64,000 bases of DNA from Rubrivirga marina (GTDB lineage: Bacteria > Bacteroidota > Rhodothermia > Rhodothermales > Rubricoccaceae), in contig NZ_MQWD01000001.1 of NCBI RefSeq assembly GCF_002283365.1, positions 4,579,815 through 4,643,814 of the forward strand, in the 5' to 3' direction. Position numbers and translations under genes: made by a program. Each line of letters begins with the position of its first letter. Within the stretch, counting starts at the first letter, position 1. Of this stretch, positions 1 through 64,000 are shown piece after piece. Under the pieces are notes generated by a model. That model had not been told where the DNA came from. It saw nothing but the letters and a program-made list of their open reading frames with translations, and searched no databases.

Positions 1-2
1 CG

Positions 3-827
3 CCCGAACCGGCCCCAGAGCCGATCGCGCCGGAGCCTCCACCGGCCGAGGGGTTCACGACCACGTTCTCGACCGGCGCCGTCACCCCTGAGCCCATCGC
101 CGCCCCGCTGGCCGAGGCGCCGACGCCTGCCGCCTCAGTGGCCAGCGCGCCCGTCCGCCCACTGGCACCGGAGCCGCCCGGCGCGAGCGGCCCCGGCGGC
201 CCGCCCCTGACGGAGGTCGTCGCGCCGCCCGCGCCCGACCCGTCGCTGCTCGCCCCGCCGGAGGACCCCTTCGGCGGCAAGGACCCCGCCGACGGCCTCT
301 TCGCCCAGGGCTACCTCGCCGACTCGAAGGGCGGCGAGGTGGTCGGCACGATCCCCTCCGTTCCACCGATGCCGGCTGGCGCGGCTCCGAGCGCCCCCGC
401 GCTCCCGGCCTTCGCCCCGCTCGGCGGCGGCCTCGCGCCCGACCCCGGCGTCGCGTTCCGCTCGGCACTCGACGCGGCGTTCGCCAGCCGCGCCTCGGGC
501 ATCCCGTTCGTCGTCGTCGCCCTCCGGATGGACCCGGCCGCGCCCGGCGCGGCCCACTTCGGCGCCATCGAGTCCGGCGTCCGCGCCTCGCTCCGCCCGT
601 CCGACAAGATCCTCGTCGACGCGCCGCGCAAGCGGGCCGCCGTCGTGATGCCGTCGTCCGGCCCCGAGGCCGCCCAGGCCCTCTTCGGCGGGCTCCAGGA
701 GCACCTCCGCTCGGCCCTCGGCCCCGACGCCGACCGCGTCCTCCAGTCCGTCGCCGCGGTGACCGTCCCGGACGGCCAGCCGTTTCAGACGTCGGCTGAG
801 CTCCTGGCCTACGCCTTCGAGGGGTAG
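3..827 (+). CDS. Partial protein with Pro/Ala-rich linker and degenerate GGDEF-like C-terminal domain
   Basis: The frame is open to the left edge of the window, so the true start lies outside. The first roughly 130 residues are low complexity (Pro, Ala, Glu) and look like a flexible linker. The last 120 or so residues read like a diguanylate-cyclase (GGDEF) fold: a strand FVVVALRMD in place of the usual LLLDID, an acidic stretch with LRPSDKIL (as in 'LR.sD.v'), AAVVMPSSGPEAA (as in 'vllP.t...A') and a final TSAELLAYA helix. The GG[D/E]EF signature itself is absent (RKRAAVVMP sits there), so enzymatic activity is unlikely and a sensory or scaffold role is inferred. The stop at 825-827 precedes the convergent bshB1. 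Confidence 0.7.
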   Translation, partial: PEPAPEPIAPEPPPAEGFTTTFSTGAVTPEPIAAPLAEAPTPAASVASAPVRPLAPEPPGASGPGGPPLTEVVAPPAPDPSLLAPPEDPFGGKDPADGLFAQGYLADSKGGEVVGTIPSVPPMPAGAAPSAPALPAFAPLGGGLAPDPGVAFRSALDAAFASRASGIPFVVVALRMDPAAPGAAHFGAIESGVRASLRPSDKILVDAPRKRAAVVMPSSGPEAAQALFGGLQEHLRSALGPDADRVLQSVAAVTVPDGQPFQTSAELLAYAFEG

Positions 828-868
828 GCCCACCTCGACGGGCTCGTCCCCGAGGCGGGCCGAGTCAG

Positions 869-1648
869 TCACCGGAACGGCCGCTCGCGGCTCAGGATCG
901 CCACGAGGTCGGAGACGCCGACCGGGCCGTGGCGGTAGAGGAACGGCTCGCCGTAGTCGGCGCCGATACGGTAGCCGTAGACGCGCGCGCGCGCCTCGAC
1001 CCAGGCCAGGAAACCGGGGTTCGAGATGTACGTCTGCGGCCCGTCGTCGTCCGCCTCGGCGCCGGGCTGGTAGAACTGGCTGCCGTAGGCGAGGAGCGCC
1101 TCCATCCGCCGCTCCCACACGCTCGATACGTCGACCACAAACGTCGGCTCGAAGTCGAGGGCCTGCATGTAGTGGAGGACGTGGTGCGGACGCCACGGCT
1201 CCTGCGGCGTCCCGTCCTCCTCGACCGTCTCGACCTTGGCCAGCCCCGAGTAGAAGAGAGCGTCGATGCTGAGGCGCGTGGCGTCGCCGTGGTCGGGGTG
1301 ACGGACTTTTTCCGCTGTCGTCAGCACGATGGGCGGGCGATGGCGGCGGACGGCCCGGATCAGCTTGAGCTGGTTCTCCTTCGTGTTCTGGATGTCGCCG
1401 TCGGGGATGCCGAGGTTCTCACGGGCCGAGAGCCCCATGATCTTCGACGCGGCGGCGGCCTCCTCGGCCCGGCTCTCCGGCGTCCCGCGCGTGCCCAGTT
1501 CGCCGCGCGTAAAGTCGACGACGCCGGTCCGGTAGCCCTGGTCGGCCAGGAGACACATCGTCCCCCCGGCACAGAGTTCGACGTCGTCGGGGTGGGCGGC
1601 GAGGGCGAGAACGTCCAGCGGAGGTCGCGTAGCAACGTCGGGGGGCAT
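869..1648 (-). CDS. bshB1: Bacillithiol biosynthesis deacetylase BshB1
   Basis: This 259-residue enzyme is predicted to remove the acetyl group from GlcNAc-malate, the second step of bacillithiol synthesis in the cytoplasm. It belongs to the zinc-dependent LmbE/PIG-L deacetylase family. Visible hallmarks are the metal-binding AHPDD (residues 18-22) with HPDH (117-120), and the BshB1-type TRGELGTRGTPESR segment (47-60). Length and motif order match the BshB1 branch rather than mycothiol conjugate amidase. No bshA or bshC is present in the window, so the pathway genes are dispersed. The next gene upstream on the same strand is a lipoprotein and is probably unrelated. Confidence 0.93.
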   Translation of the reverse strand: MPPDVATRPPLDVLALAAHPDDVELCAGGTMCLLADQGYRTGVVDFTRGELGTRGTPESRAEEAAAASKIMGLSARENLGIPDGDIQNTKENQLKLIRAVRRHRPPIVLTTAEKVRHPDHGDATRLSIDALFYSGLAKVETVEEDGTPQEPWRPHHVLHYMQALDFEPTFVVDVSSVWERRMEALLAYGSQFYQPGAEADDDGPQTYISNPGFLAWVEARARVYGYRIGADYGEPFLYRHGPVGVSDLVAILSRERPFR

Positions 1649-1706
1649 CGGGAGATGGGAAACGTGTGGGAGGCCGGCTCCCTACCCGTTCCCCTTTCCC
1701 CGCTCC

Positions 1707-2387
1707 CTAGTTCCCAGCCGAGCCGTCCTCCTCGATGCGCTCGACGATGAACGTGCCGACGGTCGTGCCGGTCAGCGGGGCGTAGGCGACCTCGGCGATG
1801 GGCGCGCGGACGGCACGGGCGGCGTTCTCGGCCGTGTACGTCACCCCGTCGTCGGTGCCGGCGTCGTAGACCACGAGGTCGACCGTCGTGCGGTCGATCC
1901 ACCCGTCGTTCGTGCGGAGGTCGAGGCCGTTCACGCCGACGAACCAGTCCGGGCTGGGCGCGAGCATCGAGACGACGGAGAGGTGCGGGCGGTCGTCGGA
2001 GACCGTCACCTCGACCGTCGCGGCGCCGGGCGAGACGCCGACGTAGCCGCCCTCGACGTAGGCCGCGTCGGTGCCGAGGCCGGCGACCTCGCCTCGGAGG
2101 AGGTCCGTCGCCCCGGTCTCCGCCATCGACCGGATCCCGTCCGTCGCGGTCCCCCCGACCTCCCACAACGAGAGCCCCCCGACGTGGGCCGCGCCGGTCA
2201 GCGTCGAGAAGTGGGCCGACGCCGGAAACATGTCGGGGTGCGACTCGGCGCTCCACGTCGCGTCGAACGTGACGAGGTAGCGGGCCTCCCCGCGCTCGAC
2301 CTCCCCCAGCTCGTCGTCGTTCTCGGAGAACAGGCCGTCGCAGCCGACGAGGGAGACGAACAGGAGAAGGAGGGCGATGGGCCGCAT
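1707..2387 (-). CDS. Spondin_N-domain lipoprotein
   Basis: The start at 2387 was chosen because it gives a lipoprotein signal, MRPIALLLLFVSLVGC, with Cys at residue 16; the frame opens further upstream but without a signal peptide. The body matches the Spondin_N family: ATW...HP..FP..AHFS.L.GAAH, the W..GG.A.DGIRSMAETG block, MLAPSPDWFVGVNGLDL and DLVVYDAGTDDG all occur in the expected order. In bacteria this domain is found on secreted or cell-surface proteins of mostly unknown role; calcium-binding adhesion is inferred from eukaryotic spondins. The protein should be anchored in an envelope membrane. A palindrome of the window-wide family lies just upstream (2459-2476). Confidence 0.85.
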   Translation of the reverse strand: MRPIALLLLFVSLVGCDGLFSENDDELGEVERGEARYLVTFDATWSAESHPDMFPASAHFSTLTGAAHVGGLSLWEVGGTATDGIRSMAETGATDLLRGEVAGLGTDAAYVEGGYVGVSPGAATVEVTVSDDRPHLSVVSMLAPSPDWFVGVNGLDLRTNDGWIDRTTVDLVVYDAGTDDGVTYTAENAARAVRAPIAEVAYAPLTGTTVGTFIVERIEEDGSAGN

Positions 2388-2458
2388 GGCGCAGGAGGAG
2401 GGCTCGGCGACAAGACGTGCCGGCCCGGCGATCTCGTACCTCGTCCTCTGACTCGCTC

Positions 2459-2476
2459 CGCCTCGGCGCCGAGGCG
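2459..2476. repeat. Palindromic repeat, copy in the guaA/spondin gap
   Basis: CGCCTCGGCGCCGAGGCG is a perfect 18-bp palindrome downstream of guaA and upstream of the spondin lipoprotein (both minus strand). No T-run follows on either strand. Confidence 0.8.
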
Positions 2477-2496
2477 AGCACACCACCGGCGCGCCC

Positions 2497-4083
2497 CTAC
2501 TCCCACTCGATGGTCGCCGGCGGCTTGCTGCTCACGTCGTACGCCACCCGGTTGATGCCGCGGACCTCGTTGATGATCCGGTTCGACGCGCGCCCGAGCA
2601 CCTCGTACGGCAGCTTCGCCCAGTCCGCCGTCATGCCGTCGGTGGAGGTCACGGCACGGAGGCAGACGGCCTGCTCGTAGGTCCGGTAATCGCCCATCAC
2701 GCCGACCGACTGGACCGGGAGGAGCACGGCGAAGGCCTGCCACACGTCGTCGTAGGTCCCCGAGGTCTCGAGCTCGTCGAGCCAGATCGTGTCGGCCTGG
2801 CGCAGCAGGTCGGCCTTCTCGCGGTCGACGGGGCCGAGGATCCGGACGGCGAGGCCGGGGCCGGGGAACGGGTGCCGGCGGATGATGGCGTCCGGCACGC
2901 CGAGCTGGCGGCCGACCTCGCGGACTTCGTCCTTGAACAGCTCCCGGAACGGCTCGACGAGCTCGAAGCCCAGCTTTTCGGGCAGCCCGCCGACGTTGTG
3001 GTGCGTCTTGATGGTCGCGCTCGGCCCCTTGAACGAGACCGACTCGATCACGTCCGGGTAGAGCGTGCCCTGCGCGAGGAACCGCGGCTTGTGGCCGAGC
3101 TCGGCCGTGACCGCCTCGGTCTCCTGCTCGAACACCTCGATAAAGGTCCGCCCGATGATCCTCCGCTTCTCCTCCGGGTCCGCGACGCCCGCGAGGCGGC
3201 CGAGGAAGAGGTCGCTGGCGTCGACGGCGCGGAGGTCGATGTCGAACCCGTCGCGGAACGTCGTCTGGACCTGCTCGAACTCGCCGGCCCGGAGCAGCCC
3301 GTTGTCGACGAACACGCACGTGAGCTGGTCGCCGATGGCCTTGTGCAGCAGCGCCGCCGCCACCGACGAGTCGACGCCGCCGCTCAGCCCGAGGATCACG
3401 TGGTCGTCGCCGACCTGGGCCCGGATCTCCTCGGCCTTCTCGTCGATGAACGAGCCCGTCGTCCAGTCGCCGCGGAGGCCGCAGACCTCGCGGACGAAGT
3501 TGCGCAGGATCGTCGCCCCGTGCTCGGTGTGGACCACCTCGGGGTGGAACTGGACGCCGTAGACCTTCCCGTGCTCGCTGTCCGGCTCGGCGGCGACGGC
3601 CGCGATCGGCGCGTTGTCGGTGGCGGCGACGGCGCGGAAGCCGTCGGGGAGGCGCGTGAGGTGGTCGCCGTGGCTCATCCACACGACCGAGCCCTCGGGG
3701 ACGCCACGGAACAGGTCGTTCTCCTCGTGGCTCACGATCGGCGAGCGACCGAACTCGCGCCGCGCGCTCGGCTCGACGCCGCCGCCGAGGGCGTGCGCGA
3801 GGGCCTGCAGCCCGTAGCAGATGCCGAGGACCGGCACCTTCTCCCCCGTCCCCGGCTGGCGGAGATCGAGCAGCGACGGGTCGAGTTGGGGCGAGTCCTC
3901 GTCGTAGACCGACATCGGGCCGCCCGACAGGATCAGCCCGCTCGGCTCCATCGCCGCCACCTCCTCGGCCGGCAGCGTGCACGGGTGGATCTCGCAGTAG
4001 ACGCCGGCCTCGCGGACGCGACGGGCGATGAGCTGCGTCGTCTGGCTGCCGAAGTCGAGGATGACGACCGTTTCGTGGGTCAT
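2497..4083 (-). CDS. guaA: GMP synthase (glutamine-hydrolysing)
   Basis: GuaA converts XMP to GMP using glutamine and ATP in the cytoplasm, the last step of guanine nucleotide synthesis. The 528-residue length is typical. An N-terminal class I glutamine amidotransferase domain carries the triad Cys89 (GICYG), His180 and Glu182 (FHPEV). It is followed by an ATP-pyrophosphatase domain with the P-loop SGGVDSS (234-240) and the C-terminal dimerisation domain ending KPPATIEWE. The start [14 protein letters not shown] is fixed by family homology; the frame is open far upstream, but that sequence is antisense to gcvH. No Shine-Dalgarno sequence precedes it. It stands alone, with no guaB nearby. Confidence 0.98.
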
Positions 4084-4104
4084 GGCGGGCGGGGGGAAAA
4101 GGCC

Positions 4105-4135
4105 GGGGGTGCCGACGACTGCCGCCGGCACCCCC
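4105..4135 (-). terminator. Hairpin terminator candidate after gcvH
   Basis: Arms GGGGGTGCCG (4105-4114) and CGGCACCCCC (4126-4135) form a 10-bp stem. Read on the minus strand, the stem is followed by GGCCTTTTCC, so it could end gcvH transcripts before guaA. Confidence 0.5.
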
Positions 4136-4157
4136 TGGAATCTCGCTGCGATCGGGC

Positions 4158-4541
4158 CTAGGCGCCGATCATCTCTTTGTACTCGGCGGCCGAGAGGAGG
4201 GCGTCGACGTCCGACGCATCGGCCGGGCGGATCTTGACCATCCAGCCCTCGCCGTACGGGTCGGCGTTGACCGTCTCGGGCGCGCCGTCGAGCGCGTCGT
4301 TGAGCGCCTCGACCGTCCCCGAGATCGGCGCGAACAGCTCGCTCACGGTCTTGACCGCCTCGACGGTCCCGAGCGCGCCCTCGGCCTCCACCTCGGACCC
4401 TTCGGCCTCGAGCTCGACGAACACGATGTCGCCGAGCTCGCTCTGAGCGTAGTCCGTGATGCCGACGACCGCGAGGCCGTCGTCGTCGAGGCGGACCCAC
4501 TCGTGGTCCTTCGTGTAGCGGAGGTCTGGGGGGAAGTCCAT
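4158..4541 (-). CDS. gcvH: Glycine cleavage system H protein
   Basis: This 127-residue lipoyl carrier shuttles the aminomethyl group between the P, T and L proteins of glycine cleavage. The lipoylation site is Lys64 in [11 protein letters not shown], and the typical N-terminus [10 protein letters not shown] and the AP.SG turn are present. The family length is about 125-130 residues. The other gcv genes are not in the window. It lies 20 bp downstream of accC on the same strand, so it may be co-transcribed with the acc genes. In organisms lacking octanoyl-transfer routes GcvH also serves lipoate assembly, which may explain an orphan copy beside biotin-carboxylase genes; this last point is inference. 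Confidence 0.96.
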
Positions 4542-4561
4542 AGAGGTCGAAGGGGCAGGGG

Positions 4562-5905
4562 CTACTCCGGAGGCGTGAGCTCGAACCGCTCGAGGAACTT
4601 CGTGTCGAAGTCGCCGGCGACGAAGCGGGGGTCCTGGAGGAGCTGCTGATGGAATGGGACGGTCGTCTTGAGGCCCTCGATGATGAACTCATCGAGGGCC
4701 CGGAGCATCTTCGTGATCGCCCGGTCGCGCGTCGTCTCGCGGACGATGAGCTTGGCGATCATCGAGTCGTACGTCGGCGGGACGGTGTAGCCGGCGTAGA
4801 CGTGCGTGTCGCAGCGGACCCCGCGGCCCTTGGGGCTGTGGAACGCCGTGATCTTCCCCGGCGACGGCGAGAAGTTGCGGAACGGGTCCTCGGCGTTGAT
4901 CCGGCACTCGATGGAGTGCCCGACCGGCACGTGGTTGCCCGACGTGATCTTTTCGCCCTCGGCCACGCGGAGCTGCCACTCGATGAGGTCCGTGTCCGTG
5001 ACCTCCTCCGTCACCGGGTGCTCCACCTGGATCCGGGTGTTCATCTCCATGAAGTAGAAGTCCCGGTTCTTGTCGACCAGGAACTCGACCGTGCCCGCGC
5101 CGCGGTAGTCGACGGCGAGCGCGCCGGCGATGGCGGCGTCGCCCATCCGCTGGCGGAGGTCGGGGTCGAGGATCGGGCTCGGCGCCTCTTCGAGGAGCTT
5201 CTGGTGGCGGCGCTGGATCGAGCACTCGCGCTCGCCGAAGTGGACGACCGTCCCCTGCCCGTCGCCGACGAGCTGGATCTCGATGTGGCGCGGCTCCTCG
5301 ACGAACTTCTCGATGTAGAGCCGGCCGTCGCCGAACGCGTTCTGGGCCTCGGTGCCGGCCGCGACGAACAGCTTCTCGAACTCGGCCTCGTCGCGGGCCA
5401 TCCGCATGCCCTTGCCGCCGCCGCCCGCCGACGCCTTGATCATGACCGGGAAGCCGGCCTCCCGGGCCGCCGCCAGGCCCTCCGTGACGTCCTCCACGGC
5501 GCCGTCGGAGCCGGGCACGACGGGGACGCCCGCGGCCTGCATGGTCTCCTTGGCGACCGACTTGTCGCCCATCTTCGAGATCGTCTCGGCCTTCGGGCCG
5601 ATGAACGTCAAGTCGTGGTCGTCGCAGATCCGGGCGAACTCGGCGTTCTCGGAGAGGAACCCGTAGCCGGGGTGGATCGCGTCGGCGCCGGTGACCTCGG
5701 CCGCCGCGATGATGGCCGGGATCTTGAGGTAGCTCTGGGCGCTCGGCGCGGGCCCGATGCAGACGGCCTCGTCGGCGAACCGAACGGCGAGCGTGTCGCG
5801 GTCGACGGTCGAGTAGACGGCGACCGTCTGGAGCCCCATCTCCCGGCAGGTCCGGATGATGCGGAGCGCGATCTCGCCGCGGTTGGCGATGAGGACCTTC
5901 TTCAT
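4562..5905 (-). CDS. accC: Acetyl-CoA carboxylase, biotin carboxylase subunit
   Basis: AccC carboxylates the biotin on AccB with ATP and bicarbonate, the first half-reaction of fatty-acid synthesis. The 447 residues match the family. The N-terminal biotin-carboxylase fold begins [15 protein letters not shown], the ATP-grasp glycine-rich loop [10 protein letters not shown] is at 161-170, the biotin-contacting [11 protein letters not shown] segment follows, and the [13 protein letters not shown] catalytic block is intact. The gene follows accB with 58 bp between them. That spacer (5906-5963) is strikingly AT-rich for this genome and has no Shine-Dalgarno sequence. The carboxyltransferase genes accA and accD are elsewhere. 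Confidence 0.97.
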
Positions 5906-5963
5906 TTATGAGTTCCGATTGGTGATCTTCGATTGCGAGACTCAATCATTCAATCATCAACCG

Positions 5964-6458
<495 letters not shown>

Positions 6459-6568
6459 GGGACGGGCGGGGCTCAGAGGGGGCCCCAAGCTACGGCGACG
6501 CCCTGGCCGGCGGTCCCGGCCGGGGCATTTCGGGGGGCGACGGCGCAGCGGCGGGCGCCGCCAGCGGC

Positions 6569-7138
6569 TCAAGCCGCGCTCACGCGGGTCTGGTAGCTCG
6601 CCGTCTCGGTGTCGACGCGGATCACGTCGCCCTCGTTGATGAAGAGGGGGACGTAGACGGTCGCGCCGGACTCGAGCGTGGCCGGCTTCGTGGCGCCGGT
6701 GGCCGTGTCGCCCTTGAGGCCGGGGTCGGTCTGCGTGACCTTCAGCTCGACCTGTCGCGGGAGCTCGACGGAGAGCGCCTCGTCGGTCGCGGCGTCGACG
6801 AGCACGTCGATCATGCCGCCCTCCTTGATGAGGTCCTTGCCCTCGACGAGGTCCGACCGGAGCGCGCGCTGCTCGTAGGTCTCCGTGTTCATGAAGTGGA
6901 GCCCGAGGTCGTCCTCGTAGAGGTACTGCATCTGGCGGCGCTCGACGCGGGCCGTCTCGACCTTCTCGCCGGCCCGGAACGTCGTGTCGACGATCTTCCC
7001 GTTGCGGACGTTCTTGAGCTTGCCGCGGACGAACGCGCCGCCCTTGCCGGGCTTGACGTGCTGGAACTCGACGATCTGCCAGAGGTCGTCCTTCCAGTTG
7101 AGGACGAGGCCGTTACGGAAATCCTGGGTGGAGGGCAT
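6569..7138 (-). CDS. efp: Translation elongation factor P
   Basis: EF-P relieves ribosome stalling at proline stretches. The chosen start, [13 protein letters not shown] at 7138, gives 189 residues, the usual family length; a frame nine codons longer exists but is not conserved-looking. The modification loop reads KPGKGGAF with Lys32 at the tip, so this is the lysine type rather than the arginine type. An OB domain (about 65-125) and a C-terminal OB domain ending [18 protein letters not shown] follow. The gene begins the minus-strand block efp-accB-accC-gcvH; 110 bp separate it from accB. Confidence 0.97.
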
Positions 7139-7211
7139 GCGGGGGGCGGTCTGGGGATCGGGCAAGCTATCGCCAGCGCCCCAGGCGACGGGCGAAGCCG
7201 CCGTGGAACCG

Positions 7212-7769
7212 TCAGAACCGGACGCCGACCGAGAGGGGGACGTGGACCGTCGGGAAATTGAACGCTCCGGCCCCGTAGTCCGTCACCATGGCAACAGCGC
7301 TCACCTCGGCCGAGACGGCGGCGCCCCCTATGGGCACCTCGATCCCGACCCCGGCGTGGTTGCCCCAGAACACGTCGCCGTATGGGTTCTGGTCACGCTC
7401 GATCGAGACGGTGTACAGCCCGGTGCCAAGCAGACCGTAGGCCGCGACGCCTCTTCCCCGACTCCGGTAGAGAGCCGACACGCGGACGCCGGCCGACGAG
7501 TAGTCGCCCCGGCCACTGTTGGTGCCCACGCCGACGGGCCCGTCATCGTCGTACAGTCGAGTCCACGTCACGCCGAGGTGGGGCGAAAAGCCAGGCGCCC
7601 GCCGACTGGCGGAGAGCGTCGCCGCCACGCCCGCTGATCGGTGAGTGCCGAGAGCCCCGGTTGGCATAGCCACCCCGACGTCGACTCCAATCCGGGGTTG
7701 TGCGTCGGTCGCGACGGCCCCAAGTAGTACGAGGGCGACAATGGCTGATCGGGCGTGCATGGGCTTCAT
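7212..7769 (-). CDS. Exported outer-membrane beta-barrel-like protein
   Basis: This 185-residue protein begins MKPMHARSAIVALVLLGAVATDAQ, a signal peptide with cleavage after TDA. A second ATG at 7760 is possible. The mature part alternates hydrophobic and polar residues in short strands (IGVDVGVAMPTG, VAATLSAS, HLGVTWTRLYDD, AGVRVSALYRS, AAYGLLGTGLYTVSI, AGVGIEVPIGGAAVSAEVSA) and ends VHVPLSVGVRF with a terminal Phe. This is typical of small 8-strand outer-membrane barrels in Bacteroidota. No specific function is recognisable. It diverges from the RpiB-like gene across 96 bp. Confidence 0.72.
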   Translation of the reverse strand: MKPMHARSAIVALVLLGAVATDAQPRIGVDVGVAMPTGALGTHRSAGVAATLSASRRAPGFSPHLGVTWTRLYDDDGPVGVGTNSGRGDYSSAGVRVSALYRSRGRGVAAYGLLGTGLYTVSIERDQNPYGDVFWGNHAGVGIEVPIGGAAVSAEVSAVAMVTDYGAGAFNFPTVHVPLSVGVRF

Positions 7770-7865
7770 CGGAACGCGTCCCCATGCTATCCGACCCGAG
7801 GCGGGACGGCCTGATACGATCCGACTAGCCCGCAGCCGGACGCAAAGGTCACGTAGCTTCCGGCC

Positions 7866-8531
7866 ATGCCGCGCCTCGTCTCCGAACGCACCGTCCTCGA
7901 CGCCCTCGCCGCCGGCCAGTCGACGCTGGCCGTGCCCGAGGGCGCGCTCGTGACGGCCCTCGCCCGCGACACGGCCCGCGACCGGGGGCTCCACCTCGTC
8001 ACCGAGGCGGGCGGACCCGCGGCGACGCCCACCGAACCGACCGCCCTCCCGTCGGCTCCCGTGAAGACGCTCGCGATCGGCTGCGACCACGCCGGGTTCG
8101 ACATCAAAGAGGCCCTCGCCGAACACGCGAAGAGCCTCGGGTGGACGATCACGGACGTCGGCACAACCTCGACGGACAGCGTCGACTACCCGGACTTCGC
8201 GTACGCCGTGGCCCGGCTGGTCCACCTCGGGCGCGTCGCGGCCGGGCTGATGATCGACGGCGTGGGCGTGGGCTCGGCGATGGTGTGCAACAAGGTGCCG
8301 GGCGTCCGCGCGGCGCTGTGCCCCAACACGTTCGCGGCCTTCAACGCCCGCGCCCACAACGACGCCAACGTGATTACGCTCGGGAGCCGGACGATGGGCG
8401 TCGAGGTCTGCAAGCGCGTCCTCGCCGAGTTCCTCGCGACCGACTTCGAGGGCGGCCGCCACGCCCGGCGCGTCGACAAGATCAAGGACGTCGAGGCGCG
8501 TTTCCTGCCGGGCGCCGGAGGAGTGGCCTAG
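7866..8531 (+). CDS. RpiB/LacAB-family sugar-phosphate isomerase with N-terminal extension
   Basis: Residues from about 66 onward are an RpiB fold: AIGCDHAGFDIKEAL, GTTSTDSVDYPDFA, GVGSAMVCNKVPGVRAAL and AHNDANVITLGSR. The family's catalytic Cys loop (CGTG) reads DGVG here, so Asp replaces Cys, while the catalytic His (AHNDAN) is kept. The first 48 residues form an extra module (LVSERTVLDALAAGQ, then PEGALVTALARDTARDRG). This module is repeated at the C-terminus of the next protein and resembles a segment seen in ethanolamine-utilisation and other microcompartment proteins. The stop overlaps the next GTG by one base (TAGTG), so the two are translationally coupled. The substrate is unknown; a pentose phosphate or related aldose phosphate is inferred. 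Confidence 0.85.
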   Translation: MPRLVSERTVLDALAAGQSTLAVPEGALVTALARDTARDRGLHLVTEAGGPAATPTEPTALPSAPVKTLAIGCDHAGFDIKEALAEHAKSLGWTITDVGTTSTDSVDYPDFAYAVARLVHLGRVAAGLMIDGVGVGSAMVCNKVPGVRAALCPNTFAAFNARAHNDANVITLGSRTMGVEVCKRVLAEFLATDFEGGRHARRVDKIKDVEARFLPGAGGVA

Positions 8532-9166
8532 TGCGCGCCGACGCCCTCCCGGTGCGACCGCTCGGGTCGCTCGCCACGCTCCCACCCGACTCGCTGGCGG
8601 AGTTGTTCGGCGCCGGCGCGAGGCTCCGGCCGTCCGCGACCGTCGAGGTCGTCCGCCTCGGCGAGGTCGTGGGCCGCGTGCCGGTCGCGGCCGGCGACGC
8701 GCTCCGCCTCCGGGTCGACGCGGCGACCGAGGTGAGCGGACCGGTCCACCTGCGCGGCCCGGCGGGCGCCCTAGCTGTCGACGCCGAGGCCGTCCGCTCG
8801 AGGCTCGTGCTGCCCGACGGGCTCCGACGGGCGTGGGGCGTCGGCGAGACGGCCGTGCTCGGACTCGGACCGGTCGCGCTGGCCGTGCCGGTCGCGAGTG
8901 GGCCGGACGCCGTCGTCGAGATCGAGCGCACGCTGTGGCTCGGCGCCGGGCGCCCCGAGACGGCGCGCTGGCTCTCAGGGGTCGACCTCGCCCCGCCCGC
9001 TCCGGAGCCCGCCGATGGGCCCCTCGTCATCGAGCGCCGCGTGGTCACCGAGACCGACGTGCGGCAGGCCCGCCTCAAGCACCGCCGGATCCGGCTGACG
9101 CCGGGCCAGATCGTTACGCCCGCGGCGCAGACGCTCGCCCGCGAGGCCGGCGTGTTCGTGGACTGA
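8531..9166 (+). CDS. PduL-like (phosphate propanoyltransferase-related) protein, degenerate
   Basis: A 211-residue protein starting at GTG 8531 inside the stop of the RpiB-like gene. The opening region LGSLATLPPDSLAELFGAGARL mirrors the PduL N-terminal block (Hvhls.edl..LFG.g..L). A second half, SRLVLPDGLRRAWGVGETAVLGL with later VEIERT, mirrors the second PduL barrel (rHiHms.edA..lGv.dg). The zinc-binding His residues of PduL are not visible (LGSLATL and SRLVL where R-H-x-H is expected), so catalysis is doubtful. Residues about 170-211 repeat the module found at the N-terminus of its neighbour (VVTETDVRQARLKHR, then TPGQIVTPAAQTLAREAG). Homology to PduL is my reading and should be tested by profile search. 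Confidence 0.55.
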   Translation: MRADALPVRPLGSLATLPPDSLAELFGAGARLRPSATVEVVRLGEVVGRVPVAAGDALRLRVDAATEVSGPVHLRGPAGALAVDAEAVRSRLVLPDGLRRAWGVGETAVLGLGPVALAVPVASGPDAVVEIERTLWLGAGRPETARWLSGVDLAPPAPEPADGPLVIERRVVTETDVRQARLKHRRIRLTPGQIVTPAAQTLAREAGVFVD

Positions 9167-9524
9167 GGGCGTCGACCCCGGTCGCCCCTCTCTACTGGCC
9201 CACTCGCCCCGGCTCTGCCCGCCTCGGCGCCGGGCGGACCGACTCCACCGATTCAGTCGTCCTGAGCAGAGCGGAGGGCGAAGCCCGGGGTGAGGCCGGA
9301 GCATCTCCGGCGCGCGCCTCGTAGGGCCGCCCTCCCATGGGTTACAGAGAGCCTTCTCTCCACGGCTTCGCGGCTCCGCTCAGGATGACATGGGGCGGGG
9401 TGCCCTACTCACGGGTGGAGCCCCCGCCCCCCCGTAACGCAGCCCCGATCACCGGCGGGGACGAACGAGAGCCCCGACACCAGCGTGGAGGCCGGGTATC
9501 TTTATGCGGCCTCCCCCCTCGCCC
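9167..9524. other. Intergenic region of 358 bp
   Basis: Between the PduL-like gene and the first amidohydrolase there is no convincing gene. It holds a weak copy of the palindrome family (about 9219-9237), the long inverted repeat listed separately, and a C-rich tract (about 9419-9442). The promoter of the amidohydrolase cluster presumably lies near its right end, but I see no clear boxes. Confidence 0.6.
9256..9389. repeat. Long imperfect inverted repeat of the GTCATCCTGAGC type
   Basis: The left arm (9256-9286) begins GTCGTCCTGAGCAGAGCGGA. The right arm (9363-9389), read in reverse, begins GTCATCCTGAGCGGAGCCGC and continues GAAGCCG, matching the left arm's GAAGCCC end. The roughly 76-bp centre has no open frame of note. 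Elements beginning GTCATCCTGAGCG are known as dispersed intergenic repeats in unrelated high-GC bacteria. Confidence 0.65.
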
Positions 9525-11246
9525 ATGACGCTTCGCGCCTGTCTCGCCGCCTGCGCGGCCTTGCTCCTCGTCGTCCCCGCCCGCGCCCAGGGCATCGGCG
9601 CCGAGACGCCGCTCCGTCCGGTCACGACCGCGGCCGCCATTACGAACGCCCGCGTCGTCGTCGCGCCCGGGCGCGTGCTCGACCGCGCGACCGTCGTCGT
9701 CCGCGACGGGCGGATCGTCGCCGTCGGCGAGAACGTCGACGTCCCGTTCGACGCCGACGTCGTCGAGGGCGACTCGCTGACCGTCTACGCCGGCTTCGTC
9801 GACGCCTTCGGCATCGAGGGCGTGCCGGAGCCCGAGGACCCCGACGACTACACGGGCGACCGCGGCGACCCGCCGCGCGAACGCGCCGGCATCACCCCCG
9901 AGCGCGACGTCCGCGACCTGTTCGATCCGGGCGACGCCCGGATCAAGCAGCTCCGCGAGGCCGGCTTCACCGTCGCCCACGTGGCCCCCCGCGAGGGCCT
10001 CTTCGCCGGCCAGGGCGCCGTGATCCTCCTCCGGGAGCCGATGCGGCGGGAGTACCCCGAGGCCCTCGTCCTGACCGAGCCGATCAGCTTCGTCGCCGCG
10101 ATGGACCCCGCCTCGGGCGTCTACCCGGCCACGCCGATGGGCGTCCTCGCCGTGATGCGCGAGACGGTCGAGAACGCGCGCCGCCGCCGCGCCGGCCGGA
10201 CGGCCTACGACCGCGAGGCCGAGGGCGCCGCGCGGCCCCGCTTCGACCCCGTCCTCGACGCCGTCGGCACGGTCCTCGACGGCGACCGCCAGTTCGTCTT
10301 CCTTGTCGAGGACTGGCTCAACGCGTTCCGCGCGCTCCGGGCGTCAGAGGAGATGGGCCTCACGCCCGTGATCGCCGGCCTCCCCGACGCCGCGCCGCTC
10401 CTCGACCGGCTCCGCGAATCCGAGACCCCGGTCTTCACCCCCCTCGCCCTCCCCGACTCCGTCGAGGCCGACAGCGCCGCGCTCGCCGTGCCGCTCCCCT
10501 CGACCACGCCCGGCGAGGTCTCGTTCGTCTCGAACCGGCGGATCCTCTCGTACCGCGACCTCGGCGACGACCAGGCGGCGCTCACGGGCCAGAAGCGCGC
10601 GGCGGTCCGGAGCGCCGAGCGGAGCCCCGCCGCGCTCGACTCGGCCGGCGTCGCGTTCGCGTTCGGCACGTTCGAGGTCAAGCCCGCCGACGTCCACACG
10701 AATCTCCGGCGGATGGTGAACGCCGGCCTCTCGCCCGAGGCTGCGCTCGCGGCGCTCACCACGACGCCCGCCGAGCTGCTCGGCCTCGGGCGCGAGGTGG
10801 GCACGGTCGAGCGCGGGAAGCTGGCCAACCTCGTCGTCACGACCGGGCCGCTCTTCACCGACTCGACCGAGGTCCGCTACGTGTTCGTCGAGGGCGTCCG
10901 CCACGAGATCGACGCCGACGGCCCCGAGGGCGCCGACCCGGACGCCGAGGTCGAGGCCGCCGGGACGTGGGCCTACGAGGTCGTCACGCCGGCCGGGAGC
11001 CAGGAGGGCACGTTCACGCTCACCGGCGACGGCGACGACCTCTCGGGCGAGATCACCGGCGACGGCGAGACGACCCCGTTCGACTCGGTCACGCTCGAGG
11101 GCAACGTGCTCACAATGTCGTTCACCTCGAGTGAGATGGGCGCGATCACCATCACGGGCATCATCACCGACGACGAGTTCTCCGGGACGGCCGAGGTCGG
11201 CTCGTTCGGCTCGTTCCCGATCACGGCCACCCGCCGCCCCGAGTAA
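9525..11246 (+). CDS. Exported amidohydrolase-like protein, metal motif degenerate
   Basis: The start MTLRACLAACAALLLVVPARAQ at 9525 gives a clean signal peptide. An ATG seven codons upstream is an alternative. Family hallmarks are TNARVVVAPGRVLDRATVVVRDGRIVAVGENV at the N-terminus and VGTVERGKLANLVVTTG near the end, as in imidazolonepropionase-type amidohydrolases. Where these enzymes have PGfIDaHxH, this one has YAGFVDAFGIEG, so the first two metal ligands are missing. A C-terminal extension of about 100 residues (from GTWAYEVVTPAGSQEGTF) forms a small beta domain usually found appended to such proteins. It is first of three tandem paralogues; the next starts 2 bp after its stop. Peptide or cyclic-amide hydrolysis in the periplasm is possible only if other ligands compensate. 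Confidence 0.82.
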   Translation: MTLRACLAACAALLLVVPARAQGIGAETPLRPVTTAAAITNARVVVAPGRVLDRATVVVRDGRIVAVGENVDVPFDADVVEGDSLTVYAGFVDAFGIEGVPEPEDPDDYTGDRGDPPRERAGITPERDVRDLFDPGDARIKQLREAGFTVAHVAPREGLFAGQGAVILLREPMRREYPEALVLTEPISFVAAMDPASGVYPATPMGVLAVMRETVENARRRRAGRTAYDREAEGAARPRFDPVLDAVGTVLDGDRQFVFLVEDWLNAFRALRASEEMGLTPVIAGLPDAAPLLDRLRESETPVFTPLALPDSVEADSAALAVPLPSTTPGEVSFVSNRRILSYRDLGDDQAALTGQKRAAVRSAERSPAALDSAGVAFAFGTFEVKPADVHTNLRRMVNAGLSPEAALAALTTTPAELLGLGREVGTVERGKLANLVVTTGPLFTDSTEVRYVFVEGVRHEIDADGPEGADPDAEVEAAGTWAYEVVTPAGSQEGTFTLTGDGDDLSGEITGDGETTPFDSVTLEGNVLTMSFTSSEMGAITITGIITDDEFSGTAEVGSFGSFPITATRRPE

Positions 11247-11248
11247 GC

Positions 11249-12637
11249 ATGCGTTCTCTGCTCCTCCTCCCCCTCCTGCTGTCGCTCGCCGCGGCCCCGC
11301 TAGGGTCGGCGCCAGCCGCCGCACAGACCCCGGCGACGTTGCCGCCCGCGAGTGAGCGCGGCAGCGTGCTCATCCGCAACGCGACGGTCCACACGGTCAC
11401 GAACGGGACGCTCGAGAACGCCGACATCCTCGTCGAGGACGGCGTCATCGAGCGGATCGGGACCGGCCTGGAGGCCCCGCGCGGCGTCCGCGTGGTCGAC
11501 GCGACGGGCAAGCACGTGACGCCGGGCATCATCGACGCGCACAGCCACATCGCGCTGTCGTCGGTGAACGAGGCCACGAACCCGGTCGTCGCCGAGGTCC
11601 AGATGCGCGACGCGCTCGACCCGGCCGACATCGGGATCTACCGCGCGCTGGCCGGCGGCGTGACCACGATCCACACGATGCACGGGTCGGCCAACCCGGT
11701 CGGCGGCGAGAACGAGACGATCAAGCTCCGCTGGGGCACGCTCGACCCCGACGGGCTCCTGTTCGAGGGCGCCCCGCGGACCATCAAGTTCGCGCTCGGC
11801 GAGAACCCGACGCGCGTCCACGGCCAGGGCCGCGGCATCCGGCCGGCGACGCGGATGGGCGTCGAGCAGGTCTACCGCGAGGCGTTCACCGACGCCCGCG
11901 CCTACCGCCAAGCGCAAACCGAGGCCGAGGCGGCCGGCCGGCCCCTCCCGCCGGTCGACCGCCGCCTCGAGACGCTCGCCGACATCCTCGACGGCGAGGT
12001 CCTCGTCCACTGCCACAGCTACCGGGCCGACGAGATCCTGATGCTGCTCGACGTGTTCGAGGACTTCGGCATCGAGCGGGTCACGTTCCAGCACGCCAAC
12101 GAGGCGTTCAAGGTGGCCCCCGAGCTGGCCGCCTTCGGCGCCGGCGCGAGCGTCTTCGCCGACTGGGGGAACTACAAGTTCGAGGTCTACTACTCGTCGG
12201 CCTACAACGCGACGATCCTGGCGCAAAACGGCGTCCGCACGTCGGTCAACTCCGACGACGCCGGGCTCCTGCGGTACCTGTACCACGAGGCGGCCAAGAC
12301 CCAGCGCTACGGCGGGCTGACCGACGACCAGGCCCTCGCGCTCGTCACGCTCAACCCGGCGTGGCAGCTCGGCATCGACGACCGCGTCGGGAGCATCGAG
12401 GAGGGCAAGGACGCCGACCTCGCCGTGTTCTCGGCCCCCCCGCTCTCGGTCTACGCCCGCGTCGACATGACGTTCGTCGACGGCGTGGCCCGCTTCGACC
12501 GCGCCCGCGACGGCGACGACCAGCGGCTCTACGTCGACCCCGAGGAGGAGATCACGGCGCTCCCCTCGCAGTCGAGCGCCCACTCGGCCTCGTGCCTCCT
12601 CGGCACCGACCTCTACGAGCTCGCCCTCGGCGAGTAG
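11249..12637 (+). CDS. Exported amidohydrolase (imidazolonepropionase-like), intact motifs
   Basis: A 462-residue secreted enzyme with signal peptide MRSLLLLPLLLSLAAAPLGSAPAAAQ. It keeps the binuclear amidohydrolase ligands: TPGIIDAHSHIALS (HxH), LVHCHSYRADEI, TFQHANEAFK and the Asp in NSDDAG. GGVTTIHTMHGSANPVGGE and ITLNPAWQLGI-type blocks place it with the exported amidohydrolases common in Bacteroidota and Acidobacteria. The substrate cannot be told from the sequence; a cyclic amide, dipeptide or similar is typical. It starts 2 bp after the previous paralogue and is followed 62 bp later by a third one, so the three are probably one transcript and may work as a complex. Confidence 0.9.
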   Translation: MRSLLLLPLLLSLAAAPLGSAPAAAQTPATLPPASERGSVLIRNATVHTVTNGTLENADILVEDGVIERIGTGLEAPRGVRVVDATGKHVTPGIIDAHSHIALSSVNEATNPVVAEVQMRDALDPADIGIYRALAGGVTTIHTMHGSANPVGGENETIKLRWGTLDPDGLLFEGAPRTIKFALGENPTRVHGQGRGIRPATRMGVEQVYREAFTDARAYRQAQTEAEAAGRPLPPVDRRLETLADILDGEVLVHCHSYRADEILMLLDVFEDFGIERVTFQHANEAFKVAPELAAFGAGASVFADWGNYKFEVYYSSAYNATILAQNGVRTSVNSDDAGLLRYLYHEAAKTQRYGGLTDDQALALVTLNPAWQLGIDDRVGSIEEGKDADLAVFSAPPLSVYARVDMTFVDGVARFDRARDGDDQRLYVDPEEEITALPSQSSAHSASCLLGTDLYELALGE

Positions 12638-12657
12638 CTCCCCCCGCGTCTCCCCCT

Positions 12658-12678
12658 CCGCCTCGGCCCCGAGGCGGG
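12658..12678. repeat. Palindromic repeat between amidohydrolases 2 and 3
   Basis: CCGCCTCGG-CC-CCGAGGCGG type copy lying between co-directional genes, immediately upstream of the third amidohydrolase start region. No T-run follows. Confidence 0.7.
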
Positions 12679-12699
12679 CCGACTCGACTCCGTCCGCTC

Positions 12700-14028
12700 A
12701 TGCGCCCGTTCCTCCTCGCCCTCGCCGTCCTCACGGCCGCGCCCGCGTTCGCGCAGGGCCCGCAGTACCGCGCCCGCGCCGGGACGTTCGCGCTCACCGA
12801 CTGCCGCATCGAGACCGTCACGCGCGGCGTCATCGAGCGCGGGACGGTCGTGATCGAAGACGGGCGGATCACGGGCGTCGGCGACGCCGCGGTGCCGGCC
12901 GGCGCGACGCAGGTCGCGTGCGGTGGCGGGACGGTCTACCCCGGCATGATCGACGCCGGCACGCGGCTCGGGCTCCAAGAGATCGGCTCGCAGGAGGAGA
13001 CGCAGGACTACGACGAGGTCGGCGACGTGACGCCGCAGATGAAGGCCCTCACGGCGATCAACGTGTCGTCGGTCCACATCCCGATCACGCGCGTCTCGGG
13101 CGTCACGACGACGCTCTCGGTCCCGCAGGGGGCGCTCATGCCGGGCACGGCGGCGCTCGTCAACCTCCACGGCTACACGCCGGAGCAGATGGCGACGGGC
13201 TTCGAGGCCGTCGTCCTCAACTTCCCGATGTCGGGCCGGCGCGGGCGGTTCGACCGGCGCGAGCAGGAGGCCATCGACAAGGCCGCGAAAGAGGCGGTCG
13301 AGAAGCTCGACGAGGTCTGGGAGCAGGCCGTCCTCTACGCACGGATCGACTCGGCGCGGATTGCGGGCACGCCGGACGCCTCGATGGCGTACCAACCCGA
13401 GTTCGCCGCGCTCCTCCCGGTCGTGCGTGGGACGATGCCGCTCCTCGTCGAAGCGAACGCCGCGACCGACATCGTCAAGGCCCTCGAGTGGCTGGAGGAC
13501 AAGGACGTCCGCGCGATCCTCACCGGCGTGGCCGAGGGCTGGCGCGTGGCCGACCGGATCGCCGAGGCGGGGCTCCCCGTCATTGCCGGCCCCGTGCTCG
13601 GGCTCCCGACGCGCGCCTCCGACCGCTACGACCGGACCTACCAGAACGCGGCGCTCCTCGCGCAGGCCGGCGTCACCGTCGCCCTCCGCACGGACGACGG
13701 GATGCAGAACTACCGCAACCTCCCGTTCCACGCCGGCTTCGCCGTGGCCTACGGCGAGGAGCTCAGCTTCGACCGGCAGGCGGCGCTCGAGGCCATCACG
13801 ATCACGCCCGCCCGCATCTTCGGCGTCGACGACGACCTCGGGAGCGTGGAGGTGGGCAAGAGCGCGACGCTGTTCGTGGCCGACGGCGACCCGTTCGAGC
13901 CCGCGACGCAGGTCACGGCGCTGTTCATCGACGGCTATCAGATCCCGCTCGTCAGCCGCCAGTCGGAGCTCTACGAGGAGTACCTCCAGCGCGTCCCGGG
14001 CCTCCGGACAGTCGGCGAGGCGGAGTAG
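12700..14028 (+). CDS. Exported amidohydrolase-like protein, third of tandem set
   Basis: The start at 12700 (MRPFLLALAVLTAAPAFAQG) gives a signal peptide and a 442-residue protein. The N-terminal beta sandwich (DCRIETVTRGVIERGTVVIEDGRITGVGD) and C-terminal return (GSVEVGKSATLFVADGDPFEPATQV) are classic amidohydrolase. The motif expected to be PGfIDaHxH reads YPGMIDAGTRLGLQEIGS, so the HxH pair is lost. Other segments (MPLLVEANAATDI, TDDGMQNYRNLPFHAGF) are retained. The wording GTRLGLQEI recurs in a recognised non-canonical branch of the superfamily. The gene converges on a potassium channel gene 7 bp away. Confidence 0.85.
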   Translation: MRPFLLALAVLTAAPAFAQGPQYRARAGTFALTDCRIETVTRGVIERGTVVIEDGRITGVGDAAVPAGATQVACGGGTVYPGMIDAGTRLGLQEIGSQEETQDYDEVGDVTPQMKALTAINVSSVHIPITRVSGVTTTLSVPQGALMPGTAALVNLHGYTPEQMATGFEAVVLNFPMSGRRGRFDRREQEAIDKAAKEAVEKLDEVWEQAVLYARIDSARIAGTPDASMAYQPEFAALLPVVRGTMPLLVEANAATDIVKALEWLEDKDVRAILTGVAEGWRVADRIAEAGLPVIAGPVLGLPTRASDRYDRTYQNAALLAQAGVTVALRTDDGMQNYRNLPFHAGFAVAYGEELSFDRQAALEAITITPARIFGVDDDLGSVEVGKSATLFVADGDPFEPATQVTALFIDGYQIPLVSRQSELYEEYLQRVPGLRTVGEAE

Positions 14029-14035
14029 CCCAGAG

Positions 14036-15739
14036 TCACGCGGTGCCGAAGACCTCGGCGAACTCGGCCCGTTGGGCGGCATCCCCCAGCATCAGCAGAT
14101 CGGAGCCCGGCGTGAGCACGGTCTCAGCCGAGAGGTCGGTCGTGACCTCCCCGTCGCGCTCGAGGCCGATGACCGTCATCCCCGTCCGCGCCCCGATCCC
14201 CGTCTCGGCCAGGGTCTTCCCGACGAGCGCCCTCGGCGACGGGACCGAGAACAGGTCGACCTCCTCCCCTAGCACCAGGAGTTCCTTCCCCTTGAGGACC
14301 GAGAGGACGGCCTGCGCCCCGAGCGTGGCGTAGCTCAGGACGAAGTCGGCCCCGGCCCGGTGGATGGCCCCCAGCGTCCGGTCGTGGGTGATCCGGCTGA
14401 CGATGCGGAGGTCCGGGTTCAGCTTCCGGCAGTACGCGGCGAGGTAGACGTTCATCGCGTCGTCGTTGGTCGTGAGCACGACGGACGGGGCGTCGAGGAT
14501 GCCGGCCTCGCAGAGCCGCTCGTAGTCGGCCGCGTCGCCGACGACGACCCGCCCGCACTCGGCCTCGAGGCGGCTGCAGAGGGCCGCCTGCTGCTCGATG
14601 AGGTTGACCGGCACGCCGCGCCGCCGGAGCGCCCGGACGGCCGCCGCCCCGACCCGCCCGCCGCCGACCACGACGACGGGGTTCGGGTTGGCGCTGTAGA
14701 TGACGAGGAGCTCGTCGAGCGCGCTGAGTTGGGCATCGGTCCCGATCACGACGAGCACGCTCGACGGCGAGAGCGACATGTCGGGCCGGGCCGGCCGGAG
14801 GTGCCCGTGCTCCCACACGCCGACGATGCTCACGCCGGTCATCTGACGGAGCCCCGTCTCCCGCACCGTCCGCTTCGCGAGGGGCGTCCGGTAGACGGGG
14901 AGCTCGGCCAGGAGGAGGTCCTCGTAGTGGCCGATCGGGTGGGACCGTGCGTGGAGCGCGTTGACCCGGTTGGCGAGCTGCTCGCCGAGCCAGCGCTTGA
15001 GCGGGAGGACACGCGTGGCCCCGCTGAGCTCGAGCACGTCGACGGCCTCCTCCGCGTTGGCGATGGCCACGACGGGCGCGTCCGGAGACACCTCACGGAC
15101 GGTCAGGATGATGCTCGTGTTGACGGTGTCCTCGCGGTTGGCGACGACGAGCCGCGCGCGGTCGAGCGCCAGCGCCCGGTACGTCGCCGGGCTGTCGACC
15201 TCGCCCGTCACGACGGAGAGGTCGTCGAGGTGGTGGGAGGCGGCCACGGCGGGGTCCTCCTCCAGTACGACGTACGGGACGCCCTCCTGCTCCAACCGCC
15301 GGACGAGCACCGGCGTGATCGAGTCGGTCCCGCACACCACGACGTGGCCCGTCATCCCTCGCGGGACCGCGCGCGGCGCCCGCATCCGGACCTGCGACTC
15401 GAGCCAGGGCGCGTAGAAGAACCGGATGAACGCGAACGGCAGGACGATGAGCAGGAGCACGATCCCCGAGACGAGGACGAGGATGCTGAACAGCCGCCCG
15501 AGGTCGCTCTCGAACGTGATGTCCCCGAACCCGAGCGTGCTCATCACGGTCAGCGTCCAGTAGAACCCCGTGACCCACGAGTGCTCCTCCCCCTCGTAGA
15601 GCATCACGAAGTGGAACACGACCGCGTAGACCACGATCACGGCGCACACGAACGCCACGTAGGCCATCAGCGACCGGACGTTGCGGCGCACCTCCGTGTC
15701 GCTGAAAAAATACGAGAGCTGGACGCCGACGAACTTCAT
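14036..15739 (-). CDS. Ion channel with two RCK (TrkA-N/TrkA-C) modules
   Basis: A 567-residue inner-membrane protein. Two transmembrane helices (about 27-48 and 85-107) flank a pore loop with the filter STLGFGD, a potassium-channel variant. Two cytoplasmic Rossmann modules follow: HVVVCGTDSITPVL from about 130, and PVVVVGGGRVGAAAVRALRRRGVPV from about 355. Each is followed by a TrkA-C-like domain. It resembles Kch/MthK-type regulated potassium channels with RCK domains fused in tandem. The gene stands alone, divergent from the hydrolase gene at 15927 with a palindromic repeat in the 187-bp gap. Confidence 0.9.
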   Translation of the reverse strand: MKFVGVQLSYFFSDTEVRRNVRSLMAYVAFVCAVIVVYAVVFHFVMLYEGEEHSWVTGFYWTLTVMSTLGFGDITFESDLGRLFSILVLVSGIVLLLIVLPFAFIRFFYAPWLESQVRMRAPRAVPRGMTGHVVVCGTDSITPVLVRRLEQEGVPYVVLEEDPAVAASHHLDDLSVVTGEVDSPATYRALALDRARLVVANREDTVNTSIILTVREVSPDAPVVAIANAEEAVDVLELSGATRVLPLKRWLGEQLANRVNALHARSHPIGHYEDLLLAELPVYRTPLAKRTVRETGLRQMTGVSIVGVWEHGHLRPARPDMSLSPSSVLVVIGTDAQLSALDELLVIYSANPNPVVVVGGGRVGAAAVRALRRRGVPVNLIEQQAALCSRLEAECGRVVVGDAADYERLCEAGILDAPSVVLTTNDDAMNVYLAAYCRKLNPDLRIVSRITHDRTLGAIHRAGADFVLSYATLGAQAVLSVLKGKELLVLGEEVDLFSVPSPRALVGKTLAETGIGARTGMTVIGLERDGEVTTDLSAETVLTPGSDLLMLGDAAQRAEFAEVFGTA

Positions 15740-15870
15740 CGTGCGGCCCCGCGGGGGGGGCGGGGAGGGGCGCCGACCGGCTCACTCTTGAAGGGTGCGG
15801 GCATACGTTCCGGGAGCGCGGGCATGGCCAAGTCCGAGGGGCGGGCGAGTGGGAAGCTAGACGTCCCCGC

Positions 15871-15890
15871 CCGCCTCGGCGCCGAGGCGG
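15871..15890. repeat. Palindromic repeat in a divergent promoter region
   Basis: CCGCCTCGGCGCCGAGGCGG, a perfect 20-bp palindrome 37 bp upstream of the hydrolase start and between divergent genes. A terminator role is unlikely at this site. Confidence 0.85.
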
Positions 15891-15926
15891 ACGGACCCGG
15901 GACCCGGCCGCGCCCGTTCACGGCCC

Positions 15927-16601
15927 GTGCCCGACCCCGTCCTCCTGCTCCACGGCCTCGGCCGGACCGGCCTCTCGATGCTCCCCATGGCGCGGGCCCT
16001 CCGCACCGCGGGCTTCGACCCGCACGTCGTCGACTATCCCTCGCGGAAGCACGCCATCGCCTCGCTCGTCGACCGCGTCGTGGTGCCGCGGGTCGACGCG
16101 CTCCTCGATGAGGGCGCCGAGCGGGTCCACTTCGTGACGCACTCGCTCGGCGGCGTCCTCGTCCGCGCCTTCGCCGCCGACCGGGCCGACGCCGGAGAGC
16201 CCCTCCCGAAGGGCTCGCGGGCCGTCATGCTGGCGCCGCCCCACGCCGGCTCCGAAGTCGCCGACGCGCTCCGCGAGCGCGAGCCGTTCCGGTCGGTCCT
16301 CGGGCCGTCCCTCGGCGAGCTCGGCACCGATGAGGGCACCGGGCCCAACGCGCTCGGGCCCATCCGCGGGGTCGAGACCGGCGTGATCGCGGGGACGCGG
16401 GCCATCGTCCCCTTCGGCCGGCTGTTCGACGGGCCGCACGACGGGCTCGTCTCCGTCGACAGCGCCCACGCGCCCGACGGGCTGGCCGACCGCGCCGTCG
16501 TGCCCAAGACCCACGCGCTCCTCATGATGTCTCCGACCGTCATCCGCCTGACCGTCCGGTTCTTGTGGACCGGCCAGTTCGCCGAACCGGAGGGCGCCTG
16601 A
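15927..16601 (+). CDS. Alpha/beta hydrolase (lipase/esterase-like)
   Basis: A 224-residue protein starting at GTG. The oxyanion-hole region VLLLHGLGRTGLSM comes first, the nucleophile elbow THSLGG carries the Ser, and a candidate Asp (DGPHDGLVSVDS) and His (PKTHALLM) complete the triad in family order. This compact arrangement is common in triacylglycerol-lipase-like and PGAP1-like hydrolases that act on acyl esters. There is no signal peptide, so it is probably cytoplasmic. It sits 54 bp upstream of fabH, co-directional, hinting at a lipid-related role; that link is inference. Confidence 0.85.
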   Translation: MPDPVLLLHGLGRTGLSMLPMARALRTAGFDPHVVDYPSRKHAIASLVDRVVVPRVDALLDEGAERVHFVTHSLGGVLVRAFAADRADAGEPLPKGSRAVMLAPPHAGSEVADALREREPFRSVLGPSLGELGTDEGTGPNALGPIRGVETGVIAGTRAIVPFGRLFDGPHDGLVSVDSAHAPDGLADRAVVPKTHALLMMSPTVIRLTVRFLWTGQFAEPEGA

Positions 16602-16655
16602 AACCGCTTTCGGAGCCGTCCCGTCTCACCACGCTTCGACCTCCCGCTACGCGCC

Positions 16656-17762
16656 ATGACCCGGAAGTACGCCTCGCTCATCGGCTGGGGCCACTACGCC
16701 CCCGAGAACGTCGTCACCAACGACGACCTCGCCCAGATCGTCGACACCAACGACGAGTGGATCCGGTCTCGGTCCGGCATCGAGCAGCGCCACTTCGTGA
16801 GCGAGGACCAGGCCACAAGCGACCTCTGCGTCGAGGCCGGCCGCCGGGCGCTCGAGACGGCCGGCGTGGACCCCGCGGACATCGACCTCGTCCTCGTCGC
16901 GACGTCGAGCCCGGACGAGCTCACGCCGCCCGTGTCGAGCCGCGTCCAGCACCGGCTCGGGTGCGCCAACGCCGGCGCCATGACGCTGATGGTCGGGTGC
17001 ACGGGGTTCGTCTACGGCCTCGTCACGGCCGACCAGTTTATCCAGACCGGCGCGTACGAGACGATCCTCCTCGTCGGCGCCGAGGTAATCTCAAAGAACC
17101 TCGACATGGAGGACCGGACGACCTGCGTCCTGTTCGGCGATGGGGCCGGGGCCGTCGTGCTCCAGGCGACCGACCGGCCGTGCGGCGTCCGCTCGTTCGA
17201 GCTCGGCAGCGACGGCTCGCAGGCCGACGTCCTCATCGCGCCGGCCCCCGGCACGCGGATCCCCGTCAGCCAGGAGATCGTCGACAACCGGACCCATTAC
17301 CTCCGGATGGATGGCCGCGCCGTGTTCAAGTTCGCGACGCGGACGATGGGCGAGTCGCTCCAGCGCGTGATGGCGAAGGCCGGTGTCGGCGTGGACGATA
17401 TCGACCTGTTCGTCCCACACCAGGCCAACGCGCGGATCATCGAGTACGCCGCCAAGCAGTTCGGCCTGCCGCCCGAGAAGGTGGTCATGAACGTGGCCGA
17501 CTACGGCAACACGTCGGCCGCGACGATCCCGATCGCGTTGTCTGAGGCGCTCGACGCGGGGCGGGCCTCGGCCGGCGACACGCTCGCGTTCGTGGGGTTC
17601 GGGGCCGGCCTCACCTGGGCCGCCTGCCTGTTCGACCTCGGCCCCCTCGCCGTCGAGCCCGCCGACGAGGACGCCGAGGCGGGCCGCCAGACGTTGGGCG
17701 ACGGGGCCCCGGCGGACTCGGTGATCGACGACCGCGGCGTGGTCAAAGGCCTCATCGCGTGA
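16656..17762 (+). CDS. fabH: 3-oxoacyl-ACP synthase III
   Basis: FabH condenses an acyl-CoA primer with malonyl-ACP to start fatty-acid synthesis. The catalytic triad is visible as Cys115 (VGCTGF), His255 (VPHQANAR) and Asn285 (YGNTSAAT). The N-terminal block VVTNDDLAQIVDTNDEWI..R.GI is standard. At 368 residues it is about 35-40 longer than E. coli FabH; the extra part is an acidic C-terminal tail (EPADEDAEAGRQ onward) after the normal fold ends. No other fab genes are adjacent, so it could also serve a branched-chain or secondary role. Confidence 0.93.
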   Translation: MTRKYASLIGWGHYAPENVVTNDDLAQIVDTNDEWIRSRSGIEQRHFVSEDQATSDLCVEAGRRALETAGVDPADIDLVLVATSSPDELTPPVSSRVQHRLGCANAGAMTLMVGCTGFVYGLVTADQFIQTGAYETILLVGAEVISKNLDMEDRTTCVLFGDGAGAVVLQATDRPCGVRSFELGSDGSQADVLIAPAPGTRIPVSQEIVDNRTHYLRMDGRAVFKFATRTMGESLQRVMAKAGVGVDDIDLFVPHQANARIIEYAAKQFGLPPEKVVMNVADYGNTSAATIPIALSEALDAGRASAGDTLAFVGFGAGLTWAACLFDLGPLAVEPADEDAEAGRQTLGDGAPADSVIDDRGVVKGLIA

Positions 17763-17898
17763 GGCCCGAAGCGGACGCCCGCGTCCGCTTGACCTGACGG
17801 GTCGGCAGCGAAAACGCGTCACTCCAGTCCGACTCCGGGGGGTTCGACGCGCGGCATGACCTGTGCACGGGCTCTCTCCCCCACCACTCCGATCGCCC

Positions 17899-18276
17899 AT
17901 GCGTGCTCTTCTGCTCCTCTTTCTTTCGGCTGGCCTCGCCGTCGGCTGCACGTCCTCCCGGTACGACCGCTACGGCCGCAGCTACCCCGCCTCGGCGCGC
18001 GCCGGGAGCCAGGGGGGGCAGGAACGCTACGTCGTCTGCCACAAGAATCGGAACACGCTGACGCTGCCGGCGCCCGCCGTCCGCGCCCACCTCAACCACG
18101 GCGACGACTTCGGCTCGTGCAACCGCCGAGGCCGCAACGACCGCCGAGTCGACCGCCGCGGCAACCGGCGTGACGATCGCCGGGACGACCGCGCCGAGCG
18201 CCGGGACCACGATGACGATCGGGGCCGCGGGCGAGGTCGAGGCAACGGTCGGGGCCGAGGCCACGGCAACCACTGA
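17899..18276 (+). CDS. Small lipoprotein with CHK...HLNHGD motif and Arg/Gly/Asp-rich tail
   Basis: The start at 17899 gives MRALLLLFLSAGLAVGC, a lipoprotein signal with Cys at 17. The middle holds YVVCHKNRNTLTLPAPAVRAHL followed by NHGDDFGSC. This CHK..nTltlp..A..aHL.HGD..G.C pattern recurs in many Bacteroidota surface proteins of unknown role, where the two Cys may pair. The last 50 residues are low complexity, first RNDRR/RDD repeats, then GRGRGNGRGRGHGNH. The protein is 125 residues. The function is unknown; the charged tail suggests binding to polyanions, which is inference. Confidence 0.75.
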   Translation: MRALLLLFLSAGLAVGCTSSRYDRYGRSYPASARAGSQGGQERYVVCHKNRNTLTLPAPAVRAHLNHGDDFGSCNRRGRNDRRVDRRGNRRDDRRDDRAERRDHDDDRGRGRGRGNGRGRGHGNH

Positions 18277-18371
18277 TCCGCCTCGGACGAGAGAACGGGC
18301 GGGGCTCTGCCGAAACAGGTCGTAGGGCGGCCCGCGGAGCCTAGATTGGGGTCCGCCCATCCCACCCGTCC

Positions 18372-19493
18372 ATGCGATTCCTCGCCGCCGCGGCCCTGGC
18401 CGCCCTCCTCGTCGCGCCCGCCAGCGCCCAGCAGCTCGACCTTATCGGAACCGTCGAGCTCCCGACCATCCCCCGTCCCGGCGCCGACGAGCCCCGCGAC
18501 CCCGACTCCGTCGGCATCCCCGACGTCGTCGGCGGGTCCGATGTCTGGGCCTACACGGCCAACGACGGGTCGGAGTACGCCATCATGGGCAACGTCGAGG
18601 GCATCGCCGTCGTCGCCGTGCCGTCGCTGGAGGTCGTCGCCCAGATCCCCGGCCCGACGCAGGACGCGCCGTTCTACTGGCGCGACATCAAGACATACGG
18701 CTCGTTCGCCTACGTCTCGGCGGAGGCCTACGGGCCGAGCGAGGGCCTCCAGGTGATCGACCTCCGCGGGCTCCCGCACCACGCCGAGGAGATCGCCGTC
18801 GTCCGCGGCGAGAACGACCGGCTCGTGTCGAGCCACAACCTCTCGATCGACACCGTCACGGGCTACGCCTACATGCTGAACTCGGACGGCAACGAGATCA
18901 TCGTGGTCGACCTCTCGGACCCGATCCATCCCATCGACGTGTCGTCCGTGCCGGTCCCGGACTCGCACGACGTGTTCGCCCGCGGCGACACGCTGTACGT
19001 GGCCGAGGGACGGAACCCGACGTTCTCCGTCTGGGACATGAGCGACAAGATGAACCCGGTCCAGATGGCCCAGGTCACCGTCCCCTCGCCTGGCTACGTC
19101 CACAACATCTGGCCGACCGACGACGGGATGTACGCCCTGACGACCGAGGAGACGGTCGACAAGACGGTCAAGGTCTGGGACCTCTCGGACCTTGAGAACC
19201 CGACGCTCGTCGGGAATTGGTTGGGCGCGAGCCGGCTGGCCCACAACGTCCAGATCGACGGCGACCACGCCTTCGTCTCGCACTACTCGTCGGGCGTCTA
19301 CGTCCTCGACATCACGGACATCGAGAACCCGGTCGAGGTGGCCCACTTCGACACGCACCCCGAGAACGACGACGCGGCGTTCTACGGCAACTGGGGCGTC
19401 TCGATGCCGACCCCGGGCGGCTACCTCTACACGAGCGACCTCGAGGGCACGCTGACCGTCCTCAAGTGGGACCCGGGCTCGCCGAACCTCTAG
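18372..19493 (+). CDS. Choice-of-anchor B / LVIVD-repeat beta-propeller protein, secreted
   Basis: A 373-residue exported protein (signal MRFLAAAALAALLVAPASAQ). The mature part is built of repeats with the pattern I.VVDLSDP..P, VWDMSDKMNPVQMAQV, VWDLSDLENPTLVGNW and VLDITDIENPVEVAHFDTHP, each a propeller blade of the LVIVD type. The FYWRDIKTYGSFAYVSAEA opening and the NWGVSMPTPGGYLYTSDLEGTLTVLK ending match the choice-of-anchor B family. No C-terminal sorting signal is present. Ligand and role are unknown. It is a stand-alone gene with a promoter region of about 95 bp. Confidence 0.88.
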   Translation: MRFLAAAALAALLVAPASAQQLDLIGTVELPTIPRPGADEPRDPDSVGIPDVVGGSDVWAYTANDGSEYAIMGNVEGIAVVAVPSLEVVAQIPGPTQDAPFYWRDIKTYGSFAYVSAEAYGPSEGLQVIDLRGLPHHAEEIAVVRGENDRLVSSHNLSIDTVTGYAYMLNSDGNEIIVVDLSDPIHPIDVSSVPVPDSHDVFARGDTLYVAEGRNPTFSVWDMSDKMNPVQMAQVTVPSPGYVHNIWPTDDGMYALTTEETVDKTVKVWDLSDLENPTLVGNWLGASRLAHNVQIDGDHAFVSHYSSGVYVLDITDIENPVEVAHFDTHPENDDAAFYGNWGVSMPTPGGYLYTSDLEGTLTVLKWDPGSPNL

Positions 19494-19521
19494 CCATCCG
19501 GCCTCTCCCTCGTCCGTCCCT

Positions 19522-19550
19522 GCCCGCCTCGGTCCCGCGCCGAGGCGGGC
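19522..19550. repeat. Palindromic repeat with longer centre
   Basis: Arms GCCCGCCTCGG (19522-19532) and CCGAGGCGGGC (19540-19550) flank TCCCGCG. It lies downstream of the propeller gene, and a terminator role is possible, although no T-run follows. Confidence 0.75.
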
Positions 19551-19644
19551 GGTGTCGTCTCAGGCCGAGCGCGTACTGCGGGACCGGATGACGGCCATTC
19601 TGCCACTTCGCCGTAGTGTGGGGTGGCCCCACCCTCCCAGTTCC

Positions 19645-20298
19645 ATGACGACCCGGCTCTCCCTCCTTCTCCTCGCGGCCCTCACGCTCCCCCTCACCGC
19701 CTGCGGAGGCGACGACGGCGGCGACTTCGACGGCGACGTCGAAGAGACCGGCGAGCCGGGCATGTTCGGGCGGATGCAGGAGATGCAGAACGCCGTCGAG
19801 CGGATCCAGGAGCAGGCCGAGAAGCCGCCGGCCGACCCGGTCAACTTCCGGACGCTCCGCGAGCTGCTCCCCGAGGAGGCCGCCGGCCTCCCGCAGGCCG
19901 AGGTCGAGGGCTCGACCGACGGCGCGATGGGCTTCTCGATCTCGCAGGTCGAGGCGACCTACGGCGAGGAGGGAGGCGAGTCCGAGATCGACCTGAGCAT
20001 CCTCGACTACGGCGCGATCCCGTCGATGGCCATGATGGGCCTCGGCTGGACGATGGCCGACATCGACCGCGAGTCGGGCTCGACGTACGAGCGGACGATC
20101 TCGTTCGGCGGCGAGCGGGGCTACAGGAAGTACGACTCCCAGAACCGCTCCGGCGAGTTCAGCCTCGTCGTCGCCGACCGGTTCGTGGTCCAGGTCGAGG
20201 GCTCGGGCGTCGAGGACGACGACCTCGAGGCGGCCCTCCGCGCCGTCGACCTGAGCGGCCTCGCCGACCTCCGCGACGAGGGCCGGCCGGACGCCTAA
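19645..20298 (+). CDS. Hypothetical lipoprotein
   Basis: The start at 19645 gives MTTRLSLLLLAALTLPLTAC, a lipobox with Cys at 20, then an acidic linker (GGDDGGDFDGDVEE). A helical segment (MFGRMQEMQNAVERIQEQAEK) precedes a domain with ISQVEATYGEE, then LSILDYG, GYRKYDSQ and FSLVVADRFVVQVEGSGV. The pattern (an ion-like or protein-matrix-associated small alpha/beta domain) is seen in lipoproteins of Rhodothermota and other Bacteroidota, but I cannot assign a function. The protein is 217 residues. The next gene starts 168 bp on. Confidence 0.7.
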   Translation: MTTRLSLLLLAALTLPLTACGGDDGGDFDGDVEETGEPGMFGRMQEMQNAVERIQEQAEKPPADPVNFRTLRELLPEEAAGLPQAEVEGSTDGAMGFSISQVEATYGEEGGESEIDLSILDYGAIPSMAMMGLGWTMADIDRESGSTYERTISFGGERGYRKYDSQNRSGEFSLVVADRFVVQVEGSGVEDDDLEAALRAVDLSGLADLRDEGRPDA

Positions 20299-20466
20299 CC
20301 CGTTATCTTCGCCGGGCACCCGACGCCCGTGCCCGTTCGCGCGCCGCATCCCCAGCGCGCCGGCGGCCACGGGCGTTGGTGCGTCGGCTCGGGTTCGACG
20401 GGCCTTCGCCGAGCGGAGGAATCGACGCACACGGCGGGACGTATCCTCCGAAACGCCCTCGCCGCC

Positions 20467-20967
20467 ATGCTCGACTCGCTCCCCGACGCTGCTCGCGTCT
20501 GGCTCTTCCCCCTCGACCGCACGCTCGACTCCGACGCGGCCGACGCGCTCCGCCGGTCGGTCGCCGACTGGCTCCCGTCGTGGACGAGCCACGGGCGCCC
20601 CGTCCAGGCCGAAGCGGAGGTGCTCGCCGGCCGCGCGTTCGCCGTCGGCGCCGTGATCTCCGAGGCCGACCTGAACGCCGGCGTCTCGGGGTGTGGGATC
20701 GACTCGATGGAGCGGGCCGTGAGCGCTGCGCTCGACGCCCACGGCCTCGCGCTCGCGTCGCCGCTTGCGGTCACCTTCCGCGACGCCGACGGCGCGTGGC
20801 AGACCGCACCGCGGCCGGCCTTCCGCCGGCTGACCAAGAGCGGCGAGGCCGGGCCCCAGACGCCCGTGCTCGACGTGACGGCGACGACCGTGGGCGGCCT
20901 CCGGGCGCACGGCGTGGAGCGCCCGGCCGGTGAGACGTGGGCCGCGCGGGCGTTCGCGCTCGCCTAG
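20467..20967 (+). CDS. Conserved Bacteroidota hypothetical protein
   Basis: A start at 20467 (MLDSLPDAARVWLFPLDRTLD) yields 166 residues and matches the beginning of a small family found throughout Bacteroidota. The pattern is rvWiy...R.l, then W.sHG with VQAEAEVL, and a conserved GCGIDSMERAV (GCSID in relatives). Members are often mis-annotated as ABC-transporter ATPases but show no Walker motif, and none is visible here. The function is unknown. The stop is directly followed by the GTG start of the channel gene, with no gap, so the two are likely coupled. Confidence 0.78.
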   Translation: MLDSLPDAARVWLFPLDRTLDSDAADALRRSVADWLPSWTSHGRPVQAEAEVLAGRAFAVGAVISEADLNAGVSGCGIDSMERAVSAALDAHGLALASPLAVTFRDADGAWQTAPRPAFRRLTKSGEAGPQTPVLDVTATTVGGLRAHGVERPAGETWAARAFALA

Positions 20968-22011
20968 GTGCGCGTCCGGTCCGTCCGGTTCTCTAAGCGA
21001 CCGCGGTCTGGAGCCGGCCACGAGATCGCGCTCGGCACGCTCGCCATCGCCGTCCTCTTCGGGGTCGGGACCGCCGGGTACATGCTCATCGAGGGGTGGG
21101 CCCCGATGGACGCCCTGTACATGACGTTCATCACCCTCGCGACGATCGGGTTCAGCGAGGTCCAGCCGCTCTCGGCCCTCGGCCGGCTGTTCACGATCGG
21201 CCTCGGGGTCGTGGGCATCGGTACGTTCGCGACGATCGCCACGCGCGTCGTCCAGCTCCTCGTGCTCAACGACGCCTTCCGCCAGCGGGCCATGCAACGC
21301 CGGATCGACCGCCTCTCCGACCATTACATCATCGCCGGCTACGGCCGCCTCGGGCAGCGGATCGCGCGGGACCTCGCGGCCGCCGGCCGCGACATCGTGG
21401 TGGTCGACCGCCGTGACGACCGGGCCGCCCAGCTCGCCGACGCCGGCTACGCCTACGTCCAGGACGAGGCCGAGGAGGAGGCCACGCTCCGGGCCGCCGG
21501 GCTCGAACGCGCGGCCGGGCTCGTCCTCGTGCTCCCCCAGGACGCCGCCAACGTGTTCGTCGCCCTCTCGGCCCGCGAGATCATGGACGGCCGCGACCTC
21601 TTCATCGTGGCCCGGACCAACGAGCAGACGTCGATCAACAAGCTCCTCCGCGCCGGGGCCGACAAGGTCATCTCGCCGCTCGAGATCGGCGCCGACCGGA
21701 TCGCGCAGACGATCCTCCGCCCGCGCGTCGACCGGTTCATGGAGCAGGTCCTCGGCGTCGACGCGCTCGACTTCGACCTCGAAGAGGTGACGGTCGGGGC
21801 CGGGAGCCTCTTGGACGGCCGCTCCCTGGCGGCGGTCGACTTCCGGCGCCACTTCGACGCGGTCGTCGTCGGCGTGCTCCGGTCGGCGACGGGCGAGTGG
21901 CGGTTCAACCCGGACGCCCAACTCGCGCTCGCGGCCGGCGACGCGCTCATCGTGCTGGCGACGCCCGAGCAGATCCGGACCATCCGCGCCGAGGCCGCCG
22001 CGTCGCGGTAG
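20968..22011 (+). CDS. Ion channel with RCK/TrkA domains, atypical filter
   Basis: A 347-residue protein beginning at GTG 20968, abutting the previous stop. Two transmembrane helices (about 20-42 and 76-98) flank a pore loop with TIGFSEVQPLS where potassium channels have TVGYGD. A Rossmann RCK module starts at HYIIAGYGRLGQRIARDLAAAGRDIVVVD and is followed by a TrkA-C domain from about 255. The overall plan is that of MthK-like channels. The Ser in place of the last filter Gly is unusual and may change conductance. It is the second such channel within 7 kb. Confidence 0.88.
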   Translation: MRVRSVRFSKRPRSGAGHEIALGTLAIAVLFGVGTAGYMLIEGWAPMDALYMTFITLATIGFSEVQPLSALGRLFTIGLGVVGIGTFATIATRVVQLLVLNDAFRQRAMQRRIDRLSDHYIIAGYGRLGQRIARDLAAAGRDIVVVDRRDDRAAQLADAGYAYVQDEAEEEATLRAAGLERAAGLVLVLPQDAANVFVALSAREIMDGRDLFIVARTNEQTSINKLLRAGADKVISPLEIGADRIAQTILRPRVDRFMEQVLGVDALDFDLEEVTVGAGSLLDGRSLAAVDFRRHFDAVVVGVLRSATGEWRFNPDAQLALAAGDALIVLATPEQIRTIRAEAAASR

Positions 22012-22042
22012 AGGACCCCTCGCGGGACGGCCGGCACCCGCC

Positions 22043-22058
22043 GCCTCGGCGCCGAGGC
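22043..22058. repeat. Palindromic repeat
   Basis: GCCTCGGCGCCGAGGC, perfect 16 bp, downstream of the channel gene and in the 232-bp gap before the L,D-transpeptidase gene. The rest of the gap has no gene; a TATACT-like hexamer at about 22213 could be a -10 box for the next gene. Confidence 0.75.
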
Positions 22059-22243
22059 CGGACCGGTGGAGAGACGGTCGGGCGGCGACGGTCGCACCAG
22101 GGGAGTGGGCACGGATCCTGCGCGCGCGCCCGTTTGTCGGACTGAAGCGGGATCGGGGCCGGTGGCACGGCCCCTGGAGAGGTCTTCGCGGACCCCCCTC
22201 CGCCCCCCGCGGTATACTCGACACACACTTGATTTCTGTCCCC

Positions 22244-23257
22244 ATGCGTGTTCTCTCAGCGGCCTTGGTCGCCCTCCTCGCGCTGGCCCTCCCAGCGACG
22301 GCTCAAAGCCAGGCCGACCTGGCCGCCGACGCCGCCATCTCCCAGGACTTCGCCGACGACGGCAACGTCAGCTACTTCAGCCAGTCCTGGCTCGTCGACA
22401 CGATGGAGCGGCGGACGGCCACGTCCATCGCCGACGTGCCGCGCGTCTACTACGACTACTACATCGTGCCGGAGGGCCAGAACCGGCTCGAGGCCCGGCT
22501 CTCGCTGTACCGCCGGTTCGGCGGCGACCGCGACGTGATCAAGCCGCTCCTGTGGCTCCTCAACCGGAACGACCTCGAGGCCCTCAGCCCCGGCGACACG
22601 CTCGTCGTGCCGACCCACTTCGGGCTCGACTTCCGGGCCTACTCGCCGTTCCCGCGCTACTACCCCGGCGCCCGCGACCTCGACCAGATCGTGATCCTCG
22701 ACAAGCAGATCCAGGCGTGGGGCGCCTACGCCCACGGCGAGCTCGAGCGGTGGGGCATCATCAACACGGGCAACGAGAGCGGCCGGACGCCGAGCGGCCG
22801 GTTCAACGTCAACTGGAAGCAGGACTACCGCGTCTCGACGCTCAGCCCCGGCTACGGCTCGACGGCCCCCGACGCCGAGCTCTGGGAGATGTACTGGGTC
22901 ATGAACCTCCACGAGCAGCGCGGCATCCACATGCACCAGTACGCGCTCCCGACTTCCGGCCCGGCCTCGCACGGCTGCATCCGCCTCCTCGAGCCCGACG
23001 CGAAGTGGCTCTACGAGTGGACCGACACGTGGGACGTCGAGAACCAGCGCGAGCACATCTCGTCGGCCGGCGGCCGGATCACGGACCAGGGCACGATGGT
23101 GCTCATCATCGGCGACGACATCTCGGAGCCGCCGCAGCCGTTCCTCCACCGGCCGCAGTACCCGGTCATCCGGATGGTCAACCTCCCGCCGGACCCGTAC
23201 GACGTGCCGCCGGGGACCGACCAGCAGCGGGCCTTCGACCGCCTCGCCGGCCGCTAG
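22244..23257 (+). CDS. Exported L,D-transpeptidase (YkuD domain)
   Basis: The start at 22244 gives MRVLSAALVALLALALPATAQ, a signal peptide. A TTG five codons upstream is in frame but unneeded. Residues 105-123 (WLLNRNDLEALSPGDTLVVP) look like the end of a LysM motif. The YkuD catalytic domain covers about 148-265, with GIHMHQ (228-232) and the nucleophile motif SHGCIRL (Cys245). These enzymes form 3-3 cross-links or attach proteins to peptidoglycan in the periplasm. The domain is embedded between non-catalytic N- and C-terminal parts (337 residues overall). A strong bidirectional hairpin follows. Confidence 0.9.
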   Translation: MRVLSAALVALLALALPATAQSQADLAADAAISQDFADDGNVSYFSQSWLVDTMERRTATSIADVPRVYYDYYIVPEGQNRLEARLSLYRRFGGDRDVIKPLLWLLNRNDLEALSPGDTLVVPTHFGLDFRAYSPFPRYYPGARDLDQIVILDKQIQAWGAYAHGELERWGIINTGNESGRTPSGRFNVNWKQDYRVSTLSPGYGSTAPDAELWEMYWVMNLHEQRGIHMHQYALPTSGPASHGCIRLLEPDAKWLYEWTDTWDVENQREHISSAGGRITDQGTMVLIIGDDISEPPQPFLHRPQYPVIRMVNLPPDPYDVPPGTDQQRAFDRLAGR

Positions 23258-23265
23258 CCCCGCCC

Positions 23266-23281
23266 GCCTCGGTCCCGAGGC
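23266..23281. repeat. Palindromic repeat after the L,D-transpeptidase
   Basis: GCCTCGG-TC-CCGAGGC, a 16-bp copy 8 bp after the stop, immediately ahead of the hairpin at 23299-23330. Confidence 0.7.
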
Positions 23282-23298
23282 CGACGACCTAGACGAGA

Positions 23299-23330
23299 CG
23301 AGCCCCCCGCCAGCGTCGGCGGGGGGCTCG
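23299..23330. terminator. Bidirectional hairpin between convergent genes
   Basis: Arms CGAGCCCCCCGCC (23299-23311) and GGCGGGGGGCTCG (23318-23330) form a perfect 13-bp GC stem with loop AGCGTC. It sits between the ends of the convergent L,D-transpeptidase and the first array protein, as expected for a shared terminator. Only a short T-rich stretch (CTTCGTTCC) follows on the plus strand. Confidence 0.75.
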
Positions 23331-23352
23331 CTTCGTTCCGAAGGGGCGGAGG

Positions 23353-24756
23353 CTACTCCTCGACCGGCTCGACGTGGATGAGGACGCCGGGCTGCGGCTC
23401 CTGCTCGATCCGGACGAACTCGCGCGTCTCGGGCGCGACGTAGAACACGAACGCCGTGCCGGGCCCGCCGCCGGTCTCGACCGGCCACGCCGTCTGGCCG
23501 TCGATCTCGGTCGGCGCGCCGACCGAGATGGGCACGGCCACGACGCCCTGGCCCGGCGCGAGCATGTGGATCTCGCCCCGATAGCCCTCTTCGTACGGCA
23601 GGGCTCGGACGATCTCGAACAGGAGCGCCCCGTCGAAGACCGGCGCGTCGAACGGGACCTCCTCCGTCTCTCCGTTCACCACGACCGTCGCCGCGCCGTC
23701 GCCGTAGGTGACCTCGACGGTGTTGGTGTTCGCCGTCGTCGAGCCGGAGACCGGCGCGAGCGAGGGGTAAGCCGCGACGGTCGTCTGCTCGATGCGCTGG
23801 CCGGCGATCGAGATGTCCTGCACGAGGCGACCGGTGATGGTCCCGGCGGCCTGGTCGACCTCGGCCGACCACGTGAGGGTGCCGGCCTCCTGCTGGACGG
23901 GCTCGACGACGCGGATCACGAAGTCCTGCGAGCGCGACATGAGCACGTCCGTTTCGAGCCGGTCCAGGCCGGGCCGGAGCTCGACGGCCGGCGTGGCCGC
24001 CTCGGCCTCGAGCGCGGCGAGCGACTCCTCGGTCACGGGCTCGCTCACGATGAGCGCGTCGCCGGTGGCCTGCGTCGTCGTCTGCACGATCGTCCGCGTC
24101 GCGGGGTCGACGTAGTACGTCTGCGGGCGGGGCGGGCGCGTGCCCGAGCCGGTCTGCTCGACGGCCCACGCCATGACCGGCTGGCCGCCGGTCGGCGTGA
24201 CCTCCTCCATGCCCGTCACGGAGAGCGTGTAGTCGCGGACGCGCGACTCGGACGTGAACGTGGGGACGACGGCCGTGTAGCCCTCTGCGAACGGGAGCGA
24301 CCGCACGATGAGCGGCAGGACCTCCGGCTGAAACGGCTCCTGGCGGAGCGTGATGTCGAACGGGAGCGCGGCGAAGTCGTCGCCACTGGCGAAGCTCCCG
24401 GTGACGGTCGCGCCGTCGTACGTCGTCGTGCCCGAGCTGCCGCGGGAGGTCCGCTCCCGGGAGATGGGCCGGAGCGACGGCCAGGCGAACGTGGACGAGA
24501 CGTCGTAGACCTGGCCGGCCTGTGGGATGTCGGCGTCGGTCGAGAGCGTGACCGTGTCGTCGTTCTTCTGGACGGTCGTGGTGAGCGTGCCGAGGTCGCG
24601 ACGGCGGGCGCCTGTCGCGGCGACGGACACCGTCTCATCGCCGAGCGTAAGGTCGGCGGTCATCAGGTCCGGGTGGCCCGGGCGGAGCGTGACGGGCTCC
24701 TGAGCAAAAAGGGGCGCCGCGAAGAAGGCGAGAGCGGCGAGCGTGAGAAGGCGCAT
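23353..24756 (-). CDS. Exported protein with two tandem copies of a repeated domain (array member 3)
   Basis: The start at 24756 (MRLLTLAALAFFAAPLFAQ) gives a signal peptide and 467 residues. Two copies of one roughly 220-residue domain are visible. Each runs VTLRPGHPDLMTADL or VELRPGLDRLETDVL, then a strand-rich centre with TFAWPSLRPIS or VAAYPSLAPVS, then PLIVRSLPFAEGYTAVVP or FEIVRALPYEEGYRGEI, a W-V-E pair, and TYYVDPATRTIVQ or FVFYVAPETREFVR. The fold is probably a beta-barrel or sheet in the periplasm. The YVDP.TR ending recalls DUF3108-type proteins, but I hold that loosely. It lies 125 bp downstream of a single-copy paralogue. Confidence 0.75.
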   Translation of the reverse strand: MRLLTLAALAFFAAPLFAQEPVTLRPGHPDLMTADLTLGDETVSVAATGARRRDLGTLTTTVQKNDDTVTLSTDADIPQAGQVYDVSSTFAWPSLRPISRERTSRGSSGTTTYDGATVTGSFASGDDFAALPFDITLRQEPFQPEVLPLIVRSLPFAEGYTAVVPTFTSESRVRDYTLSVTGMEEVTPTGGQPVMAWAVEQTGSGTRPPRPQTYYVDPATRTIVQTTTQATGDALIVSEPVTEESLAALEAEAATPAVELRPGLDRLETDVLMSRSQDFVIRVVEPVQQEAGTLTWSAEVDQAAGTITGRLVQDISIAGQRIEQTTVAAYPSLAPVSGSTTANTNTVEVTYGDGAATVVVNGETEEVPFDAPVFDGALLFEIVRALPYEEGYRGEIHMLAPGQGVVAVPISVGAPTEIDGQTAWPVETGGGPGTAFVFYVAPETREFVRIEQEPQPGVLIHVEPVEE

Positions 24757-24881
24757 GCGTGGGGTAGGGTGAAATCGCACGGGGTGGACGAGAGATACGG
24801 GCCGCCCTCCAGCGGGGTCCCCGCGAACGGACCGAGGCAGACCGCATGGACCGCCAGCGCCCGTTCGCGGACGATGCCGGA

Positions 24882-25601
24882 CTACTCGGCCGGGGCGATC
24901 TCGACGGTGACGCCCGGCTGCGGCGAGAACTGCGTCTTGAGCAGCTCACGCGTCTCGGCCTCGACGTAGTACGTCATCGTGACCGGACCCATCTCGGTCG
25001 ACACGGGCCACACGGTGCGCTCGTCCATCGTCTCCTGGGCCCCCACCGTGTAGACCACGTCGATGGGCGCGTCGGGCGACTGCGCGGTGAAGGCCTGCAT
25101 CCGGGCGACGGTCCCCTCGATCAGCGGGAGGCTCTGGGCGACCTCGCCGGCCCACGCGCTGTCGAAGACCGGGGCGTCGGTCATCAGCGTGACCGTCGTG
25201 GCGTCGCCCTCAGGCGGCGTCACCATCCCGACGACGCCCTCGGACATGAACTCCAGGGAGACCTCGATCGGGCCGCCCATCGAGTTGTGGGTGCGCGGGA
25301 CGAGCGTCGCGGCGTCGGCCGCGATCGAGTCGGTCTGTGCGAGGCCCTGCATCGGGACCGAGATCTCGGTCACGCGCGTGACGACGCCGTCCTCGATGGT
25401 GAGGGTCTCGGTCGCGGTCCCGACGTTCTGCCGCATCGGAGCGACAAGGCGGACGGTGAACGACTCGGTGCCGGCCTCGAGCCAGTCGGTCGTGAGCATC
25501 CCGTCGCCCGGCGTGAGGACGAGCGTGTCGGCGGGGGCGTCCTGGGCGGTCGCGCCGCCGACGGCGAACGCGAGGAGAAGGAGCGTGAGGAGAGAGCGCA
25601 T
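24882..25601 (-). CDS. Exported single-copy paralogue (array member 2)
   Basis: A 239-residue protein with signal peptide MRSLLTLLLLAFAVGGATAQ. The mature part repeats the domain of its two neighbours: LVLTPGDGMLTTDWLEAGTESFTVRLV, VAQSLPLIEGTVARMQAF, VWPVSTEMGPVTMTYYVEAETRELL and the ending FSPQPGVTVEIAPAE. The TYYVEAETREL segment is the clearest shared block. The start is unambiguous because the signal peptide begins there. It lies 26 bp downstream of member 1, so the two are likely co-transcribed. No function can be assigned. Confidence 0.75.
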   Translation of the reverse strand: MRSLLTLLLLAFAVGGATAQDAPADTLVLTPGDGMLTTDWLEAGTESFTVRLVAPMRQNVGTATETLTIEDGVVTRVTEISVPMQGLAQTDSIAADAATLVPRTHNSMGGPIEVSLEFMSEGVVGMVTPPEGDATTVTLMTDAPVFDSAWAGEVAQSLPLIEGTVARMQAFTAQSPDAPIDVVYTVGAQETMDERTVWPVSTEMGPVTMTYYVEAETRELLKTQFSPQPGVTVEIAPAE

Positions 25602-25627
25602 GGGGAGGTGTGTCGGGGTGGGAAAGA

Positions 25628-26365
25628 CTACTGGCGAACGAAGTGGACGAGGTAGCCCGGCGCCGGGGCGAACGCGATCCGGAGGAGGTCCCGCGTGTCG
25701 GGGTCGACAGCGTACGAGCGAGTCCGACCTTCGGGCGTGGTTTCTTCGACGATCCAGGCCGAGACCGTCTCGCCGTCGGGCCGGGCGACGTCGTCGCGGC
25801 CGACGACCTCCAGTTCGAGCTCCTCGAGGCGGTCCTCGGCCGTGAACACCGGGACAACGGCCGTGTAGCCGACCTCGAACGGGAGCGACCGCGCGACCGT
25901 CCGGTTGGCGCCGAGCCCGAAGACCGGCGCGATCAGCTGGAGGTCGACCGGGATCGGTTCGGCGTCGGCGTCCTGGTACGTCCCGACGACACGGAGCCCG
26001 TCGAACGCAAGCGACTCGACCTCGTCGCCGCGCGCGTTGTGGTCGACCCGGACGTGCGAGATCGGCGTGAGCGACGGCCACTCAAAATGCGTCGTGTCCT
26101 GAACCTGGTCGCCCCCGCTGCCCATCACGATGTCGACCGTGGTGGCGACGGTGACCGTCCCGTCGTCGTGGTGCGTGACGGCCTGCTCGACGGTCCCGAG
26201 CGGCTGGAGCTGGGGCTGGACGAGCGAGACGTCGAACGTCCCGGACGCGAGCGTGACCGCCTCGGTGTCGAGGTCGGGGTGGCCGGGCGCGAGGCGGACG
26301 GGCGCCTGCGCGAGCGCGGGGAGCGTGACGAGAAGGGCGGCGAGCGCCGCGAACAAACGGGACAT
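25628..26365 (-). CDS. Exported single-copy paralogue (array member 1)
   Basis: Starting at 26365 (MSRLFAALAALLVTLPALAQ) this is a 245-residue secreted protein. Shared blocks are VRLAPGHPDLDTEAVTLASGTFDV, FEWPSLTPISHVRVD, VARSLPFEVGYTAVVPVF, the TVSAWIVEET strand and RSYAVDPDTRDLLRIAFAPAPGYLVHFV. It is the closest match to the first half of member 3 (SLPFAEGYTAVVP against SLPFEVGYTAVVP). It comes first in the run of three genes; ccmF ends 95 bp upstream on the same strand, and a palindromic repeat sits in that gap. Confidence 0.75.
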   Translation of the reverse strand: MSRLFAALAALLVTLPALAQAPVRLAPGHPDLDTEAVTLASGTFDVSLVQPQLQPLGTVEQAVTHHDDGTVTVATTVDIVMGSGGDQVQDTTHFEWPSLTPISHVRVDHNARGDEVESLAFDGLRVVGTYQDADAEPIPVDLQLIAPVFGLGANRTVARSLPFEVGYTAVVPVFTAEDRLEELELEVVGRDDVARPDGETVSAWIVEETTPEGRTRSYAVDPDTRDLLRIAFAPAPGYLVHFVRQ

Positions 26366-26420
26366 CCCGAAAGGCGGAGGTGAGCCCGGCCCTACGGCGC
26401 CTCCCCCCTCCCGAGTTACG

Positions 26421-26453
26421 CCGCCTCGGTGCCCCGCGGGCCGACCGAGGCGG
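26421..26453. repeat. Palindromic repeat with 15-bp centre
   Basis: Arms CCGCCTCGG (26421-26429) and CCGAGGCGG (26445-26453) surround TGCCCCGCGGGCCGA, itself partly self-complementary. It lies just after the ccmF stop. Confidence 0.65.
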
Positions 26454-26459
26454 ACGGCG

Positions 26460-28976
26460 TCAGCGCCGCGCCTCGCCCAGCCGCCGCCGGAACGAGATGG
26501 CGAAGCCGATCCCGAGGATCCCCGTGCCGAGCCAGAGCAGCGAGATGAACGGCTTCTCGTAGGCCTGGACCACGACCCACTCCTCCTGGGCCACCGTCGC
26601 CCCGTCGAACACGAGGTTGATGGCGCCCTCGTCGACGACCATCCCGGCGAACGCCGCGCCGAGGCCCCAGTCCGTCGCCCGGTTCTGGACGTACTGCTGG
26701 CGCCGGTCGGTCGTGATGACGTAGACCGGCCGGAGCACACGCGTCTCGCCGGTCGTCTCGTTGACGACGGTCAGACGCGCGGCGACGGCGAGGTCGACCG
26801 AGTCGCGCTGGAGGCCGACGGCGTCGAGGTCGACGTCGAGCTCGTAGTCCTCGAACGTGACCGTAAAGGCGGGGTCGTGGGCCGGCGTCGCCAGCTTGAC
26901 CGAGTCGCCCCGCGCGAGCGTGACCTCGGCCTGGCCCTCCGTCGGCGTCTCGCTCATGGCGCTCGGGAAGACGGCCACGTAGAGGTCGCGCGCGACGCCC
27001 TCGCGGACGTGCGGGTGCTGGATCCACTGGTCGCGGCCGTCCTTGTAGACCACGTTCCGCGTCTGGAACTGCGTCCCGCGCCGGTCGACGACGTCCATCA
27101 CGTAGACCGGCCGGCCCTCGTCGTTGACCTCCTGGCCCGCGTACGTGAACCGGTAGCCGTCCGCCGCGACGGTCCGGCCGAGCGGGACGACGACGTTCTC
27201 GCGGCTGCCCTGGACGTCGGTCCCGTTGCCGTCCGAGATCGGGTCGTTGAAGACCGACGAGGCGAAGATGCCGAGCAGCATCAGCCCGAACCCGACGTGC
27301 GAGAGGCTCCCGCCGACCATCTTGAGGTTGCCCCGCCCGACCCGCCACATCACGCTGAGGTTGCCCCACAGCATGAAGAACGACGCGAACAGGAGGAGCA
27401 GGAGCAGGAGCGACGTCCCGTGCGTCTGGAAGAACGTGCCCACGGCCGCCGGCAGGAGGCCCGCCTCGGCGGGCGCGACGGCCCCGGCGGGCGCCTCGAC
27501 GCCGAGCCCCGGGCCCGGCGCGACCGTCTCCTGGACGAACGGCGTCAGGAGCACGACGGCGGCGGTGCTCACGACGGTCGCCACGACGGGCCGGAACAGG
27601 ACGCGGTTGGCGTCCTCGACCGTCATCTTCCGCCACCACATGAGCTGGCCCATCCCCGCGAGGAACGCGATGCCGACCGCGAGGGGCAGCGTCCACGTGT
27701 TGTAGAACGCGACCGGGACCGCGGCCGGGTTGTCGCGGAACAGCTTCCCGAAGATGGGCGCCGACGTGCCGAGCGCGATCACGCCGCCCGTGACGGCGAG
27801 GAGCAGGGCGCCCGTGAACACGAGCGATTCACGGCTGAGGATCGCCGGCGGCGACGTGGGCTCCGGGAGGTCCCGCCAGCGCCACGCCAGGAACCCGAAG
27901 CCGAGCAGGCCCACCGTCGAGATCCACAGGAGCAGCTGGTTGTAGAGCCCGAGGTCGACGAAGCTGTGGACCGAGACGTCGCCCAGGATGCCGCTCCGCG
28001 TGAGGAACGTCGAGTAGATGACGAGTTGGAAGGCGAGGACGCTCAGCCAGAGCGCCGCCTTGTGGCCGGCCGCCGTCTTTTTCTGGACCACCATCGCGTG
28101 GAGCGCCGCCACGGCGAACAGCCACGGCACGAGCGACGAGTTCTCGACGGGGTCCCACGCCCACCAGCCGCCGAAGCTCAGCGTCTCGTAGGCCCACCAG
28201 CCGCCCATCATGATGCCGATGCCGAGGATGCCGGAGCCCACGAGCGCCCACGGCAGCGCCGGCTTCACCCACTGCGTGTAGCGCCGCCGGTAGAGCCCGG
28301 CCACGGCGAACGCGAACGGGACCATCAGGAGCGTGAACCCGACGAAGAGGGTCGGCGGGTGGATCGTCATCCAGGGGTTCTGGAGGAGGTCGTTGAGGCC
28401 CTGACCGTCGGCCGGGACGAAGCCCGGGTCGGTTGCGAACATGGGCGCGTCGGGAAACTTCTCGGCGAGCGTCACGAACGGGCTGGCCCCGACCGGGAGC
28501 GGCCCGAGGCGGAGGCCGACGACCATCGACAGGAGGAACGCCTGGCACAGCGACACGACGGCTAAGACGGGCGCGGAGAACACGCGGCGGTTCTCGTTGG
28601 CGACCGGCCCGCCGTCCGTCCGGACGGACCACCGGACGAGGAGGCCGGCGACGACCGTCGTCATGAGGATCCACAGGAGGAACGAGCCCTCCTGGCCGGC
28701 CCAGAACGCCGAGAGCTGGTACCGGAACGGCATCGCCGTCGACGTCTGCTGGTAGACGTAGGCGTACTCGAACCGGTGGCCGAACAGGGCCGTCCACAGC
28801 ATGGCCGAGGCGAGGCCGGTGCCGCCGGCGACGGCGGCCCAACTCCAGCGGCCAACGCGGGCCCACTCGTCGGAGCGAGCGCCGTCGGCGCGGGAGGCGA
28901 GGGCGTAGGCCACGACGGCCGCCAGCGACCCGACGAAGGCGACGACGAGGGAGAGGTGACCGACCGTTCCGATCAT
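26460..28976 (-). CDS. ccmF: Cytochrome c-type biogenesis protein CcmF
   Basis: A large inner-membrane protein (838 residues from ATG 28976; a GTG two codons upstream is an alternative). It carries the heme-handling WWD signature as MGGWWAYETLSFGGWWAWDPVENSSLVP split over about 250-275, and the conserved FWAGQEGSFLLWIL and MTIHPPTLFVG blocks. About 15 hydrophobic segments are visible, with a large soluble domain (about 580-780) before a final helix. CcmF is the heme lyase that attaches heme to apocytochrome c in system I. No other ccm genes are adjacent, so the pathway is split. The 366-bp gap upstream separates it from the divergent Spy-like gene. Confidence 0.95.
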   Translation of the reverse strand: MIGTVGHLSLVVAFVGSLAAVVAYALASRADGARSDEWARVGRWSWAAVAGGTGLASAMLWTALFGHRFEYAYVYQQTSTAMPFRYQLSAFWAGQEGSFLLWILMTTVVAGLLVRWSVRTDGGPVANENRRVFSAPVLAVVSLCQAFLLSMVVGLRLGPLPVGASPFVTLAEKFPDAPMFATDPGFVPADGQGLNDLLQNPWMTIHPPTLFVGFTLLMVPFAFAVAGLYRRRYTQWVKPALPWALVGSGILGIGIMMGGWWAYETLSFGGWWAWDPVENSSLVPWLFAVAALHAMVVQKKTAAGHKAALWLSVLAFQLVIYSTFLTRSGILGDVSVHSFVDLGLYNQLLLWISTVGLLGFGFLAWRWRDLPEPTSPPAILSRESLVFTGALLLAVTGGVIALGTSAPIFGKLFRDNPAAVPVAFYNTWTLPLAVGIAFLAGMGQLMWWRKMTVEDANRVLFRPVVATVVSTAAVVLLTPFVQETVAPGPGLGVEAPAGAVAPAEAGLLPAAVGTFFQTHGTSLLLLLLLFASFFMLWGNLSVMWRVGRGNLKMVGGSLSHVGFGLMLLGIFASSVFNDPISDGNGTDVQGSRENVVVPLGRTVAADGYRFTYAGQEVNDEGRPVYVMDVVDRRGTQFQTRNVVYKDGRDQWIQHPHVREGVARDLYVAVFPSAMSETPTEGQAEVTLARGDSVKLATPAHDPAFTVTFEDYELDVDLDAVGLQRDSVDLAVAARLTVVNETTGETRVLRPVYVITTDRRQQYVQNRATDWGLGAAFAGMVVDEGAINLVFDGATVAQEEWVVVQAYEKPFISLLWLGTGILGIGFAISFRRRLGEARR

Positions 28977-29342
28977 GTCCACAGGGGGCGTTTCAGCGCG
29001 GAGTGAAACCTACGGGCGGCGCCCGTACAGTCGTGTGCGCCGGCCGTGGATTCGGTGCGTGTGGTTGCCTCCCGTCGAGCCTCCCGCCCGGCTTCCGTCG
29101 TGACATTTCCGGGACATTCGGACTCGGCGGCGGGTCCGAGGAGGTCGGGGGTCGTGTCGTTCCCTCGATCCCGTGCGGTTCGTGCCGCGGGGCTGCGGCT
29201 CGTCCCGTCCAACCCGCATCTCGCGACGCGGAGACCGGACCGCGACACCTCCGTGATGCGACCCGCGGCTAGAAAGGGGAATCTGGACCTCGTCGGACGC
29301 CACCCGGCCCGGCGCCTCCCTCCCACCATACCCCGCACGGCC
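28977..29342. other. Intergenic region of 366 bp between divergent genes
   Basis: The region holds divergent regulation for ccmF and the Spy-like gene. A frame in phase with the Spy-like gene is open here, but it reads Arg/Pro-rich without a signal peptide and is not believed coding. I see no hairpin or repeat of note. Confidence 0.5.
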
Positions 29343-29765
29343 ATGCCCTCCTCCTCTCGGATCCGCGACACCTACGCCCGCCGGAAGGCGACCCTCCGCC
29401 GCACGCTCGGCACGGCGGCGCTCGTCCTCACCGGCCTCCTCCTGCTGCCGAGCACAGCCTCTGCCCAGGACCGCTCGACCGAGGACCGCATCGAGCGACG
29501 CGTCGAGTCCCTCCGCGACGCGCTCGACCTGACCGACGACCAGGCCGCCGAGGTGCGCGCCCTCTTCGAGACCGAGAGCCTCGACCGTCCGCCGCGGGGC
29601 GAGCGCGGGTCCGGCGACCGCGAGGCCCGCCGCACCGCCCGTGCCGAGCGCCGTGCCGAAATCGACCGCCAGCTCGCCGAGATCCTCACGCCCGAGCAGA
29701 TGGACGCGTACCAGACCTGGCGCGAAGAGAACCAGCCCCGCCGCGGCCGTCGCGGCGACGGCTGA
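29343..29765 (+). CDS. Spy/CpxP-like periplasmic protein
   Basis: The start at 29343 gives MPSSSRIRDTYARRKATLRR followed by a hydrophobic stretch (TAALVLTGLLLLPSTASAQ), a signal peptide with a long positively charged N-region. The mature protein has a helical repeat, LRDALDLTDDQAAEVRALFE and LAEILTPEQMDAYQTWREE, with the two LT..Q motifs that define the Spy/CpxP family of small periplasmic chaperones and metal-stress proteins. Charged Arg/Glu residues dominate the middle and the tail is RRGRRGDG. It lies 72 bp upstream of a barrel receptor and is probably co-transcribed; this pairing recurs in Bacteroidota. Confidence 0.8.
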   Translation: MPSSSRIRDTYARRKATLRRTLGTAALVLTGLLLLPSTASAQDRSTEDRIERRVESLRDALDLTDDQAAEVRALFETESLDRPPRGERGSGDREARRTARAERRAEIDRQLAEILTPEQMDAYQTWREENQPRRGRRGDG

Positions 29766-29786
29766 CCCGGCCCGCCGCCCCACTCT

Positions 29787-29810
29787 CTCCGCCTCGGTGC
29801 CGAGGCGGAG
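29787..29810. repeat. Palindromic repeat between Spy-like and receptor genes
   Basis: Arms CTCCGCCTCGG (29787-29797) and CCGAGGCGGAG (29800-29810) with centre TG. It is located within the putative two-gene transcript, 27 bp ahead of the receptor start. Confidence 0.75.
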
Positions 29811-29837
29811 GCACCCGTCCCCCCGGCCCCTCCCGTC

Positions 29838-32669
29838 ATGCCGACTCGCCTCTCCCTCGCCCTCCTCGGCCTCGCCGTGCTCGCGGGCCCGACCCTCGCC
29901 CAGTCGCCGGTCGCCGTGGCCGGCACCGTCGTCGACGCCGAGACAGGCGCGGCGCTGCCCGGGGCGACCGTGTTCCTCATCGCCGAAGACAGCACGCAGA
30001 CCGGCGCAGCGGCCGACGTCGACGGCGCGTTCCGGCTCGCGGTCGCGCCCGGCGCCTACCGGTTGCGTGTGACGTTCGTCGGCTACGTCGCAGCGGAGCG
30101 GGCGCTCGCCGTGACCGAGGCGGTCGATCTCGGGGCGATCGAACTGACGGAGGACGCCGAGGCGCTCGGCGACGTCGAGGTCGAGGCCACGCGCCAGCGG
30201 GTCGAGGTCCGCGGCGACACGACGGCGTTCCGCGCCGACGCCTTCCCGGTCAACCCGGACGCGGACGCGGGAGACCTCGTCGAGAAGCTGCCCGGCGTGG
30301 CGGTCGAGAACGGGACGGTCACGGCCGAGGGCGAGACCGTCCGCCGCGTGCTCGTCGACGGCCGCGAGTTCTTCGGGACCGACGTCCAGGCCGCGCTCGC
30401 GACGCTCCCGGCCGAGATCATCCAGGAGGTCCAGGTGTTCGACCGCCAGAGCGACGCGGCGCGGTTCTCGGGCTTCGACGACGGCGAGGCCGAGAAGACG
30501 ATCAACATCGTGACGCGGCCGGGCATGGGGAACGGCCAGTTCGGCCGGGCCTACGCCGGGGCCGGCCCGGAGGGCTCGTACCTCGCCGGCGGCAACATGA
30601 CGATCCTCAGCGGCGACCGCCGCGTCACCGTCGTCGGGCTGGCGAACAACGTGGACCAGCAGAACTTCGCGACCGAGGACCTCCTCGGCGTCGCGGGTGG
30701 CGGCGGGCGCGGCGGCAGAGGCCGGGGCCGCGGGCGAGGCGGCAGCGTCGGCGACCTCCTCGTCGACGACGCCGACGGCATCAACGAGACGACGGCCCTC
30801 GGCGTGAGCTACTCCGACAAGCTGTTCGACGAGGCCCTCGAGCTCGAGGGGAGCTACTTCTTCAACACGACCGACAACCGGCTCGACGCGGCGCTCACGC
30901 GGTCGTACCTCACGAACGGCGCCGTCTCCCAGCTCTATGGCGAGACCGAGCTCTCGGAGGGGACGAACACGAACCACCGGCTCTCGCTCCGCGCCGAGGC
31001 CGACCTCTCAGAGCGGACGCAGCTCACGGTCCGCCCCCAGCTCTCGGTCCAGTCGAACGCCTCGACCGGCTCGCTCCTCGGCCTGACGACGCTGCCGGCG
31101 GGCGACCTCCTCGCCGAGACGAACTCGGTCGACACCGCCGACCTCGACGCGCTCTCGGGCGGGGTCAGCGCCTTCCTCCGCCACCGATTCGACACGAACG
31201 GACGGACGCTCACGCTCGGCGTAGACGGCTCGGCGAATGGGCAGGACGGCGTGCGGAACCAGGCCTACACGGTCACCGGCCGCGCCGAGGACGACGACGT
31301 CGACCAGCTCGTCACGACCGACGCCGGCTCCCAGCAGGTCGGCGCGCGCCTCGAGTACACCGAGCCGATCGCCGGCGGCCAGCTCCAGCTCTCGTACCGC
31401 CCGCAGCTCTCGTGGGGCTCGTCGGACCGCCTCGCCTCGCTGGCCGACGCGACGGGCACCTATACGCTCCCGGACTCGGCGTACTCGAGCGTCCTCGATC
31501 AGCGCTCGCTCGTCCAGCAGGCCGGCGTCGCGTTCCGGTTCGGCTCGGGCGGGCGCGGCGGCGAGCGGGGCAGCCCGCGCGGCGACCGAGGCGGGGAGGG
31601 CGGCCGCGAGCGCGGCGGCCGGAGCGGGCTGAGCGCCCAGATCGGCGTCGACGTGCAGCACGAACGGCTGGAGGCCGAGCAGCTCCTCCCGACGGCGTTC
31701 ACCGTCGACCGCTCGTACTGGTCGGTCCTGCCCTCGGCCCGGCTCCGGTTCGGGCTCGGCGAGACGGGCCGCGTCAACCTCGACTACCGCACGCGGACGC
31801 AGACGCCGTCGGCCAGCCAGCTCCAAGACGTCATCGACAACCGGAACCCGCTGCTCCTCACGACGGGCAACCCGGACCTCCAGCCGAGCACGACGCACTC
31901 CGTCCGCGCCCGCTTCAACCGGACCGACGCCGAGGGCGGCTCCGTCCTGTTCGGCCTCCTCAGCGGGACGTACGGCCAGAACGCCGTCGTGACCTCGACG
32001 ACGCTCGCCACCGGCGACGCCGAGATCGCGCCGGGCGTCGTGCTCCCGGCCGGCGCGCAGCTCACGCGGCCGGTCAACCTCGACGGGTACTGGAACGCCC
32101 GCGCGCTCGCCACCTACGGCCGGCCCGTCGGTCTCTTGAAGAGCAACGCGAACGTCTCGCTCGGCGCGAGCTACTCCAGCACGCCCGGCCTCGTCGACGG
32201 CTACGAGAACGTGACCGACCAGCTCGGCATCGACGGCCGGCTGTTCCTCGGGAGCGCGATCAGCGAGCGGCTCGACTTCTCGCTCGAGTACGGCGCGCGC
32301 TACACGGCCGTGACGAACTCGGCCGTGCCGTCGCTCGACGACGACTACGTCCGCCACCAGGCCGGCGCGGAGCTCACGTGGCTCCCGGTCCCCTACGTCG
32401 TGCTGGCGACCGACGTCCGCGCGCTCCACTACGCCGGCCTCGACGCCTCCGTCGACCCGACGCAGGTGCTGTGGGGAGGCCGGATCGGCTACAAGTTCCT
32501 GACCGACGACCTCGCCGAGGTCAGCCTGTCCTTTGCCGACCTCCTCGACCAGCAGGCCGACGTGGAGCGGACCGTAACGGAGCTCTACGTCGAGGACGCC
32601 CAGTCGCAGGCCCTCGGCCGGACGGTCATGCTGAACCTGTCGTACAAGCTCCGGACGTTCGGGCAGTAA
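29838..32669 (+). CDS. Outer-membrane beta-barrel protein with carboxypeptidase-regulatory domain
   Basis: A 943-residue secreted protein (signal MPTRLSLALLGLAVLAGPTLAQ). Residues about 25-105 are a carboxypeptidase-regulatory-like domain (VAGTVVDAETGAALPGATVFL, YRLRVTFVGYVAAERAL). A plug-like region follows (GDLVEKLPGVAVENGTVTAEG, RRVLVDGREFFGTDVQAALATLPAEIIQEVQVFD). The rest is a large beta barrel ending with aromatic-rich strands (VMLNLSYKLRTFGQ). This is the OM beta-barrel/TonB-receptor-like family of Bacteroidota; no TonB box is evident. Two Gly/Arg-rich stretches (about 291-305 and 573-600) interrupt the barrel and probably form loops. The substrate is unknown. Confidence 0.9.
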   Translation: MPTRLSLALLGLAVLAGPTLAQSPVAVAGTVVDAETGAALPGATVFLIAEDSTQTGAAADVDGAFRLAVAPGAYRLRVTFVGYVAAERALAVTEAVDLGAIELTEDAEALGDVEVEATRQRVEVRGDTTAFRADAFPVNPDADAGDLVEKLPGVAVENGTVTAEGETVRRVLVDGREFFGTDVQAALATLPAEIIQEVQVFDRQSDAARFSGFDDGEAEKTINIVTRPGMGNGQFGRAYAGAGPEGSYLAGGNMTILSGDRRVTVVGLANNVDQQNFATEDLLGVAGGGGRGGRGRGRGRGGSVGDLLVDDADGINETTALGVSYSDKLFDEALELEGSYFFNTTDNRLDAALTRSYLTNGAVSQLYGETELSEGTNTNHRLSLRAEADLSERTQLTVRPQLSVQSNASTGSLLGLTTLPAGDLLAETNSVDTADLDALSGGVSAFLRHRFDTNGRTLTLGVDGSANGQDGVRNQAYTVTGRAEDDDVDQLVTTDAGSQQVGARLEYTEPIAGGQLQLSYRPQLSWGSSDRLASLADATGTYTLPDSAYSSVLDQRSLVQQAGVAFRFGSGGRGGERGSPRGDRGGEGGRERGGRSGLSAQIGVDVQHERLEAEQLLPTAFTVDRSYWSVLPSARLRFGLGETGRVNLDYRTRTQTPSASQLQDVIDNRNPLLLTTGNPDLQPSTTHSVRARFNRTDAEGGSVLFGLLSGTYGQNAVVTSTTLATGDAEIAPGVVLPAGAQLTRPVNLDGYWNARALATYGRPVGLLKSNANVSLGASYSSTPGLVDGYENVTDQLGIDGRLFLGSAISERLDFSLEYGARYTAVTNSAVPSLDDDYVRHQAGAELTWLPVPYVVLATDVRALHYAGLDASVDPTQVLWGGRIGYKFLTDDLAEVSLSFADLLDQQADVERTVTELYVEDAQSQALGRTVMLNLSYKLRTFGQ

Positions 32670-32682
32670 CAGCCTCGCTCTC

Positions 32683-32704
32683 CCCGCCTCGGCGCCGAGG
32701 CGGG
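32683..32704. repeat. Palindromic repeat between convergent genes
   Basis: A perfect 22-bp palindrome, CCC-GCCTCGGCGCCGAGGC-GGG, 14 bp after the receptor stop and 6 bp before the proC stop, in the position of a shared terminator. Confidence 0.85.
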
Positions 32705-32709
32705 CGGGG

Positions 32710-33531
32710 TCAGCCCTCGCCGAGTTGGCGGCTCCGCTCGGTCGCCGCGGCGACGGTGTCGATGAACATCGACCGGAGCCCGTGCTTCTCGAGCTCGGCG
32801 ACGGCCGAGATCGTCGTCCCGCCCGGCGTCGTGACCTGGTCGCGGAGGACGGCCGGGTGCTCGCCGGTCTCGATAGCGAGGCGCGCGGCCCCGAGGACGG
32901 TCTGCATCGAGAGCCGCCGGGCGACGGCCCGCGGGAGGCCCTGCTTGACGCCCGCGTCGGTCATCGCCTCGATCACCATGAACACGTAGGCCGGCCCGCT
33001 CCCCGAGAGGCCCGTCACGGCGTCCATGAGGTGCTCTGCCACGACCTCGACGACGTGGCCGACGGCCGAGAAGATCTCCTGGGCGAGCGCCACGTGGGCC
33101 TCGGTCGCGTGCGCCCCGGGCGCGATGGCGGTCGCCCCCTCGTCCACGAGCGCCGGCGTGTTGGGCATCGCGCGCACGACCGGAAGGTCCGGCCCGAGCG
33201 CGTTCGCCAGCGACTGCGTCGTGACGCCGGCCAGCGTCGAGACCACGAGCGTCCCGGGCGCGAGGTGCGGGCGGACCTCGGCGAACAGCTCGACCGCGTT
33301 CTGCGGCTTCACGGTCACGAGCACGACGGACGCGTCGCGCACGGCCCCGGCGTTGTCGTCGGTGGCCGTGACGCCGGGGAACCGCTGGCGGAGCTCGTCG
33401 AGCCCGGCCTCGGACCGTCGCGTGGCCGTGATCCGGTCGGCGGTGAGGTCGCCGCCCCGGAGGAGGCCGCCGATGAGGGCCCGGCCGATGTTGCCGGCGC
33501 CGAGGACGGTGAGGGTCTGGTCGCTGAGCAT
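32710..33531 (-). CDS. proC: Pyrroline-5-carboxylate reductase
   Basis: ProC reduces 1-pyrroline-5-carboxylate to L-proline with NAD(P)H, the last step of proline synthesis. At 273 residues it is of normal size. The Rossmann motif GAGNIGRALIGGLL is near the start, VTVKPQN and RAMPNTPALVDEGATAI are family signatures, and the C-terminal block SGSGPAYVFMVIEAMTDAGVKQGLPR, then VTTPGGTT, forms the substrate site. It faces the receptor gene and is separated from the divergent lipoprotein by 171 bp. No other proline genes are nearby. Confidence 0.97.
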   Translation of the reverse strand: MLSDQTLTVLGAGNIGRALIGGLLRGGDLTADRITATRRSEAGLDELRQRFPGVTATDDNAGAVRDASVVLVTVKPQNAVELFAEVRPHLAPGTLVVSTLAGVTTQSLANALGPDLPVVRAMPNTPALVDEGATAIAPGAHATEAHVALAQEIFSAVGHVVEVVAEHLMDAVTGLSGSGPAYVFMVIEAMTDAGVKQGLPRAVARRLSMQTVLGAARLAIETGEHPAVLRDQVTTPGGTTISAVAELEKHGLRSMFIDTVAAATERSRQLGEG

Positions 33532-33702
33532 GGCACAGGGGGCGAGACGGCGAGACTAACGGAGCCGGGGGGCCCGTGCGGCGCCGCGCCCGCTCTTCAC
33601 CGAGCCCTCGCCGCCCCGAAGCCAGGAGGCTCCGCACGGCGGAGGACGTGAGGTCCCGGCGGTATCGATCCCGTAAAGCAAGACAGGACCCTCTCCTCCC
33701 CG

Positions 33703-34134
33703 ATGCGATCCTTCCTCGCCCTCGCCCTCTTCCTCACTGCCGCCGGCTGCGCCTCCGACCCCGCCGACGTGCCCCCCGAGGCGGCCCCGCCCACCTCGGA
33801 GACGCCCCCGACCGACCCGGCGCCCGCCCCCGAGGCCCCGAGCGAGAGCCTCTCCGGGACCTGGGCTCATGTCGCGACGGCCGACACGCCCGACGGCCCG
33901 CGCGACCCGCTCTCGACCGCCACCATCTCCTGGACCTTCCGCCCCGACGGCACCGGGACGTACAGCCAGCAGGTCCTTTCCGGCCGGACGCGAACCAACG
34001 ACTTCGAGTGGACGCTCGACGGCGAGACCCTCGACCTCGGCGCCGCCACGTACGCCATCGTCTCGCGCGACGGCGACGAGATGGTGTGGCGGAACGACCG
34101 GCTCGGGGACTATTACATCGTCCAGCGGCAGTAG
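33703..34134 (+). CDS. Hypothetical lipoprotein with lipocalin-like C-terminal domain
   Basis: A 143-residue protein with lipoprotein signal MRSFLALALFLTAAGC (Cys at 16) and a Pro/Glu/Thr linker up to about residue 50. The rest, LSGTWAHVATADTPDG, ISWTFRPDGTGTYSQQ, FEWTLDGETLDLGAATYAIVSRDGDEMVWRND, resembles small lipocalin-like or META-type beta barrels (the GTW start and F..DGTGTY strand are typical). Function unknown. The manC gene starts 69 bp downstream; no shared role is evident. Confidence 0.72.
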   Translation: MRSFLALALFLTAAGCASDPADVPPEAAPPTSETPPTDPAPAPEAPSESLSGTWAHVATADTPDGPRDPLSTATISWTFRPDGTGTYSQQVLSGRTRTNDFEWTLDGETLDLGAATYAIVSRDGDEMVWRNDRLGDYYIVQRQ

Positions 34135-34203
34135 GAACGGGGAGCCCGGCAGGTCCCCGCGGCGTGTCGCATCTTGCAGCCCCCTCTGATCCCCTTCCGT
34201 TCG

Positions 34204-35322
34204 ATGTCCCTCTACGCCGTCATCATGGCCGGCGGGGTCGGCAGCCGGTTCTGGCCGCGCAGCCGCCGCTCGCACCCCAAGCAGTTCCTCGACGTGTTCG
34301 GCCCGGCGTCGCTCATCCAGAGCACGTTCGCCCGGCTCCAGCCGCTCGTCGAGCCCGAGCGCGTGGTCGTCGTGACCAACGCCGACTACGTCGAGAAGAC
34401 GCGCGAGCACCTCCCGGCCGTGCCGGAGGGCAACATCCTGGGCGAGCCCGTCGCCCGCAACACGGCGCCGTGCATCGCCCTCGCGGCGGCGAAGCTGATC
34501 GCCGAGGACCCGGACGCGACCATGCTCGTGCTCCCGGCCGACCACCTCATCGCCAACGTCGAGCGGTTCCACCGCGTGCTCGAGGCGGCCGTCGAGGCGG
34601 CCCACACCGAGACCGCCAGCGGGGGCCACCCGCTCGTCACGATCGGCATCCGGCCGACGCACCCGGAGACGGGCTACGGCTACATCCAGTTCGACGCCGA
34701 CGGCGACCTCGACGGCGTCGAGGACCGCGGGCCCGCCGACAAGCCGCGCGCGCACCACGTCCTCACGTTCGCCGAAAAGCCCGATGTCCAGACGGCCGAG
34801 CGCTTCCTCGACGCGGGCGACTTCCTCTGGAACTCGGGCATGTTCATCTGGCGCGCCGACGCCATCCTGGCCGCGTTCGAGCGGTACCTCCCGAAGGTCC
34901 ACCGCCTGTTCGCCCCGCTCGTCGACGCCTTCGGCACCGACACCGAGGCCGAGGCCGTCGCCGCGGCCTACGAGCAGAGCCCGAAGATCTCGATCGACTA
35001 CGGCATCATGGAGCAGGCCAACGACGTCCTCGTCGTTCCCGGCTCGTTCGGGTGGAGCGACGTCGGCGACTGGCGGGCCGTCCACGAGCTCTCGGAGAAG
35101 GACGACGCGGGCAACCGGGCCGAGGGCAACGTCATCCTCAAGGACACGGCCCGCTCGTTCGCCCGCTCCGCCGACGACCGGCTCCTCGTGCTCGTCGGGA
35201 TGGAAGACGCCGTCGTGGTCGACACCGGCGACGCCGTGCTCGTATGTCACCGCGAGCAGGCCCAGAAGGTCAAGGACATCGTCGACTTCCTGGGCGTCCA
35301 CGGGATGGAGGAGTACGTGTAG
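34204..35322 (+). CDS. manC: Mannose-1-phosphate guanylyltransferase
   Basis: This enzyme makes GDP-mannose from mannose 1-phosphate and GTP for cell-surface polysaccharides. The start at 34204 (MSLYAVIMAGGVGSRFWP) puts the nucleotidyltransferase loop GGVGSRFWPRSRRSHPKQFL at the N-terminus as expected; ten extra in-frame codons upstream are not conserved. Other hallmarks are VLPADHLI, GYGYIQ, FAEKPD, FLWNSGMFIWRA, IDYGIMEQ and FGWSDVGDW. The protein is 372 residues and consists of the guanylyltransferase domain only, without the phosphomannose isomerase fusion. It stands alone here, with a 382-bp gap after it. Confidence 0.95.
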   Translation: MSLYAVIMAGGVGSRFWPRSRRSHPKQFLDVFGPASLIQSTFARLQPLVEPERVVVVTNADYVEKTREHLPAVPEGNILGEPVARNTAPCIALAAAKLIAEDPDATMLVLPADHLIANVERFHRVLEAAVEAAHTETASGGHPLVTIGIRPTHPETGYGYIQFDADGDLDGVEDRGPADKPRAHHVLTFAEKPDVQTAERFLDAGDFLWNSGMFIWRADAILAAFERYLPKVHRLFAPLVDAFGTDTEAEAVAAAYEQSPKISIDYGIMEQANDVLVVPGSFGWSDVGDWRAVHELSEKDDAGNRAEGNVILKDTARSFARSADDRLLVLVGMEDAVVVDTGDAVLVCHREQAQKVKDIVDFLGVHGMEEYV

Positions 35323-35704
35323 ACGACCCTCCAGATCGACCCTCGGGCCGCCGGCTTCCCGACGTCGCTCGCCTCGGCAGCGCAACGGGCACACCCGGCG
35401 GGAGGAGCGACTCCGCGAGCCGCCCCTGCTTCTCGGATTTCGAATCCCCTCCCGCCCCGGCACAGCCGCCGAGGCGGACGTTGCGCGTGCGAACGGGGCC
35501 GACGGGAGCGACCGCAGCGAGGCCAGCGCCGCCGGAAGCGCTTGCAGGCACCAGACTTATGCCCTGCACACGTGACCCGAGGACGTCACCCCCGAGCCTT
35601 TGCTTTCTCTTAACCGATCGGGGCGCAACTGGCCATCGGTGGGCTCGTTATGACGCCCAAGTTCCCAAGGTGACCGACCAGTCACCTATTGACCAATCGT
35701 CCAC
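35323..35704. other. Intergenic region of 382 bp upstream of the efflux operon
   Basis: No gene is visible. The region contains a long-range inverted repeat GGCGGGAGG (about 35397-35405) with CCTCCCGCC (about 35448-35456), an AT-richer stretch with TTTGCTTTCTCTTAA (about 35598-35613) that may be promoter-like, and the regulator operator candidate listed separately. Confidence 0.55.
35669..35686. promoter_or_regulatory. Operator candidate for the TetR regulator
   Basis: GGTGAC-CGACCA-GTCACC has 6-bp perfect inverted arms around a 6-bp centre, 18 bp upstream of the regulator start. TetR-family proteins commonly bind such sites in their own promoters, so autoregulation of the whole operon is inferred. 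A further TTGACCAATC lies 2 bp downstream. Confidence 0.6.
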
Positions 35705-36421
35705 TTGCAAGTCACCTCCCCCGACGACGCCCTCCTCAGCCGCCGCGACCGCGAGCGCCTCGCGCGTCGCCTCGCCATGCTCGACGCGGCGCTCGCCGTG
35801 TTTGGCGAGAAGGGGTTCGAGGGCGCCACGCTCGACGAGATCGCCGAGCGCGCCGAGTTCGGCAAGGGGACGCTCTACAACTACTTCCCCGGCGGAAAGG
35901 ACGAGCTGTACCGGTCGCTCTTCGAGGAGCGCGTCGTCCGTGGCCTCTACGAGGTCGTCGAGCGGACGCTCCCTGAGGCCCGGTCGCTAGCGACGCGCGC
36001 CGAGGCCCGGGAGGCGTTCCGCGACTTCGTCGTCGGCCTCTTGGAGCACTTCGACGCGCACCGCTCGGCCCTCCGCCTGTTCATGGCCGAGGGCCCGCGG
36101 GCCTTCCACGACCCCGAGCGGATGCGGCACGTCATCGAGCTGTTCGCGGGGTTCACCGAGGCCGTGACGCGGGCCGTCGAGCGGGCCATCGAGGCGGGCG
36201 CGCTCCGTCCGCTCCCCGCCCTCCCCGTCGCGCACCTCCTCATCGGCAACGTCCGCGGCGTGCTCATGGCCCACGCGGCCACCGACTGCGCGCCCGACCA
36301 CGTCTCCTCGCTCCCGGAGCTCGTCCCGGCCGAGACCGCCGACCTCATCACGACCGTCCTTTTCGACGGGCTCCTCGCGCCGGCGTCATCGGACGCGGGC
36401 GCCCCGTCCCCCGACGCATGA
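35705..36421 (+). CDS. TetR/AcrR-family transcriptional regulator of the efflux operon
   Basis: A 238-residue DNA-binding protein starting at TTG 35705; the next Met (MLDAALAVF, about residue 25) would remove the first helix and is less likely. The helix-turn-helix spans ATLDEIAERAEFGKGTLYNYFPGGKDELY, the TetR signature, at about 41-70. The ligand-binding part from about 80 is helical and variable. The TGA stop overlaps the ATG of the TolC gene (ATGA), so the four downstream products are translationally linked to their regulator. The probable operator is just upstream. The ligand is unknown; a toxic compound exported by the pump is expected. Confidence 0.9.
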   Translation: MQVTSPDDALLSRRDRERLARRLAMLDAALAVFGEKGFEGATLDEIAERAEFGKGTLYNYFPGGKDELYRSLFEERVVRGLYEVVERTLPEARSLATRAEAREAFRDFVVGLLEHFDAHRSALRLFMAEGPRAFHDPERMRHVIELFAGFTEAVTRAVERAIEAGALRPLPALPVAHLLIGNVRGVLMAHAATDCAPDHVSSLPELVPAETADLITTVLFDGLLAPASSDAGAPSPDA

Positions 36422-38166
36422 CGACCCGCACCCTCGCCCTCTCCGCCCTCGCGCTCGGCGCGATCGGCACGGCGCCCCCCGCCGGCGCCCAGCCCGACAC
36501 GGGCCGCGACTCGGCCGTCGTGATCGGCCTGTACGACCCGGCGACGGGCGGCCCGGCCCGGCCCGCCTCGGGCACGATCCGGCTGACCCTCGACGACGCG
36601 ATCCAGATCGCGCTCGAGCGCGCCTACGCCGTCCGCCTCGCCCAGCTCGACGTCGAGAACTCGCAGTCGCAGGTCCGCGAGGCCTACGGCCAGCTCCTCC
36701 CGCGCGTCGACGCCTCGTCGAGCTACACGCGGAACGTGGTCCAGGCCAACCCCTTCGCCGGCTCGTCCGCCGGCAGCCTGTTCAGCGGGCTCGGCGCCAT
36801 CGGCTGGCTCCAGTTCAACGAGCAGGCGCGGACCGACGACGACCCGACCACGCAGCCGATCTCGCTCGCCGAGTACCAGCGGCGCGTCGGCGAGGGCCAG
36901 GCGGCGGTCGGTTACAACCCGGCCGACTCGTCGAACCCGTTCGGGACGGACAACCAGTTCACAAATACCCTCTCGCTCAGCCAGCCGATCTACTCGGGCA
37001 CGGCGTTCGCCGCCGTCAAGGGCGCGCGGGCGCTCGTCGAGATCAACGAGTCGGCCGTGGCGCAGCGGGAGGACGAGACGATCGACCAGACGCGGCAGGC
37101 GTTCTACGGCGCGCTCCTGGCGCAGGAGCAGGCGGCGGTCCAACGCGCGTCCCTCGACCGCTCGCGCGAGACGTTCGACGACGCTTCCCTCCTCGTGGCG
37201 CAGGGCGTCCGGCCCGTGCTCGAGCGGCTCAACGCCGAGGTCGACCTGGCCAACGCCGAGACCGGCGTGGTGACGGCCGAGGCCCAGGCCGAGTCGGCCC
37301 GCGACCAGCTGCTCCTCACGCTCGGGCTGCCGGTCGACGCGCCGGTCGAATTGGTGGGTGAGTTGGCGCCGCCGGAGGAGGCCCTGTTCCAGACGGTCGG
37401 CCTCGCGGCCGCCTCCGCGCGGGCCCTCGACCTCCGGCCGGACATCCAGCAGGCCGCGCTCGCCGTGCGTCTCAACGAGGTCCAGCGCGACATCACGAAG
37501 GCCGGCCTCTACCCCAGCCTCAGCGCGTTCGTCAACGCGAGCTACAGCGGCAACATTCCCGACGACCGGAGCTTCCTGACGAATCCGGACCCGTCGGACC
37601 CGTTCACGTTCGAGGCCGGCTCGACCGACTTTTTCTCGGAGGCCTACTGGCAGCCGGCGCTCTCGGTCGGCCTCCGGATGAACTGGCTCCTGTTCGACGG
37701 CTTCCAGACGCGGCGCCGCATCCAGCAAAACCAGATCGCGGTGGATCAGGCCGAGATCCAGCTCGAGCAGGCCCGGAACGCCGCGGCGCTCGAGGTGGCC
37801 CAGGCCGTCCGCCAGCTCCAGAGCGCGGAGCGCCGCCTCGGCACCCAGGCGCAGACGGTCGCGACGGCCGAGACGGCCTTCGCCTTCGCGAGCGCCCGCC
37901 TCCAGGAGGGCGTCGCCACGCAGCTCGACGTCCGCACGTCGAGCCAGAACCTCGACGTGGCGCGGCTCAACTACCTCCAGGCCGTCTACGACGCCCTCGT
38001 CGCGCGGAGCGCCTACGAGCGGGCCACGGGCACGATCGAGCCCGAGCCGCTCGACCTCGCGCCGCGCCCGGAGCCCTCGCCCCGGATTCCGGCCTCGCTC
38101 CAGACCGACGCCGTCCCCGAGGCGGCGCCCCTCACACCCACCGGCGGCACCGACTCGCCCCGATGA
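36418..38166 (+). CDS. TolC-family outer-membrane efflux protein
   Basis: A 582-residue exported protein (signal MTTRTLALSALALGAIGTAPPAGAQ) forming the outer-membrane duct of the pump. Two OEP repeats are visible: LTLDDAIQIALERAYAVRLAQLDVENSQSQVREAYGQLLPRVDAS near the start, with long helices to about 320, and a second beginning LDLRPDIQQAALAVRLNEVQRDITKAGLYPSLSAFV, with VDQAEIQLEQARNAAALEVAQAVRQLQ and LDVRTSSQNLDVARLNYLQA. An insert of about 70 residues after SSYTRN (rich in Gly, Asp and Gln) is longer than usual. The 3' end overlaps the next frame by ATGA. Confidence 0.93.
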   Translation: MTTRTLALSALALGAIGTAPPAGAQPDTGRDSAVVIGLYDPATGGPARPASGTIRLTLDDAIQIALERAYAVRLAQLDVENSQSQVREAYGQLLPRVDASSSYTRNVVQANPFAGSSAGSLFSGLGAIGWLQFNEQARTDDDPTTQPISLAEYQRRVGEGQAAVGYNPADSSNPFGTDNQFTNTLSLSQPIYSGTAFAAVKGARALVEINESAVAQREDETIDQTRQAFYGALLAQEQAAVQRASLDRSRETFDDASLLVAQGVRPVLERLNAEVDLANAETGVVTAEAQAESARDQLLLTLGLPVDAPVELVGELAPPEEALFQTVGLAAASARALDLRPDIQQAALAVRLNEVQRDITKAGLYPSLSAFVNASYSGNIPDDRSFLTNPDPSDPFTFEAGSTDFFSEAYWQPALSVGLRMNWLLFDGFQTRRRIQQNQIAVDQAEIQLEQARNAAALEVAQAVRQLQSAERRLGTQAQTVATAETAFAFASARLQEGVATQLDVRTSSQNLDVARLNYLQAVYDALVARSAYERATGTIEPEPLDLAPRPEPSPRIPASLQTDAVPEAAPLTPTGGTDSPR

Positions 38167-38240
38167 CGACGCCCGACACGGCCCGCCTCGGCGGCGCCCC
38201 CGCCCGCTTCACCCCCCCGGACCGCCCGTCCCCCGCAGCC

Positions 38241-39587
38241 ATGCGCCCCCTCCGTCGCTTCACCACCGCCCTGCTGGCGGCGCTCGCCCTCGCGGCGTGC
38301 CAGCCCGGCCCCGAGACCGCCGACGAGGTCGAGGCCCCGGCCGACCGGGCCGTCCCCGTCGAGGTCGTCGTCGCCGACCCCGGTTACTTCGAGGACACCA
38401 TCGAGCTTACCGGCACCGTCGACGCCAACAACGACGCGTCGCTCTCGCCCGACGTGCCCGGCATGCTGACGTACGTGGCGCCCGTGGGCACGTTCGTGCG
38501 GGCCGGGCAGACGGTCGCGCAGGTCCGCGCGACCACGCAGCAGGCCGGCGTCGCGAGCGCCCGCGCGCAGGCCGCGCAGGGTCGGGCTGGCGTGAGCCAG
38601 GCGCAGGCCCAGGTGGCCGGCGCCGAGGCCGGCGTTCAGGCCGCCCGCGCCCAGCGCGAGGCCGCCCAGGCCCAGCTCGACCTCGCCCAGGACCAGTACC
38701 GCCGCCAGTACCCGCTCTACCGCGACTCGATCTTGAGCGCGCTCGAGTTCCGCAACGTCGAGAGCCAGCTCGCGCAGGCCCGCGCCCAGGTGGCCCAGGC
38801 CGACGCCGGGATCGCGCAGGCGCAGGGCCAGCTCCGCGCCGCCCGCGAGGGCGTCAACGCGGCCCGCGCGCAGTCCCAGGCCGGCGACGCTGGCGTCGCG
38901 AGCGCCCAGAGCCAGCTCGCCAGCACGCGCGTCGTCGCCCCGTTCTCGGGCGTCGTCGAGGCGCGGCTCCAGGAGGCCGGCGAGCTCGCGTCGCCCGGGC
39001 AGCCGGTCGTCCGACTGGTGGGCTCCGGCAGCGTGAAGGTCACGGCTGGCGTGCCGGAGCGGTACGCGGGTGAGATCGAGCAGGGCACGCAGGTCCAGGT
39101 CATGCCCAACGCCTACGAGGCCGAGGCGAGGGGCGGGCGCGTCTCGTTCGTCGGCCTCGCCATCGACGAGGCCTCGCGGACGTTCCCGATCGAGGTCGCC
39201 GTCGAGAACGCCGACCGGTCCCTCAAGCCGTCGATGGTCGTCCGGATGGACGTCACGCGCCAGATCCTCGAGAACGCGATCGTGGTCCCGACCGAGGCCG
39301 TCGTGCGCGACGAGCGCGGAACGAGCGTGTTCGTCGTGGCCCAGGACACGGCCGGGGCCGTCGCGTCCCGCCGCGTCGTCGAGCTCGGCCCGAGCGCCGG
39401 CGACACCGTCGTCCTCCGCTCCGGCGTCGAGGCCGGCGACCAGGTCATCGTCTCGGGCGCCGGCGACCTCGCCGAGGGCGACCGCGTCCGCGTGACCGAG
39501 ACGCGCGAAGTGGCCGTCGCCACCCGCACGCCCGCCCGTGCCGCCAGCCGCGTCCGCCCCACGGGCGACGCCGTCCGAGAAGACTAA
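38241..39587 (+). CDS. RND-pump periplasmic adaptor lipoprotein
   Basis: The preferred start, 38241, gives the lipoprotein signal MRPLRRFTTALLAALALAAC (Cys at 20). An upstream ATG at 38163 overlaps the TolC stop (ATGA) and may allow translational coupling through a 26-residue leader. The protein then has the hlyD/acrA order: a beta domain (VTGTVDANNDASLSPDVPGMLTYVAPVG), a long alpha hairpin with Gln/Ala repeats (about 120-230), the second lipoyl half (RVVAPFSGVVEARLQEAGELASPGQPV) and a beta-barrel/membrane-proximal end (MVVRMDVTRQILENAIVVPTEAVV). It links the permease to the TolC-type duct. Confidence 0.92.
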   Translation: MRPLRRFTTALLAALALAACQPGPETADEVEAPADRAVPVEVVVADPGYFEDTIELTGTVDANNDASLSPDVPGMLTYVAPVGTFVRAGQTVAQVRATTQQAGVASARAQAAQGRAGVSQAQAQVAGAEAGVQAARAQREAAQAQLDLAQDQYRRQYPLYRDSILSALEFRNVESQLAQARAQVAQADAGIAQAQGQLRAAREGVNAARAQSQAGDAGVASAQSQLASTRVVAPFSGVVEARLQEAGELASPGQPVVRLVGSGSVKVTAGVPERYAGEIEQGTQVQVMPNAYEAEARGGRVSFVGLAIDEASRTFPIEVAVENADRSLKPSMVVRMDVTRQILENAIVVPTEAVVRDERGTSVFVVAQDTAGAVASRRVVELGPSAGDTVVLRSGVEAGDQVIVSGAGDLAEGDRVRVTETREVAVATRTPARAASRVRPTGDAVRED

Positions 39588-39647
39588 CGAGGCCCGATGC
39601 GTGGCGGCCCTCCCGCCGCGCGTCCCCCGTCCCCACCCCCTCGTCCG

Positions 39648-42600
39648 ATGAATATTACCGACCTCGCGATCTCGAACCGGACGGCCGTCGTCGTCCTCAT
39701 GCTCGCGCTGACGATCGGCGGGCTCGTGGCGTACGTCGCGCTCCCGAAGGAGAGCCAGCCGCAGATCGAGTTCGCCACCATCGTCGTCACGACGATCTAC
39801 CCGGGCGCGAGCCCGGACGACGTCGAGTCGATCATCACGCAGGAGATCGAGCGCGAGGTGGCCACGATCACCGGGCTCGACGTGCTCCGGAGCACGTCGA
39901 CGGAGGGCGTCTCGACGGTCATCGCCGAGTTCCTGCCCGACAAGGACATCGACGAGGCCAGCCGCGAGGTCCGCGAGGCGGTCGACGTGGCCAAGGTCGA
40001 GTTCCCGACGGACGTCGAGGAGCCGATCGTCTCCGACATCGACTTCGCCGACTTCCCGATCGTCACGGTCAACCTCCTCACGGAGGGCTCGCTGACCCAG
40101 CTCCGCTCGACGGCCGAGGACCTCCAGGACGAGATCGAGGGCGTCCCCGGCGTGTCCGGCGTCGACCTCCTCGGCGGCCTCGAGCGCGAGGTCCAGGTCG
40201 ACGTCGACCTCGCGGCGCTCCAGGGCGCCGGCCTCTCGGTCGACGACGTCGTGGCGGCCGTCCAGACGGAGAACGCCAACATCCCCGGCGGCTCCGTCGA
40301 CGTCGGCCCGGAGAACTACCTCGTCCGCGTCAACGGTGAGTTCGACAGCCCGGACGAGATCCTCGACCTCGTCGTGGCCTCGCCGGGCGGGACGCCGGTC
40401 TACGTCCGCGACCTCGCCGACGTGACGTTCGGGTACAAGGAGCGGGCCAGCTACGCCCGCCTCGAGGTCGTCCAGCGGGAGAACGAGGACGGCGAGTTCG
40501 TCCCGGTCTCCGACGCCGAGAACCTCCAGGTCATCCGGCTCAACGTCAAGAAGTCCTCGGGCGAGAACATCATCGAAGTCGTTGACGGCGTCGAGGAGGC
40601 CATCGCGGGCTTCGCGTTCCCGTCGGGCACCGAGTACGTCCTCACGGGCGACCAGTCGGAGAGCGTCGAGATCCTCGTCAAGGACCTCGAGAACAACATC
40701 ATCGCGGGCATCATCTTCGTGATCGCGGTGCTCCTGTTCTTCCTCGGCGTCCGGAACGCGTCGCTGGTGGGCCTCGCGATCCCGCTGTCGATGTTCGTGA
40801 GCTTCCTGGTCTTCTCGGTGATGGGCCAGACGCTCAACTTCATCATCCTCTTCTCGCTGATCATCGCGCTGGGGATGCTGGTCGACAACGCGGTCGTCAT
40901 CATCGAGAACATCTACCGGTTCCGGGAGGAGGGCTACGGCCGGTGGGAGGCCGCGCGGAAGGGGACGGCCGAGGTCGCCCTGGCCGTGGCCGCCTCGACG
41001 GCGACGACCGTCGCGGCGTTCGCCCCGATGCTCCTGTGGCCGGGCATCATCGGCAAGTTCATGAGCTACATGCCGATGACGCTCATCGTGACGCTGACGT
41101 CGTCGCTGTTCGTGGCGCTCGTGATCAACCCGGTCGTGGCCGGCTTCTTCGTCAAGACCGACGCCGAGCTCCGCGAGGAGGAGGCCGCGCGGAAGACCCG
41201 CCAGCCGAGCCGCCGCGGCCGGATGATCGGGCTCGGGCTCGTCGCCTTCACGGCGCTCGTCGTCGGCATCGCCAACTGGAAGACGTTGATCTTCCTGGCC
41301 GTCGCGGTCCCGGCCCTCGTCCTGCTCTACCGGAACGCGCTCGAGCCGGCCCACCGCCGGTTCGCCGGGCGGACCGTCCCGCGCATGACGGACGCCTATC
41401 GCCGCTTCCTCAAGTGGATGCTCCAGCGGGACTACTCGGTCCGCCGTGGGCTCCTCCGCAATACGTTCGCGCTGGGCAGCTTCACGGGCGGGTTCCTGCT
41501 CCTCGTCGCGGGCGCCGCGCTCAACGCCGCCGCGGCACCGGCCGGCTTCCTCCTGATCATTCCCGGTGGCCTCGCGCTCCTCGTCGGCATCCTCGCCATC
41601 GTGTTCCACAGCCTGGAGACGGCCTACCTCGGCGGGCGCGCGAGCGTCAAGGCGGGACTCATCTTCGGCGCCATCGTCGCCGTGCTGGCCGTCCTCCTGA
41701 CGCTGGCCGGGCGGATCGACCTGTCGAGCGTGGAGGGCGTCGAGGTCCTCATCGGGATGTTCCTCCTGCCGGCCCTCGTCGCCGGGTTCGGCGGCCTCGG
41801 CGTGCTGTTCGGACCGGGCGGGCGTCGCGAGCGGGCGCGAAAGCAGACGGTGTTCGGCTCGCCCTATGTGGTCCTCACGGACAACCGCGCGCGGTTGCTG
41901 ACGGCCACGCTCGGCGTGCTCGTCGGCGTGATCGCCCTGTTCTTCGTGGCCCCGACCGGCGTCGAATTCTTCCCAACCACGGACCCCAACCAGGTCCAGA
42001 TCACGGCCGAGGCGCCCATCGGGACCAACATCGAGCGCTCGAACGAGGTCGCCGAGGACGTCTTCGCCCGCGTCCAGAACCTCATCGAGACCGACGAGGG
42101 CACGGCCGGCAACACGCGCGACGTGGCGACGTCGGTCGGCGTCGGCGGCGACGCGATGTTCGGCGGCGGCTCGGCGAGCGCCGAGAGGTCGTCGGTCACG
42201 CTCAACATGGTCGACTACGAGCAGCGGTCCGAGTCGTCCTCGGAGACGCTCCGGCGCATCCGCGCGGCGCTGACGGGCCTGCCGGGCGTCGACCTCCAGG
42301 TGGAGCAGGACGAGAACGGCCCGCCGACCGGCGCCGCGGTCAACATCGAGGTCTCGGGCCCCGAGTTCGAGGGGATCCAGGACCTCGCCAACGACCTCAA
42401 ATCCCAGCTCGAGGCCGGCGTCGAGGCGGGCCGGATCGAGGGGCTCGTCGACATCCGCGACAACCTCAACTCGGGCCGGCCGGAGTACCGCGTCGAGATC
42501 GACCGCGAGCGCGCGGCGGCCTTCGGGCTCTCCACGCAGCAGGTGGCGCTGGCGGTCCGCGGCGCCGTCAACGGCGTCGAGGCCAGCCAGTGGCGCGACG

Positions 42601-43592
42601 GCAAGGACGAGTACGACATCACGGTCCGCCTCCGCGAGGCCGATCGCCAGAGCCTCCGCCAGATCGAGTCGCTGACGGTCCTCAACGAGGGCCAGCAGAT
42701 CCCGCTCGTGGCCGTGGCCCGGATCGAGCCGGCCTCCGGGCTCGGGAGCGTCACGCGGCTCGACCAGGAGCGCGTCGTGACGGTCCTCGGCGACGCGGCG
42801 CCGGGCGCCAACGCGAACGCCGTGCTCGCCCAGGTCCAGGCCGAGCTGGCGCCGACGCTTGACGACATCCCGCCGGGCTACACCGTCGCCTACACGGGCG
42901 CGAACGAGGAGCAGAACGAGAGCTTCGGCTTCCTCACGACGGCGCTCCTGATGGGCCTCGCGCTCATCACGATCATCCTCATCGCCCAGTTCAACTCGAT
43001 CAAGAACCCGCTCATCATCATGGTCGCGGTCGGGCTCTCGCTCATCGGCGTGATGCTCGGCCTGATCCTGACGCGGACGCCGTTCGGGCTCATGACGTTC
43101 GTCGGGCTGATCTCCCTGGCCGGCATCGTCGTGAACAACGCGATCGTGCTCGTCGACTACATCGAGCAGCTCCGCGACCGCGGCGAGGACAAGCAGGAGG
43201 CCATCATCGACGGCGGCGCGACGCGCCTCCGGCCGGTCCTCCTGACGGCGTTTACGACGGTCATCGGGCTCATCCCGCTCACGTTCGGGATCAACATCGA
43301 CTTCGTCGGGCTGATGGTCGACCTCGACCCGTCGTTCTCGATCGGCTCCGAGAACACGCAGTTCTGGGGCCCGATGGGCACGGCGATCATCTCGGGCCTG
43401 ACGTTCGCGACGTTCCTCACGCTCGTCATCGTGCCAGTGATGTACTCGGCGTTCGACAGCATCGCGCTCCGCTTCGCCGCGGCCCGCCAGCCCGACGACG
43501 CGCCCGAGCCGGACCTGCACTCGAGCACGCCGCTGGCGGGCGACGGGTCCTCGAGCGGCGAGCTCGTCCCGGCCCCGGTCCCGGCCACGTAG
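39648..43592 (+). CDS. RND efflux permease with a large membrane insertion
   Basis: The start at 39648 (MNITDLAISNRTAVVVLM) gives 1314 residues, about 270 longer than normal RND pumps of the HAE1 type. Two porter halves are recognisable: PGASPDDVESIITQEIEREV, then the TM4 proton-relay IALGMLVDNAVVIIENI, and the second half from FFPTTDPNQVQITAEAPIGT with the matching GIVVNNAIVLVDYIEQL. Between TM6 (ends about residue 499) and the segment before the second porter half (about 755) lies an insert with roughly six additional hydrophobic segments. Overall family assignment is secure; the substrate is unknown. Confidence 0.93.
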   Translation: MNITDLAISNRTAVVVLMLALTIGGLVAYVALPKESQPQIEFATIVVTTIYPGASPDDVESIITQEIEREVATITGLDVLRSTSTEGVSTVIAEFLPDKDIDEASREVREAVDVAKVEFPTDVEEPIVSDIDFADFPIVTVNLLTEGSLTQLRSTAEDLQDEIEGVPGVSGVDLLGGLEREVQVDVDLAALQGAGLSVDDVVAAVQTENANIPGGSVDVGPENYLVRVNGEFDSPDEILDLVVASPGGTPVYVRDLADVTFGYKERASYARLEVVQRENEDGEFVPVSDAENLQVIRLNVKKSSGENIIEVVDGVEEAIAGFAFPSGTEYVLTGDQSESVEILVKDLENNIIAGIIFVIAVLLFFLGVRNASLVGLAIPLSMFVSFLVFSVMGQTLNFIILFSLIIALGMLVDNAVVIIENIYRFREEGYGRWEAARKGTAEVALAVAASTATTVAAFAPMLLWPGIIGKFMSYMPMTLIVTLTSSLFVALVINPVVAGFFVKTDAELREEEAARKTRQPSRRGRMIGLGLVAFTALVVGIANWKTLIFLAVAVPALVLLYRNALEPAHRRFAGRTVPRMTDAYRRFLKWMLQRDYSVRRGLLRNTFALGSFTGGFLLLVAGAALNAAAAPAGFLLIIPGGLALLVGILAIVFHSLETAYLGGRASVKAGLIFGAIVAVLAVLLTLAGRIDLSSVEGVEVLIGMFLLPALVAGFGGLGVLFGPGGRRERARKQTVFGSPYVVLTDNRARLLTATLGVLVGVIALFFVAPTGVEFFPTTDPNQVQITAEAPIGTNIERSNEVAEDVFARVQNLIETDEGTAGNTRDVATSVGVGGDAMFGGGSASAERSSVTLNMVDYEQRSESSSETLRRIRAALTGLPGVDLQVEQDENGPPTGAAVNIEVSGPEFEGIQDLANDLKSQLEAGVEAGRIEGLVDIRDNLNSGRPEYRVEIDRERAAAFGLSTQQVALAVRGAVNGVEASQWRDGKDEYDITVRLREADRQSLRQIESLTVLNEGQQIPLVAVARIEPASGLGSVTRLDQERVVTVLGDAAPGANANAVLAQVQAELAPTLDDIPPGYTVAYTGANEEQNESFGFLTTALLMGLALITIILIAQFNSIKNPLIIMVAVGLSLIGVMLGLILTRTPFGLMTFVGLISLAGIVVNNAIVLVDYIEQLRDRGEDKQEAIIDGGATRLRPVLLTAFTTVIGLIPLTFGINIDFVGLMVDLDPSFSIGSENTQFWGPMGTAIISGLTFATFLTLVIVPVMYSAFDSIALRFAAARQPDDAPEPDLHSSTPLAGDGSSSGELVPAPVPAT

Positions 43593-43594
43593 CC

Positions 43595-43709
43595 CCGCCC
43601 GCCTCGGGGAGCCGACCGGCGCACCAGACCGCAGCGCAACCGTGGGGGCGACTCGCCGAGTCGCCCCCACGGCGTCTCGGAGCCTCCGCTGCCGCGTCGA
43701 GGCGGGCGG
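43595..43709. repeat. Nested palindromes after the efflux operon
   Basis: Outer arms CCGCCCGCCTCG (43595-43606) and CGAGGCGGGCGG (43698-43709) belong to the window-wide palindrome family and enclose the hairpin at 43640-43672. Confidence 0.65.
43640..43672 (+). terminator. Strong hairpin closing the efflux operon
   Basis: Perfect 16-bp arms (43640-43655 CCGTGGGGGCGACTCG and its complement 43657-43672) around a single central C. It lies 47 bp after the permease stop. No T-run follows, so termination would depend on stem strength or Rho. Confidence 0.7.
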
Positions 43710-43742
43710 TGTCGTACTCTGTCGACCCCGCCGTTCCGCGCC

Positions 43743-43994
43743 ATGGCCGACTCGACCCCCGTGACCATCCCCACGTCGCTGTGGGAGTCCGACGGCACCG
43801 AGGAGGCCGTCCTCGCCGAATGGCTGGCCGCCGACGGCGCCCGCGTCGAGGCCGGCGCCCCGCTCGCCGAGGTCATGGTCGACAAGGTGTCGCTGGTGCT
43901 GGAGGCGCCGGCGAGCGGCGTGCTCGAGATCCAGCGCGAGGAGGGCGCCCCGGTCGGTCTCGGGGCGACGGTCGCCGTCATCCACGCCCCGTAG
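43743..43994 (+). CDS. Free-standing lipoyl domain of an E2-like complex
   Basis: An 83-residue protein equal to a single lipoyl domain of 2-oxoacid dehydrogenase E2 chains. Lys48 sits at the tip of the hairpin in LAEVMVDKVSLVLEAPASGVL, the classic D-K-[VA] context. The start at 43743 (MADSTPVTIPTSLWESDG) fits the domain beginning. The stop is 2 bp before the next ATG, which encodes a minimal E2 catalytic domain, so the usual E2 is split into two proteins here. No E1 or E3 gene is adjacent. The peripheral subunit-binding domain normally between them is missing. Confidence 0.85.
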   Translation: MADSTPVTIPTSLWESDGTEEAVLAEWLAADGARVEAGAPLAEVMVDKVSLVLEAPASGVLEIQREEGAPVGLGATVAVIHAP

Positions 43995-43996
43995 CG

Positions 43997-44662
43997 ATGC
44001 ACACGACCGTCCCGCTCTCCCGACTCCAGGTCCTCAACGGCCGGACCATGCACGAGGCGCTCCAGCAGAGCGCGCAGGCCACGCTCCACACCGACGCCGA
44101 TGCCGGCCCGCTCGTCGCCTTCCGAGCGGCTCAGCCCGAGAGTGACGCGGTCTCGGTCGAGGCCGTCGTCGGGCGCGCGCTCGTGGGGGCGCTCCAGGCC
44201 CACCCCCACGTCAATGCGCGGATCGGGGTCGAGGGGCTGAACGTCCACCGCTCCGTCAACCTGGGGCTGATGGTGGTCTTGGAGAAGGGCGTGATCGTGC
44301 CCGTCATCGCGGGGGCCGAGGGGCTCCCGCTCCGCGAACTCGACGGCGCCTTCCGACGGATGGCCGCCCGCGCCGAGGCCGGCGACCTCAGCCTCAACGA
44401 CACCCGCAACACGACGTTCACGCTGGCCTCCTTCGCCTCGTTCGGCGTCGACCACTTCACGCCGATCCTCGTCGGCAACATGGTCGCGACGCTAGGCGTC
44501 GGCCGTGTCCGCGCCGTCTGCGAACCCGGCGACGACGGCTGCCGGCCAGGCCACCGGATCGCGCTCTCCCTGACGTTCGACCACCGGGCGATCCACGGCG
44601 TCGAGGCCGCCCGCTTCCTCCAGGCCGTGACCGACCGGCTGGCGGCGCCCGACCGGCTCTGA
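43997..44662 (+). CDS. Minimal E2 acyltransferase-like catalytic domain
   Basis: A 221-residue protein starting at 43997, equal in length to one E2/CAT catalytic domain (about 230). Typical blocks are present in order: LSRLQVLNGRTM, NARIGVEG, HRSVNLGLMVVLEKGVIVPVIAGAEGLPL, TFTLASFASFGVDHFTPIL and the active site FDHRAIHG. His196 is retained, but the Asp that follows in canonical E2 chains (HRxxDG) is replaced by His200. It lacks lipoyl and subunit-binding domains, which the upstream neighbour partly supplies. Acyl transfer is expected but the acyl donor is unknown; a chloramphenicol-acetyltransferase-like role is an alternative. Confidence 0.82.
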   Translation: MHTTVPLSRLQVLNGRTMHEALQQSAQATLHTDADAGPLVAFRAAQPESDAVSVEAVVGRALVGALQAHPHVNARIGVEGLNVHRSVNLGLMVVLEKGVIVPVIAGAEGLPLRELDGAFRRMAARAEAGDLSLNDTRNTTFTLASFASFGVDHFTPILVGNMVATLGVGRVRAVCEPGDDGCRPGHRIALSLTFDHRAIHGVEAARFLQAVTDRLAAPDRL

Positions 44663-44679
44663 GCCCGGACCCGAGCCCG

Positions 44680-44715
44680 CCCGCCTCGGTCCCTCCGTAG
44701 GCGGGCCGAGGCGGG
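44680..44715. repeat. Palindromic repeat, divergent centre
   Basis: Arms CCCGCCTCGG (44680-44689) and CCGAGGCGGG (44706-44715), with a centre that itself contains GTAGGCGGG. It lies after the E2-like gene. Confidence 0.65.
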
Positions 44716-44763
44716 ACCTTCCAAGCGCCGCCGGCGTCGGCGCTCGACACCGTCCCCTCCGCC

Positions 44764-45159
44764 ATGCTCGAACTCCTCCCCTCCCCCGGCCCCGACGTCG
44801 TCGCCTTCCGCGTGAGCGGGAAGGTCACCAAGGAGGACGTCGAGCTCGCGTGGGCGTCGCTCGACGCCGCGCTCGACGAGGCCGAGACGATCGGGCTCTA
44901 CGCCGAGGTGGTCGACCTCGGCGGCGTCACGCTGGCGGGCCTCGTGGAAGACCTCGCCCACGCGATCAAAGCCCTCGGCGAGTGGCACCGGTTCGCGCGG
45001 TACGCCGTCGTCAGCGACAAGGCCTGGCTTCGGACGCTCGCCGACGTCGAAGGCAAGCTCCTCCCGGGCATCGAGATCCGGACGTACACGCCGGAGGGGT
45101 CGGAGGCGGCGATCGCGTGGCTCACGGCGCACACGGCGCCGCAGTCGCCGGCCGCCTAG
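44764..45159 (+). CDS. SpoIIAA-like (STAS-related) protein
   Basis: A 131-residue protein with the SpoIIAA-like fold: MLELLPSPGPDVVAFRVSGKVTKEDVELAW at the N-terminus, GLYAEVVDLGGVTLAGLVEDL in the centre, RFARYAVVSDKAWLRTLADVEGKLLPGIEIRTYTPEGSEAAIAWL at the end. The family occurs in bacteria as small cytoplasmic or membrane-peripheral proteins, possibly lipid- or partner-binding; the true phosphorylatable Ser of SpoIIAA is not evident. The gene ends 3 bp before the GTG of the adenylate cyclase, so the two are almost certainly expressed together. Confidence 0.85.
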   Translation: MLELLPSPGPDVVAFRVSGKVTKEDVELAWASLDAALDEAETIGLYAEVVDLGGVTLAGLVEDLAHAIKALGEWHRFARYAVVSDKAWLRTLADVEGKLLPGIEIRTYTPEGSEAAIAWLTAHTAPQSPAA

Positions 45160-45162
45160 CGC

Positions 45163-46278
45163 GTGGGCCGGCCGCGCCTCGGAACCAGCCACGGGCGGCA
45201 GGCCGCGCGGCTCGCCCCGTCACTCATCGTGGCGTGGACGGTCACCGCCTTCGTGGCCGCCCGCGTGGTGGGGATCGAGCCGCCACAGGGCGAGACCGTC
45301 GCCACGGCGATTACGCGGTCGGCCATCCTCGGGGTCGTGCTCGGAGGCGTCGGGGCGTGGCTCGAGACCGGACCGCTGGCCCGCGCCGGGCGGCGGTTCC
45401 CGCTCGGCGCGGCACTCGCGGCTCGGACCGTCGCCTACGCCCTCGCCGTGATCCTGGGCATGCTCGCGATCATCACTGTCGTGTTGTGGGTCGAGCGCAG
45501 GGAGTCGCCGGCCGAGGTCCTGCGGTCGCCGCAGTTCTGGTCGTTCGTGCGCGAGAGCAACATCGGCCTGATGTTCGTGCTCCTCGTCGGAGCCTCCTTC
45601 CTCATCAACCTGAACCTTCAACTCCGACGGGTCCTCGGGCCGGAGACGCTGCTGGCCCTCCTGGTCGGGCGCTACCGGCGGCCGGTCCGCGAGGAGCGCG
45701 CGTTCGTGTTCCTCGACCTCACCGACTCGACGGCGTGGGCCGAGCGCCTCGGTCCGCTCGCCTTCACCGACTTCAAGAACGACTTCTTCGCCGACGTCGC
45801 CGAGCCGGTCCTCGCCACGGGCGGCCGGATCGTCCAGTACGTGGGCGATGAGGTGATGGTGTCGTGGCCGATGAAGCGGGCCGAGCGCGACGCGGCGCCG
45901 CTCCGGTTCTTCTTCCTCGTCGACGCCCGGATCGAGGCCCGCGCCGAGCGCTACCGCCAGCGCTACGGCGAGGTCCCGCGGTTCAAGGCGGGCTGCCACG
46001 GCGGCTGGGTCGTCACGGCCGAGGTCGGCGACCTCAAGCGCGACATCGTCCACTCGGGCGACGTGGTCAACACGGCGGCGCGGATCGAGGGCGAGTGCCG
46101 GCCGCGCGGACGGCGGCTGATCGTCTCGGAGGCGCTCCACGCGCGGATGCCGGCGCTCGAGGAGACCACCACCGAACCGCTGGGCGACGCCCCGCTCCGC
46201 GGGAAGGCCGAGCCCGTGGCGCTCGTCGCCATCGAGGCCGCCCGCCTCGGCACGTCGGCGGGCCCGCCCGCGGGCTGA
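45163..46278 (+). CDS. Membrane-bound class III adenylate/guanylate cyclase
   Basis: A 371-residue protein from GTG 45163. Four hydrophobic segments occupy the first 135 residues (about 19-37, 49-69, 87-110, 123-141). A cytoplasmic class III cyclase catalytic domain covers about 178-345: metal-binding Asp in FVFLDLTDST (Asp185), the QYVGDEVMVSW loop, and later VAEVGDLKRDIVHSGDVVNTAARIEGECRPRG, which holds the conserved D.VN.AARI block. ATP is the likely substrate, though GTP cannot be excluded. It follows a SpoIIAA-like gene by 3 bp. The C-terminal codons run into the left arm of a palindromic repeat. Confidence 0.9.
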   Translation: MGRPRLGTSHGRQAARLAPSLIVAWTVTAFVAARVVGIEPPQGETVATAITRSAILGVVLGGVGAWLETGPLARAGRRFPLGAALAARTVAYALAVILGMLAIITVVLWVERRESPAEVLRSPQFWSFVRESNIGLMFVLLVGASFLINLNLQLRRVLGPETLLALLVGRYRRPVREERAFVFLDLTDSTAWAERLGPLAFTDFKNDFFADVAEPVLATGGRIVQYVGDEVMVSWPMKRAERDAAPLRFFFLVDARIEARAERYRQRYGEVPRFKAGCHGGWVVTAEVGDLKRDIVHSGDVVNTAARIEGECRPRGRRLIVSEALHARMPALEETTTEPLGDAPLRGKAEPVALVAIEAARLGTSAGPPAG

Positions 46279-46287
46279 CCGAGGCGG
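46242..46287. repeat. Palindromic repeat reaching into the cyclase gene
   Basis: Arms CCGCCTCGG (46242-46250) and CCGAGGCGG (46279-46287). The left arm codes the C-terminal residues ...AARLG of the cyclase, and the right arm lies after its stop. Confidence 0.65.
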
Positions 46288-46293
46288 AACCGG

Positions 46294-47016
46294 TCAGGCG
46301 GCCATCGCGCCTCCGCCGGCCTCGAAAAAGGCCCGGAGCTCGGCGTGCGTGTCGGGCGTCGCGGGCGTGTCGCGCACGAGCTGGCCGTCGGCCAGCACCA
46401 GCACCCGCGTGCACACGCCGACGACGTGGTCGAGGTCGTGGCTCGACACGAGGACCGTCGCGCCGCCGGTGTCCTCGCGGAGCAGCCGTTCGAGCGCGAT
46501 CCGCGCGCCGGGGTCGAGGTTGGCGAACGGCTCGTCGAGGACGACGAGCCCGGTCCCGGGCAGGAGGGCTCCGACGATCCCCACTTTCCCGGCATTCCCC
46601 AGCGAGAGGTCGCGGATGAGCCGGCCGCCCTCGAGCGCGGCCCCGAGGAACGGCCGGAACCGCTCGACGCGCGCGTCGGTGGTCGCGGCGCTCATCCCGT
46701 ACGCCCCGCCAACGAGCCGGAAGTACTCCTGAGGCCGAAGAAAGTCGACGAGGAAGCCGGCGTCGAGGTACGCGCCGACGCGGTGCTTCCACCCCAGATC
46801 CGGCCCGCCGACGCGGATCCCGTCGAGCACCACGGCGCCGGTCGTCGGTTCGATGAGATCGAGCGCGAGGCGGAGGAAGGTCGTCTTCCCCGCCCCGTTG
46901 TTGCCGACGAGCCCGACGCGCTCGCCGGCCTCGATCGTGAGGTCGTCGAGGCGGAGCGCGTCGGCCGTGCCGTAGCGCTTCGACAGGTCGGTGGCGGTGA
47001 GCGGGACGCCGGGCAT
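46294..47016 (-). CDS. ABC transporter ATP-binding protein
   Basis: A 240-residue ATPase with the start at 47016 (MPGVPLTATDLSKRYG). Walker A is GNNGAGKTT (38-46), the signature motif is LSLGNAGK (LSGGQ variant), Walker B is GLVVLDEPFANLDPG, and the switch His is in SSHDLDHV. This is the pattern of ABC-2-type exporters that pump lipids, drugs or proteins. It lies 2 bp downstream of the permease, so the two form a minimal transporter. No substrate-binding protein is present. It converges on the cyclase gene. Confidence 0.93.
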   Translation of the reverse strand: MPGVPLTATDLSKRYGTADALRLDDLTIEAGERVGLVGNNGAGKTTFLRLALDLIEPTTGAVVLDGIRVGGPDLGWKHRVGAYLDAGFLVDFLRPQEYFRLVGGAYGMSAATTDARVERFRPFLGAALEGGRLIRDLSLGNAGKVGIVGALLPGTGLVVLDEPFANLDPGARIALERLLREDTGGATVLVSSHDLDHVVGVCTRVLVLADGQLVRDTPATPDTHAELRAFFEAGGGAMAA

Positions 47017-47018
47017 GG

Positions 47019-48461
47019 CTAGAGGGCGGAGCGAAAGCGGGCCGCGACGACGTGCCGACGGCGGTGGATACGCCGGACGAGGGCCCGGAGCCAGAGCGGC
47101 GTGAGCAGGATCCCGACGAGGCCGAGGGCCGCGGCCACGAGCGCGCCCCGGTCGGGGCCGGCGAGAGAGAGCACGCCGCCGGCCAGCGCCGCCGTCGAGC
47201 CCACCAGGAGTTGCGCCCCGAACGATTGGGTGTTGACGAACAGGAGCCGCTCCGACACGTCGAGCGGCTTCGGACCGAGCGTCGCGCCCCACAGTGCGGC
47301 CGGCGCCAGGACTCCAAGGCTGAACACGACCGACACGCCGACGAGGTCGACCAAGTCGGAGGCGAGAGCGAACACGAGGCCGGCCTGCACCACACCGAGC
47401 GTGACGGTCGCCACGACCACGCCGGCCCACTTCGCGCGGACGAACGCCTCGACGCCGCCGGGCAGCGTGAGGAGCCGGTCGGTGTAGCCGCTGGCGAACG
47501 AGACGGCGTACTGGCCGAACGAGCCGGCCACCGGACCGGTCGAGAAGAGGAGGACGAGCTCCGTCGGCACGAACGCACCGGCGGGATGCCGCCGGGCCAG
47601 GAGCGCGCCGACGGTCAGGACGACGCTGACGACGGCGGCGTTCGCGAGGACGCTCCGGGGGAACGTCGCCCGCGTCACGAGGCGGCGGTCGAGGTCGAGA
47701 AACGCCCGGGTGCCGCCGCGGTCCAGCCCGGTGATCGCTCGCGCGGCGGACGCGCGGCGCGACCCGCCCGCGTCGAGGTAGAGCGCGGCGACAAGCGCGT
47801 GATAGGCCAGGACCAGGGTGGCCGCGGCCAGCGCGCCCAGCACGGCGAGTCCGAGCCCGCCTGCCCGGACGTGTGCCATCAGCCCGCCCGTGGCCCCCTC
47901 CAGCGCCGCCACGAGGCCGACCGTCCCGGCGACGACGCCGATCGTCCGCACTGGCCGCGCACCGAGGCGCGTCTTCCACACGACGAGCAGCGCGTGCGAC
48001 ACGACGACGAGCGCCAGGACCGCCAGCCCGAACGCCCATGCGGCGGGGGCGCCGGCCTCCGCCCGGACCGCCCGCGCCGCGAACGGGACGGCGAACGCGA
48101 GCGGGACCACCCCGAACGGCGTCGTCGCCGACCGCAGCAGGACGGCCGCGGCCACGCGCTGCCGCGAGACGGGCAGCGTCAGGAACGCCGTCGCGCCCCG
48201 CGTCGGGACGTCCTGGAACACCTGCCGTCCGACGAGGAGGACCGCCAGCGCGGGGAGCACCGCCGCGTCGACACTCGCCAGCGCCGGGAGCCCGGGCGCG
48301 ACGGCGCCGAGCAAATCCGGCAGCACGAACCCGAGGATGGCCGCCGCGCCGACGGCGTACGCCACGCCGGCCCCCTTCGCGAGCGCGAGGGCGATCCGCC
48401 CGCCGAGGTACGGCGCGCGCCAGAACGCGAGCAGTTGGAGACGGAGGAGGGAGGCGACCAC
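47019..48461 (-). CDS. ABC transporter permease, multi-spanning
   Basis: A 480-residue inner-membrane protein starting at GTG 48461. About ten to twelve hydrophobic segments are spread over its length, beginning RLQLLAFWRAPYLGGRIALALAKGAGVAYAVGAAAILGF. Polar loops include VFQDVPTRGATAFLTLPVSRQRVAAAVL, a pattern frequent in ABC-2 exporters of Bacteroidota (a 'LTLPVSR' cytoplasmic loop). The ATPase follows after 2 bp. The substrate is unknown. Upstream, 56 bp separate it from the end of the propeller gene on the same strand, so read-through between them is possible. Confidence 0.87.
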   Translation of the reverse strand: MVASLLRLQLLAFWRAPYLGGRIALALAKGAGVAYAVGAAAILGFVLPDLLGAVAPGLPALASVDAAVLPALAVLLVGRQVFQDVPTRGATAFLTLPVSRQRVAAAVLLRSATTPFGVVPLAFAVPFAARAVRAEAGAPAAWAFGLAVLALVVVSHALLVVWKTRLGARPVRTIGVVAGTVGLVAALEGATGGLMAHVRAGGLGLAVLGALAAATLVLAYHALVAALYLDAGGSRRASAARAITGLDRGGTRAFLDLDRRLVTRATFPRSVLANAAVVSVVLTVGALLARRHPAGAFVPTELVLLFSTGPVAGSFGQYAVSFASGYTDRLLTLPGGVEAFVRAKWAGVVVATVTLGVVQAGLVFALASDLVDLVGVSVVFSLGVLAPAALWGATLGPKPLDVSERLLFVNTQSFGAQLLVGSTAALAGGVLSLAGPDRGALVAAALGLVGILLTPLWLRALVRRIHRRRHVVAARFRSAL

Positions 48462-48517
48462 GGGGCGGGGGGACGCCCGGAGTATCGCCCCTCCGGCCGT
48501 CCCGCTTTACGCGCCGG

Positions 48518-50485
48518 CTACCGCACGACCGTCACCGGCACGTGCCCCACGACGCCATCGGCCACGGCCCGCACGACGTACGCCCCGCCCCTCAGCCCGC
48601 CGACGTTGGCCGCCAGCCGGCGCGGGCCCGACGCTAGCGGGCCGTCGTGGACGACCGCGACCCGCCGGCCGAGCACGTCGACGACCTCGACGCGGACCCA
48701 CGCGGGCACGGCGAGATCGACCGTCACCGTCAGCGCGCGGGCGGCCGGGTTCGGGAAGGCGGCGAGGGCGAGCGTCGGCGCGGGGGCGTCCGCCTCGGCG
48801 GCCGTGTCGCCGAGGCCGGCGGCGACAGCCAGCGCAAACACCACCCGCCCCGTCGCGATCGTCTCGTCATTCGTCCCGTCGAGGCCGGCCCGGTGGATCG
48901 TCTCGTCGGCGAGCGACCAGTAGAGGGCCCCGCGGACGCCGTCGACCGCGAGGCCGTAGATCTCGGGAAGGCCGGAGGCGAGCACCTCACCGTCGCCGCT
49001 CCCGATGGCGGCGCTCGACACGGTACCGGGCGTGGAACCATTCGTCGGGTCGTTCGAGGCCCAGTAGATCCGTTGCCCGATCGGGTCGAGCGCGAGCGCC
49101 TCCACGTCCTCGGCCCCGGCCACGACGACCTCCCGACCAGCCCCGTCGAGGCCGGCCCGCTCGATGGCGTCGGTGCCGGCCCAGTACAGCCTCCGCGACT
49201 CGGCGTCGACGGCGACCGCGGTCGCGCTGACCGCGCCGGCCAGCACCTGCCCCGGGTCCGCACCGTCGTAGCCGACGCGCCAGATCCGACGCGAGCCGTC
49301 GACCCAGTACACGTCCTGCGCGACCGGATCGACCGCCAGCCCGCCGCGTGCGATCGCCTCGACGAGCACGCGGACGTCGCCGCCGTCGAACGCCGCGCTG
49401 GAGACCGATGACTCGTTGAAGTCGGACCAGAACACGCGCCCGGCGCCGGGGTCGACGGCGAGGCCGTTCGGAAAGCTCACCCCGCCGAAGAGCGTCGCGG
49501 GGTCCGACCCGTCGAGCGCCGACCGCCGGACGGTGCTCGCGCCCAGCGCCAGCAGCACGTCGGCCTCGGGAGAAAGGGCGAAGCCGGACGGCTGGAACCC
49601 GCTCGCGAGCGCCTGGCGGCCGGACCCGTCGAGCGCGGACCGCTCGACGGCGTCGCGCGTGCTCCAGTACAGACGCCCGCCCGCCGGCTCGAGCGTGAGG
49701 CCGTTGACGAACGACGCCACGGAGACGAGGTCCTCGGCATTCGCCCCGTCGAGGTCGCCCCGTCGGAGGATCCGACCGGCGCCCGCGGTCTCCTGCCAGT
49801 AGAGCTGCCCGGCCGCGCCGTCGACCACGACGCAGCCCGAGGACGTGAGGTCGACCGTCTCGAAACCGGTCCCGTCGTAGCCCACCCGCCGCGGCTCGCG
49901 GGTCGCGAAGTCGAGCCAGTAGAGCTGGCGGTTGACGGGGTCGAGGGTCGGACAGGTCGGGCTCTCGCCCGAGGCGGGCGTGTGGAGCGTCCGGACGTCG
50001 GACCCGTCGAGGCCGGAAAGGACGTAGGCGCCGGAGGCCACGTCGCGCCAGACGAGGACGCCGTTGTCGAGGTCGATCCGGAACGGCGAGGCGCCGGTCG
50101 CGATCGTCTCCGCGTTCGACCCGTCGAGGTCCGAGCGGCGGATCCGGTCGTCGCGGTCGAGCCAGTAGATCGTGCCGGCTCCGGGGTCGAGGAGGAGCAT
50201 CCGGACGTCCGTCGGCCCGAGGGGCTCGAGGCCGGAGCCGTCGAGGCGGGCACGACGGAGCACGCCGTCGCCGTCGCGCCCGTAGATCCGGCCGCCCAGA
50301 GGGTCGATGGCGACCGACGTGAACGGCACGGGGCCGACGACGACCGAGGCCTGGGTGCCGTCGGCGTCGGCGCGATAGACCCCGGCGGGGGCGTCACCGA
50401 ACGGGGACTCAGCCCAGAACAGCGGCTGCCCGCTGGCGGGCACGGCGAGGAGGATTGCGAGGGCGGCGAGTCGAGGGAGCGTCAT
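48518..50485 (-). CDS. Secreted YWTD beta-propeller protein with C-terminal sorting domain
   Basis: A 655-residue protein (signal MTLPRLAALAILLAVPASG) made of about 13 LDL-receptor YWTD-type repeats, e.g. IYWLDRDDRIRRSDLDGSNAETI, LYWLDFATREPRRVGYDGTGFETV, LYWSTRDAVERSALDGSGRQAL, VYWVDGSRRIWRVGYDGADPGQVL, enough for two six-bladed propellers. The last 80 residues, FPNPAARALTVTVDLAVPAWVRVEVVDVLGRRVAVV, then GAYVVRAVADGVVGHVPVTVVR, look like a type IX secretion type A sorting domain. It should reach the outer surface. Binding to a protein or glycan partner is the usual role of such propellers; the partner is unknown. Confidence 0.88.
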   Translation of the reverse strand: MTLPRLAALAILLAVPASGQPLFWAESPFGDAPAGVYRADADGTQASVVVGPVPFTSVAIDPLGGRIYGRDGDGVLRRARLDGSGLEPLGPTDVRMLLLDPGAGTIYWLDRDDRIRRSDLDGSNAETIATGASPFRIDLDNGVLVWRDVASGAYVLSGLDGSDVRTLHTPASGESPTCPTLDPVNRQLYWLDFATREPRRVGYDGTGFETVDLTSSGCVVVDGAAGQLYWQETAGAGRILRRGDLDGANAEDLVSVASFVNGLTLEPAGGRLYWSTRDAVERSALDGSGRQALASGFQPSGFALSPEADVLLALGASTVRRSALDGSDPATLFGGVSFPNGLAVDPGAGRVFWSDFNESSVSSAAFDGGDVRVLVEAIARGGLAVDPVAQDVYWVDGSRRIWRVGYDGADPGQVLAGAVSATAVAVDAESRRLYWAGTDAIERAGLDGAGREVVVAGAEDVEALALDPIGQRIYWASNDPTNGSTPGTVSSAAIGSGDGEVLASGLPEIYGLAVDGVRGALYWSLADETIHRAGLDGTNDETIATGRVVFALAVAAGLGDTAAEADAPAPTLALAAFPNPAARALTVTVDLAVPAWVRVEVVDVLGRRVAVVHDGPLASGPRRLAANVGGLRGGAYVVRAVADGVVGHVPVTVVR

Positions 50486-50785
50486 GGCGCGCGAGGATGG
50501 GACCCCTAAAGCGTCATCGCGCGCCCGAACGGCTCACGCGTCCTCAATCCGTGCGCCCCGCCAAGGGACGGCGAGGCCCCGCTCTTCCCACCACAGACGA
50601 GCGGGGCCCCGACGGCTCTCCGAATCGAGAGAGCGGAGGGTCAGCGACCGGAGCCGCGATCCTCGGTTACGTACCGTCCCACTCGTCAATACGAGATCTC
50701 GACGCGCAACGGGTCACGCGCGACGAAGAAACCTCATCCCCCGCTCGAGGCCGGCCCGTACGGCGGGCGTCGATCCTTCCCTATC
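50486..50785. other. Intergenic region of 300 bp between divergent genes
   Basis: No gene is visible. It holds the hairpin at 50575-50608 and presumably promoters for the propeller (minus) and sigma-factor (plus) genes. GC content is a little lower in its centre (TTACGTACC, TCAATACGAGATC). Confidence 0.5.
50575..50608. other. Hairpin-forming inverted repeat
   Basis: Arms GGCCCCGCTC (50575-50584) and GAGCGGGGCC (50599-50608) with a 14-base loop. It lies between divergent genes, so it may be an attenuator or a protein-binding site rather than a terminator. Confidence 0.55.
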
Positions 50786-51385
50786 ATGCGGCTGTCCATG
50801 CCCTCCCCCGTGGCTCACGACGTCACACAGCTCCTGGCCCTCGCTCGCGACGGCGACCAGCGCGCGCTCGACCGTGTGCTGCCGCTCGTCTACGAGGAGG
50901 TCCGCCGGCTGGCTCGGAGCCAGCGCTACCGGAACGGGGCCTCGGAGACGCTCAACACGACGGCGCTCGTCCACGAGGCGTACGAGAAGCTGGCCCTCCA
51001 CGACGGCGATTACGTCGACCGTCAGCACTTCTTCCGCGTCGCCGCGCGGGCCATCCGGCAGGTCCTCATCGACGCCGCCCGGGCGCGGAAAGCGGAGAAG
51101 CGTGGCGGCGGGACGCCCGACGTCTCGCTCGACGGCGTCGCCGTGGCCAGCCCGGCCCGGGACGACGAGGCGCTCGCGCTCGACGAGGCGCTCGACCGGC
51201 TCGCCGCGCTCGACGACCGCCAGGCCCAGATCGTTGAGCTCCGCTACTTCGTCGGGCTCACGGTGCCCGAGACGGCCGACGTCCTCGACCTCTCGCCGGC
51301 GACCGTCAAGCGCGACTGGGCCGCCGCGCGGGCGTGGCTCTACCGCGAGATGCAGCGAACTCGCGACGAGGGCGAGATGGCCTGA
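50786..51385 (+). CDS. ECF-type RNA polymerase sigma factor
   Basis: A 199-residue sigma-70-family factor (start ATG 50786, or 50798 for a four-residue shorter form). Region 2 reads LLPLVYEEVRRLARSQRYRNG, then LNTTALVHEAYEKLA and DRQHFFRVAARAIRQVLIDAARARKAEKRGG, which is the pattern of the TIGR02999/ECF39-like group. Region 4 is LAALDDRQAQIVELRYFVGLTVPETADVLDLSPATVKRDWAAARAWLYREM. This group is often encoded beside TPR-containing Ser/Thr kinases, which is exactly the arrangement here. No anti-sigma gene is adjacent. Activation through the kinases is inferred. Confidence 0.93.
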   Translation: MRLSMPSPVAHDVTQLLALARDGDQRALDRVLPLVYEEVRRLARSQRYRNGASETLNTTALVHEAYEKLALHDGDYVDRQHFFRVAARAIRQVLIDAARARKAEKRGGGTPDVSLDGVAVASPARDDEALALDEALDRLAALDDRQAQIVELRYFVGLTVPETADVLDLSPATVKRDWAAARAWLYREMQRTRDEGEMA

Positions 51386-51462
51386 GCCCGGGCGGGCGGG
51401 TCCGACGGATGAGCCGGATCGCGCGCCGATTCCGCTTTTCCGTCCGACGTCTCCGCTCCGCC

Positions 51463-54171
51463 GTGCCGACCGACTCCCGCCTCCACCGCCGCGCCGCCGA
51501 CCTCTTCGCCGACGCGCTCGACCGAGACCCGGCTGAGCGCGAGGCGCTCCTGGCCGACGCCTCCCTCGACCCCGACGTCATCGCCGAGGTCCGCTCGCTC
51601 TTGGCCGCGCACGACGACGCGGGCGACGACGCGCTCGCCCCGCTCGCGTTCGGGCCGCCCGGGCCGGAGGCGCTCGTCGGGCAGACGGTCGGGCCATGGC
51701 GGCTCGAGGGCGTGCTCGGGACGGGCGGCATGGGCGTGGTCTACGAGGCCCGCCGGGTGGCTGGCGGGTTCGAGCAGCGGGCCGCGCTCAAGCGCGTCCG
51801 CCCCGGCGTCGGGGCCGACTTCCACGCGCGGTTCCTCCGCGAGCGGGAGCTCTTGGCCGGGCTCGACCACGCCGGCGTAGCGCGGCTCCTCGACGGTGGC
51901 ATCGACGGCAGCGGCGCCCCCTACCTCGCCATGGAGTTCGCCGAGGGCGAGCCGATCACGACGTACGCCGACCGGCATGGCCTCAGGCTCCGCGACCGGA
52001 TCGCCCTGTTCCTTCAGGCCTGCGAGGCCGTCGCCCACGCCCACCGCCACCTCGTCGTCCACCGCGACCTGAAGCCGGCCCACGTCCTCGTGGCCGACGG
52101 CGAACGTGGCCGGGCCCGCGTGAAGCTCCTCGACTTCGGGATCGCCAAGCTCCTCAAGGACGACGACGACCCCGGCCTCACGCGGACGGGCGCCGGGCCG
52201 CTCACCCCTCAATATGCCGCGCCTGAGCAGGTCCTCGGCCGGCCGGTCACGACGGCGACCGACGTGTACGCCCTCGGCGTCGTCCTCTACGAGCTCCTCA
52301 CGGGGTCCCGCCCCTACGACGTCGGCGGACTCCCGCTCAGCGAGGCCGCTCGTGTTGTGGCCGAGACCCAGCCGGTACGTCCGAGCCAGGCCGCCTCGAG
52401 GACCACTGACCCGAGGCGGCTCCGAGGCGACCTCGACACGGTCGTGCTGAAGGCGCTCGCGAAAGAGCCCGAGCGGCGCTACGCCTCGGCCGAGACGTTC
52501 GCCGACGACCTCCGCCGCTACCTCGGCGGGCTGCCGGTCGAGGCGCAGCCCGACTCGGTGCGGTACCGCGCGGGCAAGTTCGTCCGCCGCCACCGGACGG
52601 CCGTGGCGTCGGCGACGCTCGTGGTGCTGGCGCTCGTCGGGGGCCTCGGGGCCGCGCTGTGGCAGGCGGCCGAGGCCCGCGCCGAACGGCGGACGGCCCA
52701 CCGCGTCAACGCGTTCGTCACCGAGATGCTGGCCTCCGCCGATCCGTACGGCGGCGTCGGGCGCGGCGTGACCGTGGTGGAGGTGGCCGACATCGCGGCG
52801 GAGCGAGCCGCGCACGACCTCGCGGGCGAGCCCGCGACCGAGGCCGGCGTCCGGCTGGCCCTCGGCGAGACGTACCGGGGCACGGGGGAGTACGAGAAGG
52901 CCGAGGCGCAGGTCCGCCGCGCGCTCGCGCTCCGGCAGGCGGCGTACGGGCCACGGCACCCCGAGACGGGAGAAGCCCTCAACGCGCTCGGCGCCCTCCT
53001 CATCGAGCGCTCACGGTTCGAGGCGGCCGATCGCGTGCTCGCCCTCGCCCTCGACGTCCACCGCCGTCATCCCGGCGAGCACGGAGCGGCCTACGCCAGG
53101 ACGCTCGTCCACCTCGGACAGGTCGCCCTCGAGACCGGCGACCTCGACGCGGCCGAGCGCCACCTCCGAGAGGCCATCGCGATGATCCACCGGCACCCGC
53201 GACCGGTCCCCCCGGCCCTCCTACGCGCGGGGCTGAACGCGCGGTACACTCTCGGAGTCACGCTTCACGAGGCCGGGGAGTACGCCGTCTCCGACTCCGT
53301 CCTCGTCCCGCTCCTGACCGAGATGCGCCGGGCCGACCGCCCTCCCCCCTACCTCGGCACGACACTGACGACGCTCGCCTGGAACCGCGAGTACCTCGGA
53401 GAGACCGACCGGATCGAGCCGTACCTCCGCGAGTCGCTCGACTTCCGCGAGGACCGCTTCGGGCCGAGGCACACCGAGACGGGGTACGCCCTCAACGACC
53501 TCGCCTATTACTACCACTTCTACGGGACCGAGTACGGAGCGGCCGAGGACGCCTACCGGCAGGCGCTCGAGATCTTCCGCGACGCGCATGGGGAGAACTA
53601 CACGGCGGTTCCGGCCGTCCTCAACAACCTCGCGTCGCTGTACCGGGGCACGGGCCGCGAGCGGGAGGCCATCCCGCTGCTCGAGGAGGCCGTCGCCATT
53701 CAACGGCAACTGCTGGGACCGGACCACGTCGACGTCAGCTTCCCACTCATCAACCTCGGCCGGACGTACGTCACGCTCGGGGAGCCCGAGCGGGCCGAGG
53801 CGCCGCTCCGGGAGGCCCTCGCCCTCCGGCGGCGGGCGCACGGCGACGACCACACCCGGGTCGGGACAGCGCTCGACGCGCTCGCGGCCGCTGCCCGGGG
53901 ACGTGGCCGAATCGACGAGGCCATCACGCTCTACCGACAGGCCGCCGACACACACGCGCGGGCGCTCGGCCCCGACAACGCGAACGTGGCCGAGATGGAG
54001 CTCTTCCTCGCCGAGGCCCTTCTCGAGCGGGAGGCAGCGGGCGACCGCGACGAGGCCCGCCGGCTCGTCGGCCACGCCCGACCCATCATCTCCGCGACGT
54101 ACCCCGACGGGAACGACCGGACCGCGAAGGCCGAGGTGCTGGCCGCGCGCCTGGGCCTCCGCCCCAGGTAA
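51463..54171 (+). CDS. Transmembrane Ser/Thr protein kinase with TPR extracytoplasmic domain (kinase 1)
   Basis: The start GTG 51463 (VPTDSRLHRRAADLFADALD) was chosen because it aligns with the start of the paralogue downstream; ATG 51409 is an alternative. A kinase domain covers about 78-340: GTGGMGVV loop (86-93), Lys110 (AALKR), catalytic loop HRDLKPAHV (His190) and DFG at 214-216. The Asn expected after K-P-x is His197. A single transmembrane helix lies at about 375-395. The remaining 500 residues contain tetratricopeptide-type helix pairs (e.g. EALNALGALLIERSRFEAADRVLALAL, TGYALNDLAYYYHFYGTEYGAAEDAYRQALEIF). It follows the sigma factor by 77 bp. Confidence 0.93.
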   Translation: MPTDSRLHRRAADLFADALDRDPAEREALLADASLDPDVIAEVRSLLAAHDDAGDDALAPLAFGPPGPEALVGQTVGPWRLEGVLGTGGMGVVYEARRVAGGFEQRAALKRVRPGVGADFHARFLRERELLAGLDHAGVARLLDGGIDGSGAPYLAMEFAEGEPITTYADRHGLRLRDRIALFLQACEAVAHAHRHLVVHRDLKPAHVLVADGERGRARVKLLDFGIAKLLKDDDDPGLTRTGAGPLTPQYAAPEQVLGRPVTTATDVYALGVVLYELLTGSRPYDVGGLPLSEAARVVAETQPVRPSQAASRTTDPRRLRGDLDTVVLKALAKEPERRYASAETFADDLRRYLGGLPVEAQPDSVRYRAGKFVRRHRTAVASATLVVLALVGGLGAALWQAAEARAERRTAHRVNAFVTEMLASADPYGGVGRGVTVVEVADIAAERAAHDLAGEPATEAGVRLALGETYRGTGEYEKAEAQVRRALALRQAAYGPRHPETGEALNALGALLIERSRFEAADRVLALALDVHRRHPGEHGAAYARTLVHLGQVALETGDLDAAERHLREAIAMIHRHPRPVPPALLRAGLNARYTLGVTLHEAGEYAVSDSVLVPLLTEMRRADRPPPYLGTTLTTLAWNREYLGETDRIEPYLRESLDFREDRFGPRHTETGYALNDLAYYYHFYGTEYGAAEDAYRQALEIFRDAHGENYTAVPAVLNNLASLYRGTGREREAIPLLEEAVAIQRQLLGPDHVDVSFPLINLGRTYVTLGEPERAEAPLREALALRRRAHGDDHTRVGTALDALAAAARGRGRIDEAITLYRQAADTHARALGPDNANVAEMELFLAEALLEREAAGDRDEARRLVGHARPIISATYPDGNDRTAKAEVLAARLGLRPR

Positions 54172-54183
54172 GTGCCTCGACGT

Positions 54184-56514
54184 ATGGGTCCCGATCCTTC
54201 GTTCCACCGCCGCGCCGCCGCGCTCTTCGCCGACGCCCTCGACCAGGCCGACCCCGAGGCGTTCCTCGACGGAGCCTGCGACGACGACGCGCTTCGGGCC
54301 GAGGTCCGCGAGCTCCTCGACGCGCACGCGACGGCCGGCGACGCCCTCACGCCGCCCGAGGCGGGCGGGCTCGCCGACGCGCTCGTCGGTCGCGGGGTGG
54401 GGCCATGGCAGGTCGACGCGGTGCTCGGGGAGGGCGGAATGGGGGCCGTATACAGGGCCCATCGCGTCGACGGCGCGTACCGGCGCGAGGTGGCCCTCAA
54501 GATGCTCCAGCCGGGCGTGCCCGGCGCCGCCGTGCTCCGACGGTTCCTCGCCGAACGCGACGTGCTGGCCCGCCTCGAGCACCCCGGCATCGCGCGTCTC
54601 TATGACGCCGGCGTCGACGCCGAGGGGCGGCCCTTCTTGGCGATGGAGCTCGTCCCCGGCGCACAGATCACGGCGTGGGCCGAGACTGCGAGCGTGGAGG
54701 ACCGGCTGGACGTGTTCGTCCAGGTCTGCGACGCCGTGGCGTTCGCGCACCAGAACCTCGTCGTCCACCGCGACCTCAAGCCGTCGAACCTCTTGGTGAC
54801 GGAGGGGGGCGGGCGGCCGCGCGCCGTCGTCCTCGACTTCGGGATCGCCAAGCTCCTCGACGCGCCGGACGCCGAGACCACGCGGACGGGCGCCGGCCCG
54901 CTCACGCCGGCCTACGCCGCGCCCGAGCAGGTCCGCGGCGAGTCGGTCACGACGGCGACCGACGTGTACGCGCTGGGCGTCGTGCTGTATGAGCTCCTGT
55001 CCGGCCGCCGACCGTACGACGTGACCGGCGCCAGCCCGACCGAGCTCGAACGGACGCTCATGACGCAGCCCGCCCGGCCGAGCGCCGTCGTGGCCGAGCG
55101 CGCCCACGCCCGGCGGCTCCGCGGGGACCTCGACACCGTCGTCCTGAAGGCGATGGCGGCCGAGCCCGAGCGCCGCTACCCGACCGCCAGCGCCCTCGCC
55201 GACGACCTCCGGCGCCATCTCGCGGGCGAGCCCGTCGCCGCCCGCTTGCCGACGACGCGGTACCGCGTGACCCGGTTCGTGCGGCGGCACCGCGTCGGGG
55301 TGGGCGTCGCCGCTGCGGCCGTGGCCTTGTTGGCCGTCGTCGTGGCGGCGTACACGCTCCGGCTGCGGGCCGAGCGGGACCGCGCGGAGGCCCGGTTCGC
55401 GATCGCCCGAGAGGCGGCGCGGGCCATGATCTACGACGTCCACGACGCCGTGGCCGGGCTGCCGGGCGCCACGCCGGCCCGCGCCGTCCTCGTCGACCGC
55501 GCCCAGGCGTACCTCGACGAGCTCTCGGCCCAGGCCGCCGACGACCCCGCGCTGCGGATCGACCTCGCCGGGGCCTACCGCCGCGTCGGCGACGTCGAGG
55601 GGAGCCCCATCAGCAACAACCTCGGGCGGACGGCCGACGCGCGGGCGAGCTACCTCCGGGGCCTCGGCCTCATCCGAGGACTCCCGCCGGACCTCCCCGA
55701 CTCGCTCGCCGCCGCCGCCGCCTCGACCGAGGGCCAGCTCTGGAAGGGCCTCGGCGTCGTCGTCGCCCACACCGCGACGCCGGACTCGGCGCTCGCCCAC
55801 CTCCGACGGGCGATCGACGCCTACGCCCGCGCCGTCCGCCTCGCCCCCGACGACCTCGACCACCGCGTCGACCTCGCCGCCGGCCACGTCAACCTCGGTG
55901 ACTACCTCGGCCACCCGTACTTCCCCAACGCCGAGCGGCCCGACGCGGCGCTCGTCCAGTATGCCCGGGCGCGGGCCCTCATCGAGTCGGTCCCCGAGCC
56001 CGAGCGCTCGCTCTACGCGCTCCGCATCGACGGGATTACCTACGAGCGTGAGGGGAACCTCCACCGCTCGCGCGGCGACCTCGACGCGGCCGTCGCCCCG
56101 CTCCGGCGCTCCAACGAGCTCCGCCAACTCATCGCGGCCCGGCCCGACGCCGACGCCGACGCGATCCGCGACGCCGGGATCGGGACCGAGGCGCTCGGAC
56201 TCCTCGCCATCGAGCGCGGCCGGTTCGGCGAGGCTGAGCGGTCGCTCCTTGCGGCCCAGACCGTCTACCAGCGCCTCGCCGATGCCGACCCCAAGAGCGC
56301 CAACGCTCGCCAGACGTTGGCCTTCGGCCACCTCAACCTCGCGCGGCTCTACGGGGACCCCGACGGGCCCGACCTCGGCCGCCCCGCCGAGGCCCGCCGC
56401 CACGCCGCCGAGGGCGCCCGGATCTTCCGCGCGCTCGCCGAGGCGGACCCGGACAACGACCGCCTCCAGTCGCTCGCCGACGACGCCGAGACGACCCGCG
56501 ACCGGATCCGCTAG
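54184..56514 (+). CDS. Transmembrane Ser/Thr protein kinase with helical-repeat domain (kinase 2)
   Basis: A 776-residue paralogue starting at ATG 54184; a GTG at 54172, directly after the previous stop, is also possible. The kinase domain has GEGGMGAVY (82-90), Lys96 (VALKM), the complete catalytic loop HRDLKPSN (185-192) and DFG (208-210). A helix at about 371-391 (VGVGVAAAAVALLAVVVAAYTL) crosses the membrane. The C-terminal half has TPR-like helices (LRIDLAGAYRRVGDVEG, LDHRVDLAAGHVNLGDYL, ANARQTLAFGHLNLARLYGDPDGPD). With kinase 1 and the sigma factor it forms a signalling cassette. Confidence 0.93.
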   Translation: MGPDPSFHRRAAALFADALDQADPEAFLDGACDDDALRAEVRELLDAHATAGDALTPPEAGGLADALVGRGVGPWQVDAVLGEGGMGAVYRAHRVDGAYRREVALKMLQPGVPGAAVLRRFLAERDVLARLEHPGIARLYDAGVDAEGRPFLAMELVPGAQITAWAETASVEDRLDVFVQVCDAVAFAHQNLVVHRDLKPSNLLVTEGGGRPRAVVLDFGIAKLLDAPDAETTRTGAGPLTPAYAAPEQVRGESVTTATDVYALGVVLYELLSGRRPYDVTGASPTELERTLMTQPARPSAVVAERAHARRLRGDLDTVVLKAMAAEPERRYPTASALADDLRRHLAGEPVAARLPTTRYRVTRFVRRHRVGVGVAAAAVALLAVVVAAYTLRLRAERDRAEARFAIAREAARAMIYDVHDAVAGLPGATPARAVLVDRAQAYLDELSAQAADDPALRIDLAGAYRRVGDVEGSPISNNLGRTADARASYLRGLGLIRGLPPDLPDSLAAAAASTEGQLWKGLGVVVAHTATPDSALAHLRRAIDAYARAVRLAPDDLDHRVDLAAGHVNLGDYLGHPYFPNAERPDAALVQYARARALIESVPEPERSLYALRIDGITYEREGNLHRSRGDLDAAVAPLRRSNELRQLIAARPDADADAIRDAGIGTEALGLLAIERGRFGEAERSLLAAQTVYQRLADADPKSANARQTLAFGHLNLARLYGDPDGPDLGRPAEARRHAAEGARIFRALAEADPDNDRLQSLADDAETTRDRIR

Positions 56515-56574
56515 CCTGCCAGACGGACCCGCTGCGGGCCGGGCGGAGTACGGCGGAGGCGTCCTCCCTCTGCC

Positions 56575-57849
56575 ATGCCCCTCCCCCTCCTCCTCTCCGC
56601 CCTCGTGCCCGGCGGCAGCGCCGCCGCCGGCAGCGGCTCCCTGACGCTGCTCGTCGTCTTCGTCGTGCTCGCCATCGGCGTCTCGTTCCTGTGCTCGGTG
56701 ATGGAGGCCGTGCTCCTCAGCGTGACGCCGGCCTACGTCGGGGCGAAGGAGGAGACCGCGCCCGCCACGGCCGCTCGCCTCAAAGCGCTCAAGGCCGACA
56801 TCGACAAGCCGCTCGCGGCCATCCTCACGCTCAACACCATCGCGCACACGGTGGGGGCGACGGGAGCGGGCGCGCAGGCCGCGGCCATCTGGGCCGACCA
56901 GAACGTGTGGATCGTCTCGGCGGTCACGCTCTTCTCGATCCTCCTCACGCTGGGCATCCTCGTCCTCAGCGAGATCATCCCGAAGACGATCGGGGCCGTC
57001 TACTGGCGCGGGCTGGCGCCGCTCGTGGCCCGGCTGCTCGGGCCGATCATCGCCGCTCTCCAAATCACGGGCCTCATCTGGCTGTCGAAGGCGATCGCGC
57101 GGCTCCTCTCGCGTGGCAAGAAGGAGAGCGCCGTGAGCCGCGCCGAACTCGCCGCCCTCGCCCAGATCGGGACCGAGGAGGGCGTGTTCGACGAGACCGA
57201 GGGCCGGATCCTCCGGAGCCTCTTCCGCTTCAACGAACTCAAAACGAAGGACGTCATGACGCCCCGGACGGTCCTCGTGGCCTACCCCGAGCACACGCCG
57301 CTCCGCGAGATCGCCAACGACGGGCAGCCGTTCTCGAGGCTCCCGCTCTACGAGGGCTCGCGCGACCACGTCACCGGCTTCGTCCTCCGCGACGACGTGC
57401 TGGCGGCCGTCGCCGACGGCCGCGGCGACGAGCCGGCCCGCGTCTGCGCCCGCGAGCTCCTCACGGTCCCCGACACGCTCCCGCTCCCCGACCTATTCGA
57501 CCGGCTCCTCGAGCGACGGGAGCACATCGGCCTCGTCGTCGGGGAGTACGGCGGGACGGCCGGCGTGGTCACGGTCGAGGACGTCGTCGAAACCCTCCTC
57601 GGCACGGAGATCGTCGACGAGGTCGACGCCGAGCACGACATGCAGGCGGCCGCGCGACGCCAGTGGGAGGAGCGGGCCCGCCGCCTCGGGCTCGTCGAGG
57701 GCGACCCTGACGAGACGTTCGACGCCATCGACCAGGCCGCCCGAGAGCGGCAGGCCGCCGCACGCCACGGGATCACTGGCGGCGAACCGCCGACGATCAC
57801 TCGTGACGACGCGTCCGGCGACGGGGCCGAGGCGGAGGAGACCGCCTAA
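56575..57849 (+). CDS. CNNM/CorC-like membrane protein with DUF21 and CBS domains
   Basis: A 424-residue inner-membrane protein. The DUF21 (CNNM transmembrane) domain covers about 20-185 with GVSFLCSVMEAVLLSVTPAYV, LTLNTIAHTVGATGAGAQA and VLSEIIPKTIGAVYWRGLAP, the typical Mg/Co-transport-related motifs. A CBS pair covers about 210-340 (RFNELKTKDVMTPRTVLVAYPEHTPLREI, then RREHIGLVVGEYGGTAGVVTVEDVVETLLGTEIVDEVD). The C-terminal CorC_HlyC domain is absent; the end is a low-complexity acidic tail. Magnesium or other cation handling is inferred. Its stop overlaps the convergent gene at 57846 by two bases. Confidence 0.93.
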   Translation: MPLPLLLSALVPGGSAAAGSGSLTLLVVFVVLAIGVSFLCSVMEAVLLSVTPAYVGAKEETAPATAARLKALKADIDKPLAAILTLNTIAHTVGATGAGAQAAAIWADQNVWIVSAVTLFSILLTLGILVLSEIIPKTIGAVYWRGLAPLVARLLGPIIAALQITGLIWLSKAIARLLSRGKKESAVSRAELAALAQIGTEEGVFDETEGRILRSLFRFNELKTKDVMTPRTVLVAYPEHTPLREIANDGQPFSRLPLYEGSRDHVTGFVLRDDVLAAVADGRGDEPARVCARELLTVPDTLPLPDLFDRLLERREHIGLVVGEYGGTAGVVTVEDVVETLLGTEIVDEVDAEHDMQAAARRQWEERARRLGLVEGDPDETFDAIDQAARERQAAARHGITGGEPPTITRDDASGDGAEAEETA

Positions 57850-58130
57850 CGGCGCGCGTCGGCGTCGTCCGTGCGCGGGCGGATCCGAAAACCGGGCGCC
57901 GACGAATCCGATGGGCGCGGCGACAGTGCCGCGGCGCGGCGGGCGGCCTCAGCCATCGCGGGGCGCCCCTGGGCCGCGAACCGCTCGGCGATCACGAGGA
58001 GCCGGTCGGCGGCGGACCGGTCGTCACGAGTGGTGGGCATCGGGCGAGCGGAAGTGGAAACGGAAGGTGAGCCTTCGTCCCTCCCCGATGCATCCGCCAT
58101 CCCCCCAGATCGTGGCGTCCCCCGACTCAT
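57846..58130 (-). CDS. Small protein, coupled to its upstream neighbour
   Basis: An open frame of 94 codons. Its first ATG (58130) overlaps the TGA of the upstream gene (ATGA), which argues for translation from that point, though ATG 58100 or 58040 could be used. The clearest part is a helix, DRSAADRLLVIAERFAAQGRPAMAEAARRAAALS, from about residue 37; the rest is charged and Pro/Ser-rich. The stop (TAG) overlaps the stop of the convergent CNNM gene. No family is recognised. Coding is supported by the coupling and by the ordered helix, not by homology. Confidence 0.5.
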   Translation of the reverse strand: MSRGTPRSGGMADASGRDEGSPSVSTSARPMPTTRDDRSAADRLLVIAERFAAQGRPAMAEAARRAAALSPRPSDSSAPGFRIRPRTDDADARR

Positions 58131-58387
58131 GTCACGCGGAGCTCACGCCAGCCGTGGTTGAGGTCGTTCCTCTTCACGTCGAGCAGGGCGAAGGCCCGCC
58201 ACTGGAACGCGGCGTCGCGGCCCTCGATCGGCGGCGGCGCGCTCATCGGAAGGTGAACGACGGCCTCGTCGCGGAACCGGACATGCACGTTCAGGCGGAG
58301 CGCCTTGCCGCGTTCGCCGTCCTCAACGCCGTGCGGGGCGTCGGCCCAGGAACCGGTGCGATTGCGGGTGAGGGTAGAGACGCCCAT
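58127..58387 (-). CDS. Small hypothetical protein
   Basis: An 86-residue protein (MGVSTLTRNRTGSWADAPHGVEDGE). The second half, ALRLNVHVRFRDEAVVHLPMSAPPPIEGRDAAFQWRAFALLDVKRND, reads as a small beta-rich domain with alternating hydrophobics. No family is recognised. Its TGA overlaps the ATG of the downstream small gene, so the two are coupled. The gene diverges from mpl with a 136-bp gap. Confidence 0.5.
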   Translation of the reverse strand: MGVSTLTRNRTGSWADAPHGVEDGERGKALRLNVHVRFRDEAVVHLPMSAPPPIEGRDAAFQWRAFALLDVKRNDLNHGWRELRVT

Positions 58388-58523
58388 GGAAAGGACGGGG
58401 ACGCAACGCGAGGAACGGCTAGGAAGCCGCCCCCCTGCCCTCCCCTACGCGGACGGCGAGCGTCCAGGGTCACGGGACCGCCACACGGGCGCCGGAGTAG
58501 CTTTCGAGCCCCGCCCCGCCCTC

Positions 58524-60020
58524 ATGCGCCGACTCGAAGATTTTTCCGACGCGGACCTCCGCGTGTTCGACCGCCCTCCGCTCCCGCTGCCGGACGCGAT
58601 TCGCACCGTGTACCTCATCGGGATCTGCGGGAAGGGCATGGGCGCCCTCGCCGAGCTCCTCGCCGAGGCCGGCTATGACGTCCGCGGGAGCGACGAGGCG
58701 GCCTACCCGCCGATGTCGACGCGTCTCGCGGCGGCCGGCATCCCCGTCCTCGAGGGCTACGACCCGGCCCACCTCGACGGGCCCGCGGGGCCACCCGACC
58801 TCGTCGTCGTCGGCAACGCGTGCACGCCGACGCACCCGGAGGCCGCCGCGGCCCGCGAGCGCGGGCTGACGCAGGCGTCGCTTCCCGAGGCGCTCGCCCA
58901 CCTCTTCCTGAGCCAGCGCCAGCCGGCCGTCGTCGCCGGCACGCACGGGAAGACGACGACGACCGGGATGCTCGTCCACGTCCTCCGCCATGCCCGGCTC
59001 GACCCCGGCTTCCTCGTCGGCGGCGTGATGGTCGGCGACGAGCGGACGGCCGGGCTCGGCGACGGGCCCGTGTTCGCGGTCGAGGGCGACGAGTACGACG
59101 CGGCCTACTTCGACAAGCGGCCCAAGATGATCCTCTACCGGCCGCACCGGGCGATCGTCACGAGCCTCGAGTTCGACCACGCCGACATCTACGCCGACTG
59201 GGCCGAGTACAAGCGGGCCTTCCACGCCTTCGCCGCGCTCCCGCCGCCGGACGGCCTGCTCCTCCTCAACGGCGAGGACGCAGAGGTCCGCAAGCTGGCC
59301 AAGCGGACCTGGGCGCGCGTCCGGCTCTACGGCGAGGAGGGCGCCGAGGCCGACGGGGTCGCCTTCGACGTGGCGGCCCGAGACCTGACACCCGTCGAGG
59401 GCGGGCAGACGTTTACGCTCGTCGTCAAGGGCGAGGCGGTCGCCGACGTGCGGCTCCCGATGGGCGGGCGGTACAACGCGCTCAACGCGCTGGCGGTGGC
59501 CGGCGTCGCGCTCGACGCGGGCGCCACGCCCAAGCAGGTCGCCGACGGGCTCGGCACGTTCCGCGGGATGAAGCGCCGCCAGGAGGTCGCGGCGGACACC
59601 GGCGGCGTGCTCGTGGTCGACGACTTCGCGCATCACCCGACGGCCGTCGAGGCCACAATCCGAGGCGTCCGCGAGCGGTGGCCGGGGCGGCGCGTGGTCG
59701 CCGTGTTCGAGCCGCGGTCGAACTCCAGCCGCCGCGCGGCCTTCGAGGCGCCCTACGCCCGCGCCCTCGCGACGGCCGACGCGCTCTTCCTCTCGACCCC
59801 CCCGCTCCGCCACAACGACGACCCGAAGGACTTTCTGGATGCCGGAACCGTCGCCGAGGCCGTCCGCCAGTCAGGCACGCCCGCCTCGGCCTTCGCGTCG
59901 GCCGACGAGTTGCTGCCGAGGTTGCTGGACGAGTTGGGTGAGGGCGACCTCGCGCTTGTGATGTCGAACGGGTCGTTCGATGGGCTCGTCGCCAAGCTCG
60001 CGGACACGCTGGAGGGCTGA
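58524..60020 (+). CDS. mpl: UDP-N-acetylmuramate:tripeptide ligase (Mpl), peptidoglycan recycling
   Basis: Mpl joins recycled L-Ala-gamma-D-Glu-meso-DAP to UDP-MurNAc in the cytoplasm. With the start at 58524 the protein is 498 residues. The N-terminal domain begins YLIGICGKGMGALAELL, the Mur-ligase ATP loop GTHGKTTTT is at 139-147, GDEYDAAYFDKRPKM and LEFDHADIYADWAEYK are Mpl-type blocks, and FAHHPTAVEATI with FEPRSNSSRR closes the third domain. The longer open frame upstream is antisense to the small gene pair. It fits Mpl better than MurC because of the FDKRPK and DHADIY motifs. Confidence 0.92.
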   Translation: MRRLEDFSDADLRVFDRPPLPLPDAIRTVYLIGICGKGMGALAELLAEAGYDVRGSDEAAYPPMSTRLAAAGIPVLEGYDPAHLDGPAGPPDLVVVGNACTPTHPEAAAARERGLTQASLPEALAHLFLSQRQPAVVAGTHGKTTTTGMLVHVLRHARLDPGFLVGGVMVGDERTAGLGDGPVFAVEGDEYDAAYFDKRPKMILYRPHRAIVTSLEFDHADIYADWAEYKRAFHAFAALPPPDGLLLLNGEDAEVRKLAKRTWARVRLYGEEGAEADGVAFDVAARDLTPVEGGQTFTLVVKGEAVADVRLPMGGRYNALNALAVAGVALDAGATPKQVADGLGTFRGMKRRQEVAADTGGVLVVDDFAHHPTAVEATIRGVRERWPGRRVVAVFEPRSNSSRRAAFEAPYARALATADALFLSTPPLRHNDDPKDFLDAGTVAEAVRQSGTPASAFASADELLPRLLDELGEGDLALVMSNGSFDGLVAKLADTLEG

Positions 60021-60066
60021 GGGGCGGATGGTCGCGCGCTCCGCTCCGACCGCCCATAGGGACACG

Positions 60067-60486
60067 ATGGGTCGGGTCCCTGCCGCGATCCTGCTCGGGG
60101 CCCTCCTCATCGGCTGCGAGGCGCCCCCGCCCGAGACCCCGCGCCTCGACGACGAGGGCCCGCCAGACGTCGTGGGGACGTGGGCCGGCGAGGTCGAGGA
60201 GGACGGCCTCCGCTACAAGCTCCTCCTCACCATCGACCATCTCGAACAAGGCGCCGACGCCGGCAAGACGGCCTACACTGGCGGGCTCGACTGTACGGGG
60301 ACGCTCACCTACGAAGGCGCCGACCGGCGCGTCCTCTCGTTCCGCGAGGACCTCCACGGCTCGCCCAACTGCGCCGACGGCCGGATCGACGTCCGCCTCC
60401 GGAGCGACGGCCGGCTCGGCTGGACGTGGTACCGCTCTGATGCCGACCGCGTGCCCGACGCCCGAGCCACGCTCGACCGGGAATGA
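60067..60486 (+). CDS. Hypothetical lipoprotein
   Basis: The start at 60067 gives MGRVPAAILLGALLIGC, a lipobox with Cys at 17, then an acidic/Pro linker. The C-terminal part (VVGTWAGEVEEDGLRYKLLLTID, LDCTGTLTYEGADRRVLSFREDL, NCADGRIDVRLRSDGRLGWTWYRSD) looks like a small beta barrel with one possible disulfide. The pattern is similar to stand-alone lipocalin-like lipoproteins of the region (compare 33703). The protein is 139 residues. Its TGA overlaps the next ATG (ATGA), a sign of translational coupling with the B12-binding-like protein. Confidence 0.7.
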   Translation: MGRVPAAILLGALLIGCEAPPPETPRLDDEGPPDVVGTWAGEVEEDGLRYKLLLTIDHLEQGADAGKTAYTGGLDCTGTLTYEGADRRVLSFREDLHGSPNCADGRIDVRLRSDGRLGWTWYRSDADRVPDARATLDRE

Positions 60487-61295
60487 GCGGCTGGTCTCCC
60501 CCGACGCACGACGACCTCGGCCGTCCGGTCCCTCTCGGGGCCTCGCCGCGCCGGATCGTCTCGCTCGTCCCCAGCCAGACCGAGCTCCTGGCCGACCTCG
60601 GGCTCGACGCCGAGGTGGTCGGCCTGACGCGGTTCTGCGTCCACCCCGAGGGCTGGAACGAGAGAAAGCAGATCGTCGGCGGCACCAAGAACGTCCGGGT
60701 CGACCGCGTCCGCGAGCTGGCGCCGGACCTCGTGATCGCCAACAAGGAGGAGAACGTCCGCGAGCAGGTCGAGGCTCTCCAAGCCATCGCGCCGGTCTTC
60801 GTCACCGACGTGCCCGACGTGGACGGGGCGCTCCGGATGACCCGCTCGGTCGGCGGCCTCGTCGACCGCGCCGCCGAGGCCGACCGGCTGGCCGATGCCG
60901 TCGCCGCCGGCTTCGCCCGCCTCGGCGCCGAGGCGGAGGGAGCCGTCCCGCTCCGCGCGCTTTACCTCATCTGGCGGGACCCGTGGATGACGGTCGGCGA
61001 CGACACGATCATCGCGGACGTCCTCCGCCGTGGGGGGGTCGAGAATGCCGCCGTGGGCCACCAGCGCTACCCGACGCTCAGCCCGGACCAGTTCGCCGCG
61101 CTCGCTCCCGACGTGGTGCTGCTGTCGTCGGAGCCGTACCCGTTCGGCCCGGCGCACGTCGCGGAGGTCCAGGCGCTGGCGCCCCGCGCGCAGGTCGAGT
61201 TGGTGGACGGCGAGCCGTTCTCGTGGTATGGCAGCCGGTTGCTCCGAGCCCCCGACGCGCTCGACGATCTCCGTCGGCGGCTGGCGGCGGGCTGA
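60483..61295 (+). CDS. Helical-backbone metal receptor / BtuF-like protein
   Basis: A 270-residue protein of the periplasmic-binding type used for cobalamin and siderophores: [33 protein letters not shown] at the start, the central [25 protein letters not shown], then [30 protein letters not shown] and [23 protein letters not shown]. It is cobalamin-binding-like by pattern. It has no signal peptide or lipobox, so it may act in the cytoplasm or rely on the coupled lipoprotein. The ATG overlaps the lipoprotein stop. A palindromic repeat (60917-60936) lies inside the coding sequence, coding ARLGAEAEG. No permease or ATPase is nearby. Confidence 0.85.
60917..60936. repeat. Palindromic repeat inside a coding sequence
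   Basis: CCGCCTCGGCGCCGAGGCGG within the BtuF-like gene, coding ARLGAEAEG in frame at about residues 145-152, between the two lobes. Confidence 0.75.
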
Positions 61296-61371
61296 CAGGC
61301 GGTCGGCGCGCGATTCACGGAACGGCGCCGGGCGGCGGCGATCCAACCCGCGCTCATCTACCTCTCTCTTC

Positions 61372-62259
61372 ATGCCCTACACCGCCACCTCCGACCAGCC
61401 CGCCCACGCCTCCGGCACCTTCGACCTCGGCGACGGCCTCACCGTCCACCGCCTCGGGTTCGGCGCCATGCGGATCACGGGCAAGGGCATCTGGGGCGAG
61501 CCCGACAGCTACGACGAGTCGATCCGCGTCCTCGAGCGCGCCGTCGAGCTCGGCGTCGACCTCATCGACACGGCCGACAGCTACGGGCCGTTCGTCTCGG
61601 AGGACCTCATCGCCGACGCGCTCGCGCCCTACCCCGACGGCCTCGTCGTCGCCACGAAGGGCGGCCTCCTCCGGACCGGCCCCAACGAGTGGATCCCGGA
61701 CGGCAAGCCGGCCTACCTCAAGCAGGCGGTCCAGATGTCGATGCGCCGGCTGAAGGTCGACACGATCGACCTGTACCAGCTCCACCGGATCGACGCCGAC
61801 GTGGACCGCGACGAGCAGTTCGCCGTGCTCAAGGAGTTCCAGGACGAGGGCTGGGTCCGCCTCGTCGGGCTCAGTGAGGTCTCGGTCGACGAGATCAAGG
61901 CCGCGCAGGACGCCGGCCTCGAGGTCGCGACGGTCCAGAACGAGTACAACCTCGGCACCCGGAAGAGCGAGGACGTCCTCGACTTCTGCGAGGAGCAGGG
62001 CATCGGGTTCATCCCGTGGTTCCCGCTCAACGCCGGGAAGCTCTCCGACAGCGACCTTCTCGAGGACGCGTCCAACCAGCTCGGCGCGTCGCACAGCCAG
62101 GTCGCTCTCGCGTGGCTCCTCAAGCGCTCGCCGGTGATGCTCCCGATCCCCGGGACGTCGTCGGTCGAGCACCTCGAGGAGAACGTGGCCGCGGCCGAGA
62201 TCGAGATGCCCGACGACGTGTTCGCGGCGCTCGACGAGGCCGCCCGCGAGGCGGCCTAG
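61372..62259 (+). CDS. Aldo/keto reductase
   Basis: A 295-residue NADPH-dependent oxidoreductase. The start at 61372 is where the conserved region begins. The catalytic tetrad is visible: Asp66 and Tyr71 (IDTADSYG), Lys96 (VVATKGG) and His128 (YQLHRID). The cofactor-binding end, [23 protein letters not shown], and [14 protein letters not shown] match the family. It resembles the pyridoxal-reductase-like and general aldehyde-reducing members; the substrate is unknown. It is a stand-alone gene, convergent with the MBL hydrolase gene with a palindromic repeat between them. Confidence 0.93.
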
Positions 62260-62275
62260 GTCGGCGCTCTCCCGT

Positions 62276-62297
62276 CCCGCCTCGACGTCGAGGCGGG
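62276..62297. repeat. Palindromic repeat between convergent genes
   Basis: A perfect 22-bp palindrome with centre GACGTC: CCCGCCTCGA then TCGAGGCGGG, interrupted by CG. It lies between the aldo/keto reductase and MBL hydrolase stops. Confidence 0.8.
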
Positions 62298-62310
62298 CGG
62301 GGCCGGCGCG

Positions 62311-63219
62311 TTATCGGCGGGCCCGGTTCAGGAGGTGGGACAGGATGACGGCCCCCGCCGTGCCTCCGGCGACGAGCGTCGGCGTCCGGTCCGGCGCGGG
62401 CGGCGGGACGTCCACCACGCCGACCTCGTCGCCAAAAACGGCGGGCTCGGGCACGTAGCGGCCGCGCTCCGGCCGGTGCGAGCGGGCGGCGAACGCGACC
62501 AGCCGGTCGGCCGCGTCGCGGTCGATGGCCCGCCCGTGGCCCGCGGCGAGTGTGGTGGGCCGGAGGTCGGCGAGCCGCCGGACGCTCGCGTCCGTCGCGT
62601 CCCAATCGGACACGAACGGGACGGGCGAGCGTGAGACTTCCCGCGCGTTCGTCGCCACGCCGATCCACGAGTCGAGGTCGGCGGTCGCCACGGCGTCGCC
62701 GGCGAGGAGCGTCCGGTCGGCCTCGCGGAAGAGCGAGACGTGGCCCGGCGTGTGCCCGGGCGTGTGGACCCACCGCCAGTCGGGCAGGCCCGGGACCGCC
62801 CCGTCGGCAGGGAGCGCGCGGACGCGGCCACCGAAGGCGTAGCCGGCCGTCGGGAAGAACCGGGAGAGGAAGGCGATCGCACCGCCGGGCGTTGGGTCCT
62901 GCGGCGGGTAGTCCGAGCGGCCGGTGAGGAACGGGAGCTCGGCCTCATGGGCGAGGATCGGGACGCCCCAGTGGTCGGCCAGCACGGCAGCGTTGCCGGC
63001 GTGGTCGAAGTGGCCGTGCGTGAGGACGATGGCCTCCGGAGGCGTCGTCCCGTAGCGCGCCTCGGCCGCGCGCCGCACCCAGGTCGACGTAGTCGGCAGC
63101 CCCGTGTCGACGAGCACCCACGGCCCGCCCAGCGGCCCGACGAGGTAGGCGTTGACGAAAGCGACGGGGACGCGGACGACGTCGCGCGCGACGAGCGACG
63201 TTCCGATGGAGGTAGACAT
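62311..63219 (-). CDS. MBL-fold metallo-hydrolase
   Basis: A 302-residue metallo-beta-lactamase-fold enzyme. The zinc motif is THGHFDHAG (68-73 for the HxHxDH core), the later ligands are in TPGHTPGHVSLF and AGDAVATAD, and GHGRA near residue 228 gives the last His. This is a glyoxalase-II or lactonase-like architecture. The C-terminus has a hydrophobic segment, TLVAGGTAGAVILSHLLNRARR, that may anchor it to the membrane; this is unusual for the family. There is no signal peptide. The substrate is unknown. Confidence 0.9.
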   Translation of the reverse strand: MSTSIGTSLVARDVVRVPVAFVNAYLVGPLGGPWVLVDTGLPTTSTWVRRAAEARYGTTPPEAIVLTHGHFDHAGNAAVLADHWGVPILAHEAELPFLTGRSDYPPQDPTPGGAIAFLSRFFPTAGYAFGGRVRALPADGAVPGLPDWRWVHTPGHTPGHVSLFREADRTLLAGDAVATADLDSWIGVATNAREVSRSPVPFVSDWDATDASVRRLADLRPTTLAAGHGRAIDRDAADRLVAFAARSHRPERGRYVPEPAVFGDEVGVVDVPPPAPDRTPTLVAGGTAGAVILSHLLNRARR

Positions 63220-63313
63220 GGCGACGGGAGACGAGCCCTCCTCTTACCCGGTCCGTCCCGCGCGGTGCCCGTGTCGGACCGGCTCCCTCCCAGGGACCTC
63301 CCGCCGACCCCGC

Positions 63314-63333
63314 CCGCCTCGGCGCCGAGGCGG
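63314..63333. repeat. Palindromic repeat upstream of the MBL gene
   Basis: CCGCCTCGGCGCCGAGGCGG, perfect 20 bp, between the MBL start and the end of the last gene (both minus strand). Confidence 0.85.
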
Positions 63334-63358
63334 CCGCAGCCGAGTCCGGCGGAGCCGG

Positions 63359-64000
63359 TCAGTCGCAAGCGACGTCGTCGAGGTCCTCGTCCCAGCAGGC
63401 GCGGTCGCCGCCGTAGTACGTGTCGGCCGTGATCGAGCCGGCGCGGGTCGCGTCGTCCCACACGATGAGCGCGCGGTCACCAGTTGGCTGGTCGGTCCAG
63501 TCGAACGTCCGCTCATCGCCGTCGGTCGCGTAGCGGACGGACGAGCCGCCGTGGTCGCGACCGGCGGGCACGCGGAAGGTGAGTTCGCGGTCGTCGAGGT
63601 CTCGGACGTCGAACGAGGCCGTGAGGACTGGGCCGTCCGCGTCGGGAGCGAACAGGCGCCACGTGCCGGTCTCCCCGTCGAGGCCCGTCGTGGCCGTGTA
63701 GTAGGTGAACGGATCGCCCTCGGGCCCGGTCACGACGAGGCGCCAGTCGATGGACGAGCCCTCGGGCGTCCCCTCCAGCGCGAGGTCGATCGGCGTGCCG
63801 TTCACGGCCGTCGTGGCCTCCCACATCCAGACGCCGGCCGTGACGGTCGGCGAGTCGGCGGTCACGGCCTCCGTCGCCGCGCCCGGCAACACGAGGTGGA
63901 GCCCGACCACGGTCGAGACGATGCCGACGCGGGCCGCGGCGTTGATGAAGTGGGCACCGGAGGCCACGCGGGCGCCGTCACTTGGGAAGGCGTCGGTATC
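63359..64000 (-). CDS. Partial hypothetical protein, extends beyond the right edge
   Basis: The frame is open to the edge of the window, so the start probably lies outside; a GTG at 63967 is an internal possibility. A hydrophobic stretch (FINAAARVGIVSTVVGLHLVLPGAA) is followed by a beta-rich domain with WMWEATTAVNGTPIDLALEG, VVTGPEGDPFTYYTATTG and a Cys pair near the end (ACWDEDLDDVACD). It could be an exported or membrane-anchored protein. No family is recognised. Confidence 0.55.
   Translation of the reverse strand, partial: DTDAFPSDGARVASGAHFINAAARVGIVSTVVGLHLVLPGAATEAVTADSPTVTAGVWMWEATTAVNGTPIDLALEGTPEGSSIDWRLVVTGPEGDPFTYYTATTGLDGETGTWRLFAPDADGPVLTASFDVRDLDDRELTFRVPAGRDHGGSSVRYATDGDERTFDWTDQPTGDRALIVWDDATRAGSITADTYYGGDRACWDEDLDDVACD

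Follow-up and report, generated by a model that had tools for sequence, protein, structure and literature searches.

The window, a stretch of 64,000 nucleotides of Rubrivirga marina DNA, contains an operon in which a TolC-type outer membrane factor, a periplasmic adaptor and, as the third gene, an RND permease follow one another, preceded by the gene of a TetR-type regulator (Table 1). The permease ORF starts with the ATG at 39648 and ends at 43592; an alternative in-frame ATG lies upstream, at 39597. As adaptor and TolC-type genes are both present, the operon is of the tripartite efflux type. Relatives of the adaptor and of the TolC-type gene are located upstream of the permease in all 31 loci of more than 14 kb from classes 6 and 8 of the family (see below), and a TetR-type relative is found upstream in 19 of 27 class-6 loci and in none of the four class-8 loci. 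The mpl gene (peptidoglycan recycling) is present downstream in 24 of the 31 loci, and a ManC-like gene lies within the flanks of 22.

Table 1. Efflux operon and permease features in the window, with the basis of each assignment
Feature	Position	Strand	Basis
TetR-type regulator	35705..36421	+	Several TetR-type models match, all below cut-off
TolC-type outer membrane factor	36418..38166	+	TIGR01844, E 8.1e-35, below cut-off
Periplasmic adaptor (RND_mfp)	38163..39587	+	TIGR01730, 211.1 bits (cut-off 94.9)
RND permease, 1314 residues, 18 predicted TM helices	39648..43592	+	ORF, Pfam, AlphaFold2, segment finder
TM4 relay pair D413-N414 (AcrB D407-D408)	40884..40889	+	Alignment
TM6, residues 480-502	41085..41153	+	Segment finder
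Extra helix A, residues 522-542	41211..41273	+	AlphaFold2
Extra helix B continuing into Iα, residues 544-592	41277..41423	+	AlphaFold2
Extra helix C, residues 601-628 (R604, N605 conserved)	41448..41531	+	AlphaFold2, alignment
Extra helix D, residues 634-662 (G647, H654, E657 invariant, 72/72)	41547..41633	+	AlphaFold2, alignment
Extra helix E, residues 664-686	41637..41705	+	AlphaFold2
Extra helix F, residues 695-721 (G715, G718 invariant, 72/72)	41730..41810	+	AlphaFold2, alignment
TM7, residues 746-767, starting inside conserved TDNRA motif (D745, R747: 72/72)	41883..41948	+	AlphaFold2, alignment
TM10 N1163 (AcrB K940)	43134..43136	+	Alignment
TM11 R1193 (AcrB R971)	43224..43226	+	Motif matching
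T1200 (AcrB T978)	43245..43247	+	Motif matching

The stretch running from residue 503 to the motif EFFP at 773 is 271 residues long in this permease and 54 to 67 in the genome's six other complete RND permeases, a net excess of 204 to 217 residues. The original prediction of about 250 extra residues between TM6 and TM7 was thus right in positing a large insert and too generous as to its size; our survey of insert lengths also showed that a long stretch recurs in relatives of the permease. Pfam ACR_tran matched the protein with 632.9 bits (cut-off 28), identifying it as an RND permease, and did so in two stretches (profile positions 2-499 and 525-1020 in a search of the genome) with about 233 residues between them. 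The insert consists of two modules that flank the cytoplasmic Iα helix, hairpin A-B before it and helices C to F after it. An assembly artefact or a frameshift was ruled out, as independent assemblies agree, including a complete chromosome (CP030158, L040).

The segment finder returned 18 hydrophobic segments in the whole permease, the 12 canonical ones and six extra ones (residues 526-542, 546-561, 607-625, 632-653, 669-687 and 700-721). This finder is permissive and was tested with shuffled-sequence controls. When the whole protein was shuffled 2000 times, pieces of 271 residues contained 3.4 segments on average and 27 of them at least seven (TM7 included); 2000 shuffles of the stretch itself gave a mean of 5.2 segments, with at least seven in 215. 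The stretch is thus so hydrophobic that the segment count alone proves little, and the evidence for the extra helices rests on conservation and AlphaFold2 predictions, less on that count. AlphaFold2 placed six helices in the insert both in a 961-residue monomer model, from which TM1 and the larger part of the first periplasmic half are missing (mean pLDDT 85.9, pTM 0.83), and in residues 516-745 alone (mean pLDDT 91.1, pTM 0.67), in agreement with the proposal that the extra segments are membrane helices. The helix ends in the two runs coincide within one residue, although the runs are not independent because most aligned sequences are common to both. The 961-residue model aligned with AdeB over 658 residues at 3.5 A (Z 44.2), and VIA-align gave Z values of about 44 with both AdeB and AcrB. 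The predicted architecture, two six-TM repeats in which a large periplasmic loop follows TM1 and TM7, respectively, is that of an RND transporter. Mean numbers of Lys plus Arg were 8.2 in loop B-C versus 0.09 in C-D, and 0.92, 0.89 and 0.75 in D-E, E-F and A-B, respectively; judging from these charges, the predicted topology appears clearly backed for some loops only.

Matching ORFs of at least 900 residues were collected from 173 loci; shorter ones were not counted (e.g., L115, 897 residues), and L007 and L008, which are parts of the window gene, were excluded. Nine loci that were incomplete or had been split by BLAST were dropped; L177/L118, in which an eight-segment layout is visible by eye, are among these. 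Applying a 95% identity rule to the other 164 left 134 rows, and with L001 to L006 and L188 kept for comparison only, 127 sequences remained, including that of the window. Of these 127 non-redundant sequences, 125 have 0, 2, 6 or 8 extra segments; the other two count one more, one segment being counted too many. Six extra segments were found in 63 of the 64 class-6 sequences, the last being counted as seven. The even number of extra helices foreseen for the window permease therefore extends to nearly the whole family. In L188, a more distant permease that is not among the 127, one extra segment was counted, not an even number.

Helices C to F were found in this permease in 59 of 395 Bacteroidota genomes, all of the bacterial class to which the window belongs. 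The single match outside the permease among these genomes was a marginal one (E 8.8e-4), in a 202-residue ORF of G079. Among 40 sampled relatives, the window genome included, 39 have the C-F module. In the survey of 395 genomes, the one listed genome of the same order without C-F is G018, whose nearest counterpart of the permease is distant (32% identity). The A-B hairpin alone also occurs in other Bacteroidota, in Gemmatimonadota and in one Bipolaricaulota contig, the sampling of phyla beyond Bacteroidota being non-systematic. Classes 6 and 8 form one side of a branch with a support of 99 in a tree built by a "quick" method; an earlier FastTree tree recovered the same group with 0.573 at the fork, where rerooting may have shifted labels. 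Outgroup branches are long, and these trees give no firm history of gain and loss of A-B. The 18-helix layout is conserved in the window's class, and we found no published description of it.

The permease resembles the AcrB/AdeB-type (HAE-1) transporters in its ACR_tran match over the cut-off, its two six-helix repeats, the location of Iα between TM6 and TM7 and its tripartite operon. It differs from them in having 18 predicted helices rather than the 12 given for AcrB-type pumps (PMC8277102). Its score with the HAE-1 model TIGR00915 was 331.5 (cut-off 940.35), that with the HME model TIGR00914 (CusA/CzcA) was 358.3 (cut-off 701.45), and the best NCBIfam score, 552.5 with NF033617 (RND_permease_2), was also below its cut-off of 1250. 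The insert splits the TIGR00915 match, yet an A-B-only relative without C-F also fell short, at 402.4. As all NCBIfam RND models stayed below cut-off for the permease and four relatives, one of them a fragment, the view that this layout belongs to no standard RND subfamily was upheld. A-B-only RND permeases (L110 of Gemmatimonadota, L117 of Cytophagales, L157 and others) have a related core and a homologous A-B hairpin, but they lack C-F, and their stretch is 111 to 139 residues long versus 242 to 271.

Within the insert, R594 and R604 are conserved in 71 and 70 of the 72 class-6 and class-8 sequences, respectively, and N605, G647, H654, E657, G715 and G718 in all of them, as are D745 and R747 just before TM7. 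In the models, the conserved polar positions are predicted to sit near cytoplasmic helix ends; N543, which is 94% conserved, is at the A-B turn. Positions conserved to at least 85% within the six hydrophobic segments are all Gly, Pro or hydrophobic. This distribution fits roles in packing and anchoring better than it fits a conduction path of its own. We regard it as highly improbable that the extra helices form an ion or lipid path of their own in a two-part transporter, an idea for which the envelope-related neighbourhood (mpl in 24 and ManC-like genes in 22 of 31 loci) and the sufficiency of six helices for a small path could be invoked: no polar residue inside the segments attains 85%, and no transporter fold was matched, although such a match could have been missed. 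Mean pairwise identity in class 6 is 0.38 for A-B, 0.45 for C-D and 0.34 for E-F, versus 0.75 for TM2-6 and 0.48 for TM7. On sequence grounds, this low identity, near the TM7 level for C-D, resembles what a loosely constrained, lipid-facing part would display.

The A-B hairpins of class 6 and class 2 are homologous (hhalign, 97 to 98%). No mutual relation was detected by hhalign between C-D, E-F, C-Dx of Ignavibacteria-type relatives and G-H of class 8 (0 to 2%), the highest value between unlike hairpins being 15% (A-B2 versus C-Dx). An origin by duplication found no support in profile-profile comparison of the hairpins and six core helix pairs, with unlike hairpins at 15% or less. In the positive controls, TM3-4 versus TM9-10 gave 41 to 45% and TM5-6 versus TM11-12 gave 50% or 15% depending on the direction, and the latter value means that weak kinship between hairpins could be missed. 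Weak C-F hits elsewhere within the permease genes of G017, G006 and G014 (E 0.017, 0.07 and 0.97), which start at a motif shared with Iα, were likewise not read as traces of duplication. The additional hairpin of L178 did not match the other class-8 rows (one sequence against six), and its AVMNPEA motif was seen by eye in L177/L118 as well, so that the extra hairpins are of two kinds or more. The TM6-TM7 connector might simply tolerate hydrophobic hairpins, added without function and later locked in. The lack of detected relation between C-D, E-F, C-Dx and G-H and the low identity of A-B and E-F argue for such neutral accretion; we nevertheless consider it unlikely, given the eight invariant insert and pre-TM7 positions (72/72) and the fact that G018, which lacks C-F, also lacks a close homologue of the permease.

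The original prediction also envisaged a separate membrane subunit fused into the permease. C-F does behave as a single conserved unit, spanning about 140 profile positions, and its predicted structure had high confidence when only A-B was folded with it. However, no free-standing C-F was found in the 40 relatives, where strong matches were limited to this gene or its fragments (39 genomes) and the profile gave eight weak hits in other ORFs (E at least 0.189); the 59 Bacteroidota matches are likewise all in the permease, the one further hit, in G079, being marginal. Pfam gave no match for the C-F of the window and E values of 0.013 or more across 62 members, and a PDB sequence search with C-F returned no match. 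Comparison of the insert with PDB folds yielded a best Foldseek E of 3.0 and VIA-align Z values of at most 6.0 (65 chains), with which a relation could be missed; the absent fold match is no proof of a new fold. As the hairpins other than A-B have no detectable kin in each other, the core or solved folds, fusion of a known subunit is unsupported. With its two modules around Iα and the existence of A-B-only relatives, the insert is improbable as a fused subunit.

The AcrB equivalents of the relay residues, listed in Table 1, were assigned by motif and from the AcrB sequence. Those of D407, R971 and T978 are retained, but the D408 position is Asn in 72 of 72 class-6 and class-8 sequences, and that of K940 is Asn in 66 and Val in six. 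D407, D408, K940 and R971 of AcrB thus correspond to D, N, N and R in the window permease, a departure from the HAE-1 relay. The claim of an intact proton relay accordingly holds for the positions of D407, R971 and T978 and fails for those of D408 and K940, both Asn here. The reduced relay is also found in 33 of 41 A-B-only and four of four C-Dx relatives and is therefore not specific to C-F.

We propose, with a probability of roughly 0.4, that the permease is an RND pump whose helix number was raised from 12 to 18 by added hairpins and in which C-F would form a side bundle that moves with repeat R2 and tunes the pump, with proton coupling through one Asp. Six predicted helices, even counts, a conserved RND core, class-wide conservation, the operon and the substituted relay provide computed support. 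Against it stand the low sequence identity of the insert, the loop charges, which are clear for some loops only, the occurrence of the reduced relay in relatives without C-F, and the single extra segment of L188. The hairpins would have been added on both sides of Iα, the connector of the two pump repeats. If Iα moves rigidly with R2, as in AcrB, then C-F, between Iα and TM7, should travel with R2. In AcrB, TM7 is described as peripheral and channel 1 as beginning at the TM7/8 groove (PMC8277102). The C-F bundle would lie next to TM7 and flank the lipid-facing groove of TM7-TM9, the route by which hydrophobic substrates enter channel 1, and it might tune the motion of R1 and R2 or the access of lipophilic substrates by analogy with AcrZ on AcrB. 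AcrZ is reported to adjoin the concave membrane surface of AcrB and to increase resistance towards some of the substrates (PMC7267776). The putative likeness is that of an extra helix packed on the RND membrane part, a contact presumed for the permease, but AcrZ is a separate small one-helix protein whereas the six helices are within the permease chain. Proton coupling may proceed via D413, R1193 and T1200, replacing the two-Asp/Lys/Arg network.

A broader and rather doubtful extension is that the TM6-TM7 joint is a hot spot of repeated independent hairpin gain, yielding 14-, 18- and 20-helix pumps with a reduced, possibly one-proton relay and a built-in AcrZ-like modulator. A conserved 18-helix form implies that the connector of two moving repeats can bear a large membrane bundle, and such pumps are natural variants for studying repeat coupling and lipophilic substrate entry. 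Having both the D408 and K940 positions neutral, they represent a natural test of the two-proton model, because D408N and K940A are each reported to inactivate AcrB on their own (PMC4359379).

The ORF at 39648-43592 encodes a permease of 1314 residues, in which a segment finder marks 18 hydrophobic segments. Its match to the Pfam profile ACR_tran (632.9 bits) falls into two stretches. A search of the whole genome with this profile returned six other permeases, each in one unbroken stretch, and one further ORF that matched over profile positions 327-492 only. The distance from residue 503 to the EFFP motif is 271 residues, as against 54-67 in the six paralogs. The enlargement is divided by I-alpha ('YRRFLKWMLQRDY'), the cytoplasmic helix linking the two pump repeats: two extra segments, A and B, precede it and four, C to F, follow it, and after segment F come a conserved TDNRA and TM7. 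The segment finder is permissive; shuffles of the TM6-TM7 stretch itself gave at least seven segments in 215 of 2000 cases. Elsewhere in the protein, 30 residues (1216-1245; 43293-43382) separate the TM11 and TM12 segments; this stretch appears longer than that of AcrB, and the family consensus carries the motif SENTQFWGP in it.

Structure prediction with AlphaFold2 gave a mean pLDDT of 91.1 and a pTM of 0.67 for residues 516-745 (63 rows), and 85.9 and 0.83, respectively, for residues 330-1290 (82 aligned rows). Helices at 522-542, 544-592, 601-628, 634-662, 664-686 and 695-721 are common to both models, with helix B continuing into I-alpha and ending at 592, or at 591 in the larger model. 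The latter aligned with AdeB over 658 residues (3.5 A, Z 44.2), leaving about 300 of its 961 residues unaligned, and the best Foldseek match of the insert alone reached only E 3.0.

A matching ORF of at least 900 residues was present in 173 loci, 164 of which were complete enough; removal of near-copies left 134 rows. Setting aside seven paralogs or outsiders (L001-L006 and L188) left 127 rows, the window included, whose TM6-TM7 lengths fall into separate groups.

Layouts of the TM6-TM7 stretch among the 127 family rows
Layout	Residues in TM6-TM7 stretch	Rows
No extra segment	61-81	10
A-B hairpin	111-139	41
C-Dx hairpin, after I-alpha	132-135	4
Class 6, A-B plus C-F (window's class)	242-271	64
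Class 8, two more segments	307-315	8

The C-Dx hairpin is distinguished from A-B by its position after I-alpha. No row of the family set showed four extra segments. The segment counts were one too many in each of L084 and L153, and one extra segment was counted in the outsider L188. Three relatives in two families (L177, L118 and L178) carry a further hairpin with a common AVMNPEA motif, which does not resemble the extra hairpin seen in L179 and its group.

Profile comparison gave 97-98% between the A-B hairpins of class 6 and those of class 2, which has A-B only, showing these hairpins to be homologous. The same comparison gave 0-2% for C-D, E-F, C-Dx and G-H, the additional hairpin of class 8, against each other. 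In a tree of 53 rows, built by a quick method without the insert columns and with long outgroup branches, a branch with a support of 99 separated the 24 rows of classes 6 and 8 from all others, and another, with a support of 100, did so for the four C-Dx rows. Class 8 requires two changes on this tree.

A profile of C-F matched strongly in 39 of 40 relatives, within the permease gene or its fragments. At E 0.001, it matched in 60 of 395 Bacteroidota genomes, 44 from the order of the window and 15 from its class, Rhodothermia. The remaining match, outside the class, is marginal (G079:C4:79788-79961, E 8.8e-4, in an ORF of 202 residues) and may reflect chance or a free-standing relative. Among the genomes listed, G018 is the only one of the same order without C-F, and no permease closely related to that of the window is present in it. 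Genomes generally carry a single copy, but fragments in G013 suggest two there. A-B without C-F is present in other Bacteroidota, in Gemmatimonadota and in one Bipolaricaulota contig (L115, a cut ORF outside the 127 rows). Three contigs named Myxococcales or Deltaproteobacteria carry C-F (L059, L069 and L107), which may reflect gene transfer or misnaming of bins.

PMC8277102 places TM7 at the periphery and the opening of channel 1 at the TM7/8 groove. With I-alpha before it and TM7 after it in the chain, the C-F bundle would be expected to travel with the second repeat and to lie along that groove. Conservation within the bundle is strongest at Gly and Pro of the hydrophobic segments and at polar residues close to the cytoplasmic helix ends, a pattern that fits anchoring and packing. 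We favor the reading that C-F may act as a modulator in the manner of AcrZ, the separate one-helix protein that modulates AcrB; neutral accretion of extra helices is a serious rival. In the open PMC literature, as represented by titles and the starts of abstracts (subscription papers and preprints being outside this scope), we found no RND permease described as having additional helices between TM6 and TM7. The window protein and four relatives, one of them a fragment only, reached the cut-off of no NCBIfam model.

The proton relay is altered. The window permease keeps D413, R1193 and T1200 (AcrB D407, R971 and T978). The position of D408 is Asn in all 72 rows of classes 6 and 8 (TM4 pair, window 40884-40889); at that of K940, 66 of these rows have Asn and six have Val (TM10, window 43134-43136). 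According to PMC4359379, any one of the substitutions D407N, D408N, K940A and R971A inactivates AcrB. A smaller relay, or some other mode of energization, is therefore probable for this pump. The TM4 and TM10 positions covary across the family. Of the 127 rows, 110 combine TM4 DN with an uncharged residue in TM10 and one combines it with Lys; 16 have DD together with Lys or Arg, and none has DD with an uncharged residue. These pairings are not independent events because the rows are related.

Of the class-6/8 loci, 31 exceed 14 kb, and all of these have relatives of the TolC and adaptor genes upstream; a TetR-like gene lies upstream in 19 of 27 class-6 and none of four class-8 loci. The ManC-like gene of the window (324 bits with the GMP_PMI model, below the cut-off of 372.95) has a relative in the flanks of 22 of the 31. 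Downstream, on the strand of the permease, 24 of them (L040 and 23 others) have the murein peptide ligase gene mpl, identified from the L040 copy, which scored 398 bits with TIGR01081 (cut-off, 388.7). The ORF list of the window shows no mpl gene directly after the permease. The wide presence of the permease and its ManC-like and mpl neighbors faintly suggest a role in envelope housekeeping rather than acquired drug resistance. Antisense to the operon, the minus strand holds an open frame of 1990 residues (38013-43985), probably a by-product of the high G+C content. Also on the minus strand, 48518-50485 encodes a protein of 655 residues with many repeats of the 'LYW..' type, which we take to resemble YWTD propeller repeats.
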